Shown here: piece after piece, positions 1 to 64,000 of the stretch | Layout: the number at the start of each line of letters is the position of its first letter | How positions within the stretch are numbered: the stretch's first letter is position 1 | Source: Salegentibacter sp. R32 | GTDB lineage: Bacteria; Bacteroidota; Bacteroidia; Flavobacteriales; Flavobacteriaceae | DNA: 64,000 bases | Assembly (NCBI RefSeq): GCF_008692195.1 | Contig: NZ_RXOM01000068.1 | Span: forward strand, 62,001 to 126,000 | Direction of reading: 5' to 3' | Position numbers and translations under genes: made by a program | Notes under the pieces: generated by a model | The model's input: the letters and a program-made list of their open reading frames with translations, nothing else | Database searches by the model: none | Told to the model about the DNA's origin: nothing

Positions 1-433
1 AGGCTCTATTTTCTTTAGTCTCAATACTCAATTCTGACTTCTCACTACTCTTCTTTACCGTCCAACCTTCGTATTCCAGACTTTTCAGTAGAAAAAAGAT
101 GAATAAGGCGTACAACATTTGCGTGCCTACCGCGCCCCAATCTTCTTTAAAAGCACCGCCGGTAATGAGCGTCATTATAAATATGGCCGTTGCAGCTAGT
201 GATTTTTTACTAAAAATTCCGAAAATGATAAACCCACCCAAAATCACTTCTATAAAAGGAATCGCGTAAGCAATCATTTCAACTAAAGCTAAAGGAAGCA
301 TTGTGCCTTTGAAACCCTGTGTGAGTTCGCTGGCAAAAGCTTCTAACTTCGGAATTCTAACAAATCCGTGAAGGAAAAAGTTGATTCCCAAAGTGATTCT
401 GGCGAGCAGAAAAGCGAGTTGGTGGTTAGACAT
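1..433 (-). CDS. DoxX family membrane protein (partial, runs off the left edge)
   Basis: An open frame on the minus strand starts with ATG at 433 and runs off the window after about 144 codons with no stop. The translation begins MSNHQLAFLLARITLGINFF and shows a repeated pattern of hydrophobic helices around a motif like FLHGFVRIPKL, then GTMLPLALVEMIAYAIPFIE. That pattern is typical of the DoxX / SURF4-like four-helix inner-membrane family. The visible C-terminal end becomes polar (KKSSEKSELSIETKENR), so the true stop is probably close. DoxX members take part in redox or thiol-related membrane complexes, but the function here is unknown. Its ATG lies one base after the stop of the NAD(P)-binding protein gene, so the two are probably co-transcribed and translationally coupled. 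Confidence 0.8.
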   Translation of the reverse strand, partial: MSNHQLAFLLARITLGINFFLHGFVRIPKLEAFASELTQGFKGTMLPLALVEMIAYAIPFIEVILGGFIIFGIFSKKSLAATAIFIMTLITGGAFKEDWGAVGTQMLYALFIFFLLKSLEYEGWTVKKSSEKSELSIETKENRA

Positions 434-434
434 T

Positions 435-1085
435 TTAGGCGTTTTGCTCTACTTCTTGCAAAGCTAATTCTGTTGCAAGATTACCTTCTAAAATTTCAAA
501 AGTTTTATTTTGAAGCACATTTGGAGGTAGGCAGTCCACCAAGACTTGAGCTACATCTTTTCTAGAAATCTCACCATATTCATTTAAGCGTGCTTTTGCT
601 TTTATTTTGTTGGTTTTTTCTCCCTCAGTTAACTTTCCTGGTCGCACAATGCTGTAATCCAAAAAACTAGCTTTTAAATGGTCGTCGGCCGTTTTTTTGG
701 CTTCTAAATAATGTTCAAGTTCTGGTTTTTGCGAAGGATCTTCGGTTCCCATGGCACTTAACATGACAAATTTTTTAACTCCTGCTGCCTTCGCTCTGTC
801 AATAAGGTTAATAGCACCTTCTTGATCTACGGCAATGGTTTTATCTTTACCTGTATGGCCACCACTCCCTGCGGCAAAAATTACGCGATCTACACCTTGT
901 ACAGCATCGGTGAGATCACCTTCTAAGTCGGCTAATTCAACTTTTACATCTTTATTTTCAAAATAAGCCGACTGATCTTCATCTCTAACCATCGCTACAG
1001 GTTCGTAACTAGAATGGTCTTGTAAAATGTTAATTACTTCTCTTCCTGTTTTTCCGTTTGCTCCGGCTACTAAAATAGTTTCCAT
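435..1085 (-). CDS. NAD(P)-binding SDR-like oxidoreductase (NmrA/YwnB type)
   Basis: The 216-residue protein opens with a Rossmann motif, VAGANGKTGREV at about residues 6-17. This is the GxxGxxG dinucleotide-binding loop of atypical short-chain dehydrogenase / NmrA-like proteins. A second landmark is VIFAAGSGG near residue 68, followed by KFVMLSAMG and the active-site-like region LDYSIVRPGKL. The length matches small NAD(P)H-binding proteins of the YwnB/HSCARG group, which act as NAD(P)H-dependent reductases or redox sensors. No substrate can be assigned. The stop is one base from the ATG of the DoxX gene downstream, suggesting a two-gene redox-related operon. Confidence 0.85.
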   Translation of the reverse strand: METILVAGANGKTGREVINILQDHSSYEPVAMVRDEDQSAYFENKDVKVELADLEGDLTDAVQGVDRVIFAAGSGGHTGKDKTIAVDQEGAINLIDRAKAAGVKKFVMLSAMGTEDPSQKPELEHYLEAKKTADDHLKASFLDYSIVRPGKLTEGEKTNKIKAKARLNEYGEISRKDVAQVLVDCLPPNVLQNKTFEILEGNLATELALQEVEQNA

Positions 1086-1123
1086 AAAGTTTTTTCTTTT
1101 GAAGATACTAAGGAAGCAAAAGA

Positions 1124-1142
1124 TGCTTTCTCAAAGAAAGCT
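1124..1142 (-). terminator. Weak hairpin downstream of the carboxypeptidase-like-domain gene
   Basis: GCTTTCT at 1125-1131 pairs perfectly with AGAAAGC at 1135-1141 around a CAA loop. It sits just past the stop of the minus-strand gene at 1178-2209. The following T run on the minus strand is short and interrupted (ATCTTTTGC), so this is at best a weak terminator. Confidence 0.35.
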
Positions 1143-1177
1143 TAAATAACAAAGGATTAACAGATTTTTACGGGTAA

Positions 1178-2209
1178 TTAAAGTCCGTAATCTAGTGGTA
1201 AAAGGTTGGAAGCTCTTTGACTTCCCATATCGCCACCAAATGAAAAATTATAATTTGGATAAAAATTTCCTAACTTATCAATATAAAAAGTAGTTGATAG
1301 CTTATCATCATTTACTTGAATAAAAGATTGTAGAATATTGTTGTAAAGAATGGAAAGTTTAGAGGTTTGAATTGTAATCTCAGTAAGTTTGTTTAAAGGC
1401 TTAACGGTAAAATATCTATAAGGTTGGGTTTGCATACTTTCATAGAAAATTTTGTAATCGTTCTCTTTTAATTGTTTATTAGCTAAAGCACGCATAAAAT
1501 GAGTGATTGAACCCAAATAGGTTTCTGCTCTTCTTTTTTTAAACTTCTTTTTTGTTTTTCTTTTTAATTCTTTAAAAAAACTAGTTCCTATATAATAAAA
1601 TGAGTAGGGAGAATAATATTTATTGCCATCGTAATCGCTGGTTTCGTTAAACCGAAGTACAAAATCTTGAAGTTGATAATGAATTTTATAGCCTAAATAT
1701 TTGTTTTCAATAATCAAGGTTTGTGGTGTATTTGCAGTCATTTCTTTTTTGCTGGGGCTAAATCGCAGCTGGATATCATCTTCATTTAAAATTTTGCATC
1801 TTTTATTTTTATAATCAACGCCTAGAAACCACTCTCTAAAGTAATTAAGTTTTTTCTTTCTCGACCAAGGATCTGTTTCTAGCATAACTTCATCTAAAGA
1901 TTCGATACTTGGTTGTAACGATATCACTTTTAGGTTGGTTTCTTTAGCTGTAATCTGAAATTGTTGCGCCTCGTAACCCATAGAGCTAACAACGAGTAAG
2001 GCTTTTGTGCTTTGCTTGTAAGTAAGTTTGAAATTTCCATTATTAGTAGAAACTGTTCCAATAGTAGTTCCGTCAAAATAGATACTGGCACCATCGATGG
2101 GTTCTTGTGTTTCTACATCTATGATTTTTCCGGTAACCGTATTTTGGGAGTAACCAATTACATTTATTAACAAGATAAAAATAAAGGTAACATACTCTTT
2201 AATCTTCAT
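1178..2209 (-). CDS. Secreted protein with N-terminal carboxypeptidase-like regulatory domain
   Basis: The 343-residue protein starts with a hydrophobic signal peptide ending near GYSQ (residue 22). A carboxypeptidase D regulatory-like beta-sandwich follows at about residues 23-95 (TVTGKIIDVETQEPIDGASI, then NNGNFKL and SSMGYEAQQFQI). The remainder, rich in Lys, Tyr and aromatic residues, resembles conserved flavobacterial proteins of unknown function with this leading domain. No TonB plug or barrel follows, so it is not a TonB receptor. It probably acts in the periplasm or at the outer membrane. Its ATG lies 11 bases inside the 3' end of the upstream acyltransferase gene, so the pair is almost certainly one transcript. 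The exact role is not recognised. Confidence 0.8.
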   Translation of the reverse strand: MKIKEYVTFIFILLINVIGYSQNTVTGKIIDVETQEPIDGASIYFDGTTIGTVSTNNGNFKLTYKQSTKALLVVSSMGYEAQQFQITAKETNLKVISLQPSIESLDEVMLETDPWSRKKKLNYFREWFLGVDYKNKRCKILNEDDIQLRFSPSKKEMTANTPQTLIIENKYLGYKIHYQLQDFVLRFNETSDYDGNKYYSPYSFYYIGTSFFKELKRKTKKKFKKRRAETYLGSITHFMRALANKQLKENDYKIFYESMQTQPYRYFTVKPLNKLTEITIQTSKLSILYNNILQSFIQVNDDKLSTTFYIDKLGNFYPNYNFSFGGDMGSQRASNLLPLDYGL

Positions 2210-4010
2210 TATTGTTTATCTTTTTTTCCAGTTCTTCTTGTAGTTCTTCCATGACTGGTTTTACGGTAGATTCCGGTAGGTCGGCAATACGAATGTACAT
2301 TAACCCATCAACGGAATTATTAAAAAGCGGGTCGACATTAAAGGCAACCACCTTTGCATTTTGCTTAATATATTTTTTCAGCAATACAGGCATTCTTAAG
2401 CTATCAGGTTCTAGCTCATCAATAATTTTATCAAATTTGTTGAGGTCAGCTTCCGTTTCATCAAAAACAAAATCTTTTTCGGCGTCTCTTAATTTTACCT
2501 TGTATTCTTTTTTAGGTCTAACGTATTGCGCTACATAAGGATCGTAATAATGAGATTTCATAAACTCAATCATCATCGATTTTGAAAAATCTGAAAACTT
2601 GTTGCTAATACTTACGCCCCCAATTAAGTAATTATGCTCCGGGAAACGTAAGGTACAATGCACAATTCCTTTCCACAGTAAAAATAAAGGCATGGGTTTT
2701 TGCTGATATTCTTTTACAATAAAAGCGCGTCCCATTTCTATAGATTCACTCATCAGTTTGTATAATTCCGGTTCAAAACGGAATAATTGCTGAAGGTAAA
2801 ATCCGTCGATTCCATATTTGGGGAATATCTCTTTTCCAAAGCCCATGCGGTATGCTCCAACGATTTTTTTTCCTTCGTTATCATAAAGAAAAAGATGATG
2901 GTAGAAATCGTCAAATTCATCTAAATCGGTCGCATTATTAGTTCCTTCACCAATAGCTCGGAAGGTGATTTCCCGTAACCGACCAATTTCGGTTACGATG
3001 TTTGGAATGTATTCTCGCTTGGCTAAAAATACTTCATAGTTTTTACTTTGGAGCAGACGTTTATCGTTTTCTCGGCAAAAATCTATTTCGGCTTCCATCA
3101 AATAATCTTCAGTTTCACCGGCAATTTCTTTAGGGGAACGCGGAATTTTGATCTGCTTCGGAATATGAATATTTTTCAGTAAACTTTTCTTATTGAAACC
3201 ACTAGAAAGCATATAGGTTTTTCTGCGCAGAAAATTGGTAAAATCTTCTAAAGTTTCATGCTCTTGTTGATCTGCTACTGAAATTGGATTTCCAATCCGT
3301 ACTTTTATCTTTCGGTTTTTCTGTGTGAGCATTTCACTAGGGAGTTTCGCCGTTCGTAAGGAATCGTTCAATTTTGCCAAACGATAAAATGCTGCACTAT
3401 TTTTGGCATGAAAATAAATGGGAACTACCGGAACTTCAGACTTTTGAACAAGTTTCATCGCTTCCGGAAGCCAAGGTCTATCAACAATAATTTTATCTTC
3501 TTTATGGGTGGAAACTTCCCCTGCCGGAAAAATCCCTAACGGATTACCGTTTCGAAGATGTAAAATAGATTCTTTTAAACCTTTTACACTCGATTTAGCA
3601 TCCTTTCTATCTTCAAAAGGATTAACCGGCATAATATAAGGTTGTAGCGGGTCTAACCGATGCAATAAAAAATTGGCAATTATTTTAAAATCGGGACGCT
3701 TTTCAATGAGTATTTTCATTAAAATCATTCCGTCGATGGCACCAAGCGGATGGTTGGAAATAGCAATGAAAGGTCCGGTTTTTGGGATTCTCTTTAAATC
3801 TTTTTCAGGAATCTCATAATCTACTTCCAAATAATTGAGAATAGAATCTAAAAACTGAGTTCCGTTAAGGTGTTTGCGGTCGTCGTAAACTTTATTAAAA
3901 TGACTTAATTTTGTTAGCTGCATTAAAGCCGCTCCAAAAGCAGTTCCTAAAAACCCGAACTTTTCTAAATTAAGTCCCTTTGCCACTTCTTTAGCAGAAA
4001 CAAACCCCAT
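2199..4010 (-). CDS. olsF: Bifunctional acyltransferase, OlsF-like (PlsC-type plus GNAT-type halves)
   Basis: The 603-residue protein fuses two acyltransferase modules. The N-terminal half has the PlsC-type block NHPLGAIDG (His87, Asp93, a one-residue-longer spacing than classical HX4D) and FPAGE at 161-165. The C-terminal half, about residues 320-520, has OlsB/hemolysin-like GNAT features: REITFRAIGEGTN, DLDEFDDFYHHLFLYD, IVGAYRMGFG and ESIEMGRAFI. This order matches OlsF-type enzymes, known in Flavobacterium and Serratia to make ornithine lipids by N-acylating the amino acid and then O-acylating the 3-hydroxy acyl chain. Related Bacteroidota enzymes make glycine lipids, so the head group is not certain. 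It acts at the inner membrane. The gene overlaps the downstream secreted-protein gene by 11 bases. Confidence 0.75.
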   Translation of the reverse strand: MGFVSAKEVAKGLNLEKFGFLGTAFGAALMQLTKLSHFNKVYDDRKHLNGTQFLDSILNYLEVDYEIPEKDLKRIPKTGPFIAISNHPLGAIDGMILMKILIEKRPDFKIIANFLLHRLDPLQPYIMPVNPFEDRKDAKSSVKGLKESILHLRNGNPLGIFPAGEVSTHKEDKIIVDRPWLPEAMKLVQKSEVPVVPIYFHAKNSAAFYRLAKLNDSLRTAKLPSEMLTQKNRKIKVRIGNPISVADQQEHETLEDFTNFLRRKTYMLSSGFNKKSLLKNIHIPKQIKIPRSPKEIAGETEDYLMEAEIDFCRENDKRLLQSKNYEVFLAKREYIPNIVTEIGRLREITFRAIGEGTNNATDLDEFDDFYHHLFLYDNEGKKIVGAYRMGFGKEIFPKYGIDGFYLQQLFRFEPELYKLMSESIEMGRAFIVKEYQQKPMPLFLLWKGIVHCTLRFPEHNYLIGGVSISNKFSDFSKSMMIEFMKSHYYDPYVAQYVRPKKEYKVKLRDAEKDFVFDETEADLNKFDKIIDELEPDSLRMPVLLKKYIKQNAKVVAFNVDPLFNNSVDGLMYIRIADLPESTVKPVMEELQEELEKKINNNED

Positions 4011-4025
4011 ACATACGTTTTCTTA

Positions 4026-4033
4026 CAAATATA
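4026..4033 (-). promoter_or_regulatory. Candidate -7 box for the OlsF-like gene
   Basis: On the minus strand the sequence reads TATATTTG, an exact match to the Bacteroidota -7 consensus TAnnTTTG, 16 bases before the ATG at 4010. No clear TTG lies at the expected -33 distance, so support is partial. Confidence 0.4.
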
Positions 4034-4055
4034 ATAAATTTAGCCTATCGGTATT

Positions 4056-5309
4056 TTACTCTTTTGTGACAAGCTGAACCGTTGTTCTGGTAAGCTGTTT
4101 GAGTAAAATAGTTTTATCTTTTTCTAGCTGATTGATAGCTTCTTCAGAAAAATGCCGAATGGTATAAAGTGAAACATTTTTGTGATATTTCACCTTAAAT
4201 TTAGCTTTTAGATGTGTGATTAATTTATCTACATTATTGAATTTATTATCCACACAAACCGAAAAACTAATAGCAGAATTCTGAATAAGGTCTACTTTAA
4301 TTTGATATTTATGGAATAACGCAAAAATCTCACTTATATTTTCTTCCACAAAAAAGGAAAAGTCCAATGCCGAAAGGGATAGAAGCACCAAGTCTTTCTT
4401 GACTATAAAACAAGGAACGTATGGCGTAATAATTTTACCTCTTCCTACCACGGTTCCTTCAGCTTCGGGATGATAAAAAGATTTGACGAATAATGGAATT
4501 TCCCTCTTTTGTAAAGGCTGAAGTGTTTTCGGATGAATTACCGACGCCCCGTAAAAAGCGAGCTCAATGGCTTCTTCATAACTAATTTCTTTGAGGAGTT
4601 GCGTATTTTTAAAAACCCGAGGATCTGCATTGAGTACACCTTCAACATCTTTCCAAATCGTTACATCAATGGCTTTTAAGCAATAGGCGAAAATCCCGGC
4701 GGTGTAATCACTTCCTTCCCGGCCGAGTGTAGTCGTGAAATTATTGGGGTCTGAAGCAATAAAACCTTGCGTGAGGTACAATTTATTACTTTGAATATTT
4801 TCCTGAATTTTCTTTTCTGTTAAAGTCCAATCTACTTTGGCATCACGATAAGTAGCATCGGTTTTGATGAGGTTTCTAGCATCCAACCAAGTGTTTTCAA
4901 TATTCAGAAAACTTAAATATTCACTCGCAATGGTAGTGCTTATTAACTCTCCAAAACAAATTACTTGGTCGTAAACATAATCGTAATTAGGCGATTTATT
5001 TCGGTTCAGAAAAGTTTCCAGTTCTTCAAATAAATGTTTTACTTTATGAAAAACAGGAAGGTTCTCCTCGGGAAAAAGTTCGATAAGAATTTGATGATGA
5101 AAAGCTTTAATTACCTGAATATGCGCTGTAAGATGGGCTTCTTCTTCAAAATAACTTTTAATGACTTTCTCTAACGCATTGGTAGTTTTTCCCATAGCCG
5201 AAATTACCACCACTTTATCAGTAACGCCGGTTTGTTGTAAAACTTTGGCTACGTTTTTTACACCTTGGGCATCTTTTACCGATGCACCTCCAAACTTGAA
5301 TATATTCAT
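4056..5309 (-). CDS. lysC: Aspartate kinase (monofunctional)
   Basis: The 417-residue enzyme phosphorylates L-aspartate, the first step towards lysine/diaminopimelate, threonine, methionine and isoleucine. The N-terminus has the kinase signature FKFGGASVKD at residues 4-13. Further on are TTLGREGSDYTAG (the aspartate/ATP-binding GRGGSD-like block) and DVEGVLNADPRVF. The last 120 or so residues form an ACT-type regulatory region beginning around LVLLSLSALDFSFF, implying feedback control by an end product. The length fits single-function flavobacterial aspartokinases, with no homoserine dehydrogenase fused. Its ATG overlaps the stop of the upstream GNAT gene by four bases (ATGA), giving a coupled two-gene unit divergent from fbp. 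Confidence 0.92.
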   Translation of the reverse strand: MNIFKFGGASVKDAQGVKNVAKVLQQTGVTDKVVVISAMGKTTNALEKVIKSYFEEEAHLTAHIQVIKAFHHQILIELFPEENLPVFHKVKHLFEELETFLNRNKSPNYDYVYDQVICFGELISTTIASEYLSFLNIENTWLDARNLIKTDATYRDAKVDWTLTEKKIQENIQSNKLYLTQGFIASDPNNFTTTLGREGSDYTAGIFAYCLKAIDVTIWKDVEGVLNADPRVFKNTQLLKEISYEEAIELAFYGASVIHPKTLQPLQKREIPLFVKSFYHPEAEGTVVGRGKIITPYVPCFIVKKDLVLLSLSALDFSFFVEENISEIFALFHKYQIKVDLIQNSAISFSVCVDNKFNNVDKLITHLKAKFKVKYHKNVSLYTIRHFSEEAINQLEKDKTILLKQLTRTTVQLVTKE

Positions 5310-5788
5310 GAATTGTTTTTCAGAAATTTATGAATGGATGCTTCATCAAACTGAACGGTGTTCCATTCAGAAAAAATAGTCGCTCCCGTATTTTTATAGA
5401 AATTTATAGCTGGGGTGTTCCAATCTAAGACGACCCATTCTACCCGTTTCAGGTTATTCTCAGCGGCAAATTCCATTACTTTTTTATAAAGCTGAAAACC
5501 AATTCCGTTTCCGCGATAAGCTTCATTGACGATTAAATCTTCCAAATGAATGGTTTTTCCTTTCCAAGTAGAATATCTGAAATAAAAAAGCGCCATTCCA
5601 ACAATTTCTCCTTCGGCTTCTGCTACAAAACAGTTGAATAACGGGTTTTTGCCAAAGCCATCTCTTTCTAAATCTTCTACAGTAACTTCAACCGCATTGG
5701 GTTCTCTTTCGTAAACGGCAAGTTGCTGAATTAAACTTAAAACGGACGGCATATCTTTTTTAGCTGCCTTTCTTACTTGAAATTCCAT
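5306..5788 (-). CDS. GNAT family N-acetyltransferase
   Basis: The 160-residue protein spans a whole GNAT fold. It begins MEFQVRKAAKKDMPSVLSLI, has the beta4 segment HLEDLIVNEAYRG, and carries the acetyl-CoA pyrophosphate-binding motif YRGNGIGFQLYKKV at about residues 91-104. WVVLDWNTPAINFYKNTGA near the end resembles the spermidine/diamine and thialysine acetyltransferase branch. The acceptor substrate cannot be fixed from sequence. It is translationally coupled to aspartate kinase through a four-base overlap and lies divergent to fbp. I infer only co-expression, not a direct role in lysine metabolism. Confidence 0.85.
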   Translation of the reverse strand: MEFQVRKAAKKDMPSVLSLIQQLAVYEREPNAVEVTVEDLERDGFGKNPLFNCFVAEAEGEIVGMALFYFRYSTWKGKTIHLEDLIVNEAYRGNGIGFQLYKKVMEFAAENNLKRVEWVVLDWNTPAINFYKNTGATIFSEWNTVQFDEASIHKFLKNNS

Positions 5789-5861
5789 ATTTTGTACTTT
5801 GCAAACAAAAATAGCAATACAATCACTTTTTTTCTATTTTTGTTGAAGAAACAAACTTAAT

Positions 5862-6875
5862 ATGTCTAAAAAAAACCAAACGCTGGGTGAGTTTATCATT
5901 GAAAACCAGCAAGCTTTCCCTTATTCTTCCGGAGAACTTTCACGATTAATCAACTCGATAAGGCTAGCGGCCAAAGTGGTGAACCACGAGGTGAATAAAG
6001 CCGGTCTTGTAGATATTACCGGAGCGGTGGGAGACACCAACATTCAAGGGGAAGAACAACAAAAATTAGATGTTTACGCCAACCAAAAATTTATTCAAAC
6101 TTTAACCAATCGCGAAATCGTTTGCGGAATCGCTTCGGAGGAGAATGATGAATATATTACCATCCAAGGGCACAATAAAGATCACAAAAATAAATACGTG
6201 GTTTTAATGGACCCGTTAGATGGAAGTTCAAATATTGATGTAAATGTTTCCGTAGGGACTATATTTTCAGTTTATCGCCGTGTAACTCCAATTGGTACGC
6301 CGGTAACGATGGAAGATTTCTTACAACCCGGAAATTTACAAGTGGCTGCCGGTTACATTGTTTATGGAACTTCTACGATGTTAGTTTATACCACCGGTCA
6401 TGGTGTAAATGGCTTTACCTTAAATCCTGCAATTGGCACGTATTACCTTTCGCATCCTGATATGAAGTTTTCTGAAGATGGAAATATTTATTCTGTTAAC
6501 GAAGGGAATTATGCGCAATTTCCACAAGGGGTAAAAGATTATATAAAATATTGTCAGGCTGAAGAAGGAGACAGACCTTACACTTCAAGATATATAGGTT
6601 CTTTGGTTTCAGATATTCATAGGAATATGATTAAGGGCGGAATTTACATTTATCCTGGAAGCTCTAAATATCCTGATGGAAAATTACGACTCTTATATGA
6701 ATGTAACCCGATGGCTTTTATTGCTGAACAAGCCGGAGGTAAGGCAAGTGATGGTTTTAAAAGAATTATGGACATTAAACCAAATGAACTGCACGAACGC
6801 GTTCCATTTTTCTGTGGAAGTAAAAATATGGTGGAAAAAGCAGAAGAATTTATGCAAAATGCAAAAGAAAAATAA
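5862..6875 (+). CDS. fbp: Fructose-1,6-bisphosphatase, class I
   Basis: The 337-residue enzyme hydrolyses fructose 1,6-bisphosphate to fructose 6-phosphate, the committed gluconeogenic step in the cytoplasm. It carries the class I metal-binding signature DPLDGSSN at residues 117-124. Other family landmarks are [46 protein letters not shown] and [20 protein letters not shown]. Length is normal. Upstream, TATTTTTG at 5835-5842 matches the -7 box, although no good TTG is seen at -33. The gene stands alone and is divergent from the GNAT/lysC pair. Its 3' end faces the TerB-like gene across a shared hairpin. Confidence 0.96.
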
Positions 6876-6880
6876 AGAAG

Positions 6881-6909
6881 CAGAAAGTAAGATCAACTCT
6901 TACTTTCTG
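6881..6909. terminator. Bidirectional terminator between fbp and the TerB-like gene
   Basis: CAGAAAGTAAGA at 6881-6892 and TCTTACTTTCTG at 6898-6909 are perfect 12-base inverted repeats around a TCAAC loop. The hairpin lies between converging genes and contains the last codons and stop (6900-6902) of the minus-strand TerB-like gene. Neither flank has a long pure T run, so the strength is uncertain. Confidence 0.65.
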
Positions 6910-7325
6910 TCTAATAAATATTTATAGTCTTCAAAACTAAGGGTTCCCCCTAATATTTTAATTGACCGTTCGATGATTTCTTTTGAAGTTTCTGAAGAAA
7001 AGCCTAAACCAACAGCATATTTTTTCAGTAAAAATGCCTCTTCCTCTTCCATATCGTGATCAGCAAAAATTACGGTCAGTAAATCGTATAAATTCTCTAA
7101 TCTCTTTTCGGTAGTGTAAGGAGCGGTGATAGGATACTTACTCGGATTTTTTAACACCTCCAGGACTTCGCTTTCATGAAGGTCCAATTTTCTGGCAAGA
7201 CGCTCCAAAACCTCTTTTTCTTCCTCATTAATTTCACCATCAACAGCCGCTAAATTAACAATAGCGGCAAAGTGACCAAGATTTCTGGTGTGTTCTCCTG
7301 AACCAAATAAATCTGAAAATGACAT
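6900..7325 (-). CDS. TerB-like (tellurite resistance family) protein
   Basis: The 141-residue, strongly acidic and helical protein matches the TerB domain. It has NLAAVDGEINEEEKEVLERL in the first half and IFADHDMEEEEAFLLKKYAV in the second, the paired DGE/E-rich metal-binding helices of the family. The name comes from tellurite resistance operons, but stand-alone members are widespread and their role is poorly defined. There are no ter neighbours here, so a tellurite function should not be assumed. It is a monocistronic cytoplasmic protein with its own promoter. The final codons and stop form one arm of a terminator hairpin. Confidence 0.85.
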   Translation of the reverse strand: MSFSDLFGSGEHTRNLGHFAAIVNLAAVDGEINEEEKEVLERLARKLDLHESEVLEVLKNPSKYPITAPYTTEKRLENLYDLLTVIFADHDMEEEEAFLLKKYAVGLGFSSETSKEIIERSIKILGGTLSFEDYKYLLDRK

Positions 7326-7349
7326 AATTATTTTATCTTAAATTGGGTG

Positions 7350-7378
7350 CAAATATAGATAAAGAACTTTAAAACCAA
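7350..7378 (-). promoter_or_regulatory. Promoter of the TerB-like gene
   Basis: On the minus strand TTG (7378-7376), an 18-base spacer and TATATTTG (7357-7350) match the Bacteroidota sigma-ABfr type promoter exactly. The ATG at 7325 is about 25 bases downstream. Confidence 0.7.
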
Positions 7379-7388
7379 ATTTAAAAAA

Positions 7389-8540
7389 TTACTCTTTAAT
7401 TATTTTTTGGACCATCACTTTTTGATCGGATTTTATTTTGAAAAAATATACGCCATTGGAAAGAAAAGAAATATCAATTTTATTTCTTACATCAATATAT
7501 TTTTTAATTTCTTTCCCATTTATATCTAAAATCCGAATTTGATGAATTGGCAAGTTGTTGGTCGCATTAAAGTAAAGATAATTTTTGGTTGGATTGGGAT
7601 ATAGTGTTATTGGCGTTTGTTGTTTTTCATTTATGTTTAAGAGAGAGCAAGTCGAAAATTCTAAATAATCTCCAGAAGCGCTTGTTAATGTAAATACTTC
7701 TGCTTCACATGGAATAGGATCCCAATAATCTATTTGAACAAATGTCAATTCTAAAATTTCGTCACTATGATTACTAAAAAAATTAAAATAATTATTTTGT
7801 ATGGAAGTATTTTGAGGATCGTTACAATCTGAATTACCAATAGTTAAATCACTACAATTTATCACAAAATCATGGAAACTATCACCTTCCCCCAACGTAA
7901 AACCTCCTGAAAGCTGATCACAAACTTGGGTTTCAAAGCTTCCGTCATAGTTAAATTTAGCTGTAATTTCTCCAAACTCCGAATTGGGCGTCATTGAAGT
8001 GAAAGTTCCATTAACCTCCATACTAGTAAGGTGCCATTCAATTCCATAAGTTTCATGAAACAGTTTAGATGCTTTATTTTGATGAGGGCTATTGTATAAA
8101 TGAAGTGTCTCTCCTTCGTCATTTAAGACTTCCAGTTTTACCACCGTTCCGTTTTCTTCAGTAATAGAATAGGTGAAATTTTCACTTAGGTGTTCATTAA
8201 AAAAATCAATGACTAAATTTGAAAAATCGGTATTGTTAGTTTCCGTACAATTTACCGTAGTATTTGAGAAATTAGAAGCTGCAAAGTTAGAATTTGGAGC
8301 ATCATGTACAAGGTTCATCTGAAAGCTTCCTCCGCAACATAAGTCTGCGATTATTAAATTAGCAGTTAAGTCAATAGTTAATTGACTGTTCAAATCTGGG
8401 CTTAAAGGTTTTTCGGTAATAGTTCCGTTACTGGTTTCTATGGAATGAATAAACCATGGATTATCGTTTAGTTGAATAGTTTGACTATACACCGTAAAAG
8501 GAATAATTAAAACAATGAAGGTATGTAATAGTTCTTTCAT
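7389..8540 (-). CDS. Secreted protein with type IX secretion (type A) sorting domain
   Basis: The 383-residue protein has a signal peptide (about residues 1-19, ending VYSQ). The last 75 or so residues form a type IX secretion sorting domain: LYPNPTKNYLYFNA, IRILDINGKEIKKY, then ISFLSNGVYFFKIKS and VQKIIKE. Such proteins cross the outer membrane by the Por/Gld type IX system and are often anchored on the surface. The central 290 residues show paired segments of similar flavour, for example NGTITEKPLSP and NGTFTSMTPNSE, with several cysteines (DLCCGGSF). This fits lipocalin-like or META-like beta structure, but no family is recognised. It is monocistronic. Confidence 0.85.
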   Translation of the reverse strand: MKELLHTFIVLIIPFTVYSQTIQLNDNPWFIHSIETSNGTITEKPLSPDLNSQLTIDLTANLIIADLCCGGSFQMNLVHDAPNSNFAASNFSNTTVNCTETNNTDFSNLVIDFFNEHLSENFTYSITEENGTVVKLEVLNDEGETLHLYNSPHQNKASKLFHETYGIEWHLTSMEVNGTFTSMTPNSEFGEITAKFNYDGSFETQVCDQLSGGFTLGEGDSFHDFVINCSDLTIGNSDCNDPQNTSIQNNYFNFFSNHSDEILELTFVQIDYWDPIPCEAEVFTLTSASGDYLEFSTCSLLNINEKQQTPITLYPNPTKNYLYFNATNNLPIHQIRILDINGKEIKKYIDVRNKIDISFLSNGVYFFKIKSDQKVMVQKIIKE

Positions 8541-8749
8541 AATGAATAAATTACTGTTATAAATATAATATTATTTTATAAATAATGCATTTACAAAATT
8601 TAGCTTTTATTTTTAGATTTCTGCTAAGCTATGATGCAGAAGAAAATAGAACTTTATCATATTCTTAATCAGCTAGTTTTTTTATAAAATATTCAAAGTC
8701 GGTTGCATAAAATTCCTTAATTTCGCAAACCATTAGAAATTGCGTACAA

Positions 8750-11700
8750 ATGAGTAAGAAGTTTACTGAATATAAAGGGCTTGACCTTCCTAAAGTTGCA
8801 GAAGAAATCCTTAATTTTTGGAAAGAACAAGACATTTTCGATAAAAGTATAACTACCCGTGAGGGAAAAGAACCTTTTGTATTTTTTGAAGGACCACCTT
8901 CAGCCAATGGTCTTCCCGGTATTCATCACGTGATGGCAAGAAGTATTAAAGATATTTTTTGCCGTTATAAAACCCAAAAAGGCTTTCAAGTAAAACGCAA
9001 AGCCGGATGGGATACACATGGGCTTCCCGTAGAACTTGGCGTAGAAAAAGAACTCGGGATTACCAAAGAAGACATTGGTGATAAAATTTCTGTGGAAGAA
9101 TATAACGAGGCGTGTAAAAACGCTGTGATGCGTTACACCGATGTTTGGTCTGACCTTACTGAAAAAATGGGCTATTGGGTAAATATGGACGACCCGTACA
9201 TTACCTATAAATCCAAATATATGGAAACAGTTTGGTGGCTGCTTTCTGAGATTTATAAAAAAGATTTAATCTATAAAGGCTATACCATTCAGCCTTATTC
9301 ACCAAAAGCAGGAACCGGTTTAAGTTCGCACGAGCTTAACCAACCGGGAACCTATCAAGATGTTACAGATACTACCGTCACTGCTCAGTTTAGATGCCCC
9401 CTAACCCCCGAAGGGGGAATAAAACTTTGGGAGGCTTTTAAAACCTCCCCTCCTTTGGAGGGGTCGGGGGAGGCCTTTCTTATTGCTTGGACCACTACAC
9501 CTTGGACATTGCCGAGTAACACTGCTTTAACCGTTGGGCCTAAGATTGATTATGTATTGGTGAAAACCTACAATCAATATACGTTTGAGCCGATTAATAT
9601 CGTTGTAGCCAAAAATCTGGTAAGTAAAAATTTCAATAAAAAGTTTCATCAAGTTGAAAACGAAGAAACTTTAAAATCATACAAGCAAGGCGATAAGAAA
9701 ATCCCTTATTTAGTACTGAATGAATGTAAAGGAAAAGATTTAGTAGGCATTACCTACGAGCAATTATTGCCTTATGCAAAACCACACGATCATCCTGAAA
9801 ATGCATTCAGAATAATTGCCGGAGATTTTGTAACTACAGAAGATGGTACCGGGATTGTACACACTGCACCTACATTTGGTGCAGACGATGCTTTGGTAGC
9901 CAAGCAAGCTACACCGGAAATTCCGCCGATGTTGGTAGAAGATGAAAACGGAAATTTAGTTCCGTTAGTAGATCTTCAAGGGAAATTCAGACCAGAAATG
10001 GGTGAGTTTGCCGGGAAATATGTGAAGAATGAATATTACGATGCAGAAGATGCTCCTGAAAAATCGGTCGATGTAGAAATTGCCATCAAATTAAAAGAAG
10101 AAAATAGGGCGTTTAATGTCGAAAAATATGTGCACAGTTATCCCAACTGTTGGCGTACCGATAAGCCTATTTTATACTATCCGTTAGACTCTTGGTTCAT
10201 TAAAGTAACCGAGGTAAAAGATCGTATGCACGAATTAAATAAAGGAATCAATTGGAAACCAAAATCTACCGGAGAAGGTCGTTTTGGTAACTGGTTAGCC
10301 AATGCAAACGATTGGAACCTGTCGCGTTCTCGTTTCTGGGGAATCCCACTTCCTATTTGGAGAACCGAAGATGGAAAAGAAGAAAAAATAATCGGTTCGA
10401 TTGCTGAATTGAAAAAAGAAATGCAAAAAGCAGTAGAAGCCGGATTAATGAAGGCCGATGTTTTTGCTGAATTTGAAGTAGGTAATATGAGTGAAGAGAA
10501 CTACGAAAAAGTAGATCTTCATAAAAATGTAGTCGATCAAATTACATTAGTTTCTACAGCAGGAAAACCAATGAAGCGTGAAGCAGATTTAATCGATGTT
10601 TGGTTCGATTCAGGATCCATGCCTTACGCGCAATGGCATTACCCGTTCGAGAAAGCCCCCTCTAACTCCCCCCAAGGGGGAGAACTAACAGTTCCCAATT
10701 ATCAAACAGCTAGAAATTCAGCTTATCAACATTTAAAAGAAAAAGCTGCAGAAAGAAAGAAAAATTCAACTCAGGCAGAAACCATACTTTGGGAAGCGTT
10801 AAAGGGTAAAAAACTGAATGGATATAAGTTTAGAAGAGAGCATATTATTGATGAGTATATAGTAGATTTTGTCTGTCTTGCTAAACAATTGATAGTAGAA
10901 ATTGACGGAGGATATCATCAAGAAGATGAAACGAAGCAAAAGGATGAATTTAGAAGTAAATTTTTAAAAGAAAAATTTGGTTTTAGAACCATTCGTTTTA
11001 CCAATGAAGAAGTGATTGGAGATATTGATGCTGTTTTAGAAAAAATAGAAACGGAGCTTACTTCTCCCCTTGGGGGAGACCGAGAGGGGCTGGTGGCTGA
11101 TTTCATCGCAGAAGGTGTCGATCAAACACGTGGTTGGTTTTATACCTTACATGCAATCGCCACGATGATTTTTGACGATGTTGCTTATAAAAATGTAGTT
11201 TCTAACGGATTGGTGTTAGATAAACACGGTCAAAAAATGTCGAAACGTTTAGGGAACGCCGTAGATCCTTTTGAAACTTTAGCAGCTTTTGGTCCCGATG
11301 CGACGCGTTGGTATATGATTGCCAATGCCAACCCTTGGGATAACTTAAAATTTGATATTGAAGGAATTGCTGAGGTTCGCAGAAAATTCTTCGGAACTTT
11401 ATATAATACCTATTCGTTCTTTTCGTTATATGCGAATATTGATGAATTTACCTATGCAGAAGAAGATGTAAAACTGGAAGACAGACCAGAAATTGACCGT
11501 TGGATTCTTTCAGAATTACATACCTTAATTGGTAAAGTAGATGAATTTTATAATACGTATGAACCTACGAGAGCTGCCAGAGCGATTTCAGAATTCGTAC
11601 AAGAAAACTTAAGTAACTGGTTTGTTCGTTTAAGTAGAAGACGATTCTGGAAGGGCGATTACCAGCAAGATAAAATTTCAGCCTATCAAACACTTTATAC

Positions 11701-12595
11701 GTGTTTAGAAACGGTAGCAAAGTTAGGTGCACCAATCGCTCCATTTTACATGGATAGACTTTACAAAGATTTAACGAATGCTACACAAAAAGAAGAATTT
11801 GAAAGTGTACATTTGGCCGCCTTTCCAGTTCAAGATGAATCGTTTATCGATAAATCATTAGAACGTAAAATGGAAATGGCACAAATTATTTCTTCTTTAG
11901 TGTTATCACTACGTAAGAAAGAAATGATTAAAGTAAGGCAACCTTTACAACGAGTAATGGTTCCAGTTTTAGACCCAAATGTAAAAGAGCAAATTTTAGA
12001 AGTGGCTGAATTGATTAAATCTGAAGTAAACGTAAAAGAAATCGAAATGATTGATGATGCTTCAGGTATTTTGGTGAAAAATATCAAACCCAATTTTAGA
12101 ACATTAGGTCCAAAATTTGGGAAAGAGATGAAACACGTGGTTTCGGTTATTAATCAACTGGAATCGGCTGATATTGCTGCAATAGAGAGAGATGGAGAGT
12201 TAAATGTTGATATTAATGGAAAAATGACTACTTTGCAGCTCGATGATGTCGAAATTACCTCAGAAGATATTGAAGGTTGGTTGGTAGCAAGCAACGCAGG
12301 TTTAACCGTTGCATTGGATGTTACCCTTAATGACGAATTGAAAAAAGAAGGTATTGCACGGGAATTGGTCAACAGGATTCAAAACCTTCGTAAAGATTCC
12401 GGTTTTGAGGTAACCGATAAAATTGATATTAAACTATTAAAAGACGGTGTGGTCGAGGACGCTGTTCAAGATAATCTAGAATATATTAAGAATGAAACAC
12501 TTACTGCAAATCTCGAACTGGCAGATAAGTTAGATAGTGGGGAAGAAATTAATTTTGACGATGTAAACACCCAGCTATTGATTAATAAACATTAA
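8750..12595 (+). CDS. ileS: Isoleucyl-tRNA synthetase (IleRS2 type) carrying two in-frame insertions, one a DUF559 nuclease domain
   Basis: The 1281-codon gene charges tRNA-Ile with isoleucine. Landmarks in order: FFEGPPSANGLPGIHH, where residues 57-60 read GIHH instead of HxGH; the editing domain with AWTTTPWTLPSN; DVWFDSG; GVDQTRGWFYTLHA; KMSKR at 829-833; and an anticodon-binding and C-terminal extension region of eukaryal/IleRS2 type (KPNFRTLGPKFGK). The expected length is about 1,130. The excess comes from a GC-rich palindromic stretch at residues about 216-242 and a DUF559 insertion at about 636-781. The frame stays open throughout, so the product is presumably full length and functional, but whether the insertions are kept in the mature protein is not known. 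It leads a group with the DksA-like gene. The start ATG is well placed for the conserved N-terminus. Confidence 0.95.
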   Translation: MSKKFTEYKGLDLPKVAEEILNFWKEQDIFDKSITTREGKEPFVFFEGPPSANGLPGIHHVMARSIKDIFCRYKTQKGFQVKRKAGWDTHGLPVELGVEKELGITKEDIGDKISVEEYNEACKNAVMRYTDVWSDLTEKMGYWVNMDDPYITYKSKYMETVWWLLSEIYKKDLIYKGYTIQPYSPKAGTGLSSHELNQPGTYQDVTDTTVTAQFRCPLTPEGGIKLWEAFKTSPPLEGSGEAFLIAWTTTPWTLPSNTALTVGPKIDYVLVKTYNQYTFEPINIVVAKNLVSKNFNKKFHQVENEETLKSYKQGDKKIPYLVLNECKGKDLVGITYEQLLPYAKPHDHPENAFRIIAGDFVTTEDGTGIVHTAPTFGADDALVAKQATPEIPPMLVEDENGNLVPLVDLQGKFRPEMGEFAGKYVKNEYYDAEDAPEKSVDVEIAIKLKEENRAFNVEKYVHSYPNCWRTDKPILYYPLDSWFIKVTEVKDRMHELNKGINWKPKSTGEGRFGNWLANANDWNLSRSRFWGIPLPIWRTEDGKEEKIIGSIAELKKEMQKAVEAGLMKADVFAEFEVGNMSEENYEKVDLHKNVVDQITLVSTAGKPMKREADLIDVWFDSGSMPYAQWHYPFEKAPSNSPQGGELTVPNYQTARNSAYQHLKEKAAERKKNSTQAETILWEALKGKKLNGYKFRREHIIDEYIVDFVCLAKQLIVEIDGGYHQEDETKQKDEFRSKFLKEKFGFRTIRFTNEEVIGDIDAVLEKIETELTSPLGGDREGLVADFIAEGVDQTRGWFYTLHAIATMIFDDVAYKNVVSNGLVLDKHGQKMSKRLGNAVDPFETLAAFGPDATRWYMIANANPWDNLKFDIEGIAEVRRKFFGTLYNTYSFFSLYANIDEFTYAEEDVKLEDRPEIDRWILSELHTLIGKVDEFYNTYEPTRAARAISEFVQENLSNWFVRLSRRRFWKGDYQQDKISAYQTLYTCLETVAKLGAPIAPFYMDRLYKDLTNATQKEEFESVHLAAFPVQDESFIDKSLERKMEMAQIISSLVLSLRKKEMIKVRQPLQRVMVPVLDPNVKEQILEVAELIKSEVNVKEIEMIDDASGILVKNIKPNFRTLGPKFGKEMKHVVSVINQLESADIAAIERDGELNVDINGKMTTLQLDDVEITSEDIEGWLVASNAGLTVALDVTLNDELKKEGIARELVNRIQNLRKDSGFEVTDKIDIKLLKDGVVEDAVQDNLEYIKNETLTANLELADKLDSGEEINFDDVNTQLLINKH
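9396..9473. repeat. GC-rich palindromic element inserted in frame in ileS (short form)
   Basis: A C-run/G-run block unlike the AT-rich gene around it. CCCCC-GAA-GGGGG occurs at about 9404-9416, GGGAGG (9429-9434) pairs with CCTCCC (9444-9449), and CCCCTCC-TTT-GGAGGGG lies at about 9447-9463. The outer ends, starting GCCCCCTAACCCCC and ending GGGTCGGGGGAGGC, are roughly inverted copies. Translated, it gives PLTPEGG and SPPLEGSGEA, low-complexity peptides lying between QFR and LIAWTTTPWT of the editing domain. It does not carry a nuclease. I read it as a short relative of the larger element at 10655, perhaps having replaced a native loop. Confidence 0.7.
10655..10686 (+). repeat. Left terminal arm of the DUF559 element
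   Basis: GC-rich arm with a perfect 7-base stem CTCCCCC/GGGGGAG around CAA. Encoded residues are APSNSPQGGEL. It pairs imperfectly with the right arm at 11062-11092. Confidence 0.7.
11062..11092 (-). repeat. Right terminal arm of the DUF559 element
   Basis: Its reverse complement begins CAGCCCCTCTCGGTCTCCCC and aligns with the left arm apart from a few substitutions, giving terminal inverted repeats of about 30 bases. Encoded residues are SPLGGDREGL. Confidence 0.7.
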
Positions 12596-12599
12596 GTCT

Positions 12600-12983
12600 A
12601 TGGCAACAGAAGTTAAAGAACATTACAGTGATAAAGAGTTAGAAGAATTCAAATCACTTATTTTGGCGAAAATCGAAAAAGCACAAACTCAGTTAGAGAT
12701 GTATAAAAGTGCCTATACCAACAATAGTAGTAATGGTACTGATGATACCTCGCCAACCTTTAAAGCCTTTGATGAAGGAAGTGAAACCATGAGTAAAGAA
12801 GCAAACTCTCAGTTAGCTACCCGTCAAGAAAAGTTCATCAGGGATTTAAAAAATGCCTTAATCCGTATTGAAAATAAAACTTACGGGATTTGCCGAGTTA
12901 CCGGTAAATTAATTAATAAGGAGCGTTTAAAATTAGTCCCTCATGCAACATTGAGCATCGAGGCTAAAAACATGCAGAAATAA
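12600..12983 (+). CDS. TraR/DksA family protein with degenerate zinc finger
   Basis: The 127-residue protein has the layout of small DksA/TraR-like regulators: an N-terminal helical pair (KELEEFKSLILAKIEKAQTQ), the acidic tip region SETMSKEANSQLATRQEKFI, and a C-terminal module YGICRVTGKLINKERLKLVP. Canonical members have four zinc cysteines (CxxC...CxxC). Only one Cys remains here, so the finger is probably zinc-free, as in other flavobacterial copies beside ileS. DksA proteins bind the RNA polymerase secondary channel. Whether this one does is inference. It starts 4 bases after the ileS stop, so it is co-transcribed, and it ends just before a strong terminator. Confidence 0.85.
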   Translation: MATEVKEHYSDKELEEFKSLILAKIEKAQTQLEMYKSAYTNNSSNGTDDTSPTFKAFDEGSETMSKEANSQLATRQEKFIRDLKNALIRIENKTYGICRVTGKLINKERLKLVPHATLSIEAKNMQK

Positions 12984-13009
12984 ATAAAGGTTATTTAAAC
13001 TGAATAATA

Positions 13010-13037
13010 AAAACGTTCCTATCTTGGAGCGTTTTTT
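13010..13037 (+). terminator. Rho-independent terminator after the ileS/DksA-like unit
   Basis: AAAACGTTCC (13010-13019) pairs with GGAGCGTTTT (13026-13035), 10 pairs including one G-T, followed by a T-rich tract GTTTTTTG. It ends only about six bases before the ATG of the next gene. Confidence 0.85.
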
Positions 13038-13042
13038 GTTTT

Positions 13043-13678
13043 ATGGAATTTATGTTTTTTAAAAAGCTATTTATTGTTGGTATTTTCATTTTCGGCGATT
13101 TGCTTTGGGCTCAAAGGCAAAATATAAAAACGATTGATGCTGAAAATATTCAAGAAATCGTAATTCTGGCTGATGAAATTTTTCAGGTTGAAATAAATAC
13201 TACTTCCAGGAATTCCGTGGAAATTAAAAGTATTTCTGAAGGGGAATATCTTCAAAATATTCATTTGCAATCAGAGATTGAAGGGGAAAAATTAATATTA
13301 ACTTCTACTTACCAAGAAATTTTAACCAGTGGGTTCGATAAATTGAGCGCCCATAAAGTTTACGCTGTTAACCTTCAACTCATCATTCCTAGAAATTTAA
13401 AAGTTACTGTTATTTCTAATTTAGCGTCGGTTTATGCTCAAGGAAGTTATCACTATTTTGAAGCTGAATTAAAATCAGGACGCTGTGAACTTACTCATTT
13501 TAAAGGGGAAGCTTTGATTAATACTTTTGGCGGTGATGTGTTGGTGAAAACCGGTAATGCAAATGTAGAAGCGCAAACAAATCATGGCAAAATGCAAGTT
13601 GATAAAAGCTTAAACTTTGGTGAGCTAATTCGTATAAAATCTATTTCAGGAGATATAAAAGTAATGAAAACTCAATAA
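13043..13678 (+). CDS. Secreted hypothetical protein, beta-rich (DUF4097-like)
   Basis: The 211-residue protein has an N-terminal hydrophobic signal segment ending near LLWAQ (residues 1-23). The body alternates short hydrophobic and polar strands, for example IQEIVILADEIFQVEINTTS, VEIKSISEG and IRIKSISGDIKV. This resembles the repetitive strands of DUF4097 / auto-transporter-adhesin-head-like proteins, which are often surface or periplasmic. No catalytic motif is visible. A second in-frame ATG at 13052 is an equally good start. The gene begins directly after a terminator and is followed 31 bases later by lspA, so it may be read with lspA. Function is not recognised. Confidence 0.7.
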   Translation: MEFMFFKKLFIVGIFIFGDLLWAQRQNIKTIDAENIQEIVILADEIFQVEINTTSRNSVEIKSISEGEYLQNIHLQSEIEGEKLILTSTYQEILTSGFDKLSAHKVYAVNLQLIIPRNLKVTVISNLASVYAQGSYHYFEAELKSGRCELTHFKGEALINTFGGDVLVKTGNANVEAQTNHGKMQVDKSLNFGELIRIKSISGDIKVMKTQ

Positions 13679-13709
13679 AAAATGTATTTTTACCGCCAAA
13701 AGCAATGAG

Positions 13710-14321
13710 ATGTCGTTAAAGAAAGCAACACTCTTTATTATACTGGTTTTAATTATAGATCAAGTTTCAAAGATTTATATTAAAACTAACTTTGTATTAG
13801 GTGAAGAAGTAAAAGTCTTCGATTGGTTTAGAATACTTTTTGTTGAAAATGAAGGAATGGCCTGGGGAGCAAAAATCCCCGGTGAATATGGTAAATTAAT
13901 CCTAACCCTTTTTAGGTTGGTAGCCATTTGTGGTATTGGCTATTGGCTTTGGGATTCAGTAAAGAAAAAAGGGTCAGCGATTTTAGTCATTGCCGTTTCC
14001 TTGATATTTGCTGGAGCTTTTGGAAATATTATCGATTCTGTTGTCTACGGAATGATTTTTAGCGATAGCCATGGTGAATTGGCTACTTTATTTCCACCGG
14101 AAGGAGGTTATGGAACTTTATTTCACGGAAAGGTCGTAGATATGCTTTACTTTCCACTTTGGAACGGCTACCTTCCCGAATGGATACCTGTTTGGGGCGG
14201 ACAGTATTTTACCTTTTTTGAACCGGTTTTTAATATTGCCGATTCAGCAATAACCGTTGGTGTTGCTCTATTAATTATCTTTAATAAAAAAGCTTTTCCT
14301 AAAGATAAGAAAGAAGAATAG
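13710..14321 (+). CDS. lspA: Lipoprotein signal peptidase (signal peptidase II)
   Basis: The 203-residue inner-membrane aspartic protease cleaves signal peptides of diacylated prolipoproteins. Four membrane segments are visible. The conserved blocks are VENEGMAWG, GAFGNIIDSVVYG with Asp109, and FNIADSAITVGV with Asp178; the two aspartates are the catalytic dyad. The enzyme is longer than the E. coli type because of an insertion of about 40 residues between the aspartates, ending in WIPVWGGQYFTFFEPVF, a known feature of Bacteroidota LspA. Predicted substrates in this window include GldD, the M23 lipoprotein and the DUF4374 lipoprotein. Position close to ileS matches common bacterial synteny. 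Confidence 0.95.
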   Translation: MSLKKATLFIILVLIIDQVSKIYIKTNFVLGEEVKVFDWFRILFVENEGMAWGAKIPGEYGKLILTLFRLVAICGIGYWLWDSVKKKGSAILVIAVSLIFAGAFGNIIDSVVYGMIFSDSHGELATLFPPEGGYGTLFHGKVVDMLYFPLWNGYLPEWIPVWGGQYFTFFEPVFNIADSAITVGVALLIIFNKKAFPKDKKEE

Positions 14322-14349
14322 GAGTTAAAAGAAAGAAAGCTTATTTTTC

Positions 14350-14919
14350 TTATTGATTAAACTCATAGATTTTTTCAGGAGTCACACAGTAATCCAATCC
14401 AATATCGTTGACGTTGGTATCATTAATTTTATCTAAAGCCTCAAAAAAGGAAAGTCCGATTTTTATAGCATCATCTTTACATTCTTTTAAAAAACGGTCG
14501 TAAAAACCTTTTCCGTAGCCAATACGTTCTCCTTTTTTATCAAAAGCTAACAACGGAATAAAAACAACATCTACTTCTTGGGCAGGAATTTCAATACCAT
14601 ACATAGGTTCTGGAATTCCCCAGCTATTAGCTTTGAGCGGAGTAGCATCTGTGAGTAAAAAATGTTGCATGCTTAAGCTATCGAAGTCACTTTTGGAAAC
14701 TACAGCGTTTTTATCTTTTCCATTTAAAATATGTAGGATAAATTCAGTATTAACTTCTTTTAAATGGGTAATGGATAGAAAAATATGATAAAAAGAATAG
14801 TTCCAAATGGGAAGCTCTAAAAGTTTATTGGCAATAGTTAAACTTTTATCTTCAATCTCTTCCTCAGAAAGTTTATCTCTTTTTTTTTTGAATGCTATTC
14901 TAATATCTTTCTTTTTCAT
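14350..14919 (-). CDS. 5-formyltetrahydrofolate cyclo-ligase
   Basis: The 189-residue enzyme converts 5-formyl-THF to 5,10-methenyl-THF using ATP, recycling a dead-end folate. It opens with [20 protein letters not shown], the usual KxxlRkxxkxxR start. Later comes the nucleotide/folate signature [27 protein letters not shown] (written here only as the block around residues 119-145), whose G-x-GKG-x-YDR part is diagnostic. The length fits the family. It is convergent with lspA and stands 8 bases downstream of the M14-type deacylase gene on the same strand, so it is probably the last gene of the rimB-rimK-deacylase run. Confidence 0.92.
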
Positions 14920-14927
14920 ACAATTAA

Positions 14928-15899
14928 TTATCCTTTAGAAATATGAAAAATGGCATCGCCTTGGTAAACAATTGGTGATTGATTAATATTAATGACATAT
15001 CCGGTTTGCGTCGCTTTCACTTTATGGCGAAACTGTCCGTAAGGGTCGGTGATAATAGCGATATATTCCCCTTTTTCTACCTTTTTTCCTATGGGAATTT
15101 TCATATGAAGCAAACCACTATATTTAGCGCGGGTCCAAGTACTGTCCTCTACAATTACGATAGAGTGGTGAGCTGCTTTAGAAACGCTAAAATCTTGCCT
15201 TAGCATTCCTAAATGAGCCAATACTCGCTGAATTCCTTCTACTCCAATCTTGGCAATTTCCTTGTTGCTATCTAACGATTTTCCGCCTTCAAAAAGTAAA
15301 ACCGATTTCCCTAAGTTCATACAAGACTTTCGGTAAGATTTAGAAATGGTTTTGGAATAAACAATAAAAGGAGCATTGAAAATTTGTGCTAGTTTTATAA
15401 GGTTTTCATCCCTTTTATCTATTCTAATTTGTGCAGCGTTAAATCGGCTGGAACCTCCGGTGTGGAAATCTAAGCAATAATCAGCTACCGGTAAGATTTC
15501 TTCCGTAAATTGATAGGCAACGCGACTTGCCAAAGGTCCTTTTTTAGAGCCCGGAAACATTCGGTTGAGGTCTCTTCCGTCTGGGAATTCACGTTTTAAG
15601 TTTAAAAAACCAAATACGTTGACCACTGGGATACAAATAATAGTTCCTTTAGCGGGTTTGTTGATTCCTTTAGCGATGGTTTGGCGTACAATCTCAACTC
15701 CATTAATCTCATCGCCATGAATTCCGCCAGTAATTAAAACTACTGGTCCCGGCACGGTAGACCGTTCCACAATAATAGGAACTTCTACTGCGGTAGTGGT
15801 ATAAAGTTTTGCCGTATTAAAGTTGATTTTAGCACTTTGCCCCGGCTTAATTTTTTTATTTAATAAAGTAAGAACGTTTTGCTCGTCGATGCCTGCCAT
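14928..15899 (-). CDS. Succinylglutamate desuccinylase/aspartoacylase (M14) family protein
   Basis: A predicted zinc-dependent deacylase of 323 residues from the start chosen here. The zinc site is [10 protein letters not shown] (His-x-x-Glu), with a third ligand in [27 protein letters not shown] and [14 protein letters not shown] complete the family core. The C-terminal beta region ends [18 protein letters not shown]. The frame stays open upstream to 15968, deep inside rimK. I prefer ATG 15899, just after the rimK stop, because conserved homology begins at [11 protein letters not shown] 15911 is possible. Being third in a run after a RimB-like protease and rimK suggests a part in removing or processing amino-acid tails, but that is inference. 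Confidence 0.82.
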
Positions 15900-15903
15900 A
15901 CTT

Positions 15904-16776
15904 TTATACATGTTTTTCGATGTACCGGATAATGCTTTTGGCAATATCTTTATTGGTAGCTTTCTCAATTCCTTCTAATCCCGGAGAAGAATTTACTTCC
16001 AAAATTAATGGTCCACGGCTACTTTGTAGCATATCTACTCCTGCTACTCCTAATCCCATTGCTTTCGTAGCTTTAACTGCTGCAATTTCTTCTTCATCAG
16101 TTAACTCGATAACTGCTGCGCTACCGCCACGGTGAAGGTTGGAGCGAAACTCGCCTTCTTTTCCTTGACGTTTCATAGCACCAACTACGTGACCATCTAC
16201 CACAAACGCCCTAATATCGGCACCCTTGGCTTCTTTAATAAATTCCTGAACAATTACCCTTGCTTGCAATCCGTTAAAAGCTTCAATCACCGATTCTGCA
16301 GCATTTTTGGTTTCAGCTAAAACAACTCCCAAACCTTGCGTTCCTTCCAATAACTTAATCACTAAAGGGACTCCGCCTACTTGTTTAATTACGCCTTCCA
16401 CATCACGGGAGTAATTGGTGAACACGGTTTTTGGCAATCCAATTCTTGCTCGGGAAAGCACTTGTAAGCTTCTTAGTTTATCGCGGCTTCTTACCAAAGC
16501 TTCAGAATCTGTGGTGGTAAAAGCACCCATCATTTCAAACTGACGAACTACTGCCGTCCCATAAAAAGTTACGGAAGAACCAATTCTTGGGATAATAGCA
16601 TCTACATTTTCAATATAACCGCCTTTGTAATAGATATTGGGTTTGCGTTTTTCAATAACAATATCACATTTTAGCGGGTCTATTACTTCAACCTCGTGCT
16701 TACGCTTTTTAGCCGCTTCAATTAAACGTTGAGTGGAATACAGTTTAGGGTTTCTGGATAATATTTTAATATTCAT
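15904..16776 (-). CDS. rimK: Ribosomal protein S6 glutamate ligase family, ATP-grasp (RimK)
   Basis: The 290-residue ATP-grasp enzyme is of the RimK type, which adds glutamates to the C-terminus of ribosomal protein S6. It starts [20 protein letters not shown] and has the RimK blocks [44 protein letters not shown] (ATP-binding glycine loop), [16 protein letters not shown] and [15 protein letters not shown] (magnesium/ATP Asn and Glu). The length matches E. coli RimK (300). It follows the RimB-like protease by 4 bases and precedes the M14-type enzyme, a compact operon that can write and perhaps erase poly-glutamate tags. Confidence 0.93.
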
Positions 16777-16780
16777 ATTT

Positions 16781-17212
16781 TTATTCTTGAGTGTTGAAGG
16801 AAATATCTTTTAGTTGCGGATCTACCACAAATTTATTGTTTAAAAATTTTCTTCCAATAAGCACCGGAAACTTCATCTCTTTTCGGTCACTCAAAGAAAG
16901 CGATATTTTATAAACTTTCTCAAATATTTTAATAGTAGATTTTATTTCATAACGTTTTTGTGCTATCCCGTTGCTACTTCGCACTTTAATGGTATTGTAC
17001 TCTTTAAATACAAGCGGTTTGTGATTATAGTTCGGATGTTCCTTGTCTAAAAAATTACAATATAAAACTCCGTTTTCTTCGTGAATATCTTCACAATGGA
17101 TGGAAGAAGTATAAGCGCCGGTATCAATTTTTATGGCAATTTCCTTTAAACCAAGTTCGGGAAAATCGGCTTTATCTATTCTTCCTATCGTTTTTTTCGA
17201 TTTGTTGGTCAT
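16781..17212 (-). CDS. RimB-like retropepsin-type protease (ATP-dependent zinc protease family)
   Basis: The 143-residue protein belongs to the family historically named ATP-dependent zinc protease, now seen as retropepsin-like. The active-site block is [14 protein letters not shown] (Asp-Thr-Gly), and the second half carries [18 protein letters not shown], the matching ILGxxxL-like segment. Because each chain has one DTG, it should act as a dimer. In other bacteria the RimB member trims glutamates added by RimK, and the adjacent rimK supports the same role here. It is the first gene of its operon, divergent from uvrC across about 210 bases with no unambiguous promoter box. Confidence 0.82.
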
Positions 17213-17421
17213 ATAACAAAACTAAACATTTTTAGATTGAAGCTTTTTTAAATTTAAGTAAAATAGGGAGACTAGCGCTTCAAACCTAGCGATTTATATA
17301 AACTTTAGCTGAAAAATACCTTTTGTCCAAAAATTTTTCACTTAAAATAGAGTTTAGATTTTTATAAAGGAAAATGAGGTTCACTTCAGCAATACTCAAA
17401 AACATCAATTATCTTTGGAGT

Positions 17422-19212
17422 ATGGATGTACCTGCAATTGAGATTCAAATCAAAACCTTACCTTCCAGTCCGGGAGTCTATCAATATTACGATAAAAACG
17501 GAAAAATCCTGTATGTAGGAAAGGCCAAAAATTTAAAGAAACGGGTTTCTTCCTACTTCAATAAGAAGCACGATAGTCATCGGATTGGGGTGATGGTGAA
17601 AAAGATTAAGGAAATTCGGCATATTGTGGTGAATTCTGAAGCCGATGCCTTATTGCTTGAAAACAACTTGATTAAAAAATATCAGCCTCGTTTTAATGTG
17701 ATGCTGAAAGACGATAAAACCTATCCGTGGATTTGTATTAAAAATGAACGCTTTCCAAGAGTATTTTCCACTCGTCGTTTAATAAAAGACGGGAGTGAAT
17801 ATTATGGACCGTTTACCAGCGTGCGGACGGTAAATACCTTACTAGAACTTATTCGGGAACTTTACCAAATAAGAACTTGCAACTATGACCTTTCTGAAGA
17901 AAAAATTAGAAACGGAAAATACAAAGTTTGTCTGGAATACCATTTAGGAAACTGCAAAGGACCTTGTGAAGGTTTACAGCCGGAAGTAGCATACAATAAT
18001 AATATTGAACACATTCGGCAGATTGTAAAAGGGAATTTTAAAGACTCCTTGCATAAATTTAGAGATCAAATGCAGGCGCATGCTGAAAAAATGGAGTTTG
18101 AAGATGCGCAACGCATCAAAGATAAGATTGATATTTTAGAGAAATACCAAGCAAAATCTACTGTGGTAAATCCTAAAATTAATAACGTAGATGTTTTTTC
18201 AGTAATGAGTGATGAAGGCTATGGCTATGTAAACTTCCTTCAGCTTTCTCACGGAGCGATTATTAGGTCGCATACCATCGAGATGAAAAAAAAACTTGCT
18301 GAAAGTGACCGCGAGTTACTAGAATTAGCAATTACAGAAATTAGGCAACGTTTCAACTCCAAATCTCCTGAAATTTTCGTACCTTTTAAGGTAGATGTGG
18401 GTGAAAATATAAAAGTAACCGTACCAAAACTGGGTGATAAAAAATCGATTGTAGATTTGTCCCTGCGGAATGCCAAATATTACCGCCAAGAGCGCTTTAA
18501 ACAGATGAAGATTGTAGATCCAGATCGTCATGTAAACCGTTTGATGGCACAGATGAAAAAGGATTTACGTTTAAGTGAAGAACCCCGACATATTGAATGT
18601 TTCGATAATTCAAATATACAAGGGAGTAATCCCGTGGCGGCTTGTGTGGTTTTTAAAGATGGGAAACCAAGTAAAAAAGACTATCGTAAATTTAATATAA
18701 AAACGGTAGAAGGCCCTAACGATTTTGCTTCGATGGAAGAAGTGGTGTTTAGACGTTACCGAAGATTACTGAATGAAGAAGAACCTTTACCGCAATTAAT
18801 TATTATAGATGGAGGAAAAGGACAACTTTCTTCCGCTGTAAAAGCCTTGGAAACTTTAAATTTACGCGGAAAAATTGCTATTATTGGTATCGCAAAACGT
18901 TTAGAAGAATTATTTTATCCGGGAGATTCCATTCCGTTGTATCTTGATAAACGTTCAGAAACCTTGAAAGTAATTCAACAATTACGGAATGAAGCGCACC
19001 GCTTTGGAATTACCTTTCACCGTAATAAACGAAGTAATGCCGCTTTGGGAACAGAATTGCAGGAAATCCCCGGGATTGGAGAAAAAACAGCAGTTGAACT
19101 TCTAAAGCATTTTAGATCAGTAAAACGGATTCAGCAAGCTGAAAAAAAGGAATTAACAGAAGTAGTGGGCAATGCAAAAGCCACTTTAATCCATAATCAT
19201 TATCATTCGTGA
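17422..19212 (+). CDS. uvrC: Excinuclease ABC subunit C
   Basis: UvrC makes both incisions around bulky DNA lesions in nucleotide excision repair. From ATG 17422 the product is 596 residues. The order is GIY-YIG nuclease (PSSPGVYQYYDKNGKILYVG at about 11-30), a cysteine region (ICLEYHLGNCKGPCEG type), a UVR helix pair (MEFEDAQRIKDKIDIL), the RNase H-like C-terminal nuclease (ECFDNSNIQGSNPVA and IIIDGGKGQLSS), and terminal helix-hairpin-helix motifs (LQEIPGIGEKTAVELLKHF). The frame extends 16 codons upstream to 17374, but conserved sequence starts at IEIQIKTLPSSPG, so 17422 is preferred. It ends 4 bases before the patatin gene. Confidence 0.95.
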   Translation: MDVPAIEIQIKTLPSSPGVYQYYDKNGKILYVGKAKNLKKRVSSYFNKKHDSHRIGVMVKKIKEIRHIVVNSEADALLLENNLIKKYQPRFNVMLKDDKTYPWICIKNERFPRVFSTRRLIKDGSEYYGPFTSVRTVNTLLELIRELYQIRTCNYDLSEEKIRNGKYKVCLEYHLGNCKGPCEGLQPEVAYNNNIEHIRQIVKGNFKDSLHKFRDQMQAHAEKMEFEDAQRIKDKIDILEKYQAKSTVVNPKINNVDVFSVMSDEGYGYVNFLQLSHGAIIRSHTIEMKKKLAESDRELLELAITEIRQRFNSKSPEIFVPFKVDVGENIKVTVPKLGDKKSIVDLSLRNAKYYRQERFKQMKIVDPDRHVNRLMAQMKKDLRLSEEPRHIECFDNSNIQGSNPVAACVVFKDGKPSKKDYRKFNIKTVEGPNDFASMEEVVFRRYRRLLNEEEPLPQLIIIDGGKGQLSSAVKALETLNLRGKIAIIGIAKRLEELFYPGDSIPLYLDKRSETLKVIQQLRNEAHRFGITFHRNKRSNAALGTELQEIPGIGEKTAVELLKHFRSVKRIQQAEKKELTEVVGNAKATLIHNHYHS

Positions 19213-19216
19213 TACC

Positions 19217-21460
19217 ATGAAACAACTTATTAAGTTTGCCATAGTACTTGTTGGTTTTTCTTTGTGGGGGCAAACTTCGCCTTCTCAAGAAGACCTAAAA
19301 GTGGGTTTGGTGCTGAGTGGTGGTGGTGCAAAAGGCCTCGCGCATATTGGCGCGTTAAAAGTAATTGAAGAATCGGGAGTACGTATTGATTATGTGGGCG
19401 GTACGAGTATGGGAGCAATAATAGGTTCTTTATATGCTTCAGGTTACACTCCACATCAGTTAGATTCAATATTTAAACAGACCAATTTTAATACCTTGAT
19501 TCAAGATGATTTACCAAGAGGGGTGAAGTCTTTTTACGAACGGGAAGATTCTGAACGTTATGCCGTTACGCTTCCTTTTGATGATTTTAAAATTGGTTTT
19601 CCGTCGGGACTTTCCAAAGGGCAAAATATTTATAACCTGTTGGCTTATTTAATGTCGCCAGTCAATGATATAACAGATTTTAAGGAGCTGCCCATTCCTT
19701 TTTTCTGTATGGGAACTAATATTGAAACTGGAGAAGAAGTATTATTAGACCGTGGTTCGTTACCGCAAGCGGTTTCAGCTAGCGGAGCGATTCCTTCCTT
19801 ATTCAGTCCGGTGGAAATTAATGGGAAGTTAATTTCAGATGGAGGAATTGCCAATAATTATCCCATTGAAGAAATGAAAAAACGAGGCGTAGACTATGTG
19901 ATTGGCGTAGATGTACAAGATAGTTTGGTAAACCGAAAAAAACTACAATCGGCTTTCGAGATTTTAACACAGGTGAATAATTTTCGTACCATTAAGGATA
20001 TGAAAACCAAACGGAAGAAAACCGATTTATATATTAAACCTGATATTACAGCGTTCACCATTTTATCTTTTGATGAAGGCGAAGCCATTATTAATAAAGG
20101 TGAAGAAAAAGCAAAGGAGTTTACCGCCGATTTGCAATTGTTGGCACAACGGCAACAAACTTTTACAGAGAGTAGCCCTCAACATATTCAGCTTTCAGAT
20201 TCAGTGTACATCCATAATATCCATATTTCAGGAAATAGTAATTACCCTCGAAATTATATCCGTGGAAAATTAAAGATAGATACTGACACCAAAGTAGCTT
20301 ATCAAGATATTGGGGAAGGAATCAATAATCTTTCAGCCACCGGAAATTTTAAACGGGTTGAATATGAACTTATAAATATTGAAGAGGGGCAAAAAGATTT
20401 AAACCTTATAGTTTCTGAAAATAAGAATAATACGAGTTTGCGTTTAGCATTGCATTATGATGAATTATACCGTAGTGCGGCGTTAATTAACCTTACCCGT
20501 AAAAGCTTGTTGTTTAAGAACGATATTCTTTCCTTAGATTTTATTGCCGGAGATAACTTTAGGTACGATGCCCGTTACTATATAGATAAAGGAAGTTACT
20601 GGAGCCTCGGGTTGCATTCCAGGTTCGACCAATTTAGCAAAAGCGTTCCTTATAGTTTTATCATTAATAATTTTAATTTGGGAGACTATAACGTTAACCA
20701 AATAACGGTCGATTCCCAAGATTTTACCAATCAGATTTATGCGGAAACCTTCTTTTTAAAATCTTTTAAGTTTGGTATGGGGGGAGAGCATAAATACACC
20801 AATTTAGAGACAGAAACGATTATTGAAAATAATGAAAACCAAGAAGTGCCGTTTACCATCTTAGAACAAAGTAACCTGTTTAGTGCCTTTGGCTATTTAG
20901 AATACGATAAGTATGATAACGCCTATTTCCCGTGTAACGGTTTACGTTTTATGGGAGATTTTCACGCTTACCTTTTCGAGTCGAAAGCTAGTTTTGATTT
21001 TACTCCATTTTACATTGCTAAAGGTTATTTTGGTTATGCTTTTTCTCCAATAAATAATTTTTCTTTTCGCCTACAGACCGAAACAGGTTTTAGAATAGGC
21101 GAAACCGAAATGAATGCTTTGAATTTTTACTTAGGAGGCTATGGGAACCGTTTGGTAAATAACCTAACTTCTTTTTACGGATACGATTTTGTAAGTATTG
21201 GTGGTGATAGTTACATCAAAGGTTTAATAGAAGTAGATTTTGAGCCTTTTGAAAAAAACCATATTACCCTAGGTTATAATTTTGCCAATGCCGAAGATGA
21301 TTTATATAGCAATGGCAACTGGTTTTCTACTCCCGACTATACCGGTTTTGGCTTAGGCTATGGTATAGAAACTTTTCTAGGCCCTATTGAACTTAAATAT
21401 ACTCATTCTCCTGAACGTTCAGAAAGTGAATGGTTCTTTAGTCTAGGCTTTTGGTTTTAG
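19217..21460 (+). CDS. Patatin-like phospholipase with C-terminal Omp85-type outer-membrane barrel
   Basis: The 747-residue protein combines a signal peptide (1-19), a patatin hydrolase domain (about 28-300), a POTRA-like segment (VYIHNIHISGNSNYPRNYIR) and a C-terminal Omp85/BamA-type beta-barrel ending in FFSLGFWF. Catalytic features are complete: oxyanion GGGAKG at 35-40, nucleophile Ser in GTSMG at 62-66, and the Asp-Gly-Gly motif near 208. This is the layout of type Vd (PlpD-like) secreted phospholipases, in which the barrel places the lipase at the cell surface. It is co-transcribed with uvrC (4-base gap), which is probably only positional. The lipid substrate is unknown. Confidence 0.9.
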   Translation: MKQLIKFAIVLVGFSLWGQTSPSQEDLKVGLVLSGGGAKGLAHIGALKVIEESGVRIDYVGGTSMGAIIGSLYASGYTPHQLDSIFKQTNFNTLIQDDLPRGVKSFYEREDSERYAVTLPFDDFKIGFPSGLSKGQNIYNLLAYLMSPVNDITDFKELPIPFFCMGTNIETGEEVLLDRGSLPQAVSASGAIPSLFSPVEINGKLISDGGIANNYPIEEMKKRGVDYVIGVDVQDSLVNRKKLQSAFEILTQVNNFRTIKDMKTKRKKTDLYIKPDITAFTILSFDEGEAIINKGEEKAKEFTADLQLLAQRQQTFTESSPQHIQLSDSVYIHNIHISGNSNYPRNYIRGKLKIDTDTKVAYQDIGEGINNLSATGNFKRVEYELINIEEGQKDLNLIVSENKNNTSLRLALHYDELYRSAALINLTRKSLLFKNDILSLDFIAGDNFRYDARYYIDKGSYWSLGLHSRFDQFSKSVPYSFIINNFNLGDYNVNQITVDSQDFTNQIYAETFFLKSFKFGMGGEHKYTNLETETIIENNENQEVPFTILEQSNLFSAFGYLEYDKYDNAYFPCNGLRFMGDFHAYLFESKASFDFTPFYIAKGYFGYAFSPINNFSFRLQTETGFRIGETEMNALNFYLGGYGNRLVNNLTSFYGYDFVSIGGDSYIKGLIEVDFEPFEKNHITLGYNFANAEDDLYSNGNWFSTPDYTGFGLGYGIETFLGPIELKYTHSPERSESEWFFSLGFWF

Positions 21461-21559
21461 CATTTCTAACTAAAAAATTTTAGCGAAAATTTTCTGGAAA
21501 AATAACAGTATAAAATATAATAAATATTTTGTATATTCATACGGTAAATACTTTTACCA

Positions 21560-22825
21560 ATGAAACAAAAATACTTTTTCCTCTATTTGCTTTTTTGTGG
21601 TTTGTTTATGGCTGAAGCCCAAGAAAATTGGCATTACTTAAATTATTCAGTCAGTAATAATATAGGCAATATTTATGCCGTAGATGCCAATACGGTTTTT
21701 GTTGTGACTGATGGCGGAGAGATACACCGTAGCTTAGATGGTGGCGGTACGTGGCAGATGTATACTTCTAATTCACAAGAAGCACTGAACGATATTTATT
21801 TTTACGATAGCCAACAAGGTTATGCGGTTGGAGCTGCCGGTAGTATTTTAAAGACAATTGATGGCGGAAATAATTGGAGCTCCATGAATGCTTCAAATAC
21901 TGAGGATTTTTCTTCAGTAGTCATGCTCTCATCCAATGAGGTTTGGGTCGTAGGAAAAGAAGGGATTGTTTTACATTCTCAAGATAATGGAAATACTTGG
22001 GCATCATTAACAATAACCGAAGAAGACTTAAATGACATTGCGTTTAGAGATAATGAAGCTTATATCGTTGGAAATAATGGAACACTCTTCTATTCTTCAG
22101 ATTCAGGCAATAGTTGGACAGCACAAGACCTTTCAGTAGATTCAGATTTTTTTGCTTTATCAATGACTTCTGCAAAAACCTATTTTTTGTCGGGCTCAAC
22201 ACAAGGTTATGGTAATGAGGGTTACGATGTTTACAGTACGATTGATAATATAAATTGGTCTAGCAGTTGGGTTGAAGGATTTCTGGGTGGTGGAGTGCAA
22301 GATTTAGAGTTTGTTGAAGAACAATTAGGTTTTACAGTCGCTTCGGCAATGGGACTTTGTGATTGCTGTTATTTTGGTTCGGAAAGATATACTCTGACCA
22401 ATGGATGGGAAGATAGTCTACTTCAGGAAACTAATGCTGCCAACTGTATTGCTAGTCCTTATGCGTTTGTATCATTAGCTAACGAAGAAGTAGGTTATAT
22501 TTTACTAGGAGGACTCATTTTAAAAACCAGTAATGGTGGAGAATATACAGTTTTAAAAACGGAGGAATATGAGTTTAATAATAAAATAAAACTTTATCCT
22601 AATCCAGCCCATCAAGAAGTATATTTGAAATTAGATGATATTGCACCTAATTTGTTAAATGCTCATATAATCGATATTAAAGGAAAAAAGATAAATACCA
22701 TTACCCAATTAAAAAGTCTCACCAATATTGAAACCTCTACTTTAAGCAATGGTATTTATTTCATTTCCCTTGTGAAAAATCATCAGGTGTTAGCTACTAA
22801 GAAATTGTTGATTCAGCATGAGTAG
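21560..22825 (+). CDS. Type IX-secreted beta-propeller-like (YCF48/BNR repeat) protein
   Basis: The 421-residue protein has a signal peptide ending MAEAQ (about residue 21). A series of short repeats about 40 residues apart follows, with DGG-x-W cores: SLDGGGTWQMY, TIDGGNNWSSM, SQDNGNTWASL and SSDSGNSWTAQ. These are BNR/YCF48-like propeller blades. The end is a type IX sorting domain: LYPNPAHQEVYLKL, IIDIKGKKINTI and STLSNGIYFISL. A short Cys-rich stretch (GLCDCCYFGS) interrupts the later part. It is predicted to be surface exposed or released, with unknown ligand. The last 29 bases overlap the converging luciferase-like gene. Confidence 0.85.
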   Translation: MKQKYFFLYLLFCGLFMAEAQENWHYLNYSVSNNIGNIYAVDANTVFVVTDGGEIHRSLDGGGTWQMYTSNSQEALNDIYFYDSQQGYAVGAAGSILKTIDGGNNWSSMNASNTEDFSSVVMLSSNEVWVVGKEGIVLHSQDNGNTWASLTITEEDLNDIAFRDNEAYIVGNNGTLFYSSDSGNSWTAQDLSVDSDFFALSMTSAKTYFLSGSTQGYGNEGYDVYSTIDNINWSSSWVEGFLGGGVQDLEFVEEQLGFTVASAMGLCDCCYFGSERYTLTNGWEDSLLQETNAANCIASPYAFVSLANEEVGYILLGGLILKTSNGGEYTVLKTEEYEFNNKIKLYPNPAHQEVYLKLDDIAPNLLNAHIIDIKGKKINTITQLKSLTNIETSTLSNGIYFISLVKNHQVLATKKLLIQHE

Positions 22826-23825
22826 CTTCCAAACCCATCGCTTCCGCAATTAATTTAAAAGATTTTAATCGAAGTTGCTTATCGTAGCTCATGGTGGTGA
22901 TGACCAATTCATCAACATCATAAGTTTCGGAAAGTTTTTCTAATTCTGCTTTTACTTGGTTTTGCGTTCCTGAGATAATTCGATTGCTGTTCGCTTCAAT
23001 GCGTTGTTGCTCGTAAGCTGAAAATTCATATTGTTCCACCTCTTTAAACGCCGGGCGTTTTCCAAAATTTCCTTTTTCAAACTGTACCAACGTATAATCC
23101 ATATACTTTCGCATATTGGCGGCAATTTGTTCGGTTTCTCCACACATTACAAAAGAGGAAAGTAAAACTTTAGGCTTTTGTAAACTTTCCGAAGGTTTAA
23201 AATTATCCCGATAAATTTTTACCACTTCAGGTGGGACATTTCCATTAATAAATTTAGCGGTGGCTAAACCTAATCCTTTTTCAGCAGCTATTTTGGCGCT
23301 TCCCCCACTAGAACTTAAAATCCATTGGTCGGGAACACTTTCTGCCTGAGGGATCGCATAAATTCTTCCATTTTGTGTTGCTGCTGTATCTCTAAAGAAA
23401 TGCTGCAAATGGTCAATTTGCTTTAAATAATCTTCTTCTTTAAAAGTATTGGAAGGATTCAACAACATTGCACTTATGCGGTCACCGCCGGGAGCGCGTC
23501 CCATCCCCATTTCAATACGCCCGGGGAAAAGTGCTTCCAACATTCTAAAATTTTCCGCCATTTTAAAAGCGCTATGGTTCGGTAGCATAATTCCACCGCT
23601 GCCAATCTTTATATGTTGAGTAGCATCGGCCAATTTAACCATCAACACTTCCGGCGCAGAACCGGCAATGGAAGGGGAGTTGTGATGTTCAGAAACCCAA
23701 AAGCGGTTGTAGCCTAAGTCTTCGGCTAATTTTACGGTTTCAATAGTTTCCAGTAAAGCTTCGCGAGCAGTGGCGCCATGCCTAACAATAGATTGGTCGA
23801 GGATACCTATTTTTATATTTTTCAT
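22797..23825 (-). CDS. LLM class flavin-dependent oxidoreductase
   Basis: The 342-residue luciferase-like monooxygenase fold protein begins KIGILDQSIVRHGATAREAL and has the family blocks LGYNRFWVSEHHNSPSIAGS, IKIGSGGIMLPNHS, RIEMGMGRAPGGD and QWILSSSGGSAKIAAEKGLG. This is the single-chain, MsnO8-like branch common in Bacteroidota and Firmicutes. It would use reduced FMN and oxygen to oxidise a small organic substrate that cannot be identified. It converges on the propeller gene with a 29-base overlap and is divergent from the tyrosine-degradation genes. No operon partner is visible. Confidence 0.9.
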   Translation of the reverse strand: MKNIKIGILDQSIVRHGATAREALLETIETVKLAEDLGYNRFWVSEHHNSPSIAGSAPEVLMVKLADATQHIKIGSGGIMLPNHSAFKMAENFRMLEALFPGRIEMGMGRAPGGDRISAMLLNPSNTFKEEDYLKQIDHLQHFFRDTAATQNGRIYAIPQAESVPDQWILSSSGGSAKIAAEKGLGLATAKFINGNVPPEVVKIYRDNFKPSESLQKPKVLLSSFVMCGETEQIAANMRKYMDYTLVQFEKGNFGKRPAFKEVEQYEFSAYEQQRIEANSNRIISGTQNQVKAELEKLSETYDVDELVITTMSYDKQLRLKSFKLIAEAMGLEATHAESTIS

Positions 23826-24020
23826 TTAAAATTGATTCAGGTTAACTAATGAAATCCCTACTTTCTTTTAAGTGAAAAGTGAATAGATTTCATCTAAAAA
23901 TTCAGTTCTGTAAATTAATCGGAGTAGCGTTCGTTTCATTACAGAAATAGCCTTCAATTTTATAAATGGTTGAATAGATTTTAAGTATCGAAAAAATTTA
24001 GGAACAAGCATTTCAAACGT

Positions 24021-24052
24021 TTGAATTAAACGAAAAAAAATTGCGATATTTG
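24021..24052 (+). promoter_or_regulatory. Promoter of hmgA
   Basis: TTG at 24021-24023, a 21-base spacer and GATATTTG at 24045-24052 match the Bacteroidota promoter at 7 of 8 positions of the -7 box. It lies 20 bases before the hmgA ATG. Confidence 0.6.
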
Positions 24053-24071
24053 TAAAAACCACAAGTTAATT

Positions 24072-25241
24072 ATGCCATTTTATCATAAATTAGGAAAGAT
24101 ACCCCATAAGCGGCACACAATTTTTAAAAAACCCGATGGAAGCTTGTATTACGAACAATTGTTCGGGACCATTGGTTTTGATGGAATGTCGTCTAATCTG
24201 TATCACGAACACCGCCCCACACAGGTAAAAGAAATTAAAGGAAGTTACGATGTAAGCCCTAAAGTAGCGGTTGCTAACAATTTAAAGTCTTATAAATTTA
24301 AAGGCTTTCAAGTAGTGCCGGCACCCGATTATTTAGAGAGCAGAAAAACCGTACTTACCAATCAGGATTGTAGTATTGTTTTAGCTGCACCACAAGAATC
24401 AACAGAGGATTATTTTTATAAAAATGCCGATTGTGATGAACTTATTTTTATTCATCAAGGTACCGGGAAATTAAGAACCCAACTCGGAAACTTAGATTTT
24501 AAATATGGTGATTATTTATTAGTTCCTAGAGGAACCATTTATAAACTCGATTTTGATGATGAAAATAACCGTTTGTTTATTGTGGAGTCCCACCGGCCTA
24601 TCTACACGCCAAAAAGATACCGAAATTACTTTGGACAATTGCTAGAACATTCACCTTTTTGCGAGCGCGATTTGCGACAACCACAAGAATTGGAAACTAA
24701 TGATGAGAAGGGAGATTTTTTAATCAAGATCAAAAAGAATAATGAAATTTTTGATATGGTTTATGCCACTCATCCTTTTGATGTCGTGGGGTACGATGGT
24801 TACAACTATCCTTACGCATTTTCCATTCACGATTTTGAACCCATTACAGGAAGAATTCACCAACCGCCACCGGTACATCAAACTTTTGAGACTGATGCGT
24901 TTGTAGTTTGCTCTTTTTGTCCGCGTTTGTACGATTATCACCCAGAAGCCATTCCTGCACCTTACAGTCACAGTAATATTGATAGTGATGAGGTGTTGTA
25001 TTATGTAGATGGCGATTTTATGAGCAGGAATGATATTGAAGCCGGGCATATTTCTCTGCATCCGGCGGGAATTCCGCACGGTCCACATCCGGGAGCTGTA
25101 GAAAGAAGTATTGGCCAGACCGGAACCGAAGAGTTAGCGGTAATGGTAGATACCTTCCGTCCGTTGCAAGTAACCGAAGAAGGTTTAAAAATTGCAGACG
25201 GCTCGTATCATACCTCTTGGTTAGACGAAAACCATGATTAG
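24072..25241 (+). CDS. hmgA: Homogentisate 1,2-dioxygenase
   Basis: The 389-residue iron(II) enzyme opens the ring of homogentisate to maleylacetoacetate in tyrosine/phenylalanine breakdown. The N-terminal part has YHKLGKIPHKRHTIF and the cupin half has FVVCSFCPRLYDYHP. The iron ligand region is PAPYSHSNIDSDEVLYYVDG plus AGIPHGPHPG (His-Glu-His arrangement). The protein is shorter than the 430-445-residue Pseudomonas/human forms, as usual for Bacteroidota. It has its own promoter and is followed after 100 bases by hppD, the enzyme that makes its substrate, so the two act in sequence. Confidence 0.93.
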   Translation: MPFYHKLGKIPHKRHTIFKKPDGSLYYEQLFGTIGFDGMSSNLYHEHRPTQVKEIKGSYDVSPKVAVANNLKSYKFKGFQVVPAPDYLESRKTVLTNQDCSIVLAAPQESTEDYFYKNADCDELIFIHQGTGKLRTQLGNLDFKYGDYLLVPRGTIYKLDFDDENNRLFIVESHRPIYTPKRYRNYFGQLLEHSPFCERDLRQPQELETNDEKGDFLIKIKKNNEIFDMVYATHPFDVVGYDGYNYPYAFSIHDFEPITGRIHQPPPVHQTFETDAFVVCSFCPRLYDYHPEAIPAPYSHSNIDSDEVLYYVDGDFMSRNDIEAGHISLHPAGIPHGPHPGAVERSIGQTGTEELAVMVDTFRPLQVTEEGLKIADGSYHTSWLDENHD

Positions 25242-25341
25242 TGAAAAACAATTATTAAATATTTCTGCGCAAGCAAGAGCGATGTGGTAAGTTCTTGAAA
25301 AACTTCAGCAGAAAATAATTTAAAATTTTAAAAGCAATACA

Positions 25342-26502
25342 ATGAGTAAAAAAATAGAATCAGTTAATTACGGATTAGAAAAAATATTTGAAGGAGCGCA
25401 AGACTTTTTGCCCCTCTTGGGAACCGATTATGTTGAATTATACGTAGGAAATGCCAAACAAGCAGCCCATTTTTATAAAACTGCTTTCGGCTTTCAATCT
25501 AAAGCTTATTCAGGATTGGAAACAGGAAATAAAGATTCTGTTTCTTACGTACTTCAACAAGATAAGATTAGACTGGTACTTACCACACCATTAAGTTCTA
25601 AAAACCCAATAAATGAACATCTTGCTAAACATGGAGATGGGGTGAAGGTGATTGCCCTTTGGGTAGAAGATGCTAAAAAAGCTTGGGAAGAAACCACTTC
25701 CCGCGGAGCAAAATCTTTTATGGAGCCCAAGGTTGAAAAAGATGAGGATGGGGAAGTCGTAAGAGCAGGAATTTATACCTATGGTGAAACCGTTCATATG
25801 TTTGTGGAACGCAAAAACTATAAAGGTGAATTTTTGCCCGGGTATAGAAAATGGGTATCTCCATACAATCCAGGTCCTGTAGGTTTAAAATATATAGACC
25901 ATATGGTAGGGAATGTAGGTTGGAACGAAATGAATACTTGGGTAAAATGGTATGAAGATGTGATGGGCTTTGTTAATTTCCTTTCTTTTGATGACAAGCA
26001 AATCCATACGGAATATTCAGCTTTAATGAGTAAAGTAATGAGTAACGGAAATGGAAGAATTAAATTCCCGATTAATGAACCTGCGGAAGGAATTAAAAAA
26101 TCTCAAATTGAAGAATATTTAGATTTTTACGAAGGTCCGGGAGTGCAGCATATTGCTGTGGCAACCGACGATATTATAAAAACCGTAGCAGATTTAAGAG
26201 CACGTGGAGTAGAATTTCTTTCTCATCCACCGGAAGCCTATTACGCAGCTGTTCCCGGTAGGTTAGAAGAATTCAGTCACGAATTAAATGAAGATATTGA
26301 GCGCCTTCAAAGCCTCGGGATTATGATTGATGCCGATGAAGAAGGCTATTTATTACAGATTTTCACCAAGCCTATACAAGATAGACCTACACTTTTCTTC
26401 GAAATTATTCAACGAATGGGCGCTAGAGGCTTTGGTGCAGGTAATTTTAAAGCCCTTTTTGAGTCAATTGAAAGGGAGCAACAATTACGAGGAACGTTAT
26501 AA
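25342..26502 (+). CDS. hppD: 4-hydroxyphenylpyruvate dioxygenase
   Basis: The 386-residue iron(II) enzyme converts 4-hydroxyphenylpyruvate to homogentisate. Two vicinal-oxygen-chelate halves are visible. The N-terminal one begins DYVELYVGNAKQAAHFYKTA. The catalytic C-terminal one has the ligands in YIDHMVGNV, GVQHIAVATDD and LFFEIIQRMG (two His and one Glu). The motif GFGAGNFKALFESIEREQ is the typical C-terminal helix. Length is normal. The 100 bases between hmgA and hppD contain no obvious terminator, so the pair is likely co-transcribed. A candidate small RNA unit follows downstream. Confidence 0.95.
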   Translation: MSKKIESVNYGLEKIFEGAQDFLPLLGTDYVELYVGNAKQAAHFYKTAFGFQSKAYSGLETGNKDSVSYVLQQDKIRLVLTTPLSSKNPINEHLAKHGDGVKVIALWVEDAKKAWEETTSRGAKSFMEPKVEKDEDGEVVRAGIYTYGETVHMFVERKNYKGEFLPGYRKWVSPYNPGPVGLKYIDHMVGNVGWNEMNTWVKWYEDVMGFVNFLSFDDKQIHTEYSALMSKVMSNGNGRIKFPINEPAEGIKKSQIEEYLDFYEGPGVQHIAVATDDIIKTVADLRARGVEFLSHPPEAYYAAVPGRLEEFSHELNEDIERLQSLGIMIDADEEGYLLQIFTKPIQDRPTLFFEIIQRMGARGFGAGNFKALFESIEREQQLRGTL

Positions 26503-26587
26503 AAATTTAAAAATTTTAATGAATTGTCAGCTAAAATGATTTTTTGATAATTATTTGATTTGAGAATAGTTAAATATAATTTTCTTG

Positions 26588-26618
26588 TTGTTCGTATTGT
26601 GCTTATACAGTACTTTTG
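26588..26618 (+). promoter_or_regulatory. Intergenic promoter downstream of hppD
   Basis: TTG at 26588-26590, a 20-base spacer and TACTTTTG at 26611-26618 exactly match the Bacteroidota consensus. No coding start follows. The next gene begins at 26806, after a strong terminator, so the promoter seems to serve a short untranslated RNA. Confidence 0.6.
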
Positions 26619-26621
26619 CGC

Positions 26622-26740
26622 AGCATTTTTGGAAGTGGTTAGCCAAAAATGATTTGAGAAGATTTTTTTCATAAATTTAAGTTTTAGTTGGTTAATAAGG
26701 ATAAAGCCCCGTCAAATTTTGATGGGGCTTTTTCTTTTTT
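26622..26740 (+). ncRNA. Candidate small RNA (about 115-120 nt) between hppD and the DUF3108 gene
   Basis: The unit is promoter, 5' hairpin, A/U-rich linker and terminator. The 5' hairpin is a perfect 9-base stem, CATTTTTGG (26624-26632) with CCAAAAATG (26643-26651), around a 10-base loop AAGTGGTTAG. A 51-base linker leads to the terminator at 26703. No open frame of useful size lies in the transcript. The rest of the 303-base intergenic stretch (26503-26805) shows nothing further. No known RNA family is recognised. This is read from sequence structure alone, so it remains a candidate. Confidence 0.5.
26703..26740 (+). terminator. Strong rho-independent terminator
   Basis: AAAGCCCC (26703-26710) pairs with GGGGCTTT (26724-26731), and the stem continues inward with TCAA/TTGA, for about 13 pairs in total, followed by TTCTTTTTT. 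It ends the candidate small RNA and would also stop read-through from hppD. Confidence 0.85.
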
Positions 26741-26805
26741 AATACCTTTGGAATAGTATTTGAAAATGAGAATACTAAATAACCAACACTTATACTATTA
26801 ATGCT

Positions 26806-27579
26806 ATGAAAAAACTTCTTTTATTACTTATTTTTTTTACCACTACAATTTCTTTTCAGGCACAAGAAAAGTCCTATCAAGATGGCGAGTGGTTTAAATT
26901 CAGGATTCATTACGGTTGGTTCAATGCCAGTTTTGCCACCTTGGAAGTAAAAGAAGAAACCTATCAAGATAAAGAAGTTTATCATGTGGTAGGGAAAGGA
27001 AAATCTACTGGATTGTTAGATTTATTTTTTGAAGTAGATGATACCTACGAAACTTATATTGAAGAAAGTTCTGAGCTTCCTTTAAAATTTAGAAGGGATA
27101 TTAACGAAGGCGGTCACACCAAGAATAAAGTAATTTACTTTGACCATGCTGCCGATGAAGCTTTGGTGAAAAACTTAGAGAACGATTCAGAAAAGAAATT
27201 CATCATCCATAATAATGTACAGGATATGATGTCGGTTTTTTATTTTCTTCGGAATAAAATCAATCCTGAAACTATTCAGCAAGGAGATGAGATAATAGTT
27301 GACTTATTTTTTGATGAAGAAAACTATCGGTTTAAAACGGTTTTTCTAGGAAGGGAAACCATAAAAACCAAGTTTGGTAAAATGAAGGCACTGAAGTTTC
27401 GCCCCTATGTTCAGGCAGACCGGATTTTTAAGGAAGAAGAAAGCTTAACTTTTTGGGTAAGTGACGATAAAAATAAAATGCCTTTAAAAATTGAAGCCGA
27501 TTTAGCGGTAGGTTCCTTGGAAGCCGATTTAGATGCGTTTAAAAAATTAAAGCATCCTTTTAGAATAGAAATGGAATAA
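26806..27579 (+). CDS. DUF3108 domain-containing periplasmic/outer-membrane protein
   Basis: The 257-residue protein has a clear signal peptide (MKKLLLLLIFFTTTISFQAQ, residues 1-20). The family-typical body follows: GEWFKFRIHYGWFNASFATL, VVGKGKSTGLLDLFFEVDDTY, then FRTVFLGRETIKTKFG-like and FWVSDDKNKMPLKIEADLAVG blocks. DUF3108 proteins adopt a beta-rich fold and are found in the envelope of many Gram-negative bacteria with no assigned function. It precedes the M23 lipoprotein, which has its own promoter. A role in envelope maintenance is inference from that neighbour only. Confidence 0.85.
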   Translation: MKKLLLLLIFFTTTISFQAQEKSYQDGEWFKFRIHYGWFNASFATLEVKEETYQDKEVYHVVGKGKSTGLLDLFFEVDDTYETYIEESSELPLKFRRDINEGGHTKNKVIYFDHAADEALVKNLENDSEKKFIIHNNVQDMMSVFYFLRNKINPETIQQGDEIIVDLFFDEENYRFKTVFLGRETIKTKFGKMKALKFRPYVQADRIFKEEESLTFWVSDDKNKMPLKIEADLAVGSLEADLDAFKKLKHPFRIEME

Positions 27580-27616
27580 ATATTTTCTCATAAGTAATAA
27601 AATAGGTGTTTTTGAG

Positions 27617-27647
27617 TTGTAAAACAGTATTGCTTTAAATAATTTTG
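27617..27647 (+). promoter_or_regulatory. Promoter of the M23 peptidase gene
   Basis: TTG at 27617-27619, a 20-base spacer and TAATTTTG at 27640-27647 are a perfect consensus. The ATG at 27662 is about 15 bases beyond, so the mRNA leader is very short. Confidence 0.75.
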
Positions 27648-27661
27648 TGGGCTAAAATTTG

Positions 27662-28918
27662 ATGCTTTTGAGAAAACTATATTCTATACTTACATTTTGT
27701 TGTTTTTGTGTAATACTTATTTCCTGTAAAGAAGAACCCAAAAAAGAAACTGTAGAAAAAACCAAAAAAGTAAAAAAAGCTCCTCCACAAGTTAAGGAAT
27801 ATGGTTTTGTGTTGAACGATTACAAAGTAGTTAGGGACACCATTAGGCCCGGTGATAGTTTTGGGGCAATTATGGATGCCAATGGAGTAACAAGGGGGGA
27901 GGTTTATTTAATTTCAGAAAAAGTAAAAGATACCTTTAATCCAGCACGAATTATAGCCGGAAAGCCTTATACCATTTTAAAATCGAAAGATACTTCAGAA
28001 ACAGTAAAAGCATTTATTTACGAAAACGACCGAATTAATTACACGGTCATCGATTTACAAGATTCCATCCGTTCTTTTAAAAATAAAAAGCCGGTTTCGG
28101 TGAAAAGAAAAATGGCTTCCGGGGTAATTACTTCAAGTCTTTCGGAAGCGATGGATAATGCAGGTTTGAGTGTTCTACTTACCGATAAGCTTTCAGATAT
28201 TTATCAGTGGAAAATAGATTTCTTTAAAATTCAGAAAGGAGACCAATTCAAACTAATTTACAACGAACGCTGGATTAACGATACCGTTTACGGCGGAGTT
28301 AAAAATATTGAAGCCGCTGTTTTTAAACATTACAACAGTCCCTATTATGCCTTTAGGTTTGGGAACGATAGTGTAAGTGGTTTCCCTAAATTTTACGATG
28401 AAGAAGCCAATTCAATGCAAAGCTTTTTTTTAAAAGCTCCTCTAAAATTTTCAAGAATTTCTTCTCGATACACCAAAAGAAGGTTTCATCCTGTTCAAAA
28501 AAGATGGAAAGCGCATTTAGGAACAGATTATGCAGCCCCCACAGGAACGCCAATTTGGACTACTGCCGATGGTGTAGTCATCAAATCGAGCTATACCCGA
28601 GGAAACGGAAATTACGTAAAAGTACGGCATAACGAAAAATACACTACACAATATTTACACATGACCAAACGAAACGTAAAAGTAGGGCAGCGTGTGAAAC
28701 AAGGAGATATAATCGGTTTTGTGGGAAGTACTGGTTTAGCTACCGGTCCGCACGTTTGTTACCGTTTTTGGGTTTACGGAAAACAGGTGGATCCTTACAA
28801 ACAAAATTTGCCTAGTTCAGAGCCTTTAAAAGAAGAATTGAAACCTGATTATTTTATGGCTATTGAAGATTTAAAGAAAGAGTTGGATAGCATTCCTTTT
28901 AAAAAAATGCCTAAATAA
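27662..28918 (+). CDS. M23 family metallopeptidase lipoprotein
   Basis: The 418-residue protein begins at ATG 27662; the codon before it is TTG and is not needed. It has a lipobox ending ILISC with the lipidated Cys at residue 22, a Lys/Glu-rich linker, and a C-terminal LytM/M23 domain. The zinc site has HLGTDYAAPTGTP (His-x3-Asp) and GPHVCYRFW, in which the second His of the usual HxH is Cys, a variant also seen in Bacteroidota relatives. NGNYVKVRHNEKYTTQYLHM and VKQGDIIGFVGSTGLATG are intact. It should cleave peptidoglycan cross-links from the periplasmic face of the outer membrane, or act as a regulator if the Cys variant is weak. Confidence 0.9.
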   Translation: MLLRKLYSILTFCCFCVILISCKEEPKKETVEKTKKVKKAPPQVKEYGFVLNDYKVVRDTIRPGDSFGAIMDANGVTRGEVYLISEKVKDTFNPARIIAGKPYTILKSKDTSETVKAFIYENDRINYTVIDLQDSIRSFKNKKPVSVKRKMASGVITSSLSEAMDNAGLSVLLTDKLSDIYQWKIDFFKIQKGDQFKLIYNERWINDTVYGGVKNIEAAVFKHYNSPYYAFRFGNDSVSGFPKFYDEEANSMQSFFLKAPLKFSRISSRYTKRRFHPVQKRWKAHLGTDYAAPTGTPIWTTADGVVIKSSYTRGNGNYVKVRHNEKYTTQYLHMTKRNVKVGQRVKQGDIIGFVGSTGLATGPHVCYRFWVYGKQVDPYKQNLPSSEPLKEELKPDYFMAIEDLKKELDSIPFKKMPK

Positions 28919-29084
28919 ATCATTAAATCTATCATTCCTTGATGTTACGAAACTATAAAGTTCGTGTTACCCTCTAACAGTTTTATAAAATTAGCCTTTT
29001 TACTATTAATCGCTTCTTAAAACTTAAAAAGTAGGATCTGGCTTCATTTGCAGTGCAAACTAATTTAAAACAATAAACTGCAAA

Positions 29085-31727
29085 ATGAAAAAGCTATTTA
29101 CTATGATGTTGCTGTTAGCAACAAGTGTAATTTTTGCTCAGGGTACAATTAAAGGTACGGTTACAGATCCTGATACCGGTACCCCTTTACCGGGAGCAAA
29201 TGTTATGGTGGTTGGCACTTCCAATGGTACGACCACCGATTTTGATGGAATGTTTTCCTTAGAAGTACAAAATTCAGAAGGTGAAATCGTCATATCTTAT
29301 TTAGGGTTTACTAAAAAAAGAGTTAGTTTTTCTGTGAATGATGGAGAAACTTTAGAGCTAGGTGAAATTAGCTTAGAAGCAGATGCCAATGCTCTTGGAG
29401 AAATAGTAGTGGTTGGTAGAGGAGTTATCGATTTAGAGGAAGATAGAAAAACACCTATTGCGGTTTCTACCGTAACCAGTGAAGAGATTCAAAAGAGGGC
29501 TGTAGGTAACGTTGAATTTCCTCAAATTTTAAAGAACACTCCAAACGTATATGTCTCTAATGCTTCTGGTGGTTATGGTGATTCTCAAATGTTCGTGAGA
29601 GGTTTTGGTCAGTCTAATACTGCCTTTTTATTAAATGGTCAACCCATTAATGGAATGGAAGATGGAAACATGTATTGGTCAAATTGGGCAGGTTTAGCAG
29701 ATATTGCCAATGCGGTGCAAGTTCAAAGAGGTCTGGGATCATCAAAGCTGGCTATTTCTTCTGTTGGAGGAACGGTAAATATCGTAACTAAAGCTACTAA
29801 TAAAACTGAAGGTGGTTTTGCTAGATTTATGGTAGGTAATGGTAGTTATATGAAAGGAACCGTTTCTTACGATACTGGTATTAATGAAAACGGATGGGGC
29901 TTTTCATTTTTATTAGATTACTGGCAAGCGCATAGTAAATGGGCAGATGGAACAAAAGGTCAAGGACAAAACTATTTCTTTTCAGTAGGGAAAAAAGTAG
30001 GAGACCATAATTTCAACTTTTTAATCACAGGAGCTCCACAATGGCACGATCAAAACTTTTCTAAAGATTTAGCATTGTATGATGAATATGGTTTGAAGTA
30101 TAATAATAACTATGGTTTTAATAATGGAGATTATTTAACTTCTAGAAGAAACTATTATCATAAACCGGTTCTTAACTTAAACTGGGATTGGGATATTTCA
30201 GAAAAATCAAATCTTTCTTCAGTAGTATATGCTTCTTTCGGTAGAGGAGGGGGAACAGGAACCTATGGTAATGGTCCTGGTTATATAAATGGATATCCTA
30301 ATGGTAATGAAGATTTACAAGGTGGTGCTTTTAATGCAAATAATGGTTTAATAGATTGGACATATATTGAAAATGTCTACAATGCTTCGATTACTCCAGA
30401 TGCTAATGGAAATCGTTATGCAAAACCAGGAAGTTATGAGGGTACTGTTTTAAGAGCATCAGTAAATAATCATGCTTGGTACGGAACGGTGATGAATTAT
30501 GAAAATAATATTTCTGAAAATCTTACTTTTAATGTAGGAGCAGATTTTAGATTTTATAAAGGAGATCACTTTCGACAAATAACAGATTTACTAGGCCTTG
30601 ATGGTGTTCAAGAAAGCTTTGGGGGAAATGAAAATAATATTGTTACCGAAACTTTTGAACCCGATCCTTGGGCAGCTTTATTTGATGTTGCTGATGAAGA
30701 TCAGAGAATCGATTACGATTATTCTGAAAATATTAATTATCAAGGAGGCTTTGGTCAAATTGAATGGGCAAATGACGTAGTTTCTGTTTTTGCTCAAGGG
30801 GCTATTTCCAATCAATCTTATAAGCGAGAAGACAGAGGTAATTTTGAAGGTACTAAAGAATCGGAAACTGTAAATAAAACAGGATATAACATAAAAGGTG
30901 GGGCTTCTTGGACATTTGTAGAGAATAATACAATTTTTGCAAATGCAGGAAACTATTCCAGACAGCCATTTTTAGATAACGTATTCCCTAGTTATGCAGA
31001 TAATACACAATTAGCAGACCCAGAAGTTGATAATGAAGAGGTGGTTGGCTTCGAAGCTGGATATAGGTTTGAGACAGACGATTTTCAACTAAACTTAAAT
31101 GCTTATTATACAAGTTGGGAAAATAGATTTTTGAGTTCTACTGGAGAATATCAAAATATTGAAAACGCAAGATTTTTATTTACAAATATAGCTCAGGTTC
31201 ACCAAGGTTTAGAATTGGATGCTACCTATAAACCAGACAATAGATGGATGCTTAGGGGGTATGCAACTGTTGGTAATTGGGTGTATGATGGTTCAACTCC
31301 TGTAAGAATTAATAACGACGATACTAATACTTTAGTAGAAACAAGAAATATAGATTTAAAAGATGTTAAAGTAGGTCAAGCGCCTCAAACATCAGCTGGT
31401 TTAGGGGCTAACTTTATTGCTGTTCCAGAAAAATTATCGGTAAGTTTAGATTGGAATTATTATACAGATTTATATGGTTTTGTAGATGTAGAAGATGTTG
31501 CTTTTGCAAGTTTAAACGATGAAACTTATCAATCGGAAAAATTAAATTCTTTCTCTTTATTTGATCTTGGTGCTTCTTATAATTTAGATTTAGGAGAGCA
31601 AAGATTCGTAATTACAGGAAATATGTATAATGTTTTAGATCACGAATACATTAGTCAAAAAGATAACTACGGCTATTTCTACGGAAACGGAACTACTTGG
31701 AACTTTTCTGTAAAATATAGATTCTAA
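29085..31727 (+). CDS. TonB-dependent receptor with carboxypeptidase-like N-terminal domain
   Basis: The 880-residue outer-membrane receptor has a signal peptide (1-18), a carboxypeptidase-D-like beta-sandwich (about 20-105: GTIKGTVTDPDTGTPLPGAN), a TonB plug (about 125-240: PQILKNTPNVYVSNASGGYG, FVRGFGQSNTAFLLNG), and a long 22-strand-type barrel ending in FSVKYRF with the expected terminal Phe. No SusD partner follows, so it is a stand-alone receptor rather than a polysaccharide-utilisation pair. The ligand is unknown. The carboxypeptidase-like leader is typical of Bacteroidota receptors. It is monocistronic, with a strong terminator right after the stop. Confidence 0.92.
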   Translation: MKKLFTMMLLLATSVIFAQGTIKGTVTDPDTGTPLPGANVMVVGTSNGTTTDFDGMFSLEVQNSEGEIVISYLGFTKKRVSFSVNDGETLELGEISLEADANALGEIVVVGRGVIDLEEDRKTPIAVSTVTSEEIQKRAVGNVEFPQILKNTPNVYVSNASGGYGDSQMFVRGFGQSNTAFLLNGQPINGMEDGNMYWSNWAGLADIANAVQVQRGLGSSKLAISSVGGTVNIVTKATNKTEGGFARFMVGNGSYMKGTVSYDTGINENGWGFSFLLDYWQAHSKWADGTKGQGQNYFFSVGKKVGDHNFNFLITGAPQWHDQNFSKDLALYDEYGLKYNNNYGFNNGDYLTSRRNYYHKPVLNLNWDWDISEKSNLSSVVYASFGRGGGTGTYGNGPGYINGYPNGNEDLQGGAFNANNGLIDWTYIENVYNASITPDANGNRYAKPGSYEGTVLRASVNNHAWYGTVMNYENNISENLTFNVGADFRFYKGDHFRQITDLLGLDGVQESFGGNENNIVTETFEPDPWAALFDVADEDQRIDYDYSENINYQGGFGQIEWANDVVSVFAQGAISNQSYKREDRGNFEGTKESETVNKTGYNIKGGASWTFVENNTIFANAGNYSRQPFLDNVFPSYADNTQLADPEVDNEEVVGFEAGYRFETDDFQLNLNAYYTSWENRFLSSTGEYQNIENARFLFTNIAQVHQGLELDATYKPDNRWMLRGYATVGNWVYDGSTPVRINNDDTNTLVETRNIDLKDVKVGQAPQTSAGLGANFIAVPEKLSVSLDWNYYTDLYGFVDVEDVAFASLNDETYQSEKLNSFSLFDLGASYNLDLGEQRFVITGNMYNVLDHEYISQKDNYGYFYGNGTTWNFSVKYRF

Positions 31728-31747
31728 AAAATCTTTTATTGTGGATT

Positions 31748-31779
31748 AAAAACCGCTACCATTTGTAGCGGTTTTTTTA
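31748..31779 (+). terminator. Rho-independent terminator after the TonB receptor
   Basis: AAAAACCGCTAC (31748-31759) and GTAGCGGTTTTT (31765-31776) pair perfectly around CATTT, with a continuing T run. Confidence 0.92.
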
Positions 31780-31816
31780 TTCAAAAAAATTACCTTTACA
31801 TTTCTAAATAATTATT

Positions 31817-32257
31817 ATGTACAGAGCAATTTATTACCTTCATTCGTATTGGGCATATTTAGTATTATTGGTAGTGATTCTAGCTACCTTAAACGCAATA
31901 ACTGGAGCTATTTCTAAACGTTCTTATGCTCCACGTGATTTTAGGATTTCGTTATTTGCCCTTATCTGTACACATATTCAACTATTAATTGGAATTATAC
32001 TTTTATTTATTTCGCCAAAAATAGTTTGGTTTACAGAAGGCATTGCTGTAAAGGATATTATGGGAGATAGCACCTTAAGAATGTATAATGTGGAACATCC
32101 ATTAATGATGGTTATTGCCGTGGCATTAATTACTATTGGCTATTCTAAGCATAAGAAAAAATTATCTTCTGCCCCTAAATTTAAGATGCTAGCTATCTTC
32201 TATCCCTTAGCACTTATCGCCATCTTGGCAATGATTCCTTGGGCGGCTTGGCTTTAA
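31817..32257 (+). CDS. Four-helix cytochrome b-like membrane protein
   Basis: The 146-residue protein has four predicted membrane helices, near residues 12-32, 45-65, 95-115 and 127-145. Histidines lie at the ends (YLHSYWAYLVLL, LICTHIQLLIGI, NVEHPLMMVIAVALITIGYSKHK). The arrangement resembles small diheme cytochrome b-type proteins found in Flavobacteriaceae. Haem binding is inferred from the paired histidines and not proven. It sits alone between a terminator and a converging HTH gene, whose stop codon touches its own with no spacing. Confidence 0.65.
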   Translation: MYRAIYYLHSYWAYLVLLVVILATLNAITGAISKRSYAPRDFRISLFALICTHIQLLIGIILLFISPKIVWFTEGIAVKDIMGDSTLRMYNVEHPLMMVIAVALITIGYSKHKKKLSSAPKFKMLAIFYPLALIAILAMIPWAAWL

Positions 32258-32461
32258 TTATTTATCATAGCTCAAAATATCGCCGGGTTGGCAATCTAAA
32301 ACTTCGCAAATAGCTGCTAAGGTAGAAAAGCGTACTGCTTTAGCTTTTCCTGTTTTTAAGATGGAAAGGTTAGCGGTGGTGATTCCTATTTTTTCCGCTA
32401 AGTCTTTTGACTTCATATTACGTTGCTGTAATACTTCATCTAAGTTGATAATAATTGGCAT
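32258..32461 (-). CDS. Small helix-turn-helix regulator (Cro/CI, YozG-like)
   Basis: The 67-residue protein is a complete HTH_3 domain: MKSKDLAEKIGITTANLSIL forms the helix-turn-helix, followed by KAVRFSTLAAICEVLDCQPG, the classical Xre tail. It lies 12 bases downstream of a DUF2975 membrane protein gene on the same strand. This pairing recurs in Firmicutes and Bacteroidota, and the HTH protein may control its own operon. The target is unknown. It is not part of a toxin-antitoxin pair that I can recognise. Confidence 0.88.
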   Translation of the reverse strand: MPIIINLDEVLQQRNMKSKDLAEKIGITTANLSILKTGKAKAVRFSTLAAICEVLDCQPGDILSYDK

Positions 32462-32473
32462 GATTAATCTGAA

Positions 32474-32992
32474 TTAGATAGTAAGATCATTCTCTTCTTT
32501 GATTTTAGAAGACTTCTTCATGATTTTAGAAATCATCACAAAAGATAGACCGATGACGAGAACAAATAGAAGTAGGGAAAAGTAGCGCGGAGCAAGTTCA
32601 GGAACACTATTGTTTTCAGAATTGATAGCCGTTATCATATAAATTATTCTTGCGCAAATCCCAGCAATAGCAGAGAGTGAAAAAAATACACCTGCATATT
32701 TAAAATATGTAGAGGCTTTCTGTGAAAAAATAGATCCTTTTAAAAATGTCTTTATAATAAATCGTAAATCATATAAACCTAAAAAAAATAAAATTAATGC
32801 TCCTATATTTAGCATGGAGACGACGATTACCCAGTGAGTGTAATTTTGGTAAGAAGTAGCAAACCGCCTTAAAACATCTACATCTAGAGAAATAATGCCG
32901 AAAAAGATAGTTAAAAGAGCAGCTATGATGTGAAAACCTATTAAAAAGCAAAGAATATTGATAATGGAGTATAATATACGTATTGATTTCAT
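32474..32992 (-). CDS. DUF2975 domain-containing membrane protein
   Basis: The product is 172 residues from ATG 32992. Four predicted membrane helices alternate with short loops, as in DUF2975: IRILYSIINILCFLIGFHII, WVIVVSMLNIGALILFFLGL, YFKYAGVFFSLSAIAGICAR and FSLLLFVLVIGLSFVMI. The helix-loop region LRFIIKTFLKGSIFSQKAS is family-typical. An upstream in-frame TTG at 33022 is part of the promoter -7 box, so it cannot be the start. Followed by a small HTH regulator, it forms a two-gene operon of the kind that may sense membrane or growth state; the role is unknown. Confidence 0.82.
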   Translation of the reverse strand: MKSIRILYSIINILCFLIGFHIIAALLTIFFGIISLDVDVLRRFATSYQNYTHWVIVVSMLNIGALILFFLGLYDLRFIIKTFLKGSIFSQKASTYFKYAGVFFSLSAIAGICARIIYMITAINSENNSVPELAPRYFSLLLFVLVIGLSFVMISKIMKKSSKIKEENDLTI

Positions 32993-33019
32993 TAATTTTA
33001 AATTATCGTTATTCGATAA

Positions 33020-33048
33020 CAAAGTTAAAATTAATTATTGAAAAACAA
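33020..33048 (-). promoter_or_regulatory. Promoter of the DUF2975/HTH operon
   Basis: On the minus strand TTG (33048-33046), an 18-base spacer and TAACTTTG (33027-33020) match the consensus exactly. This decides the gene start at 32992, downstream of the box. Confidence 0.7.
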
Positions 33049-33168
33049 TAATTTTTTGAATTTTTATTTTTGCCTGATTTAAATTGAACAAACTTCGAAG
33101 AATGTTATCAAGTTGTTAAACCCTAACGGGAACAACTTTTATCATGTCTTAAAATCATTTATAACCCT

Positions 33169-33176
33169 TATATTTG
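33169..33176 (+). promoter_or_regulatory. Candidate -7 box for the mrp operon
   Basis: TATATTTG fits TAnnTTTG exactly and lies 19 bases before the mrpA ATG. A good -33 TTG is not seen at the usual distance. Confidence 0.45.
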
Positions 33177-33194
33177 CAGCTATAGTTAAAAAAT

Positions 33195-35507
33195 ATGCTA
33201 ATAGCCATTTTAACGGGTTTTGCTTTTGCTGTACTGTTGCTTTTTGGTGGCAAATTAGTCAAAGGCAAACTTGCCATACTTTCTACCTTTATACCTTTAG
33301 GTTTGTTTATCTATTTTGCTCGATTTATCGGTGATGTCTCGAGTAAAAACTTTATACAACAAGATTACTCTTGGATTCCGAGTCTTGGCGTCAACCTAAG
33401 TTTTAAACTAGATGGCCTTTCATTGCTGTTCAGTTTAATGATTACCGGAATCGGAACCTTGGTGTTTGCTTATACTTCGGCCTATTTAAAAGGACATAAA
33501 TACCTAGACCGGTTTTACGGCTACTTGAGCGTTTTTATGGCGGCAATGCTTGGTTTGGTCTTATCTGAAAATATTATTTCCCTATTTGTGTTTTGGGAAT
33601 TAACCAGTATAAGCTCCTTCTTTTTAATCGGTTTTAATAACGATAATCCTGCTTCCCGAAAATCGGCCTTGACCGCGTTGGGAATAACGGGAATAGGCGG
33701 ATTGTTGCTCTTGGCCGGTGGAGTCGTACTAGGCAATATTTCCGGAACCTTTAATATTTCAGAAATGTTGGCCAATCACCATGTAATCGTGGGTCACGAA
33801 TATTATATCTTAGCAGCTTGCTTAATTTTTGGAGCAGCCTTTACCAAGTCTGCTCAGTTTCCATTTCATTTTTGGTTGCCCGGAGCAATGAAAGCGCCCA
33901 CGCCTGTTTCTACTTATTTGCACTCGGCAACGATGGTAAAAGCAGGAGTTTATTTATTATTTAGGTTAAGTCCGGTATTGGGCGGAACCGATTTTTGGAA
34001 TACCACCTTAACCATTATCGGTTTAATCACGATGGTCTATTCAGCTTTTCATACACTTTTTAGAACCGATATGAAAGGGATTTTGGCGTATTCCACTATT
34101 TCAGCTTTAGGTATTTTAGTATTTCTCATCGGCTTGGGAACGCACGAATCTTTCTTGGCAGCCGCGGTATTTATTATTGTTCACGCACTTTATAAAGCCA
34201 CTTTGTTTTTAATTACCGGAGCGGTAGACCACCAAGCAAAATCGCGGGATGTAACCAAACTTGCAGGTTTAAGAAAAGTGATGCCGATGGTGGCCATTGC
34301 AGCTTTATTGGCGGCCATTTCAAATGCCGGAATTCCGCCAAGTGTAGGGTTTGTTGGAAAAGACTTAATTTATGAAGGGACCCTTCATATGGAAAATTCA
34401 GTAGTATTACTTACCGCATTGGCGATAATTACGAATGTGCTCATTTCCTATGCAGGCTATGTAGCAGGAATAAAACCTTTTGTAGGGAAACTTCCGCAGC
34501 AATATGAAAATGTGAAGAAACCTCCTTTTTGGTTATGGTTTCCGCCAATTCTACTAGGAGCGCTAGGATTTATCTTTGGGATTTTCCCCATCCTTATTCA
34601 AAACTCATTAATCAAACCCATCCTTTGGTCGATAGGCTTAGAAGCTTCAGAAGTACATTTAAAGTTATGGCACGGTTTCACGCCAATTTTAGGCTTAAGT
34701 GCTTTAACTATTGGTTCGGGAATTTTACTGTATTTTATTCTGAAACCTTCTCAGAAACTGGAAAGCTTTATAGCGAAATTTGATAAAGCCTCTCCCAAAT
34801 ACATTATGGAAAAGACGACTTGGGCTTTCGGAAGGTTTTCTGCGTTTTGGACCAATGTCTTTCAAAACGGATATTTACGAAATTACGTTTCTACCATTAC
34901 CTTGTTTCTCATCATCTTAATGGCATTTACCTTATTACAGGAAACCACTTATAAAATAGATTATTCGTCTTTCTCTAAGCTCACAGTTTATGAAATCGTC
35001 ATATTATCTATCTTAATTTTAGCCATCGGATTAATCGTGTTTGCCAAATCAAGATTAGCGGCAGTGGTTGCTACGGGAATTATGGGCTATTCCATCTGTT
35101 TGCTCTTTGTATTTTACAGTGCCCCAGATTTAGCAATGACACAATTTGCTATTGATACCCTAACCGTAATTCTGTTTGTGTTGGTATTGTACAGATTGCC
35201 CAAATACTTGAAGCTTTCAGATTATAAAATGCGAATAAGGGATGGGATTTTATCCTTGGCATTTGGAGGATTAATTACCATTTTAGCTTTAGAAGTACTT
35301 GCGCAGCCTGTTAATTCTGAAATCACTGATTTTTATGCGAAAAATGCGTATCTATTGGCTCACGGAAAGAATGTGGTGAATGTGATTTTAGTAGATTTTA
35401 GAGGGGCAGATACGATGGTAGAAATTTCAGTATTGGCCATTTCGGCAATTGGCGTATTTGGTTTATTAAAGTTGAGGTTAAAAAGTGTAGAACGTTATCA
35501 AAAGTAA
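33195..35507 (+). CDS. mrpA: Na+/H+ antiporter subunit A (MrpA/MnhA)
   Basis: The 770-residue multi-helix protein is the largest subunit of the Mrp secondary sodium/proton antiporter. The core resembles complex I NuoL: SEHIISLFVFWELTSISSFF-like, KSAQFPFHFWLPGAMKAPTP, VSTYLHSATMVKAGVYLL, and HALYKATLFLITGAVDH. The C-terminal 160 or so residues add the MrpA/B-type module (CLLFVFYSAPDLAMTQFAID, DTLTVILFVLVLYRLP). It heads seven genes spaced by 0-12 bases or overlapping. The complex exports sodium in exchange for protons at the inner membrane, fitting a saline habitat. Confidence 0.93.
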   Translation: MLIAILTGFAFAVLLLFGGKLVKGKLAILSTFIPLGLFIYFARFIGDVSSKNFIQQDYSWIPSLGVNLSFKLDGLSLLFSLMITGIGTLVFAYTSAYLKGHKYLDRFYGYLSVFMAAMLGLVLSENIISLFVFWELTSISSFFLIGFNNDNPASRKSALTALGITGIGGLLLLAGGVVLGNISGTFNISEMLANHHVIVGHEYYILAACLIFGAAFTKSAQFPFHFWLPGAMKAPTPVSTYLHSATMVKAGVYLLFRLSPVLGGTDFWNTTLTIIGLITMVYSAFHTLFRTDMKGILAYSTISALGILVFLIGLGTHESFLAAAVFIIVHALYKATLFLITGAVDHQAKSRDVTKLAGLRKVMPMVAIAALLAAISNAGIPPSVGFVGKDLIYEGTLHMENSVVLLTALAIITNVLISYAGYVAGIKPFVGKLPQQYENVKKPPFWLWFPPILLGALGFIFGIFPILIQNSLIKPILWSIGLEASEVHLKLWHGFTPILGLSALTIGSGILLYFILKPSQKLESFIAKFDKASPKYIMEKTTWAFGRFSAFWTNVFQNGYLRNYVSTITLFLIILMAFTLLQETTYKIDYSSFSKLTVYEIVILSILILAIGLIVFAKSRLAAVVATGIMGYSICLLFVFYSAPDLAMTQFAIDTLTVILFVLVLYRLPKYLKLSDYKMRIRDGILSLAFGGLITILALEVLAQPVNSEITDFYAKNAYLLAHGKNVVNVILVDFRGADTMVEISVLAISAIGVFGLLKLRLKSVERYQK

Positions 35508-35519
35508 GGCAAAGGCATA

Positions 35520-35933
35520 ATGAAGACACTTATATTAAGAACAGCATCTAATTACTTGCTTCCCATATTGTTGCTTTTTTCAATATTTATATTGTTAAGA
35601 GGGCATTATTTACCGGGAGGTGGTTTTGTGGGAGGTTTAATTGCTTCCATTGCTTTTGTATTGCACGCGTTTGCTAATGGATTAAAAAACACGAAAAGAT
35701 TATTGAAGTTTCATCCCGGATATTTAATGCCGATAGGCTTAGCGGTTTCTTTTTTAAGTGGAATTTTACCGGTGCTAGCTTTAGATGAACCTTTCATGAC
35801 GAGCCTCTGGATGCATGAAGCAATTCCTGTTTTGGGAAAGTTGAATACCGCTTTGTTTTTTGATATTGGCGTTTACATTGTTGTACAAGGTGTTACCTTA
35901 ACCATAATTTTTACAATTTCAGAATCTGCTTAA
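35520..35933 (+). CDS. mrpB: Na+/H+ antiporter subunit B (MrpB/MnhB)
   Basis: The 137-residue protein has four hydrophobic helices and the MnhB core [20 protein letters not shown] followed by [16 protein letters not shown]. The Gly-rich [13 protein letters not shown] loop is diagnostic of this subunit. It follows mrpA after 12 bases and is one base from mrpC. It contributes to the membrane arm of the Mrp complex and has no activity of its own. Confidence 0.92.
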
Positions 35934-35934
35934 T

Positions 35935-36291
35935 ATGGAGTTTTTACTAGCAATCATAACAGGTTTACTTTATGCAGCAGGATTGTATATGATGCTACGC
36001 CGAAGTTTGGTGAAGCTCATTATAGGGTTAATCATTATTAGTAACGGAGCTAATTTGCTGATTTTTCTGTTAGGTAGAATTACTAAAGGACATCCGCCAA
36101 TTATTCCTGAAGACTCTAAAATTTTTACTGAAATATATGCAGACCCTGTTCCGCAGGCACTAATACTAACTGCCATTGTGATTAGTTTTGGCTTGCAATC
36201 TTTTGCCATTATTTTAATAAAAAGAGCCTATCAGGTGGTGAAGACCGACGATTTAGATGAAATGAACACTATAGATGAAGATATTAAGTAA
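35935..36291 (+). CDS. mrpC: Na+/H+ antiporter subunit C (MrpC/MnhC, NuoK-like)
   Basis: The 118-residue three-helix protein resembles NuoK of complex I. Landmarks are [36 protein letters not shown] and [20 protein letters not shown]. The last contains the conserved [11 protein letters not shown] segment of MnhC. It starts one base after the mrpB stop and abuts mrpD. Length is normal. Confidence 0.93.
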
Positions 36292-37806
36292 ATGACAGAA
36301 CAACTTTTATTATATCCATTATTATTTCAATTGCTGTTAGCTATTTTGCTCATGTTTTTCTGGAAGAAAATAGATGCGCAAAAAGTAATTAGTATTGTAG
36401 GTGGTTTTGTAGCAGTATTCCTGTCAGGACTTTTGTTTTATGAAGTTTGGACTTCCGGCACACAAACCGTTCAAGCAGCCAGTTGGAAAGCGCCTTTCGG
36501 TATCACCTTCGTGGCAGATACTTTAGCGGCCACCTTGGTTTTATTAACAGCTATTGCCGGATTGGCCGTTTCCTTTTTTTCTTCGGCTTCTGTAATTCCC
36601 GCTAGATTGCGTTTTGGGTATTTTCCCATTTACCACTTTTTATTGTTGGGGCTCACTGGAGCTTTCTTGACTGGAGATATTTTCAACCTCTACGTTTGGT
36701 TCGAAATTATTATTATCTCATCATTCGTATTGATTACGTTGGGCGGGGAAAAAGCACAAATTGAAGGTGCCGTAAAATATTTCACTTTAAATATTTTAGC
36801 TTCCATCATTTTCTTGACGGCTATTGCAGTACTCTATGGATTAGCGGGCTCGTTGAATATGGCAGATTTATCGGTCTTAGTACCCAAATTGGAAAATCGT
36901 GGATTGGTGGAAGTCGCTGCGATTTTATTTTTAGTAGGCTTCGGAATTAAATCGGCAGTGTTTCCTTTATACTTTTGGTTACCTGCTTCCTATCATACAC
37001 CTCCTTCTGCTGTTTCAGCAATTTTTGGAGGACTGCTCACGAAAGTCGGGGTTTATGCCTTAATTAGAATTTTCAGTTTAGTTTTTACGAACGATGTTTT
37101 CTTAGGACAAGTTTTACTGGTGATCGCTATTTTAACTCTGTTTTCCGGGGGAGTAGGAGCATTAGTTCAGAAAAATATCAAGAAAATATTTTCCTATTTA
37201 ATCATTTGTCACATTGGTTTTATGATTGGTGGTTTGGCGATGTTTACTAAAGTAGCTTTAGTCGGAACAGTATTTTATCTCATTCATGATATAGTCTTAA
37301 AAACCAACTTATTTATGATAAGTGGGTTAATTTACAGAATTAAAGGAACCAGTAATGTAAAACTATTGGGAGACTTGTACGACAAATATCCAAAGTTGAG
37401 TTTGTTAATGTTCATTCCGTTTTTATCCTTGATAGGTATACCGCCTTTTTCAGGTTTTTGGCCCAAAATTTCTTTAATTACCGCTACTTTAAACACTAAT
37501 AATTATGTTTTGTTAGCCTTAATTATTGTCGCTAGTTTATTAACTTTAATTGTTATCGCTAAACTTTGGTCGGAAGTATTTTGGAAAAAAGGAAAAGAAC
37601 TTCAGCCACGGCTACATTTTTTGTATTTTAAGAAAATGACGAGGGCCAAGAAAGTGCAATTTGTATTACCTATTGTAATGCTGGCCGGAGTAACTTTGTA
37701 TATTGGTTTTGGAGCAGAACACATTCAGCAGGTTTCAGAACGGATTGCTTCAGAATTAATCAACAAACAACAATATATTGATGCAGTAATGCCACAAACA
37801 GAATAA
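36292..37806 (+). CDS. mrpD: Na+/H+ antiporter subunit D (MrpD/MnhD, NuoN/M-like)
   Basis: The 504-residue, roughly 14-helix protein is related to the proton-pumping subunits NuoM/NuoN. It has GDIFNLYVWFEIIIISSFVL with the conserved Glu, then GIKSAVFPLYFWLPASYHTP with the key Lys, SAVSAIFGGLLTKVGVYALI, and a HIGFMIGGLAMFT-type half-channel helix. Together with MrpA it is thought to form the ion-translocating path. It abuts mrpC (no spacer) and is followed by mrpE after one base. Confidence 0.94.
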   Translation: MTEQLLLYPLLFQLLLAILLMFFWKKIDAQKVISIVGGFVAVFLSGLLFYEVWTSGTQTVQAASWKAPFGITFVADTLAATLVLLTAIAGLAVSFFSSASVIPARLRFGYFPIYHFLLLGLTGAFLTGDIFNLYVWFEIIIISSFVLITLGGEKAQIEGAVKYFTLNILASIIFLTAIAVLYGLAGSLNMADLSVLVPKLENRGLVEVAAILFLVGFGIKSAVFPLYFWLPASYHTPPSAVSAIFGGLLTKVGVYALIRIFSLVFTNDVFLGQVLLVIAILTLFSGGVGALVQKNIKKIFSYLIICHIGFMIGGLAMFTKVALVGTVFYLIHDIVLKTNLFMISGLIYRIKGTSNVKLLGDLYDKYPKLSLLMFIPFLSLIGIPPFSGFWPKISLITATLNTNNYVLLALIIVASLLTLIVIAKLWSEVFWKKGKELQPRLHFLYFKKMTRAKKVQFVLPIVMLAGVTLYIGFGAEHIQQVSERIASELINKQQYIDAVMPQTE

Positions 37807-37807
37807 G

Positions 37808-38284
37808 ATGAAAAACAGGTTTTTATCTAACATATTGCTTACGTTTATTTGGGTGGCTATTACCGGAGATTTCACCTTTGCCAACTATGTCTTTGGTTTT
37901 ATATTAAGCTTTATCATTCTATATGTGATAACAGTAGGAAGAGGTGATGCTAAGTATTTTAAAATCATTCCGAAGCTTATTGCATTTGTATTTTTCTTTT
38001 TATGGGAATTATTGAAAGCGAACCTACAAGTTGCTTACGATGTGGTTACTCCTACATTCTATATGAGACCTGGAATTGTTAGGGTTCCGCTAGAAGCAGA
38101 AACCAATTTAGAAATCACCTTGTTGGCCAATTTAATAACCTTAACTCCCGGAACGCTTAGTTTAGATGTTTCAGACGATAGAAAAGTACTGTATGTTCAT
38201 GCAATGTATTTAAAAGATAAACAGGCTTTTATAGATGATATTAAAAACGGATTTGAAAAGCGTTTATTAGAGATTTTAAGATGA
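37808..38284 (+). CDS. mrpE: Na+/H+ antiporter subunit E (MrpE/MnhE)
   Basis: The 158-residue protein has two N-terminal helices and then the MnhE soluble part: LLKANLQVAYDVVTP, RPGIVRVPLEAETNLEITLL and ANLITLTPGTLSLDVSDDRK. These are hallmark blocks of the subunit. It overlaps mrpF by four bases (ATGA), implying translational coupling. The subunit is needed for assembly or stability of the Mrp complex. Confidence 0.93.
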   Translation: MKNRFLSNILLTFIWVAITGDFTFANYVFGFILSFIILYVITVGRGDAKYFKIIPKLIAFVFFFLWELLKANLQVAYDVVTPTFYMRPGIVRVPLEAETNLEITLLANLITLTPGTLSLDVSDDRKVLYVHAMYLKDKQAFIDDIKNGFEKRLLEILR

Positions 38285-38589
38285 CGATAGAAGAATACTT
38301 ATACTATATCATATTGCCCATTTTAGCCATTTCGGTACTTTTGGTTTTTTGCAGATTTGTGCTAGGTCCCAGTATCGCAGACCGAGTGGTGGCGTTAGAT
38401 TTGCTTATTACTATCGGGATTACCATTATTGCGGTTTATAGTATTGTTTACGACCAATCAACCTTTTTGGATATCGCTATGATTTTGGGACTTATTGCCT
38501 TTTTAAGTACCGTTGCGTTTTCCTATTATTTGGAAAAAAGGAATAGAAAAAAAAGAGAAAAGAAAAAGAAAGAAAATAATGCTGAGTGA
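38281..38589 (+). CDS. mrpF: Na+/H+ antiporter subunit F (MrpF/MnhF)
   Basis: The 102-residue protein has three helices and the MnhF core CRFVLGPSIADRVVALDLL followed by ITIIAVYSIVYDQSTFLDIA. The C-terminal tail is unusually rich in Lys and Arg (KRNRKKREKKKKENN). The last 11 bases overlap the start of mrpG. MrpF homologues are also linked to bile-salt efflux in other bacteria, but the operon context makes the antiporter role clear. Confidence 0.92.
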   Translation: MTIEEYLYYIILPILAISVLLVFCRFVLGPSIADRVVALDLLITIGITIIAVYSIVYDQSTFLDIAMILGLIAFLSTVAFSYYLEKRNRKKREKKKKENNAE

Positions 38590-38995
38590 TATATTAATCA
38601 TCATACTTTCCAGTCTGGGCGCTTTATTTATATTATTGGCGGCAGTAGGTTTTGTGAGAATGCCCGATAGTTACTTAAGAATATCGGTTACCACAAAAGC
38701 AGTTACTTTAGGGATTGGACTTTTACTGGCCAGTGCAGCTATTTACTTTAATGATCTTTCCGTGACTTCAAGAGTGTTGGCAATTATCTTGTTTATTGTA
38801 CTAACCTCACCGGTAGGAGCTCATTTAATAGCTAGGGCTTCTTATTTTGCAGGAAATAAAATGTGGGAAAAATCGGTGATGGATGAACTGGAAGGGAAAT
38901 ACCGTCCTAATTCTCACAAGCTTTCCAGCGGAGAAGATATAGAAGACGTAGAAAAAATGAAAAAAGAACCCGACAGAGAATCAGATTTAATTTAA
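38579..38995 (+). CDS. mrpG: Na+/H+ antiporter subunit G (MrpG/MnhG)
   Basis: The product is 138 residues from ATG 38579 (MLSDILIIILSSLGALFILL). The frame is open upstream to 38513 but that part lies within mrpF and lacks homology. The MnhG core is AAVGFVRMPDSYLRISVTTK followed by AVTLGIGLLLASAAIYF and LTSPVGAHLIARASY. The tail of about 35 residues is charged (EDIEDVEKMKKEPDRE). It overlaps mrpF by 11 bases. Its stop is directly followed by the bioF start codon. Confidence 0.92.
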   Translation: MLSDILIIILSSLGALFILLAAVGFVRMPDSYLRISVTTKAVTLGIGLLLASAAIYFNDLSVTSRVLAIILFIVLTSPVGAHLIARASYFAGNKMWEKSVMDELEGKYRPNSHKLSSGEDIEDVEKMKKEPDRESDLI

Positions 38996-40135
38996 ATGAA
39001 ATCTCCACACGGAATACAACGCAAACTCCAGCAACGCAAACAAAACAATTCACTTCGTTCACTTTCTGTAACTGCTGAAGGAATTGATTTTTACTCGAAC
39101 GATTATTTAGGTTTTGCTAAAAGTAAAACTATCTATACTGAAGCCATTCAACTTCTCAAGCAGAAAAACTTGGAAGTAAATAGTGCTACCGGGTCGCGCC
39201 TAATTTCAGGAAATACCAACTTCCATGAAGAGGTGGAAGCGCAAATCGCAAATTTTCACCAAGCTGAAACTGCTTTGCTTTTTAACTCTGGTTACGATGC
39301 AAATGTTGGTTTTTTCAGCAGCGTTCCACAGCGGGGCGATGTCGTGTTTTACGATGAATTAATTCACGCTTCCATTCGGGATGGTTTGCAAATGAGTTTG
39401 GCGAAAACCTATAAGTTCAAGCATAATAACTTGAAAGAACTCCAACGAAAAGTTGACAAACTCACTACAAGTGGGGATATTTTTATAGTCACCGAGTCTG
39501 TTTTTTCGATGGATGGCGATACTCCGGAGTTAGAAAAACTTGCCAATTTCTGTACAAGGAAAAACATTTTTTTAATTGTAGATGAAGCGCACGCCTTAGG
39601 AGTTTTTGGTGAAAAAGGAGAAGGAATCATTCAGCAACAAAATCTGCAGGATAAAGTTTTTGCAAGGATTATGACTTTTGGCAAAGGCTTGGGAGCTCAC
39701 GGAGCAGCAATTTTAGGAAGTTCGCAACTAAAAGAATTCCTTGTCAATTTTGCACGAAGCTTTATTTACACCACCGCTATTTCGCCACACGCCGTAGCTA
39801 CTATTTCTTCAGCCTATCAAGCGTTGGAAAATTCTTCAGCAAAAGAAAAACTGAAGCAAAACATTCAATATTTTCAGCAGCAAGTAGAAAAATTTCAACT
39901 TGCTTCAAAATTTATAAAAAGCGAATCAGCCATTCAATCGTGTTTAATACCGGGAAACGAGCAGGTGAAAACTATTGCTGAATCACTTCAACAGCAAGAA
40001 TTTATGGTGAAGCCCATTTTATCGCCCACCGTTCCGGTAGGAGAAGAACGCTTGCGATTTTGTTTGCACAGTTACAATTCTCAAGAAGAAATCTTCAAGG
40101 TTCTCCAACTCTTAGCTACCTTTGTGAGTAAATAG
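38996..40135 (+). CDS. bioF: 8-amino-7-oxononanoate synthase (KAPA synthase)
   Basis: The 379-residue PLP enzyme of the alpha-oxoamine synthase family joins a pimeloyl thioester with alanine in biotin synthesis. Visible blocks are IDFYSNDYLGFAK, NSATGSRLISGNTNFHEEVE, LFNSGYDANVGFFSSV, DELIHASIRDGLQMS, VDEAHALGVFG and the PLP lysine in MTFGKGLGAHGAA. KAPA synthase is preferred over other members because bioD, bioA and bioB follow. The ATG directly abuts the mrpG stop with no spacer, so bioF may be transcribed with the antiporter genes. A palindromic repeat separates it from bioD. Confidence 0.9.
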   Translation: MKSPHGIQRKLQQRKQNNSLRSLSVTAEGIDFYSNDYLGFAKSKTIYTEAIQLLKQKNLEVNSATGSRLISGNTNFHEEVEAQIANFHQAETALLFNSGYDANVGFFSSVPQRGDVVFYDELIHASIRDGLQMSLAKTYKFKHNNLKELQRKVDKLTTSGDIFIVTESVFSMDGDTPELEKLANFCTRKNIFLIVDEAHALGVFGEKGEGIIQQQNLQDKVFARIMTFGKGLGAHGAAILGSSQLKEFLVNFARSFIYTTAISPHAVATISSAYQALENSSAKEKLKQNIQYFQQQVEKFQLASKFIKSESAIQSCLIPGNEQVKTIAESLQQQEFMVKPILSPTVPVGEERLRFCLHSYNSQEEIFKVLQLLATFVSK

Positions 40136-40142
40136 AGAGTTG

Positions 40143-40219
40143 AGAACTAAAATTAGTCCGTTCGAGTGATTTTGTGAAGGACAACGAAGCAAAATCGTAT
40201 CGAGAACTTAATTTTAGCT
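40143..40219. repeat. Intergenic inverted repeat between bioF and bioD
   Basis: CTAAAATTA (from 40147) mirrors TAATTTTAG (to 40217), and inside it GATTTTG mirrors CAAAATC, with GTTCGAG near the left and ATCGAGAAC near the right. The roughly 77-base symmetric unit looks like the dispersed GTTCGAG...CGAGAAC repeats seen in flavobacterial genomes. It could form a long hairpin in the bio transcript. It contains no gene. Confidence 0.55.
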
Positions 40220-40243
40220 TTTTCATTTTCAAAAATTAGACAG

Positions 40244-40867
40244 ATGAAACACATTTTTGTTACGGGAATCGGAACCGAAGTTGGTAAAACCGTCGCTTCT
40301 GCCATTATCACCGAAGCCTTGGAAGCCGATTATTTTAAGCCTATCCAAGCCGGTGATTTAGAAAATTCCGATACCCATAAAGTTGAAAAACTCATTAGCA
40401 ATACTACCACAAAATTTCATCAAAATGCCTATGCTTTAAAAACACCTATGAGTCCACACGCCGCGGCAGCAATTGACGAGGTTGATATTAAAGCTGAAAA
40501 TATAAAACGTCCCCAAACTAACAATGAATATTTGGTTGTTGAAGGGGCCGGAGGTTTATTGGTTCCTTTAAATTCAAAAGAAACCATAGCCGATTTAATG
40601 AAGAAAGAAGATGAAATCATTGTGATTTCACGTCATTACTTAGGAAGCATTAACCATACACTTCTCACGATTGAAGCTTTAAAAAGTCGTGGATTAACTT
40701 GTAGTGGAATCATTTTTAGTGGAGAAGAACATCCCACTACCGAAGCGATTATTGAAGAAATGGCGAAGGTTCCAATTTTGGGAAGAATCGACCAAGAACC
40801 TTATTTTGATGAAAATGTGGTTAAAGAATATGCTGAATTATTTCGGAAAAAATTGAAAAGTCTATGA
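40244..40867 (+). CDS. bioD: Dethiobiotin synthase
   Basis: The 207-residue enzyme closes the ureido ring of biotin using CO2 and ATP. It starts with the P-loop VTGIGTEVGKTVASAI (GxxxxGKT/S form). It continues with YFKPIQAGDLENSDT, YALKTPMSPHAAAAID and VVEGAGGLLVPLN, the substrate and magnesium loops of BioD. Length is slightly below the E. coli enzyme (225). The stop overlaps the bioA ATG by four bases (ATGA), so BioD and BioA are translationally coupled. Confidence 0.95.
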   Translation: MKHIFVTGIGTEVGKTVASAIITEALEADYFKPIQAGDLENSDTHKVEKLISNTTTKFHQNAYALKTPMSPHAAAAIDEVDIKAENIKRPQTNNEYLVVEGAGGLLVPLNSKETIADLMKKEDEIIVISRHYLGSINHTLLTIEALKSRGLTCSGIIFSGEEHPTTEAIIEEMAKVPILGRIDQEPYFDENVVKEYAELFRKKLKSL

Positions 40868-42153
40868 GCAGTTTAGTTGAAAAGGACCAACAATACATTT
40901 GGCATCCTTTAACGCAGCACAAGCTGAAAAAGGAAATGCTTCCTGTTAAAAAAGCCAAAGGAGTGATTCTCACCGATGAAAATGGAAATGAATACATCGA
41001 TGGTATTTCTTCTTGGTACACGTCAGTTTATGGGCATTGCAATGAGTATATTACTCAAAAAGTTGCTGAACAAATGCAGCAATTGGACCAAGTAGTGTTT
41101 AGCGGTTTTACGCATCAACCTGCTGTTCAATTAGCGGAAGCTTTGGTAAATATTTTGCCAGAAGGACAACAGAAAATTTTCTTTAATGATAATGGTTCTA
41201 CTGCTACAGAGATAGGGATAAAAATGGCCTTGCAATACCATTATAACCAACAAAATAATCGTAAAGTGATGTTGGCTTTTGAAGAAGGTTTTCATGGAGA
41301 CACTTTTGGAGCGATGTCGGTTTCAGACCTTTCAGTGTATAATGGTGCTTTTCAGGAGCATTTTATTGAGGTAAAACGCATTCCCGTTCCTAACGGAGAA
41401 AATACACAGGAGATTTTATCGCAGCTAAAAGAAATTCATCTACAAGCCCCATTAGCAGGTTTTATTTACGAACCAATAGTGCAAGGTGCCGCAGCTATGA
41501 AAATGCATGATGAAAAAGGATTGGAAGAAATTTTAAAATTCTGTAAATCGAAAGATATCATCTTGGTAGCCGATGAGGTGATGACCGGCTTCGGGAAAAC
41601 CGGAAAAAACTTTGCTTCAGAATATTTGCTAATCCAACCAGATATTGTATGTATGTCCAAAGCTTTAACCGCAGGGCTACTGCCAATGGGCGCTACTTCT
41701 TGTTCTCAAAAGGTTTTTGATGCTTTTTATGATGATGATATTGCAAAAGGCTTATTTCATGGGCATACCTACACTGCAAATCCATTGGCTTGTTCGGCTG
41801 CTTTAGCAGGGATTGAATTATTGACTTCAGCAGAAATGCAGGAAAATATTCACCAAATCCATCAACAGCACTTAACTTTTAAAGAGCAAGTAAAAAACCA
41901 TCCGTTGGTAGCAACTACCCGTTGTAAGGGAACTATTTTTGCCTTAGAACTTTCGGTAGAAATGTCCCGCTACGGAAATTTAAGAGATAAAATATATAAT
42001 TATTTTATGTCAAAAGGTATTTATTTAAGACCCTTGGGTAAAACTATTTATATAGCCTGCCCCTATGTGATTTCAAAAAAACAACTCCAAACAATTTATA
42101 TAACTATTTTAAATTTATTAGATGAGTTGAATGAGGGTTTGATTAATGATTAG
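40864..42153 (+). CDS. bioA: Adenosylmethionine-8-amino-7-oxononanoate aminotransferase
   Basis: The 429-residue class III PLP aminotransferase converts KAPA to DAPA with S-adenosylmethionine as amino donor. It has the BioA-specific start QYIWHPLTQHK, then GISSWYTSVYGHCN, FFNDNGSTATEIGIKMALQY and LAFEEGFHGDTFGAMSVS, with VADEVMTGFGKTG and the PLP lysine in MSKALTAGLLPMG. FHGHTYTANPLACSAALA completes the fold. It is coupled to bioD by a four-base overlap. A terminator about 140 bases after its stop separates it from the ketoacyl synthase gene. Confidence 0.95.
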   Translation: MSSLVEKDQQYIWHPLTQHKLKKEMLPVKKAKGVILTDENGNEYIDGISSWYTSVYGHCNEYITQKVAEQMQQLDQVVFSGFTHQPAVQLAEALVNILPEGQQKIFFNDNGSTATEIGIKMALQYHYNQQNNRKVMLAFEEGFHGDTFGAMSVSDLSVYNGAFQEHFIEVKRIPVPNGENTQEILSQLKEIHLQAPLAGFIYEPIVQGAAAMKMHDEKGLEEILKFCKSKDIILVADEVMTGFGKTGKNFASEYLLIQPDIVCMSKALTAGLLPMGATSCSQKVFDAFYDDDIAKGLFHGHTYTANPLACSAALAGIELLTSAEMQENIHQIHQQHLTFKEQVKNHPLVATTRCKGTIFALELSVEMSRYGNLRDKIYNYFMSKGIYLRPLGKTIYIACPYVISKKQLQTIYITILNLLDELNEGLIND

Positions 42154-42265
42154 CATGTTTTTGTAGGGAATATGCTGTTTTTTAATAAAAAAAATAACTT
42201 TTCTTTTTCGTTTCGCCAAAATAGTTGTAATATTATTATCGTAATTTTTATTAAGGGTTATGTGA

Positions 42266-42293
42266 AAAATTAGGTTTGGGGTATCCTAATTTT
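42266..42293 (+). other. Hairpin directly before the bioA-side terminator
   Basis: AAAATTAGG (42266-42274) pairs perfectly with CCTAATTTT (42285-42293) around the 10-base loop TTTGGGGTAT. It is joined without a gap to the terminator stem at 42294. The 9-base stem / 10-base loop geometry equals that of the small RNA candidate at 26624-26651. Confidence 0.5.
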
Positions 42294-42327
42294 AAAACTT
42301 CGAACATTCTTGTTCGGAGTTTTTTTA
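42294..42327 (+). terminator. Rho-independent terminator between bioA and the ketoacyl synthase gene
   Basis: AAAACTTCGAACA (42294-42306) pairs with TGTTCGGAGTTTT (42311-42323), 13 pairs with one G-T, followed by T residues. It lies within the apparent N-terminal part of the open frame starting at 42276, which argues that this upstream start is false. Confidence 0.85.
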
Positions 42328-42343
42328 TTCTTTCTGATATTTG
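42310..42343 (+). promoter_or_regulatory. Candidate promoter of the ketoacyl synthase gene
   Basis: TTG at 42310-42312, a 23-base spacer and GATATTTG at 42336-42343. The -7 box matches 7 of 8 positions and overlaps the terminator 3' side, placing a transcript start just before the TTG start codon at 42357. Confidence 0.4.
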
Positions 42344-42356
42344 CATAAAAACTTCA

Positions 42357-43517
42357 TTGAAAGATAAAATCTACATTAATTCTTTTGCTTCTATTTCCGG
42401 TTTAGGAAATACTTCGGAAAAAATCTGGAATAGCTATAAATTAGGTCAGCCACTATTTCAAGTTGAAGAATTTGAAGGCGTGAAAACCTATGTTTCCCAA
42501 CTGGCTAAAGAAGCAAGAGAAGAAATTGAAGCGCTTCAAAGAGAAAATTCAAAATATAAAGAGTTAGACCCTTCGGTATTATATGCTGTGCTGGCTTCCA
42601 GAAAAGCATTTCAAAATTCTAATTGGCATCAGGAAGAATTCGGAGTCAATATAGGTTCCTCCCGCGGAGCTACTTTTTTATTTGAAAAATTTCATCAACA
42701 ATTTTTGACTGAAGGAATTACTTCAACATTAGCTTCACCAACAACTACGCTCGGTAACATTTCGTCTTGGGTTTTACAAGATTTGCAAGCAAACGGCCCT
42801 GAAATTAGTCATTCTATTACCTGTTCAACAGCATTGCATAGCATTACCAATGCCATTGCTTGGTTAAAAAGCGGAATGGTTGATAGGTTTTTAGTAGGTG
42901 GTAGCGAAGCACCTTTAACTCCGTTTACTATTGCCCAAATGAAAGCCGTAAAACTATATGCGAAGTATAAGGAAGCCGAAAAATTTCCTAACCGTAGTCT
43001 GGAAATAGATAAGAAAAGTAATTCGATGATTTTAGGAGAAGCGGCCGCCAGTTTCTGCCTTTCTACTTCCCGAGAAAATTCGGTAGCTGAAGTTTCGGGT
43101 TGGGGTTACGCTTCTGAACCTTTAGTGCATAGTATTTCTATTTCTAAAGATGCGAGTTGTTTACAAAAATCAATGAAAATGGCTTTAGCTCAATCAGGTT
43201 TAGAAAATGTAGATGTGGTTATTATGCACGCTCCCGGTACAAAAAAAGGAGATTGGGCCGAGTTAAATGCGGTAAAAGCTGTTTTTGGAGAAAAGCTTCC
43301 GCTTATCACGTCCAACAAATTTTTAATAGGTCATACTTTTGGAGCTTCCGGAGCAATGAGTTTAGAAATGGCTTTGCTAATGCTTCAGCAACAAGAATTT
43401 ATAGAAAATCCATTTTATAAAAACCTTCAAAATCAACAACAACCTCTGAAGAATATTTTGGTGAATGCAGTTGGTTTTGGCGGAAATGCGGTAAGTATTA
43501 TTGTTTCTAAGCAATAA
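42357..43517 (+). CDS. Beta-ketoacyl synthase-like protein in the biotin locus, altered active site
   Basis: A KAS I/II-fold protein, 386 residues from the TTG start at 42357. The frame is open from ATG 42276, but a terminator lies in that stretch and conserved sequence begins at KIYINSFASISGLG. The nucleophile is Cys156 in SITCSTALHSI, and the second His is His326 in NKFLIGHTFGASGA with Lys321. The first His block, normally NAHGT, reads MHAPGTKKGD: Pro293 replaces the catalytic His, and a His (291) lies two residues before. Placement between bioA and bioB, with no bioC/bioH/bioG gene in view, suggests work on the pimeloyl precursor, but this is inference. Plain fatty-acid synthase function is less likely given the altered triad. 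Confidence 0.8.
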   Translation: MKDKIYINSFASISGLGNTSEKIWNSYKLGQPLFQVEEFEGVKTYVSQLAKEAREEIEALQRENSKYKELDPSVLYAVLASRKAFQNSNWHQEEFGVNIGSSRGATFLFEKFHQQFLTEGITSTLASPTTTLGNISSWVLQDLQANGPEISHSITCSTALHSITNAIAWLKSGMVDRFLVGGSEAPLTPFTIAQMKAVKLYAKYKEAEKFPNRSLEIDKKSNSMILGEAAASFCLSTSRENSVAEVSGWGYASEPLVHSISISKDASCLQKSMKMALAQSGLENVDVVIMHAPGTKKGDWAELNAVKAVFGEKLPLITSNKFLIGHTFGASGAMSLEMALLMLQQQEFIENPFYKNLQNQQQPLKNILVNAVGFGGNAVSIIVSKQ

Positions 43518-43539
43518 TATATTACTTTAGTAGGAAGTT

Positions 43540-43597
43540 TAAAACAGGAAATCTTCCTGAAACACCTAGCGTTTCAAAACCTGTTTTAGTATTTTTG
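43540..43597 (+). promoter_or_regulatory. Structured leader/terminator-like region before bioB
   Basis: TAAAACAGG (43540-43548) pairs with CCTGTTTTA (43580-43588), enclosing TGAAAC/GTTTCA (43558-43563, 43571-43576). A competing hairpin CAGGAA-ATC-TTCCTG (43545-43559) uses the same CAGG. TATTTTTG at 43590-43597 fits the -7 box consensus 20 bases before the bioB ATG. The region could end the ketoacyl synthase transcript and start the bioB one. Confidence 0.5.
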
Positions 43598-43616
43598 ATT
43601 TATCAATTCAGATTTT

Positions 43617-44705
43617 ATGGCTATAAAACATCATTGGACAAAAGAAGAAATCTTAGCGATTTATAATAAACCTTTTATGGAGTTGCTTTATGAAGCAGCT
43701 ACTGTTCATAGAAAACATCACGACCCCAATACTGTTCAAGTATCAACTTTGTTATCAATAAAAACAGGTGGTTGTCCTGAAGATTGTGGATATTGTCCTC
43801 AAGCGGCTCGTTACCATACCGATATTGAAGGTAATGGGTTAATGAGTGTAAATCAAGTAAAAGCTCAAGCATTACGGGCAAAATCTGCGGGAAGTTCCCG
43901 TGTTTGTATGGGAGCGGCTTGGAGAAATGTAAAAGACGGACCTGAGTTTGATGATGTCTTGGAAATGGTAAGAACCATCAATAAACTGGATATGGAAGTT
44001 TGTTGCACCTTGGGAATGCTTACCGAAAATCAAGCCAAGCGTTTGGAAGAAGCAGGTTTGTATGCCTATAACCACAATTTAGATACTTCTGAAGAATACT
44101 ATAAAGAAGTAATTTCCACACGAGGTTATGAAGACCGTTTAGAAACTTTGGGCAATGTAAGAAAAACGAATGTGACGGTTTGTAGCGGTGGAATTATTGG
44201 CATGGGTGAAAGTAAAGAAGACCGTGCCGGAATGTTGGTGGCGTTAGCAAGATTAAATCCGCAACCGGAATCAGTACCTATTAACGCTTTGGTTCCTGTG
44301 GAAGGAACTCCAATGGAAGAACAAGAACCTGTTCCTATTTGGGATATGGTAAGAATGGTCGCCACTACCCGTATCGTGATGCCGGAAACTCAAGTAAGAC
44401 TTTCTGCCGGAAGAACCAATATGAGTAGAGAAGGTCAGGCGATGTGTTTCTTTGCCGGTGCAAATTCTATTTTTGCCGGAGATAAATTACTTACCACACC
44501 AAACCCAGATGTAAGTGAAGATATGTTGATGTTTAAGGATCTTGGTTTGAATGTTCAAAAGCCTTTCGAGAAACATGCTCAGCGTAAATCTGTAGAGAAA
44601 GAAGAAGCTAAGGTGGAAGCCTTAGGTGAAAAGCCAAAATGGTCTAGACCCGGTCATAAAATAGAACGTAACCTAGAAGCCCAAGGAAAGAAAGTGAAAG
44701 CTTAA
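43617..44705 (+). CDS. bioB: Biotin synthase (radical SAM)
   Basis: The 362-residue enzyme inserts sulfur into dethiobiotin, the last step of biotin synthesis. The radical-SAM cluster motif is Cys53-x3-Cys57-x2-Cys60 (GGCPEDCGYCPQ). Further blocks are SSRVCMGAAWRNVKD, VCCTLGMLTE (including the [2Fe-2S] sulfur-donor Cys), YNHNLDTSEEYY, ICSGGIIGMGE-like and AGRTNMSREGQAMCFFAGAN. A Lys/Glu-rich C-terminal tail of about 35 residues extends past the core, as in other Flavobacteriia. The JmjC-like gene starts 17 bases later, so it may share the transcript. Confidence 0.96.
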   Translation: MAIKHHWTKEEILAIYNKPFMELLYEAATVHRKHHDPNTVQVSTLLSIKTGGCPEDCGYCPQAARYHTDIEGNGLMSVNQVKAQALRAKSAGSSRVCMGAAWRNVKDGPEFDDVLEMVRTINKLDMEVCCTLGMLTENQAKRLEEAGLYAYNHNLDTSEEYYKEVISTRGYEDRLETLGNVRKTNVTVCSGGIIGMGESKEDRAGMLVALARLNPQPESVPINALVPVEGTPMEEQEPVPIWDMVRMVATTRIVMPETQVRLSAGRTNMSREGQAMCFFAGANSIFAGDKLLTTPNPDVSEDMLMFKDLGLNVQKPFEKHAQRKSVEKEEAKVEALGEKPKWSRPGHKIERNLEAQGKKVKA

Positions 44706-44722
44706 TCGTTAAAGATTGGCAA

Positions 44723-45589
44723 ATGAAATTGAAGGAGATAGATAGGGTAGATGAGATTAGCACCAAAGATTTTATAAATAATTATGTAAAAAAAAATAAG
44801 CCGGTCGTTATTAAGAAATTATCGCATAATTGGCCGGCTTACCAGAAATGGTCATTAGATTATTTTGCTAAAGAGGCTGGTGAAGTAGAGGTTCCTTTGT
44901 ATAACAGTGAACCTGCTAAAGGAAAAGAATATTCCAGAAAACCGGCTACAAAAATGAAGATGAAGGATTATGTTAAAATCCTGAAATCTGGTCCAACAGA
45001 CCTTCGTATTTTCTTTTTCAACATTCTTCAGAAGTGTCCGCAGTTATTAAAAGACTTCAGCTACCCTGATATTGGTTTAAAATTCTTCAAGAAATTACCA
45101 GTACTTTTTTTTGGTGGGGAAGGTTCTAGGGTGCTTTTACATTACGATATAGATTTAGCCAACAATGTTCATTTTAATTTCCATGGAAAAAAGGATATTA
45201 TTCTATTTCCTTTTGAACAGCGTAAATACTTATATCATGTGCCGTATTCTATTGTTTCTATGGAAGAAATAGAATTTGATAGACCTGATTATAAAAAATA
45301 TCCTGCTTTGCAATATGCTGAAGGTTATCGAGTTATTTTACAACCGGGAGAAACCTTATTTATTCCCAGTACTTATTGGCATTACATGCGTTATCTAACG
45401 CCAAGTATTTCGATGACTTTACGTGCGTTTCCTACTTCCTTGAAAAAAAGGTTGAAGCTAATAAAGAATATCGTTTTTATGATGAATTACGATAACTTAA
45501 TGCGAAAGGTAAAAGGACAAAAGTGGATAGATTACAAAAACAAAATCACGGTAGAAAATACCAATAAAATTATTGAAGATAGATTATGA
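44723..45589 (+). CDS. Cupin-like/JmjC family 2-oxoglutarate-dependent oxygenase, first copy
   Basis: The 288-residue protein belongs to the cupin_8/JmjC group of Fe(II)/2-oxoglutarate hydroxylases. The iron-binding facial triad is visible as His140-x-Asp142 in LLHYDIDLAN and His220 in YWHYMRYLTP. The N-terminal part has KPVVIKKLSHNWPAYQKWSL, typical of this family. Members hydroxylate proteins or small molecules; the substrate here is not known. It follows bioB by 17 bases and overlaps the second copy by four bases. About half the residues match the second copy. Confidence 0.85.
   Translation: MKLKEIDRVDEISTKDFINNYVKKNKPVVIKKLSHNWPAYQKWSLDYFAKEAGEVEVPLYNSEPAKGKEYSRKPATKMKMKDYVKILKSGPTDLRIFFFNILQKCPQLLKDFSYPDIGLKFFKKLPVLFFGGEGSRVLLHYDIDLANNVHFNFHGKKDIILFPFEQRKYLYHVPYSIVSMEEIEFDRPDYKKYPALQYAEGYRVILQPGETLFIPSTYWHYMRYLTPSISMTLRAFPTSLKKRLKLIKNIVFMMNYDNLMRKVKGQKWIDYKNKITVENTNKIIEDRL
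44830..44862 (+). repeat. 33-base direct repeat, copy 1 (in first JmjC-like gene)
   Basis: Thirty-three bases beginning TTGGCCGGCTTACCAGAAAT are identical, including third codon positions, to 45708-45740 in the second gene. Both encode WPAYQKWSLDY. This is longer than expected for paralogues of about 50 percent identity. Confidence 0.8.
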
Positions 45590-46458
45590 TGCAAGAGGGG
45601 TTAAACCTAAAAGAAGTAGACCGAGTAAAAAATATCACCAAAGAAAACTTCCTTAAAGACTACTTTCAACCTCAAAAGCCGGTAATTATTGAAAACTACA
45701 TTAACTCTTGGCCGGCTTACCAGAAATGGTCATTAGATTACATAAAAAATATTGCTGGGGATAAAGTTGTGCCTTTGTACGATGACCGTCCGGTAAGGCA
45801 TGAAGAAGGTTTTAATCAAGCTCACGCAGAAATGAAAATGTGTGATTACATAGATTTATTGCAATCTAAGCCTACTAAATATCGAATTTTCCTTTGGAAC
45901 ATTTTAAAAGAAGTTCCAGAACTACAAAACGATTTTAAATATCCGGACTTTGGAGTGAAACTCTTGAAAAAGCTTCCGATGTTATTTTTTGGCGGAAAAG
46001 ATTCCTACACCTTTATGCATTACGATATAGATTTGGCGAATATTTTCCATTTTCATTTTGAAGGAAAAAAACAATGTATTCTTTTTGACCAGCAACAAAA
46101 TAATTACTTGTATAAAGTTCCACATTCTTTAATCACACGGGAAGATATTGATTTTTCTAACCCTGATTTAAAGAAATGGCCGGCTTTAAAAAAAGCCAAG
46201 GGATATGTAGCTAATTTTAATCATGGCGATATTTTGTATATGCCGGAAGGCTATTGGCATTATATGCGCTATTTAACTCCAGGATTTTCAATGAGTCTAC
46301 GAGCGATCCCGAGAAAACCTAAAAATCTAACCAAAGCCTTTTACAACATCGCAATTATGCGTCATTTTGATGTATTGATGAGAAAGTGGAAAGGTCAAGC
46401 TTGGATAGATTATAAAAATGAACAAGCGATAAAGAAAACACATTCATTATTAAATTAA
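45586..46458 (+). CDS. Cupin-like/JmjC family 2-oxoglutarate-dependent oxygenase, second copy
   Basis: The 290-residue tandem paralogue of the preceding gene has the same fold and an intact iron site, His145-x-Asp147 in FMHYDIDLAN and His225 in YWHYMRYLTP. Differences cluster in the N-terminal third and in the strand between the ligands (QCILFDQQQNNYLYKVPHS here). That suggests two related substrates or a heterodimer. The start overlaps the stop of the first copy (ATGA), and a second in-frame ATG at 45589 is possible. It precedes an apparently separately promoted TonB receptor gene. Confidence 0.85.
   Translation: MMQEGLNLKEVDRVKNITKENFLKDYFQPQKPVIIENYINSWPAYQKWSLDYIKNIAGDKVVPLYDDRPVRHEEGFNQAHAEMKMCDYIDLLQSKPTKYRIFLWNILKEVPELQNDFKYPDFGVKLLKKLPMLFFGGKDSYTFMHYDIDLANIFHFHFEGKKQCILFDQQQNNYLYKVPHSLITREDIDFSNPDLKKWPALKKAKGYVANFNHGDILYMPEGYWHYMRYLTPGFSMSLRAIPRKPKNLTKAFYNIAIMRHFDVLMRKWKGQAWIDYKNEQAIKKTHSLLN
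45708..45740 (+). repeat. 33-base direct repeat, copy 2 (in second JmjC-like gene)
   Basis: Identical to 44830-44862. See copy 1. Confidence 0.8.
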
Positions 46459-46498
46459 AAACCCCTATTCTTAAAGGATTTTTAATAAGAAAATTTTA

Positions 46499-46514
46499 TT
46501 AGAATTAATCTAGA
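46499..46514. promoter_or_regulatory. Possible iron-regulator (Fur-like) operator
   Basis: The 16 bases TTAGAATTAATCTAGA form an imperfect inverted repeat (TTAGA...TCTAG) immediately upstream of the -33 element of a likely iron-uptake receptor gene. The fit to any known Fur consensus was not tested, so this is a weak call. Confidence 0.3.
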
Positions 46515-46520
46515 TAAATT

Positions 46521-46549
46521 TTGAGGTATTAGGTTTTCTTTTAATTTTG
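46521..46549 (+). promoter_or_regulatory. Promoter of the TonB receptor / DUF4374 unit
   Basis: TTG at 46521-46523, an 18-base spacer and TAATTTTG at 46542-46549 match the consensus. The ATG at 46592 is about 40 bases downstream. Confidence 0.65.
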
Positions 46550-46591
46550 CGGACTGTTTAAATTAAATCTAAATAAACTTATTTTAGTTTA

Positions 46592-48985
46592 ATGTTGAAG
46601 TTCTCAAAAAACTCTCTAATAATTATTGTACTGTTTCTTGGCACATTAATTACAACGCAGGCTCAAAATAAACTTGCTAGTATTGCAGGGAAAGTTAATT
46701 CTGAAAAAGGAGAGTTACTAGAAGGTGTAAATATTACTTTAAAAGGGGAATTTCTTGGAACTACTTCAAATGAGAAGGGAAAATTCGTCCTTCAAAAAAT
46801 TAAACCGGGAAAGCATACTGTACAAATTTCTTTTTTAGGTTTTGAGAGTCAAGAATTAGAAATTAATTTGGTTCCTGGGGAGCGTTTTGAAATAAACTTT
46901 CAATTAAAAGAAGCCCCTTACCGAATCAATGAAGTTCAATTATCCGGAAAATCTGCCATTCGTCAAATCAATGAACAAGCTTACGCTGTTACTTCTGTAT
47001 CGGCCCAAGAATTTTATAATAGTACCTCTGATGCAAAGCAAATTTTAGATCGTATTCCCGGAGTACGTATTTTACAAGAAGGAGGTTTAGGGTCAAATCT
47101 AGATTTTTCCTTAAACGGATTTTCCGGTGATCAGGTGAAGTTTTTCTTAAATGGAATTCCGATGGATAATTTTGGTTCTTCTTTTAATTTGGGTAGTATT
47201 CCGGTAAATTCTATTGAGCGAATAGATGTATATAAAGGCGTAGTGCCGGTATGGTTGGGAACCGATGCTCTGGGGGGAGCAGTTAATATTATTACTAATC
47301 AAAAAAATGATTTTTTAGATGCTTCTTATTCCATTGGTTCATTTAATACCCATCGCGCATCGGTTAATGGGGCTTATACTCATGAGAATGGTTTTACGGT
47401 TCGTGGGAATATCAACTATAATTATTCTGACAATGATTATAGCGTTTTTGTGGACATCAAAGATGAGCTTGGCAATATAGAGGAAGAGGATGTGGAAGTT
47501 AACCGCTTTCATGACCGTTATCGTTCGTTAACGGCAAATGTAGAAACCGGTTGGATTGATAAAAGTTTTGCCGATCAGTTACTGTTTGGGGTTATTGCTT
47601 CCGGTGACGATAATCAACGCCAAAATGGAGCTACAATGGCTCATCCCTATGGAGGTGTGGTAACTGAAAGTAGATCTATTATTCCTACCCTAAAATATAA
47701 AAAGCAAAATCTTTTTTGGGAAGGATTTGATGTTAGCCTTAATTCTGCTTTAAATTTAACGGAAACTAAAAACATTGATACCCTCACGGGAGTGAGGTTT
47801 AACTGGTATGGGCAACCTCTGGAAACAGGTTCACAAACCGATGCCGAGTTAGGAACCGCAAGTTTAGTGACGATGGACGATAGGGAATTTACCACCCAGT
47901 TGAACTCGGGTTATTTATTTAACGATCAACATTCTTTAGCATTAAATTATTCTTATCAAAATTTTCATAGGAATAATAACGATGAATTAAATCCGGATAA
48001 ACCTGAAAATAAATTCCCTAATACATTAAAAAAAAATATTCTGGGGCTTTCTTATAAACTTGATGTCAATCAAAAATGGAGCACCACGCTTTTTGGAAAA
48101 TCTTATTTCTTAAATGTAGAGACTTCAAAAGAATATGATTCTGATAATCAAAATAGGAGAATAGCCAGTTTTGAGAGTAATCAGGAAAATTTTGGTTATG
48201 GAGTGGCGACCTCGTATTTTATTTTCCCTCAGCTTCAGGTAAAAGCTTCGTTTGAACATACTTACCGTTTGCCTACAGCAACCGAATTATTAGGAAATGG
48301 CTTTGACATTAATTCTAATGTAAATCTTCAACCTGAAGAAAGCGACAACTATAACTTAGGTTTTATTTATAACCAGGATTGGCAGGAAAAGCATTCCTTT
48401 AAATTTGAAGGTAATTTTATCTATAGAAATGCGGAAAACCTTATATATAATTCTGTACAGGGGATTACTTCAACAAAAATAAACCTTGATAAAGCCAGGG
48501 CATTAGGCGCAGAAGGGAGCATAAATTATTCTTGGAAGGAATTTTTTCAATTGGGAATAAATATGACTTATCAGGATATTACAGATCAGGCCGATAAAAT
48601 TTATGATTCTTATTCCGGGTATCAGGAAAACTTCAATAAAGGTGAGCGCATCCCCAACACTCCTTACCTTTTTGGAGCGGCAAAAGCAGGATTAAGATTT
48701 AAAAATGTTGGTTTAGAAAATTCCTTACTTAATTTAAACTATACCTACAATTATGTAGAAGAATTTTACTTTTCCTGGCAAAGATTTGGAAATAGGGATG
48801 GTAAATCTGTAATTCCGCAACAAACATCACATGATCTAGAGCTGGTTTATAGTTTTGGGAGCGGTAAATATAATATAGGTCTGGAGTGCAGGAATTTTAC
48901 GGATAATTTGTTGTACGATAAATTCAGGCTTCAAAAGCCGGGAAGGGCTTTCTTTTTAAAATTCAGATATTCTATTAATCATTAA
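46592..48985 (+). CDS. TonB-dependent receptor, probably for an iron chelate
   Basis: The 797-residue outer-membrane receptor has a signal peptide (1-24), a carboxypeptidase-like domain (about 27-110: SIAGKVNSEKGELLEGVNIT), a TonB plug (about 125-235: ILDRIPGVRILQEGG, FFLNGIPMDNFG, IDVYKGVVPVWLGTDALGG) and a barrel ending FFLKFRYSINH. The next genes encode a DUF4374 surface-type lipoprotein and a PepSY membrane protein, a trio seen at siderophore-uptake loci in Bacteroidota. That context is the reason for the iron suggestion; the ligand itself is not visible. The promoter is separate from the JmjC genes. Confidence 0.9.
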   Translation: MLKFSKNSLIIIVLFLGTLITTQAQNKLASIAGKVNSEKGELLEGVNITLKGEFLGTTSNEKGKFVLQKIKPGKHTVQISFLGFESQELEINLVPGERFEINFQLKEAPYRINEVQLSGKSAIRQINEQAYAVTSVSAQEFYNSTSDAKQILDRIPGVRILQEGGLGSNLDFSLNGFSGDQVKFFLNGIPMDNFGSSFNLGSIPVNSIERIDVYKGVVPVWLGTDALGGAVNIITNQKNDFLDASYSIGSFNTHRASVNGAYTHENGFTVRGNINYNYSDNDYSVFVDIKDELGNIEEEDVEVNRFHDRYRSLTANVETGWIDKSFADQLLFGVIASGDDNQRQNGATMAHPYGGVVTESRSIIPTLKYKKQNLFWEGFDVSLNSALNLTETKNIDTLTGVRFNWYGQPLETGSQTDAELGTASLVTMDDREFTTQLNSGYLFNDQHSLALNYSYQNFHRNNNDELNPDKPENKFPNTLKKNILGLSYKLDVNQKWSTTLFGKSYFLNVETSKEYDSDNQNRRIASFESNQENFGYGVATSYFIFPQLQVKASFEHTYRLPTATELLGNGFDINSNVNLQPEESDNYNLGFIYNQDWQEKHSFKFEGNFIYRNAENLIYNSVQGITSTKINLDKARALGAEGSINYSWKEFFQLGINMTYQDITDQADKIYDSYSGYQENFNKGERIPNTPYLFGAAKAGLRFKNVGLENSLLNLNYTYNYVEEFYFSWQRFGNRDGKSVIPQQTSHDLELVYSFGSGKYNIGLECRNFTDNLLYDKFRLQKPGRAFFLKFRYSINH

Positions 48986-49004
48986 TTCTAAATAAATAAT
49001 AAAT

Positions 49005-50249
49005 ATGTTTTTAAATCAACTTTCAAAAAAAATAGCGTTTGCTTGTCTAGGTTTGGCAGGTATGGCTTCAATAGTATCATGTAGTAGTGATGATGACGGT
49101 ACCCCTTCAGAAGAAACTATAAGAATTCCCGCAGAAGGGATGGATTATGCAGTATCTGTCGCTATACAGGGAAGTGAGGGCGATTTTACCTATTATACTT
49201 TTCCCGCAGATAATTTAATGGAAGGTACGTTAACCGCAGAAGGTCAGGGAATAGAGCAACCGGGTTATTACGATTTTACGCAGATAGATCAAACTATTTA
49301 TAGTATAGGAGGTTTGGATGATAATAATGTGGTGGGGATTTCAAAAAATAGTGAAGAATACCTAGTGCAAACAGGTGATGTTTCTTATCAGAACAGTTTA
49401 TCAGATATGGTAAAAGCAGACAATAATACCTTGGTATCTGTAACTATGGATGCTGCTTCAGATATTATCACCTTCAGAACATTCAATTCTAATAGTTTAA
49501 CCGCTCTTTCCTCCAAAGAAGTTGAAGTTGCTCAACTTACCGAAGTTACTGATGCCGGATTATCCTATTCTGGAATGGCAGTAAGCGGGACTCATCTTTT
49601 CTTAAGTTATTATAAATCAAATCCTGATACGTATGCTACAGCATATACAGACCAGGCAGAAGTTGCCGTTTTCTCTTATCCCGAACTGGAATTTCAAAAG
49701 GTAATTACTGATGATAGGGTAGGGCCAATTGGAGGTTTTAATATTAAAGACGGATTGACCAAAGATAATCAAGGAAATATTTATGCAGTTTCACACTCTA
49801 ATCCGGCCAATGGATACAGCCAATCTGCTAAACCTGCCGGAATTTTAAAAATCAATAATGGGGAAACAGAATTTGATGAAGATTATTACTTTGATATAGA
49901 AGAAGTTTCTGAAGGTTACAATGTTTTACATTTACATTATTTAAATAATGGTAAAATGTTTGCCGAAGTTAACGTTCAGGATAGAACAGCTCAGGAAACT
50001 TGGAGTGATGGGCCGTTGCGTTCTGTAATTTTGGATTTGAATAGCCAAACCTTAAATTATATCAACGGGATTCCCCAACACTCCAATGGAGGAAGGAGAT
50101 TGCCACTTATCCAGGAAGGAAATAATGTTTACTTTACTGTTTCTGGAGAAAATGGTATTTATATTTACAGAGCAAATACTCAAACTTATGAAGCTGTTCA
50201 AGGAGCAAAAATAGAAGCCAATTTTACCGCAGGACTTTTCAAGATTTAA
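49005..50249 (+). CDS. DUF4374 lipoprotein, partner of the TonB receptor
   Basis: The 414-residue lipoprotein has a signal peptide whose lipobox ends at Cys26 (SIVSCSSDDD). The acidic stretch right after the Cys is like the export signal that sends Bacteroidota lipoproteins to the cell surface. The body has repeated strand motifs of a beta-propeller-like domain (YSIGGLDDNNVVGISKNSEE, GGFNIKDGLTKDNQGNIYAV). DUF4374 proteins occur beside iron-related TonB receptors and may help capture the ligand. It starts 19 bases after the receptor stop and ends in a strong terminator. Confidence 0.85.
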   Translation: MFLNQLSKKIAFACLGLAGMASIVSCSSDDDGTPSEETIRIPAEGMDYAVSVAIQGSEGDFTYYTFPADNLMEGTLTAEGQGIEQPGYYDFTQIDQTIYSIGGLDDNNVVGISKNSEEYLVQTGDVSYQNSLSDMVKADNNTLVSVTMDAASDIITFRTFNSNSLTALSSKEVEVAQLTEVTDAGLSYSGMAVSGTHLFLSYYKSNPDTYATAYTDQAEVAVFSYPELEFQKVITDDRVGPIGGFNIKDGLTKDNQGNIYAVSHSNPANGYSQSAKPAGILKINNGETEFDEDYYFDIEEVSEGYNVLHLHYLNNGKMFAEVNVQDRTAQETWSDGPLRSVILDLNSQTLNYINGIPQHSNGGRRLPLIQEGNNVYFTVSGENGIYIYRANTQTYEAVQGAKIEANFTAGLFKI

Positions 50250-50268
50250 TAAATCAGTATAAAATAAG

Positions 50269-50306
50269 CCGGCTTTCTTTTTATTAAAAGAAAGTCGGTT
50301 TTTGTT
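50269..50306 (+). terminator. Rho-independent terminator after the DUF4374 gene
   Basis: CCGGCTTTCTTTT (50269-50281) pairs with AAAAGAAAGTCGG (50286-50298), one G-T among 13 pairs, followed by TTTTTG. It separates the receptor/lipoprotein unit from the PepSY gene. Confidence 0.88.
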
Positions 50307-50342
50307 TAGTTAGGATCGAATACTGATTTAGTTTTAATATTA

Positions 50343-51524
50343 ATGAAGAAAAATAGAAAAAAGAAAAAATCCAAAAAATCTTCTTTACGAAAGTTAAACG
50401 ACTGGCTGCATTTGTGGTTGGGTTTAATTTCGGGTATCGTAGTGTTTGTCGTGAGCATTACCGGTTGCTTTTATGCATTTCAGCAAGAAATAAAAGACTA
50501 TTTAGAGCCTTGGCGTTTTGTTGAGGTTCAAGATCAAGAATTTGTTCCGCCTTCGCAATTATTAGATACGGCAAAAGTTTATATGCCTAATCAAAAACCT
50601 ACGGGTTTAACTTATAGCGATAACGAAGGTGCTGCGGCAGTTGGTTTTAGTTCTTTTAGTGATGGTAAGCGAAGTTTTACCGCTGTTTTTATGAATCCGT
50701 ATACTGGAGAATTTTTACAAAAACAGCAGATTTTAGGTAATGGTGAATTCGACTTTTTCCGTTTTATAATTGACGGGCATCGAGCACTTTGGTTACCCTA
50801 TGATATTGGTAGACCAATCGTTGGGGTTTGTACCTTAATTTTTGTGCTATTGCTTATTTCCGGGTTAGTGATGTGGTGGCCTAAAAACTTTAAAAAAACA
50901 AACTTTAATAAAAGCTTCAAAATTAAATGGAAGGCAAAGTTTAAGCGAGTGAATTACGATTTGCATAATGTGCTTGGCTTCTATAGTTTAATACTCGCTT
51001 TTGTATTGGCAGCTACCGGTTTGGTTTGGAGTTTTAATTGGTTTGAAGATGGGTTGTATTACCTAACTAGCGGAGGTGAAAGTAAACCGGAGCACCACCA
51101 TCCACATTCCGATGTTTCTCGAAAAGGTTTAGTTGATAATGATAGTATTTCACCATTAGACCAAGCTTGGTATAAAACTTTAGCTCAAGAGCCTAATGTA
51201 CAAGGAATGTATATGACTCCGCGTTTACGGGATGAAGACGACGCAATTGAAATTGTCGCTTATCAAAATCATGGTTCTTTCTACAATAAAAATGAACATT
51301 ATTTTGATCGCTATACATTAAAGGAGTTAAGAATGAAAGGCGATCGTTATGCTGAAGCAGATTTTGCAGATCAACTTTCTTCATTAAATTACGATATACA
51401 TATTGGAGCTGTTTTTGGCTTTCCCGGCAAATTGTTAGCTTTTTTTATCAGTCTAATTTGTGCGAGTTTACCGGTAACCGGCTTTTTAGTCTGGTGGAAT
51501 AAAGGCCGAAAATTAAAGCCGTAA
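50343..51524 (+). CDS. PepSY-associated transmembrane protein (iron-uptake reductase-like)
   Basis: The 393-residue inner-membrane protein has a very basic N-terminus (KKNRKKKKSKKSS). A helix follows with GLISGIVVFVVSITGCFYAF, then PepSY-type periplasmic parts, paired TM helices (IVGVCTLIFVLLLISGLVMW, LILAFVLAATGLVWSFNWFE) and a C-terminal helix (LAFFISLICASLPVTGFLVW). The His residues before the helices (DLHNVLGFYSL, HIGAVFGFPG) suit haem or electron transfer. Proteins of this family sit in siderophore loci and are proposed to reduce or release iron in the periplasm. The order TonB receptor, DUF4374, PepSY supports that role here. Confidence 0.87.
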   Translation: MKKNRKKKKSKKSSLRKLNDWLHLWLGLISGIVVFVVSITGCFYAFQQEIKDYLEPWRFVEVQDQEFVPPSQLLDTAKVYMPNQKPTGLTYSDNEGAAAVGFSSFSDGKRSFTAVFMNPYTGEFLQKQQILGNGEFDFFRFIIDGHRALWLPYDIGRPIVGVCTLIFVLLLISGLVMWWPKNFKKTNFNKSFKIKWKAKFKRVNYDLHNVLGFYSLILAFVLAATGLVWSFNWFEDGLYYLTSGGESKPEHHHPHSDVSRKGLVDNDSISPLDQAWYKTLAQEPNVQGMYMTPRLRDEDDAIEIVAYQNHGSFYNKNEHYFDRYTLKELRMKGDRYAEADFADQLSSLNYDIHIGAVFGFPGKLLAFFISLICASLPVTGFLVWWNKGRKLKP

Positions 51525-51525
51525 A

Positions 51526-52014
51526 TTACTTTTCTTGTTGCTTGAGTTCTTGTAGCTTTTCGTAAACTAAATCGCTTTCCCATCCACGGTAAAACAAATA
51601 GTCGGCTACTTTCTTTTTCTTTTTAAGGAGGTCAGTTTCCTTGGTAGTTTCCCATTTTTTAGTGGAAAGTTCTTCAAAAGTTTCTAAATACGAAGAAGCG
51701 GAAATTTCTTTTAGCGCACTATCGATATTGAAGCGAGAAATATTCCGAAGTTTTAACTCTCGTATAATCCTTACTTTTCCCCATTTTTTTTGATTGAATT
51801 TTCCTCTGGCAAAACTTTTAGCAAATCGTTCTTCATTTAAAAAATTCTCTTGAATAAGCTGGTAAATGATTTCTTGGCGTGCTTCAGGGATCATCCGCAT
51901 TTCAATGAGTTTCTTTTCAATTTCTTGATGGCAGCGTTCTTGGTAAGCGCAAAACTTCATCATTTTGGCGGTAGCTTCCTTTAGGGTGTAGGTTTTATGG
52001 TTGTTTTTGTTCAT
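51526..52014 (-). CDS. recX: Regulatory protein RecX
   Basis: The 162-residue, mostly helical protein is of the RecX type, which inhibits RecA filaments. The three helical repeats are recognisable: AYQERCHQEIEKKLIEMRM, FLNEERFAKSFARGKFNQKK with WGKVRIIRELKLRNISRFNI, and ADYLFYRGWESDLVYEKLQE. It converges on the PepSY gene with one base between stops, and no recA is in the window. Length matches the family. Confidence 0.9.
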   Translation of the reverse strand: MNKNNHKTYTLKEATAKMMKFCAYQERCHQEIEKKLIEMRMIPEARQEIIYQLIQENFLNEERFAKSFARGKFNQKKWGKVRIIRELKLRNISRFNIDSALKEISASSYLETFEELSTKKWETTKETDLLKKKKKVADYLFYRGWESDLVYEKLQELKQQEK

Positions 52015-52059
52015 TCTTCAGCAAAAATAAACAGAATATGTAGAGAATAAATAGGTATA

Positions 52060-52096
52060 AATAAAAAACGCCTTTCAATTTAAATTGAAAGGCGTT
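52060..52096 (-). terminator. Terminator of rng (perfect 30-base palindrome)
   Basis: 52067-52096 is a perfect palindrome, AACGCCTTTCAATTT on one arm and its complement on the other. On the minus strand it runs into a T tract (GTTTTTTAT), which suits the end of the rng transcript. Confidence 0.9.
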
Positions 52097-52105
52097 AGGA
52101 AAATT

Positions 52106-53644
52106 TTATTGTATCACTTCACCGTTTTTGTCGTGAAAATGATATTCTAAATACGTGTAAGCGTCTCTTGGTAAAACTTTAACCCATCGTTTGTGGTCAA
52201 AAAACCATTTGCTTCTGGGCGATGGAATGCCTCTTGTTAAGTAGGCTGCCACAAAAGGATGTGCCGTTAAGGAAAACTTTTTATGGCCTTTTTTAATAAT
52301 TTTTTGTAAGTCGGCATTAATCTTATCAATGGTCACGATAGGAGCTTCGATTTCTCCGTCTCCGTTAGGATTTTTCTCGCGGGTTTTGATGTTCATTTCC
52401 GGTCTTACGCGTTGTCTGGTAATCTGTATCAGTCCAAATTTTGTAGGAGGTAAAATTTTGTGTTTCGCTCTATCGTCACTCATTTCATCTCTTAAATGAT
52501 TGTAGAGCTGTTTACGGTTTTCTGCTCTATTCATATCTATAAAGTCCACCACAATTATACCGCCCATATCACGCAAACGCAATTGCCGGGCAACTTCAGT
52601 AGCACTTATAAGGTTTACTTCTAAAGCAGTTTCTTCTTGGTTCTTGGCTTTATTGCTTCGGTTACCGCTGTTTACATCTATGACGTGCATGGCTTCGGTG
52701 TGTTCAATCACCAAATAAGCGCCTCTGCTCATAGAAACGGTTTTTCCGAAGGCGGTTTTTATTTGCCGTTCGATACCATATTTTTCGAAGATGGGGACAT
52801 TAGATTGATACAGTTTTACAATCGACTCTTTGTCGGGGGAAATCTCACCAACATAATCTTTAATTTGCGTATAAAGCGCTTCTTCATCGGTACAGATAGA
52901 GGTGAAGGTGTCGTTAAACATATCTCTCAACAGGGAATTTGCCCGGTTAAGTTCACCTAAAACTTTAGATGGTGTGCTGGCTCTATACAGTTTTTTGCAC
53001 ATTCCTGTCCAACGGTTCATTAAATTTTGAACGTCTTTGTCCAGGTCTGCTACTTTTTTGCCTTCTGCAACGGTACGTACTATTACCCCAAAGCCTTTTG
53101 GCCTTATACTTTTTACAAGTCGTTTAAGCCTGTCTTTTTCTTCTTTATCTTCAATCTTCTGCGATACAGATATTCTGTTAGAAAAAGGAACTAGCACGAT
53201 GTATCTTCCGGCAAGCGAAAGTTCACTGCTGATTCTTGGGCCTTTGGTAGAAATAGGTTCTTTTACGATTTGTACCAAAATCGATTGATTTGATTTTAAA
53301 ACATCAGTAATACTTCCGTTTTTATCAATATCATCTTCAAATCGATAATTCTTTAAAGAAAAATCTTTTAGTTTACCTGTGCTTACACGTTTTATGAATT
53401 TCAGCAAAGAAGATACTTGTGGTCCTAAGTCGTGATAGTGTAAAAAACCATCTTTTTCGTAGCCCACATTAACGAAGGCTGCGTTAAGACCGGGAACAGC
53501 TTTTCTGATTTTGGCCAAATAAATATCGCCTACAGAAAAATTACTGTTATCATCTTCTTTGTGTAATTCTATAAGTTTTCCATCTTTTAGTAAGGCAAAA
53601 TCAATAGCAGAAGAATTGGATCTAATAATTAATTCCTTATTCAT
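52106..53644 (-). CDS. rng: Ribonuclease E/G family (RNase G)
   Basis: The 512-residue endoribonuclease of the RNase G type is involved in mRNA decay and rRNA 5' maturation. It has an S1-like N-terminal domain (VGDIYLAKIRKAVPGLNAAF, VGYEKDGFLHYHDLG) and the catalytic DNase I-like core with GGIIVVDFIDMNR, where the Asp residues bind magnesium. MHVIDVNSGNRSNKA is the family MVDVNS-like block. It lacks the long scaffold tail of E. coli RNase E. It is the last of three minus-strand genes (HU, 29-residue protein, rng), a common Bacteroidota neighbourhood, and ends in a perfect palindrome terminator. Confidence 0.95.
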   Translation of the reverse strand: MNKELIIRSNSSAIDFALLKDGKLIELHKEDDNSNFSVGDIYLAKIRKAVPGLNAAFVNVGYEKDGFLHYHDLGPQVSSLLKFIKRVSTGKLKDFSLKNYRFEDDIDKNGSITDVLKSNQSILVQIVKEPISTKGPRISSELSLAGRYIVLVPFSNRISVSQKIEDKEEKDRLKRLVKSIRPKGFGVIVRTVAEGKKVADLDKDVQNLMNRWTGMCKKLYRASTPSKVLGELNRANSLLRDMFNDTFTSICTDEEALYTQIKDYVGEISPDKESIVKLYQSNVPIFEKYGIERQIKTAFGKTVSMSRGAYLVIEHTEAMHVIDVNSGNRSNKAKNQEETALEVNLISATEVARQLRLRDMGGIIVVDFIDMNRAENRKQLYNHLRDEMSDDRAKHKILPPTKFGLIQITRQRVRPEMNIKTREKNPNGDGEIEAPIVTIDKINADLQKIIKKGHKKFSLTAHPFVAAYLTRGIPSPRSKWFFDHKRWVKVLPRDAYTYLEYHFHDKNGEVIQ

Positions 53645-53785
53645 CTTTCATGCGTATTAGATTTTTATCCATACCTACCTAGGCAAGTATAGATGGATTA
53701 AACAAAAATTATCACAGGTTTTTAATCCTGAAAGAAGTGCTCTTTTTCCAATGAACACTTCTTATGTCAATGAACTTTTCTAAAC

Positions 53786-53812
53786 AAAAAAAGTAGTTAG
53801 CAACTACTTTTT
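53786..53812 (-). terminator. Terminator overlapping the end of the 29-residue protein gene
   Basis: AAGTAGTT (53791-53798) pairs with AACTACTT (53802-53809) around AGC, flanked by A and T runs. On the minus strand it gives a hairpin plus T tract. The stop codon (53804-53806) lies in the stem. Confidence 0.8.
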
Positions 53813-53893
53813 CTTGTGACGGTTAGCTCTTCTTCTTTTTTTACGCTTGTGCGTGGCTACCTTATGTCTTTTTCTCTTTTTACCACTTGGCAT
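53804..53893 (-). CDS. 29-residue, extremely basic ribosomal-protein-like peptide
   Basis: The ATG at 53893 opens a 29-codon frame (30 with stop). The product starts MPSGKKRKRHKVATHKRKKR and ends RANRHKKK. Nearly two thirds of the residues are Lys, Arg or His, and there are no acidic residues, as in the smallest ribosomal proteins. Similar peptides sit between HU and RNase G genes in Bacteroidota as far as I recall. It could be a flavobacterial ribosome component such as the novel protein bL38 reported from the Flavobacterium ribosome, but I cannot confirm the identity. The frame starts 33 bases after the HU stop and its end forms a terminator, both signs of a real gene. Confidence 0.75.
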   Translation of the reverse strand: MPSGKKRKRHKVATHKRKKRRRANRHKKK

Positions 53894-53925
53894 AAATAGT
53901 GTGTTTTTTTAATTAATAATTCGTT

Positions 53926-54216
53926 TTATTTAACTTCTACGTTAGATTTTACTCCCTCTACAAAAACCTTAGCAGGTTTAAATGCAGGAATATTGTGTGC
54001 AGGAATTTTGATAGTTGTATTTTTAGAAATATTTCTACCGGTTTTCTCTGCTCTTGTTTTAATGATAAAGCTTCCAAAGCCTCTTAGATATACATTATCT
54101 CCGCTTTCCAAAGAATCTTTTACTTCTTGCATGAAGGTCTCAATTGTAGCTTGTACATCACCTTTTTCCATTCCAAGTTTTTCTGAAATATTCGCTACGA
54201 GATCTGCTTTCGTCAT
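53926..54216 (-). CDS. hup: HU family DNA-binding protein
   Basis: The 96-residue nucleoid protein binds and bends DNA as a dimer. It has the family start MTKADLVANISEKLGMEKGD and the beta-arm region GFGSFIIKTRAEKTGRNIS followed by KIPAHNIPAFKPAKVFVEGV, with Pro at the DNA-intercalating tip (IPAHN). Length is normal. It is the first gene of the HU, 29-residue peptide, rng run and has a perfect consensus promoter. It is divergent from mutY. Confidence 0.96.
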   Translation of the reverse strand: MTKADLVANISEKLGMEKGDVQATIETFMQEVKDSLESGDNVYLRGFGSFIIKTRAEKTGRNISKNTTIKIPAHNIPAFKPAKVFVEGVKSNVEVK

Positions 54217-54262
54217 CTTACAGTTATTTTTGTTATAAATAGGGTTACAAATTTCAAGGGCG

Positions 54263-54294
54263 CAAATATAAGAATTTAATATTCAATTAATCAA
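54263..54294 (-). promoter_or_regulatory. Promoter of the HU gene
   Basis: On the minus strand TTG (54294-54292), a 21-base spacer and TATATTTG (54270-54263) match the consensus exactly. The ATG at 54216 is about 47 bases downstream. Confidence 0.75.
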
Positions 54295-54356
54295 GCCTAA
54301 TTGTTTAAATAGTAACCAAATAAAGTTTTTATTATTGTATTTCAACAAATATAAGA

Positions 54357-55421
54357 ATGAAATTTTATAATTTACTGATTGATTGGTATTTATCTCATCA
54401 GCGTGATTTACCTTGGAGAAAAACAAAACAGCCTTATCATATCTGGTTGAGCGAAATTATGCTACAACAAACCCGGGTTGCTCAAGGATTGCCTTATTAT
54501 TTACGCTTTGTTGAAGAATTTCCCAGTGTTTTTGATTTGGCTGAAGCCAGTGAAGAAAAAGTACTTAAACTTTGGCAAGGCCTAGGTTATTATTCCCGCG
54601 CAAGAAATCTTCATTTTACCGCCAAATACGTAGCGAATGAATTAAACGGAGAATTTCCCGATACTTATAAAGAATTAAAAAAACTAAAAGGAGTAGGTGA
54701 TTACACGGCAAGTGCCATTGCTTCTATTTGTTTTAATGAGCCAGTGGCTGTGGTCGATGGTAATGTATATCGGGTGTTGTCCCGGGTTTTTGGAATAGAT
54801 ACGCCTATTAATTCAACCGAAGGAATAAAAGAGTTTAAAAATTTAGCTGAAGAAAAGCTGGATAAAGAAAATGCCAGTGTTTACAATCAAGCCATTATGG
54901 AATTTGGCGCGTTGCATTGCAAACCGAAAAATCCGTATTGTATTACTTGTCCTTTTCAAGCGGAATGCGTTGCATTTCAACAAGGAAAAATTGAAGAATT
55001 GCCCGTAAAGCTGAAAAAGACCAAAGTAAAAACCAAACATTTTAATTATTTGGTCATGGTTTCTGAAGGGAAGACGGTGATTCAGCAACGAAGAGGAAAT
55101 GGGATTTGGAAAAATCTCTATCAATTTCCACTCATAGAAACGGAAAAGGAAGTCAATAAATCTCAATTTCTGGAGGAAGAGAACCTTCAGGGATTACTAA
55201 CCTTTCCTACGGAAAAAATAAATTTATTCAACGAAAAACCTATAAAACATGTACTTTCGCACCGTAAATTAATGGTTAAGTTCTGGCTGATAGAGTTGCC
55301 TGAAGTTCCTTCAGCATTCAAAACAAATGAGTTTGAAGTAATTCAGCAAGAAGATATTCGGCTTTATCCGGTTCCTATTTTAATAGAAAAATTTATAGAG
55401 CAGTTCTATTTTAGCAAATAA
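54357..55421 (+). CDS. mutY: A/G-specific adenine glycosylase
   Basis: The 354-residue base-excision repair enzyme removes adenine mispaired with 8-oxoguanine. It begins FYNLLIDWYLSHQRDLPWRK and has EIMLQQTRVAQGLPYYLRF, the helix-hairpin-helix LKGVGDYTASAIASI and the catalytic Asp in AVVDGNVYRVLSR. The [4Fe-4S] cysteines are at 188, 195, 198 and 204. The C-terminal NUDIX-like domain (8-oxoG recognition) has IQQRRGNGIWKNLYQFP. Length is normal. It is followed by ssb, gldE and gldD, a conserved flavobacterial order. Confidence 0.96.
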   Translation: MKFYNLLIDWYLSHQRDLPWRKTKQPYHIWLSEIMLQQTRVAQGLPYYLRFVEEFPSVFDLAEASEEKVLKLWQGLGYYSRARNLHFTAKYVANELNGEFPDTYKELKKLKGVGDYTASAIASICFNEPVAVVDGNVYRVLSRVFGIDTPINSTEGIKEFKNLAEEKLDKENASVYNQAIMEFGALHCKPKNPYCITCPFQAECVAFQQGKIEELPVKLKKTKVKTKHFNYLVMVSEGKTVIQQRRGNGIWKNLYQFPLIETEKEVNKSQFLEEENLQGLLTFPTEKINLFNEKPIKHVLSHRKLMVKFWLIELPEVPSAFKTNEFEVIQQEDIRLYPVPILIEKFIEQFYFSK

Positions 55422-55455
55422 GACTTTTTCCTTACATTTACTTAAAAGCAAAAAA

Positions 55456-55944
55456 ATGGCATCAGGTACATTAAATAAAGTTATGTTGATTGGTCACACC
55501 GGTGACGATGTGAAAATGCACTATTTTGAAGGTGGCGGTTGTATTGGGCGTTTTCCCTTGGCAACCAACGAAGATTATGTGAACAGGACTACAGGCGAAC
55601 GCGTGAGCAATACCGAGTGGCACAATATTGTAGTGAGAAATAAAGCAGCTGAAGTTTGCGAAAAATATTTAAATAAAGGCGATAAGGTTTATATTGAAGG
55701 TAGAATAAAAACCAGAAAATGGACCGATGATAAAGGGATGGAGCGTTACTCTACAGAAGTACAATGCTCAGAATTTACCTTTTTAACGCCTAAAGAACAG
55801 AGTGGTACAGGAGGCGGAGGAATGCAGCAACAATCTAGTGGTAGCAATCCGCAACAATATCAACAACCTTCACAACCATCAAATGCCGGAGCTGTAAATC
55901 CGCCACAGATGGATGATGACGAGGAAGATGATTTACCATTTTAA
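55456..55944 (+). CDS. ssb: Single-stranded DNA-binding protein
   Basis: The 162-residue SSB is an OB-fold tetramer that coats single-stranded DNA. It shows LNKVMLIGHTGDDVKMHYFE, NTEWHNIVVRNKAAEVCEKY and YIEGRIKTRKWTDDKG. A Gln/Pro/Gly-rich linker (about 113-150) leads to the acidic tail DDEEDDLPF, the usual partner-binding peptide. Length fits. It follows mutY by 34 bases and precedes gldE by about 20. Confidence 0.96.
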   Translation: MASGTLNKVMLIGHTGDDVKMHYFEGGGCIGRFPLATNEDYVNRTTGERVSNTEWHNIVVRNKAAEVCEKYLNKGDKVYIEGRIKTRKWTDDKGMERYSTEVQCSEFTFLTPKEQSGTGGGGMQQQSSGSNPQQYQQPSQPSNAGAVNPPQMDDDEEDDLPF

Positions 55945-55964
55945 GTTGAATTAAATAGAAAAAT

Positions 55965-57317
55965 TTGGATCCTGACCCTTCCAGTTTATTTTTATTTCTA
56001 GCGGTAGATTTTTCCCATATTTTCGGGATAGTTGTCCTTGTGTTATTGTTAGTCTGTTCGGCTTTGATTTCCGGTTCAGAAGTGGCTTTGTTTTCACTTA
56101 CTCCTGCAGATTTTGATGTAAAAGACGGGAACGTTTCCCCTAAACAACAAATTTTAATTCGGCTTCTAGACCGACCTAAAAAGTTGTTGGCAACCATCTT
56201 AGTGGCCAATAATTTTGTGAATATCGCGGTGGTCTTGTTGTTTGAGTCGTTGAGTGATATTTGGTTTAGAAACATAAATTCTGCTATTGACCTCTATTAC
56301 TTTCAGCTAGATTTAGTGTTTTTCTTAAAAGTAATTGTAGTTACTTTTTTAATCTTACTCTTTGGGGAGATTTTACCTAAGATTTATGCTAGTAGAAACA
56401 AAGTGATTTTTTCTCATTTTATGGCTTATCCGCTTTCATTTTTAGATAAGTTATTGAGTATGTTTAGTATCCCGATGCGACAGGTAACTTTGTTAATTCA
56501 TAAGCGTTTGGGGAAACAAAAATCTGGATTGAGCGTAGATCAACTTTCGCAAGCTTTAGAACTTACTTCTGAAGAAGATACCACCAAAGAAGAACAAAAA
56601 ATTTTACAGGGAATTGTTTCCTTCGGAAATACTGAAGTGAAGCAAGCGATGAAACCTCGTATTGACGTTTTTGCTTTAAATATTGAACAGGATTTTAAGG
56701 AAGTTATCACTGAAGTAATGGAACATGGTTATTCCAGGATTCCGGTGTACGAAGAAAATATAGATAACGTTAAAGGGATTCTTTACATTAAAGATTTGCT
56801 TCCTTATCTAGATACTAAAAATTTCAACTGGCAAAGTTTGGTTCGGGATGCTTATTTTGTTCCTGAAAATAAAAAACTGGACGATTTACTGAATGATTTT
56901 AAAGATAAAAAAAATCACTTGGCAATTGTGGTGGATGAATATGGAGGCACCAGCGGACTCATTTCTTTGGAAGATATTATTGAAGAAATTGTAGGTGATA
57001 TTAGCGATGAGTTTGATGATGAAGATTTGATTTTCTCCAAACTGGATGAAAACAATTATGTTTTTGAAGGAAAAACACCTTTAAAAGATTTTTATAAAGT
57101 TATAAAACTGGAAGATCCTGTTTATTTTGAAGAAAAGAAAGGCGAGGCAGAAACCTTGGCCGGGTTCTTATTGGAAATCTCCGGTGAGTTCCCAAAGAAA
57201 AATCAGAAAATAATTTTTGAAAATTATACGTTTACTGTAGAGGCTATCGATAATAAACGAATTAAACAAGTAAAATTAAATATTGGTAATGAAGCGAACG
57301 CAGGGAATAATAATTAG
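55965..57317 (+). CDS. gldE: Gliding-motility-associated protein GldE (hemolysin/CorC-type)
   Basis: The 450-residue membrane protein has a DUF21/CNNM-type N-terminal membrane domain (LLLVCSALISGSEVALFSLT), two CBS domains (EHGYSRIPVYEENIDNVKG, VVDEYGGTSGLISLEDIIEE) and a CorC-type C-terminal domain. The conserved beginning DPDPSSLF follows a TTG codon, with no ATG nearby, so TTG is the start. Gliding studies in Flavobacterium place GldE with GldD and the type IX secretion system. It overlaps gldD by 29 bases, consistent with coupling. Metal or ion transport by the membrane part is possible. Confidence 0.93.
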   Translation: MDPDPSSLFLFLAVDFSHIFGIVVLVLLLVCSALISGSEVALFSLTPADFDVKDGNVSPKQQILIRLLDRPKKLLATILVANNFVNIAVVLLFESLSDIWFRNINSAIDLYYFQLDLVFFLKVIVVTFLILLFGEILPKIYASRNKVIFSHFMAYPLSFLDKLLSMFSIPMRQVTLLIHKRLGKQKSGLSVDQLSQALELTSEEDTTKEEQKILQGIVSFGNTEVKQAMKPRIDVFALNIEQDFKEVITEVMEHGYSRIPVYEENIDNVKGILYIKDLLPYLDTKNFNWQSLVRDAYFVPENKKLDDLLNDFKDKKNHLAIVVDEYGGTSGLISLEDIIEEIVGDISDEFDDEDLIFSKLDENNYVFEGKTPLKDFYKVIKLEDPVYFEEKKGEAETLAGFLLEISGEFPKKNQKIIFENYTFTVEAIDNKRIKQVKLNIGNEANAGNNN

Positions 57318-57867
57318 TCTTTTGTTTTTAATTTTTACTTCTTGTGAAAAAAGCTATCAGCCCAAACCTAAAGGCTTTTTGGCTTTAAACTACCCAGAAG
57401 CAAAGTATAAAAAAGCACAAATCCCTTGTCCGTATTCATTTCAGATTAATAAAAATGCCGATATAAAAGCTTCCAAGACCAACAATCCCTGTTGGTTGGA
57501 TATTGAATATCCTGACTTGAAGGGAACTATTTTCATCACCTATAAACCAGTTACCGATAACCTTCAAAAGTTGCTCATTGATGCGCAAAAACTTCCGTTG
57601 CAGCATACCATTAAAGCCGATGAAATTGAAGGGGATACTTACATCAACGAAAAGCACAATACCTACGGGACTTTTTATGAAGTGAAAGGTGACGCGGCTT
57701 CACAAGCACAATTTTACTTAACCGATAGTGTACACCATTTTTTAACTGGCTCTATTTACTTTAAAACCCAGCCCAATTTTGATAGTATCGTTCCGGCGGC
57801 TGCTTATTTAGAAAAAGATATCCGTCGCATTATGGAGTCTTTGGAGTGGGCAGAAATTCAAGAGTAA
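57289..57867 (+). CDS. gldD: Gliding-motility lipoprotein GldD
   Basis: The 192-residue lipoprotein starts at ATG 57289; a TTG two codons upstream is less likely. The lipobox ends FTSC with the lipidated Cys at residue 19. Conserved blocks are KPKGFLALNYPEAKYKKA, KTNNPCWLDIEYPDLKGTIF and YGTFYEVKGDAASQAQFYLT. GldD is needed for gliding and type IX secretion in related bacteria, probably acting at the envelope. It lies in the conserved mutY, ssb, gldE, gldD order and overlaps gldE by 29 bases. Confidence 0.93.
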   Translation: MKRTQGIIISLLFLIFTSCEKSYQPKPKGFLALNYPEAKYKKAQIPCPYSFQINKNADIKASKTNNPCWLDIEYPDLKGTIFITYKPVTDNLQKLLIDAQKLPLQHTIKADEIEGDTYINEKHNTYGTFYEVKGDAASQAQFYLTDSVHHFLTGSIYFKTQPNFDSIVPAAAYLEKDIRRIMESLEWAEIQE

Positions 57868-57900
57868 AATTCTTAGCTCATTTCAATAAATAGTTAAGTT

Positions 57901-58221
57901 TTATTTTGCTGATATCATACAGTAATTATTAGCTGGATAGTCATCTCCCTTTTTTCTATTATTTTGCCATTGTAAAGGTTGAAGATTGTTTAATTCATCA
58001 CCTCCATTTTTCGCAACAGGTTTTATATGATCGATTTCCCAACCGTCTCCATTTTTATCAGTAACTCCGTAACTGCTCCATCTTATAAATGCTCCACAGC
58101 GATCTTTTCTGATGACCGAAGAATCACGTCCGATTACAGTATCGGCTTTATTCCAAACTGTTCTTCTTGTTTCCATAGAAAAAGAGTTTCCATTTCTAGT
58201 AGTATTAGGTTTTCTTGCCAT
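57901..58221 (-). CDS. Small HNH endonuclease domain protein
   Basis: The protein is 106 residues from ATG 58221; the TTG three codons upstream is not needed. The HNH nuclease motif is complete: WEIDHIKPVAKNGGDELNNL (Asp64-His65), then an Asn-rich QPLQWQNNRKKGDD, with Asn residues at the usual metal-site positions. The rest is short and basic. Such free-standing proteins are common in Flavobacteriia and may be nucleases of unknown role. It sits alone between gldD and a transporter gene, with no sign of a phage or restriction locus. Function is therefore not assigned. Confidence 0.85.
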   Translation of the reverse strand: MARKPNTTRNGNSFSMETRRTVWNKADTVIGRDSSVIRKDRCGAFIRWSSYGVTDKNGDGWEIDHIKPVAKNGGDELNNLQPLQWQNNRKKGDDYPANNYCMISAK

Positions 58222-58336
58222 AATAATCAATTTTAGATTTTTAAACTTTCATTTGCTAAAGTTAATTGCTTAATTTTTAGATAGTTTACGGAAACCCTCA
58301 ATTTGATTAAATTATTTTTATAAAATAGATTAAATG

Positions 58337-58368
58337 TTGTTTTCTAAATTAAAAAAATCACACTTTTG
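58337..58368 (+). promoter_or_regulatory. Promoter of the EamA transporter gene
   Basis: TTG at 58337-58339, a 21-base spacer and CACTTTTG at 58361-58368 match the consensus at 7 of 8 -7 positions. An in-frame TTG at 58366 is part of the box, so the start is the ATG at 58384. Confidence 0.6.
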
Positions 58369-58383
58369 CAAAAAGTTTTGGCT

Positions 58384-59298
58384 ATGAATCAGCAGCAGTT
58401 AAAATGGATTTACCTTGTAGGGCTTTCGTTGGTTTGGGGGAGTTCTTTTATCCTAATCAAAAAAGGCTTGTTGGGTTTGACTCCTATTCAATTGGGAGCT
58501 TTGAGAACTTTTTTGGCCGGTATTTTTTTATTACTGATAGGTTTTAAGAGCCTGAAGAAAATAAAAAAGCATCAGTGGAAATGGATTGCGGTTTCTGCTT
58601 TTCTTGGCACATTTTTTCCTGCATTTATCTTTGCCTTTGCTGAATTAAAAGTAGACAGCGCCATTGTTTCTATTTTAAATTCTACCGTACCCATTCTATC
58701 AATTGTGTTTGGCTTTTTACTATTCAAAATAAAATCTACTAAAAATCAAATTATAGGAGTATTGATTGGTTTGGTAGGTTCTGTGTGTTTAATAGGAAGT
58801 GGCGTTCAGCTTAATAATCAGCAGCATTTGTTGTATTCATTTTTACCACTTTTGGCGACGAGTATGTACGCGATTAACGTTCATATTATTAAACGATATT
58901 TGCAAGAAATTCCGGCGCTTAGTATAACCGTAGGCTGCTTTACTATTTTAATGCTGCCAACAACCATTATATTGATATCAGTCGACTTTTTTAATACAGA
59001 TTTATTAACCAATCCTGAAACACAAACTTCTATTGGTTTTATCGCTATTTTGTCGGTAGTTGGAACGGGAATAGCCAAGATTCTTTTTAATCGATTGGTT
59101 CAAATCTCTACACCTGTTTTTTCTACTTCGGTTACGTATTTGATTCCGGTGGTAGCTTTAGGCTGGGGAGTTTTGGATGGAGAAAAATTTGAATTTCTTC
59201 AACTTCTTTCTGCGTTTATTATTTTATTTGGAGTTTACATGTCTAATAGAAAAAAGAAAATAAAAAAGCCGATCCCAAAAGAATCGGCTTTAGAATAA
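58384..59298 (+). CDS. EamA/DMT family transporter
   Basis: The protein is 304 residues from ATG 58384, with ten predicted helices in two EamA repeats. The first begins LVWGSSFILIKKGLLGLTPI, with VDSAIVSILNSTVPILSIVF. The second has LLATSMYAINVHIIKRYLQE and SVTYLIPVVALGWGVLDGE. This is the drug/metabolite transporter superfamily, typically exporting small metabolites or amino acids; the substrate is unknown. The final codons (KKPIPKESALE) coincide with the terminator of the converging M16 gene. Confidence 0.9.
   Translation: MNQQQLKWIYLVGLSLVWGSSFILIKKGLLGLTPIQLGALRTFLAGIFLLLIGFKSLKKIKKHQWKWIAVSAFLGTFFPAFIFAFAELKVDSAIVSILNSTVPILSIVFGFLLFKIKSTKNQIIGVLIGLVGSVCLIGSGVQLNNQQHLLYSFLPLLATSMYAINVHIIKRYLQEIPALSITVGCFTILMLPTTIILISVDFFNTDLLTNPETQTSIGFIAILSVVGTGIAKILFNRLVQISTPVFSTSVTYLIPVVALGWGVLDGEKFEFLQLLSAFIILFGVYMSNRKKKIKKPIPKESALE
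59262..59291 (-). terminator. Terminator of the M16 peptidase unit, inside the EamA coding end
   Basis: AAAGCCGAT (59265-59273) pairs with ATCGGCTTT (59283-59291). On the minus strand the stem runs into TTTTTTAT, a good terminator for the converging M16 unit. It occupies codons of the plus-strand EamA gene. Confidence 0.8.
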
Positions 59299-59313
59299 TA
59301 AAGGAGAAATTGA

Positions 59314-61380
59314 TTATTGGAAATCGGCTTCGCTTACTCCTTCGTTTACTTTTATTTCTGAGATTGAAATTTCAACTTCTTGTGGACCAAAGCTTATTTT
59401 CATTGTATGAGGGAATTTTAATCCTTCAACAGCTTTGTAATCATCATAACCAGTAGTATTGGTTACTGTTTGTCCTCCTTGTGACTGAGTTTTTACAGTC
59501 TGAACTTTTAAACCGGTTTCTGTATTATAATATTCTTTGGTTTTTTCAGATGTTTTTATCACATAAGCATCCTCACCATTAACAGGTTCAATAGCTGTTA
59601 ATTCTGCATTTTCTGAAACAGTTAACTCTGGGAAAATGCCTCCATTGGCTTTTGCGTCTTGAATTTGCTCTTCAGTAAAATCCATTTTTTGGCCTTGTGC
59701 TTCCGTATAACCAGTTTCTCCATTAAAAACAGTTTTGCTAAGAGTCATTCCATTCATGGTAACTGTTTGCAAAGATTTTCCTTCTTTAGTCTGTTTAGTG
59801 GTAAAGTTCAAGTTCATTCCTTGAAAATTAGCGGTTCCAATCATAGCTACAGAATTTACTTTTTCAGCCGCTTCTCTTCCACCTATAGCTTTAAAATAAG
59901 CATCGTAAACATCTTTTACGGTCATTCCTTCTGGAACTGCTTTATTGTAAACAGGTTTTTCTACACGGTTTCCTTCTTTGTCATAATAGAGGACCGGAAT
60001 TGTTTTACCATTATAGGTTAAGTTTTCTAGCTTTTCAGCTACTTCACTTCCTTTACCAGCTACTACAATTTGCATTTCGTCGGTTTTGTAGTATTTGTTA
60101 GCTACGCGCATCACATCTTCTTGCGTTACAGCATTGATTTTCTTTAAGAAAGTTTCATAGAAATCTTCAGGAAGGTCGTTGGTCTCAATTTTTAAAGCAT
60201 AATCTGCAATGGTAGAAGGGTCTTCTAAGTCAAGTACAAAATCTCCGGCAAATTTGTTTTTAGCATTGCTTAAGTCTTCGTAAGAAACTTTTTCAGTTTT
60301 AATCCTGTTGATTTCTTTTAAGGTTTCAACAATGGCACTGTCGGTAACTGCATTTCTAACACTTGCAACGGCAGTAAATTTACTTGCGTATTTATCGGCA
60401 CCTGTATAAGAACGAGCTCCATAAGTGAAACCATGCTCTTCACGAAGATTCATGTTTAAATAACTTCCGAAGCTTCCTCCTAAAATTTGGTTAGCAACTA
60501 ATACTGGGAAGTAATCCTCATCTGCCATTTGTAAATCAATAGTATTTTGTACTCTTAATTCACTTTGAACAGCGTTAGGAACATCAATAAAATCTACTTG
60601 GGTATATTGAACTTTAGGAAGGCTTGGTAAAGCTCCTGCCGGAGGGGTACTTTCTGACCAATCTCCTAAATATTTTTTAGCTAATTTTTTTACGTCACTG
60701 TCCTCTACATCTCCTACCACTACTAGGTAAGCGTTTTTAGGGGAAATGAAGTTGTTGTAGTATGATTTTACATCAGCCAATGTTACATCTTCAACAGATG
60801 CTTTAGTTTCAAACTCACCATAAGGATGGTTTTTTCCGTAGGCTAAAAGTCCGCTAACATTGCTTGCTATACTACCGGCGCTTTTTTCTTCAGCTTTAAT
60901 GCTTTCGATAACTCTATCTTTCTGGTCTTGAAATTCTTCCTCAGTAAATAAAGGATTTAAAAGACCATCTGCCATTAATTGAAAAATCTCTGGGAAGAAT
61001 TTTGAAAGAGAACTGGCATAGACGCTTTCAGTACCAAAGCCTACGTTTGCACCATAAAAATCTATTTTTTCATTGTATTCGTCTTTACTCATAGATTTAG
61101 TTCCGTTCCCCATCATCGTGCTATACAGGGATTTTACACCTATTTTATTACCTTCTGAATGTGGTTTGTTGTCTATGATTAAACTTGCTCTAACGCGTGG
61201 AAGTTTATGGTTTTCAACCACCATCACCGTCAAACCATTGTTTAGGGTAAAAGTTCTTGGCTTTTCTAAATTGATTTTTGGGGCAGGCCCAGGCTGAGGT
61301 TGTTTAGACCGGTCTATTTGTGCTTGTGCTCCCAAAACTGTTAAGCACAAGATAAAAAGTGATAATATTTTAATTTTCAT
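59314..61380 (-). CDS. M16 family peptidase-like protein without HxxEH, with C-terminal LolA-like domain
   Basis: The protein is 688 residues from ATG 61380; a TTG six codons earlier is unlikely as the start because the signal peptide begins MKIKILSLFILCLTVLGAQA. The first 440 residues match M16 (insulinase/pitrilysin) halves: RTFTLNNGLTVMVVENHKLP and KIGVKSLYSTMMGNGTKSMS. At the place of the zinc motif HxxEH it reads SLYSTMM, so it is a non-catalytic partner. Residues from about 490 form a separate beta-rich domain (MIGTANFQGMNLNFTTKQTK) like outer-membrane lipoprotein-sorting proteins. It is 21 bases downstream of the catalytic M16 gene, and the two probably form a periplasmic heterodimer. 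Confidence 0.88.
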   Translation of the reverse strand: MKIKILSLFILCLTVLGAQAQIDRSKQPQPGPAPKINLEKPRTFTLNNGLTVMVVENHKLPRVRASLIIDNKPHSEGNKIGVKSLYSTMMGNGTKSMSKDEYNEKIDFYGANVGFGTESVYASSLSKFFPEIFQLMADGLLNPLFTEEEFQDQKDRVIESIKAEEKSAGSIASNVSGLLAYGKNHPYGEFETKASVEDVTLADVKSYYNNFISPKNAYLVVVGDVEDSDVKKLAKKYLGDWSESTPPAGALPSLPKVQYTQVDFIDVPNAVQSELRVQNTIDLQMADEDYFPVLVANQILGGSFGSYLNMNLREEHGFTYGARSYTGADKYASKFTAVASVRNAVTDSAIVETLKEINRIKTEKVSYEDLSNAKNKFAGDFVLDLEDPSTIADYALKIETNDLPEDFYETFLKKINAVTQEDVMRVANKYYKTDEMQIVVAGKGSEVAEKLENLTYNGKTIPVLYYDKEGNRVEKPVYNKAVPEGMTVKDVYDAYFKAIGGREAAEKVNSVAMIGTANFQGMNLNFTTKQTKEGKSLQTVTMNGMTLSKTVFNGETGYTEAQGQKMDFTEEQIQDAKANGGIFPELTVSENAELTAIEPVNGEDAYVIKTSEKTKEYYNTETGLKVQTVKTQSQGGQTVTNTTGYDDYKAVEGLKFPHTMKISFGPQEVEISISEIKVNEGVSEADFQ

Positions 61381-61401
61381 TTGTTTAACTTTTTGCAATT
61401 G

Positions 61402-62727
61402 TTATTCAGCTTCTGGAGTTGGTAAGTAATCTAAATCTAAACGTTGATTTTTATTTAGGTACTTATTAGCAACTTCTTTAATATCTTCTCTGGTGATATC
61501 TCTATAGATTTCAATTTCTTCATTAATTAAATCTGTATCTCCATAAAGTGTATGGTAAGTTGCTAAAGAAGCTGCAATCCCTTGAACGCTACTGTTAGAA
61601 TTAACGAAGTTGTTTTCAAACTCATTTTGAAGTTTTTGGTATTCCTTCTCTGAAATTAATTCGGTTTGAAGCTTTTTAATCTCTTCATCCATAGACTCAC
61701 CTAATTGATCAAGCGGAGTTTCACCCATTGCAAGTGCACCAATCGTGTACATTCCATAGTCTTCTTGAGATCTAGGGAAAGCAAGTACTTGAAGCGCTTC
61801 TTTGTTTTCGTCTACCATTTTTTTGTACATACGAGAACTTTTTCCGCCTGTTAAGATAGAAGAAATCATATCAAGCACATACGCATCTCTTTCGGTCATT
61901 GATGGAGTTCTATAAACAAAGATTTTAGCAGGAATCTGAATGTTATCGTCAAACTCTTCTGCTACTATTGTTTCTTTAATAGGCTCTTCTTTGATGTCTA
62001 CACGTTCAACTTTTGGGCCTTTAGGAATTGAAGCAAAGTAAGCTTTAATCCATTCTTTGGTTTGTTTTTTATCGATATCACCGGCCACTACTAAAGTTGC
62101 ATTGTTTGGTCCGTAATATTTATCGAAAAATGCTTTAAATTCTTCTAGTTTGGCGGCATCCAAATCTTCCATCGTTCCAATGGTCGTGTTTTTGTAAGGA
62201 TGCTTATCGAACATATAATGATTAATTCCCGTTCCGTAGATGATTTTTCCGTAAGGAGCGTTATCTACACGGGTTCTTTTCTCTTCTTTTACTACTTCAT
62301 TCTGTGTATCTACTCCAATTTGATTAATAACTGGGTGTAACATCCTTTCAGACTCCATCCATAATCCCAATTTAAGGTTGTTAGAAGGGAAAGTTTCGTA
62401 GTAATACGTACGGTCTTGGGTGGTGTTAGCATTATTGCTTCCTCCATTGGCTGCTACAATGTTGAACCATTCACCGCGTTCTATATTTTCGGTTCCTTCA
62501 AATAATAAATGTTCGAAGAAATGGGCAAAACCCGTTCTTCCTTCTGCTTCATCTTTTGCTCCTACGTGGTACATTACCCCAACGGTAACTACAGGAGCAG
62601 TGTTGTCTTGATGTAAAATTACATCTAAGCCATTGTCTAGTTTGTACTCTTCAAACTCTACTTGTTGAGCAAAGCCTGCAAATGCAGGTAAAAGAGTAAA
62701 AGCTGCTAAGCTAATTCTTCTTATCAT
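61402..62727 (-). CDS. M16 family zinc peptidase (catalytic partner)
   Basis: The 441-residue exported peptidase has a signal peptide (about 1-21) and the zinc motif HFFEH at residues 69-73 within GFAHFFEHLLFEGTENI. A downstream Glu completes the site in the usual YYETFPSNNLKLGLWMESER helix. FVVAGDIDKKQTKEWI-like strand and the second half (about 230-441) follow. It should degrade small peptides in the periplasm. It is upstream of the non-catalytic M16 gene, from which it is separated by 21 bases, and it has its own promoter. Confidence 0.93.
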   Translation of the reverse strand: MIRRISLAAFTLLPAFAGFAQQVEFEEYKLDNGLDVILHQDNTAPVVTVGVMYHVGAKDEAEGRTGFAHFFEHLLFEGTENIERGEWFNIVAANGGSNNANTTQDRTYYYETFPSNNLKLGLWMESERMLHPVINQIGVDTQNEVVKEEKRTRVDNAPYGKIIYGTGINHYMFDKHPYKNTTIGTMEDLDAAKLEEFKAFFDKYYGPNNATLVVAGDIDKKQTKEWIKAYFASIPKGPKVERVDIKEEPIKETIVAEEFDDNIQIPAKIFVYRTPSMTERDAYVLDMISSILTGGKSSRMYKKMVDENKEALQVLAFPRSQEDYGMYTIGALAMGETPLDQLGESMDEEIKKLQTELISEKEYQKLQNEFENNFVNSNSSVQGIAASLATYHTLYGDTDLINEEIEIYRDITREDIKEVANKYLNKNQRLDLDYLPTPEAE

Positions 62728-62765
62728 ATTTAATTAGATTTTGATTTGTTCTAAGTGTTTGACTT

Positions 62766-62798
62766 CAAAAATAAGGATTTGTTACATGTAATAGACAA
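62766..62798 (-). promoter_or_regulatory. Promoter of the M16 peptidase unit
   Basis: On the minus strand TTG (62798-62796), a 22-base spacer and TATTTTTG (62773-62766) match the consensus. The ATG at 62727 lies about 39 bases beyond. Confidence 0.65.
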
Positions 62799-62907
62799 TT
62801 ATTCTGTAGATTTTGATTAAAATGGACAGCTATTTATAAAATTAACAACCTCTTAAAATAGATTTACTTGCTTTTTTGTGACATTTATAGATGAAAAAAC
62901 TTTTATT

Positions 62908-63402
62908 ATGAAAAATCAAGCAGTATCGGTTAAATACGGAGTTGGAATTGGAATTCTATTAATAGCCTACTTTTTTATACTATCTATTTTCGATTTACAT
63001 ATGAAGCCATTTTTAAGTATGGTGAATATGATTTTTATGGGGATAGGAATTTATAGTGCGATTAGGATTTATAAAACCGATCATAAAAAGGATAACTTAA
63101 AGACCTTTACTTATCAGCAAGGATTTCGGGTTGGGGTGGTAACCGGCTTTATTGCTACGATAATATTTTCAATTTTCTTTGCTATTTATGTAAGTAATAT
63201 AGAACCTGATTTTATTGCGAAAATGATGGTTAATTGGGATGCAGGTTACGATATTGGTGTTGGTACTATAAGTTTTATTGTGTTTTTAATGGGGCTTGCA
63301 AGTACTGTAGTTTTAAGCTTAGCCCTTATGCAAATTATGAAAGATAGCTGGAATACTTCTACCGGAAAAAAGTATACCGTGGGTGACACTGAAAAAAAGT
63401 AA
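62908..63402 (+). CDS. DUF4199 domain-containing membrane protein
   Basis: The protein is 164 residues from ATG 62908; a GTG 10 codons upstream is less convincing. Four helices and the DUF4199 layout are clear: VKYGVGIGILLIAYFFILSI, MVNMIFMGIGIYSAIRIYKT, GFRVGVVTGFIATIIFSIFF and TISFIVFLMGLASTVVLSLA. DUF4199 proteins are widespread in Bacteroidota, with unknown role in the inner membrane. It stands alone between the M16 unit and rplU. Confidence 0.85.
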   Translation: MKNQAVSVKYGVGIGILLIAYFFILSIFDLHMKPFLSMVNMIFMGIGIYSAIRIYKTDHKKDNLKTFTYQQGFRVGVVTGFIATIIFSIFFAIYVSNIEPDFIAKMMVNWDAGYDIGVGTISFIVFLMGLASTVVLSLALMQIMKDSWNTSTGKKYTVGDTEKK

Positions 63403-63423
63403 TTTAAATAAATTTACAGGCGT

Positions 63424-63453
63424 TTGTTTTTTAATTATTTAGCAGTATATTTG
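63424..63453 (+). promoter_or_regulatory. Promoter of rplU
   Basis: TTG at 63424-63426, a 19-base spacer and TATATTTG at 63446-63453 are an exact consensus. The ATG at 63496 is about 42 bases on. Confidence 0.78.
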
Positions 63454-63495
63454 CACTCATTTTTAAAATAATTAATTTTTAATAAACGTTACGCC

Positions 63496-63990
63496 ATGTA
63501 CGCAATTGTAGAGATAGCAGGGCAGCAATTTAAAGTTGCGAAAGACCAAAAAGTCTTTGTTAATCGTTTAGCAGGAGAAGAAGGAGACAGTGTTTCTTTT
63601 GATAAAGTACTTCTTGCAGAAGACGGTGGCAATGTTACTTTAGGCGCCCCGGTTATAGAAGGTGCTCTAGTAGGAGCAAAAATTAGTCGTCACCTTAAAG
63701 GAGACAAAGTAATTGTCTTCAAAAAGAAAAGACGTAAAGGTTACCGCAAGAAAAATGGTCACCGTCAATCTTTAACAGAAATCGTAATTAACGATATTTC
63801 TTTAAAAGGAGGTAAAAAAGCAACTTCAACCAAAAAAGAAGAAGCGCCAAAAGCGGAAGCTAAAAAAGAGTCTAACGACGATTTAAGTAAGCATACCGTA
63901 GCAGAGCTTAAAGAAATGGCTAAAGAAAAAGGATTAGAAGGATACTCTTCTATGAAGAAAGCCGAATTGGTTGAAGCATTAAGTAAATAA
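63496..63990 (+). CDS. rplU: 50S ribosomal protein L21 with C-terminal SAP-like extension
   Basis: The 164-residue protein is longer than the usual 100-105-residue L21. Residues 1-105 are ordinary L21: [54 protein letters not shown] Lys/Glu/Ala-rich linker follows (about 106-128), then a SAP / Rho-N-like helical motif [20 protein letters not shown] and [12 protein letters not shown]. The extension is known in Bacteroidota L21 and may bind nucleic acid. The strong promoter fits a ribosomal gene. rpmA would be expected next but lies outside the window. Confidence 0.96.
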
Positions 63991-64000
63991 AATAGTAATC

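Follow-up and report, generated by a model that had tools for sequence, protein, structure and literature searches.

A FabF-type β-ketoacyl-ACP synthase (KAS), encoded between bioA and bioB in a biotin operon of Salegentibacter sp. R32, is probably a condensing enzyme dedicated to the pimeloyl arm of biotin synthesis. Its sequence suggests that it takes an ω-carboxyacyl primer and malonyl-ACP towards pimeloyl-ACP, with no methyl mask on the growing chain. Some flavobacteria that have the late biotin genes and none of the other pimeloyl routes covered by our searches carry this biotin KAS, usually among their biotin genes.

The operon lies in a stretch of 64,000 nucleotides (hereafter the window) of a 4.08 Mb genome in 68 contigs, and its genes follow each other on the + strand in the order bioF-bioD-bioA-KAS-bioB (Table 1), which bears out the position between bioA and bioB given in the initial annotation. 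The reading frame of the KAS is real, as both Pfam ketoacyl-synthase domains score above the cut-off of 20.8 (PF00109 58.4, PF02801 69.8), and its TTG start is also present in the aligned leader of a related locus, L018. BioA, BioB and BioD score above their NCBIfam cut-offs, whereas the score of BioF is below that of the bioF model (426.45 bits); the low-scoring BioF may be an adaptation to one particular pimeloyl thioester.

Table 1. Features of the biotin operon and of the leader of the KAS gene, in positions of the window.
Feature	Position	Strand	Remarks
bioF (8-amino-7-oxononanoate synthase)	38996..40135	+	top NCBIfam match bioF TIGR00858, 352 bits
bioD (dethiobiotin synthase)	40244..40867	+	
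bioA	40864..42153	+	
hairpin TTAGG-NNTGGGGTAN-CCTAA with flanking A/T pairs	42266..42293	+	exact motif in KAS leaders of the same genus
intrinsic-terminator-like hairpin, 13 pairs, T tail	42294..42323	+	just 5' of the KAS start, directly after the TTAGG hairpin
FabF-type β-ketoacyl-ACP synthase (biotin KAS)	42357..43517	+	386 aa, TTG start, Cys156-His291-His326 triad
bioB (biotin synthase)	43617..44705	+	
cupin_8 (JmjC-like), first of a tandem pair	44723..45589		directly 3' of bioB
cupin_8 (JmjC-like), second of the pair	45586..46458		

The surroundings of the KAS were compared in 80 named loci (L047-L126), the best 80 of 570 confirmed, several of which share genomes with our other samples; one of them, L112, holds a Flavobacterium orthologue. 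A homologue of the cupin_8 proteins that follow bioB in the window occurs near the KAS in 19 of these best 80 of 570. A gene for a DUF2007 protein of about 137 residues separates bioF from bioD in 32 of the same best 80 of 570, as against a gap of only 108 bases between these two genes in the window.

The initial annotation gave Cys156, His326, Pro293 and His291 their correct positions, and took Pro293 to occupy the place of the first catalytic histidine. This assignment is mistaken: in an HMMER alignment, in BLASTP and in an alignment of 68 sequences, it is His291 that lies opposite FabF His303, and it does so without gaps. Set against each other, the segments VIMHAPGTKKGD of the window protein and VNAHGTSTPAGD of FabF pair the two histidines with no gap on either side. 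HMMER against E. coli FabF (chain 6okg_A) places His291 on the histidine of this FabF segment and continues gap-free up to the conserved GD, and BLASTP against the product of E. coli fabF gives the same register (25% identity, E 1e-27). In the 68-sequence alignment, numbered without the initial methionine, C156, H291, P293, T295, K321, H326 and F374 of the KAS correspond to C163, H303, T305, T307, K335, H340 and F400 of FabF. The initial annotation had thus read PGT as though it were HGT; the actual change follows the catalytic histidine, where HGT has become HAP and Pro293 stands for Thr305.

For comparisons across the family, we assembled 35 biotin KAS, namely the window protein, 26 of the 29 loci of a search in relatives (L021, L024 and L046 were left out) and eight from wider samples, and 27 other KAS, namely 25 loci together with E. 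coli FabF and FabB. The Thr305 position holds proline in all 35 biotin KAS and threonine in all 27 others. When the window protein is aligned with only the 26 loci from the relatives (44-88% identical to it), C156, R103, H291, P293, G294, T295 and H326 are invariant in all 27. Judged from these alignments, the HAP-type change is not a chance feature. The counterparts of FabF C163, H303, H340, K335 and F400 are retained in 35 of 35 biotin KAS; at the level of sequence, the Cys-His-His triad is intact and the protein belongs to KAS I/II, the FabB/FabF class of the thiolase fold.

Homologues of the KAS in 60 relatives reach E-values of 2.7e-74 or lower, after which matches drop to 3e-24. In a tree of the 35 biotin KAS and the 27 other KAS, one branch separates the two sets; its support is 100/100, and 100% of 200 bootstrap trees contain it. 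The initial annotation had allowed for an ordinary FabF paralogue in phylogeny; the biotin KAS stand alone on one side of this branch. An earlier tree showed no single split between the sets because it included KS_L004, a very divergent row (branch >5) without the active-site cysteine, which was left out of the second tree and of the pocket counts. Before both trees, KS_L204 was excluded as a piece of a large multidomain protein and KS_L212 as an ORF that does not align as a KAS, although its residue in the Arg103 column happens to be R. Also excluded were KS_L006, L007 and L008, which have no KAS-like His-His region and are thiolase-like by eye.

Against the NCBIfam FabF equivalog (TIGR03150), the KAS scores 143.3 bits, below the curated cut-off of 493.75, and it falls outside the FabF group in the tree; it is thus not FabF proper. 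Its predicted fold is nonetheless that of FabF and FabB. The AlphaFold2 model, built from 36 sequences, has a mean pLDDT of 89.8 and a pTM of 0.92, its solved Foldseek matches are mostly FabF structures (TM to query 0.82-0.89 among the 50 matches listed), and a VIA comparison of the model gave Z 52.8, rmsd 2.1 and 23% identity over 378 aligned residues.

The altered part of the enzyme, according to the alignment, is the acyl pocket. Besides the gate of this pocket, we take L111, V134, I138 and A162 of FabF to line it, V134 and I138 presumably being contributed by the partner subunit. The 35 biotin KAS, whose loci came from whole-protein or profile searches with a profile itself built from this family, have threonine (34) or serine (1) both at the L111 position (Thr106 in the window protein) and at the I138 position (Thr131). 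The V134 position (Ser127) is serine in 35 of 35 and isoleucine or valine in 21 of the 27 other KAS, and the A162 position (Thr155) is threonine in 34 of 35 and alanine in all 27 others. I108 and F202 of FabF have been described as the residues that gate its acyl pocket (PMC7138838). At the former position, Arg103 of the window protein is matched by arginine in 35 of 35 biotin KAS and in none of the 27 others, where this column holds Ile (11), Val (5), Lys (4), Ser (3) and one each of Gln, Ala, Thr and a gap; the F202 position is methionine in 32 of 35 and phenylalanine in 27 of 27. The 80 named loci do not add to this, because GSSRGAT and GFGGNAVS were among the peptide patterns used to choose them; Arg103 in 80 of 80 is therefore built in and not evidence.

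The basic and hydroxyl candidates at the pocket are thus R103, T106, S127, T131 and T155, placed there by alignment to FabF rather than by coordinates. A pocket changed in this way from hydrophobic to charged and polar would suit a carboxylate-ended chain, from which it follows that the KAS probably makes the seven-carbon starter chain directly.

The four other KAS that have lysine at the Arg103 position (KS_L005, L226, L227 and L229) form one clade with an STTKG-type motif. A basic residue at this place is therefore not unique to biotin loci, and this clade might also bind acidic chain ends.

Gene order ties the KAS closely to biotin genes. Among the best 80 of 570 loci, the ORF groups found between 8 kb upstream and 5 kb downstream of the KAS include bioA in 77, bioD in 75 and bioF in 75, and a simple order scan detected bioF-bioD-bioA-KAS in one direction in 73 of these best 80 of 570. 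The KAS had no bio gene nearby in two of the 80, L067 (10 kb on both sides) and L114 (a contig of 3.5 kb). Inspection by eye of the neighbour groups that occur in at least 8 of the 80 loci (best 80 of 570) revealed no further candidate for a precursor enzyme. In two f7 genomes, all five genes from bioF to bioB in the order of the window overlap end to start. The association extends beyond Flavobacteriales, where the KAS accompanies bioB, bioF and bioA in L196 and bioB, bioF and bioD in L197, and lies directly 3' of bioF in L198 and of bioA in L199; its reading frame overlaps bioF or bioA in two of these four loci. Departures from the usual arrangement are G082 (f15) and G045 (f10), where the KAS adjoins bioB away from bioD, and G038, where a distance of about 1.9 Mb separates KAS and bioD on a single contig. 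In G038 the KAS is unlinked to bioF and bioD, and the co-occurrence is kept.

This co-occurrence was counted in two samples. Of 167 Flavobacteriales genomes (the order sample), 34 have the KAS at E ≤1e-100, a threshold that leaves six genomes with matches of only 1e-41 to 1e-43 uncounted, and 33 of the 34 have bioD above its cut-off; the only KAS genome lacking it is G111, which has a completeness of 54%. The KAS genomes include small ones of 1.0-2.0 Mb, several of which are incomplete. With zero overlap, the 51 bioD genomes comprise 33 with the KAS, 13 with a BioE-like protein, 3 with BioC and 2 with none of these (G098 and G143, 72% and 68% complete). These counts lack phylogenetic independence, since the 13 BioE-like genomes share one genus code, and Fisher values, which presuppose independent genomes, are given no weight here. 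BioW (PF03744) was found in 0 of the 167 genomes, the window's genome among them. The three full-length BioC matches of the order sample comprise one above the curated cut-off and two below, and at E 1e-22 none of its KAS genomes matches BioC. In the phylum sample, the KAS is present in 17 of 198 genomes, all 17 with bioD. There, bioD occurs in 105 genomes at E 1e-10 (103 above cut-off) and BioC in 66 at E 1e-26, of which 61 have bioD and none has the KAS; 27 of the 105 bioD genomes have neither KAS nor BioC, and the search for the BioE-like protein, which covered two of these 27, found it in both.

The BioE-like protein is the product of a 207-aa gene before bioF and bioD, accompanied by a divergent MocR-like gene (GntR and aminotransferase domains), and was named from position and size rather than from comparison with a deposited BioE sequence. 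It has no family match in Pfam or NCBIfam. The gene arrangement fits the bioEFD unit and the MocR-family BioL described in PMC12915131. Three Flavobacteriales genomes of 1.6-2.1 Mb, G065 (f2, L159), G071 and G080 (f9), have BioC in place of the KAS, and in G065 BioC and BioG, both above cut-off, lie beside bioD.

The lack of bioC that the initial annotation noted in the window holds for the whole genome, where the best match has 56.7 bits against a cut-off of 184.95, and a search with the BioE-like protein of L157 found no match there either. Together with the BioW result, the window's genome gave no sign of the BioC-BioH, BioE or BioW pathway in these searches.

How else might the gene be explained? 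The initial annotation suggested that the first histidine is lost and that decarboxylation or condensation may be changed. What speaks for this is the HxPGT motif, invariant in the biotin KAS and unlike the HGT-type motif of the other KAS; however, in the ungapped register His291 takes the place of FabF His303, and the cysteine, both histidines, the lysine and the gating phenylalanine are present in 35 of 35. We therefore rejected an altered catalytic histidine and regard this reading as highly improbable. The KAS could instead be an ordinary FabF/FabB-like paralogue of membrane-lipid synthesis that stands beside bio genes by chance, as its FabF-like fold in the Foldseek and VIA comparisons, its weak NCBIfam match to FabF and the one locus in 80 (L067) with no bio gene within 10 kb would allow. 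Yet its NCBIfam score is far under the FabF cut-off, a different and far stronger ketoacyl-synthase match in the genome (4.6e-59) groups with E. coli FabF in the first tree, the biotin KAS form a separate clade with a polar pocket, and they are nearly confined to bioD genomes even where unlinked, as in G038. On the tree and the NCBIfam scores we rejected ordinary FabF, and we hold a chance neighbour of this kind to be very unlikely.

Two further explanations leave the KAS a condensing enzyme of its own kind. It might elongate a methyl-ester chain as the partner of a diverged masking pair of methyltransferase and esterase, since BioH-type esterases are difficult to recognise and distant methyltransferases in the window's genome score weakly with the BioC model. 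A conserved arginine in a pocket of serine and threonine would be unexpected for a neutral methyl ester, however; no such methyltransferase or hydrolase was recognised by eye among the neighbour groups in at least 8 of the 80 loci (best 80 of 570), and the KAS genomes of the order sample showed no BioC at the threshold given above, which makes this explanation unlikely in our view. Alternatively, the pimeloyl route might be encoded elsewhere, and the KAS might serve the formation of a different small acyl product with a carboxyl group. The two genomes in which it accompanies bioB apart from bioD (G082 and G045) would agree with such a side role, but BioC, the BioE-like protein and BioW are all absent from the KAS genomes of the order sample, and we judge it quite unlikely. 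The role in pimeloyl supply is supported by the linkage to biotin genes, the co-occurrence with bioD, the avoidance of genomes with BioE-like protein or BioC, and the pocket suited to a carboxylate. Of what the initial annotation proposed, a part in providing or shaping the pimeloyl chain, comparable to that of BioZ and reached by another route, is what we also infer; its grounds for this, decarboxylation or condensation altered through a lost histidine, fell with the finding of an intact triad.

If the KAS is such a pimeloyl enzyme, Cys156 would be acylated by an ω-carboxyacyl thioester, whose free carboxylate would be met by Arg103 and the pocket lined with threonine and serine. His291, His326 and Lys321 would then catalyse decarboxylative condensation with malonyl-ACP in the usual way, giving a 3-oxo-dicarboxyl-ACP, the housekeeping FabG, FabZ and FabI of FAS II would complete the cycle, and pimeloyl-ACP would pass to BioF. 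In the final condensation, a C5 chain (glutaryl) would become C7. This glutaryl could be supplied by glutaryl-CoA, as with BioZ, or be made by the same KAS in an initial round on a malonyl primer; priming with malonyl would require no outside source of primer, and priming with glutaryl-CoA or -ACP would copy BioZ. The polar pocket would in this scheme replace methylation by BioC and demethylation by BioH or BioG, by admitting the charged chain end to a fatty-acid condensing enzyme. A more far-reaching version, which we consider possible but doubtful, is that the KAS alone assembles all of the pimeloyl chain out of three malonyl units, malonyl-ACP serving once as primer, with its carboxylate on Arg103, and twice as extender, and the pocket stopping elongation at seven carbons. 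If true, this would be a synthesis of carboxyl-ended fatty acids without BioC/BioH or lysine breakdown.

Expression of the KAS may be subject to control by its leader. The exact TTAGG hairpin motif occurs in eight of nine same-genus KAS genomes (the window, L018-L023 and L025, not L024) and also in the named Mesonia loci L047-L049 and L083, and it was absent from all fetched loci outside this genus. By eye, a terminator stem follows it in 8 of 8 motif genomes, with differing stem letters. An 81-nt stretch of the leader has a folding energy of -22.4 kcal/mol, compared to -11.2 for shuffles (z -4.83). No Rfam family matched the leader at the gathering threshold; the only rows were far under gathering scores. 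Hairpin and terminator, a candidate attenuator or small RNA on their sequence, may attenuate transcription of KAS and bioB. Owing to the terminator-like hairpin 5' of the KAS, its co-transcription with bioA is not assured.

Gammaproteobacteria and Flavobacteria have been termed primary biotin producers, and all four late biotin genes were reported for 69.3% of the Flavobacteria surveyed (PMC9561691). A survey of the human gut listed 74 species with late genes and without a pimeloyl source, for which unknown enzymes were proposed (PMC6593275); the KAS family offers a concrete candidate for a missing enzyme of this kind. In Balneolaceae, fabF has been counted among the genes of the BioC-BioH pathway, as a general enzyme (PMC9909488). 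Among the matches listed in our search of the biotin and pimeloyl literature, no title or start of an abstract named a KAS I/II-type pimeloyl source; since preprints and most subscription papers fell outside the scope of this search, priority is not assured. A possible use could lie in the production of dicarboxylic acids and biotin.

Among known systems, FabF (KAS II) and FabB (KAS I) share with the biotin KAS the fold, the catalytic triad and the equivalents of Lys335 and Phe400. The biotin KAS differ from them in the exchange of Ile108 for arginine, of Leu, Val, Ile and Ala in the pocket for threonine and serine, and of Thr305 for proline, as well as in forming a separate clade and in scoring below the NCBIfam FabF cut-offs.

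BioE, a diiron oxygenase of Elizabethkingia and Chryseobacterium, is likewise an alternative source of pimeloyl units, but it is an unrelated protein reported to cut long acyl chains (PMC12915131). Its presumed counterpart in our samples, the 207-aa gene beside bioF and bioD, never shares a genome with the KAS (0 of 167). The BioC-BioH/BioG route resembles the proposed one in using the fatty-acid machinery to reach pimeloyl-ACP. It differs in masking the carboxylate by methylation, and BioC is absent from the KAS genomes of both samples. The chemical rule implied by the KAS would be a simple one: the pocket is charged, rather than the substrate masked.

The closest parallel is BioZ of α-proteobacteria, a KAS III that acts as a biotin condensing enzyme in place of BioC/BioH (PMC7645780, PMC8024396), as we infer for the KAS. 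At the bottom of its tunnel BioZ has S84, R147 and S287, which were proposed to neutralise the free carboxyl group of glutaryl-CoA (PMC8024396), and Hu and Cronan likewise expected an arginine at this place (PMC7645780). For these basic and hydroxyl residues, which BioZ is proposed to set against the carboxylate, the pocket of the KAS would offer counterparts of the same kind in a protein of another class, going by its alignment to FabF. In vivo, S84A and S287A failed and R147A retained partial activity (PMC8024396), so the arginine need not be decisive. The two enzymes differ in descent. BioZ is derived from FabH, and the 2020 BioZ paper gives the triads as Cys-His-Asn for FabH and Cys-His-His for the FabB-FabF enzymes; the KAS has Cys-His-His, with H326 opposite FabF H340. 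It aligns with E. coli FabH, the KAS III, over 37 residues only (E 0.051), as against E 1e-27 with E. coli FabF. Set apart in this way through the E. coli FabH and FabF sequences rather than through that of BioZ, the KAS is by its sequence not of FabH descent, unlike BioZ, and it would mean that a condensing enzyme was recruited to the synthesis of pimeloyl-ACP a second time and separately.
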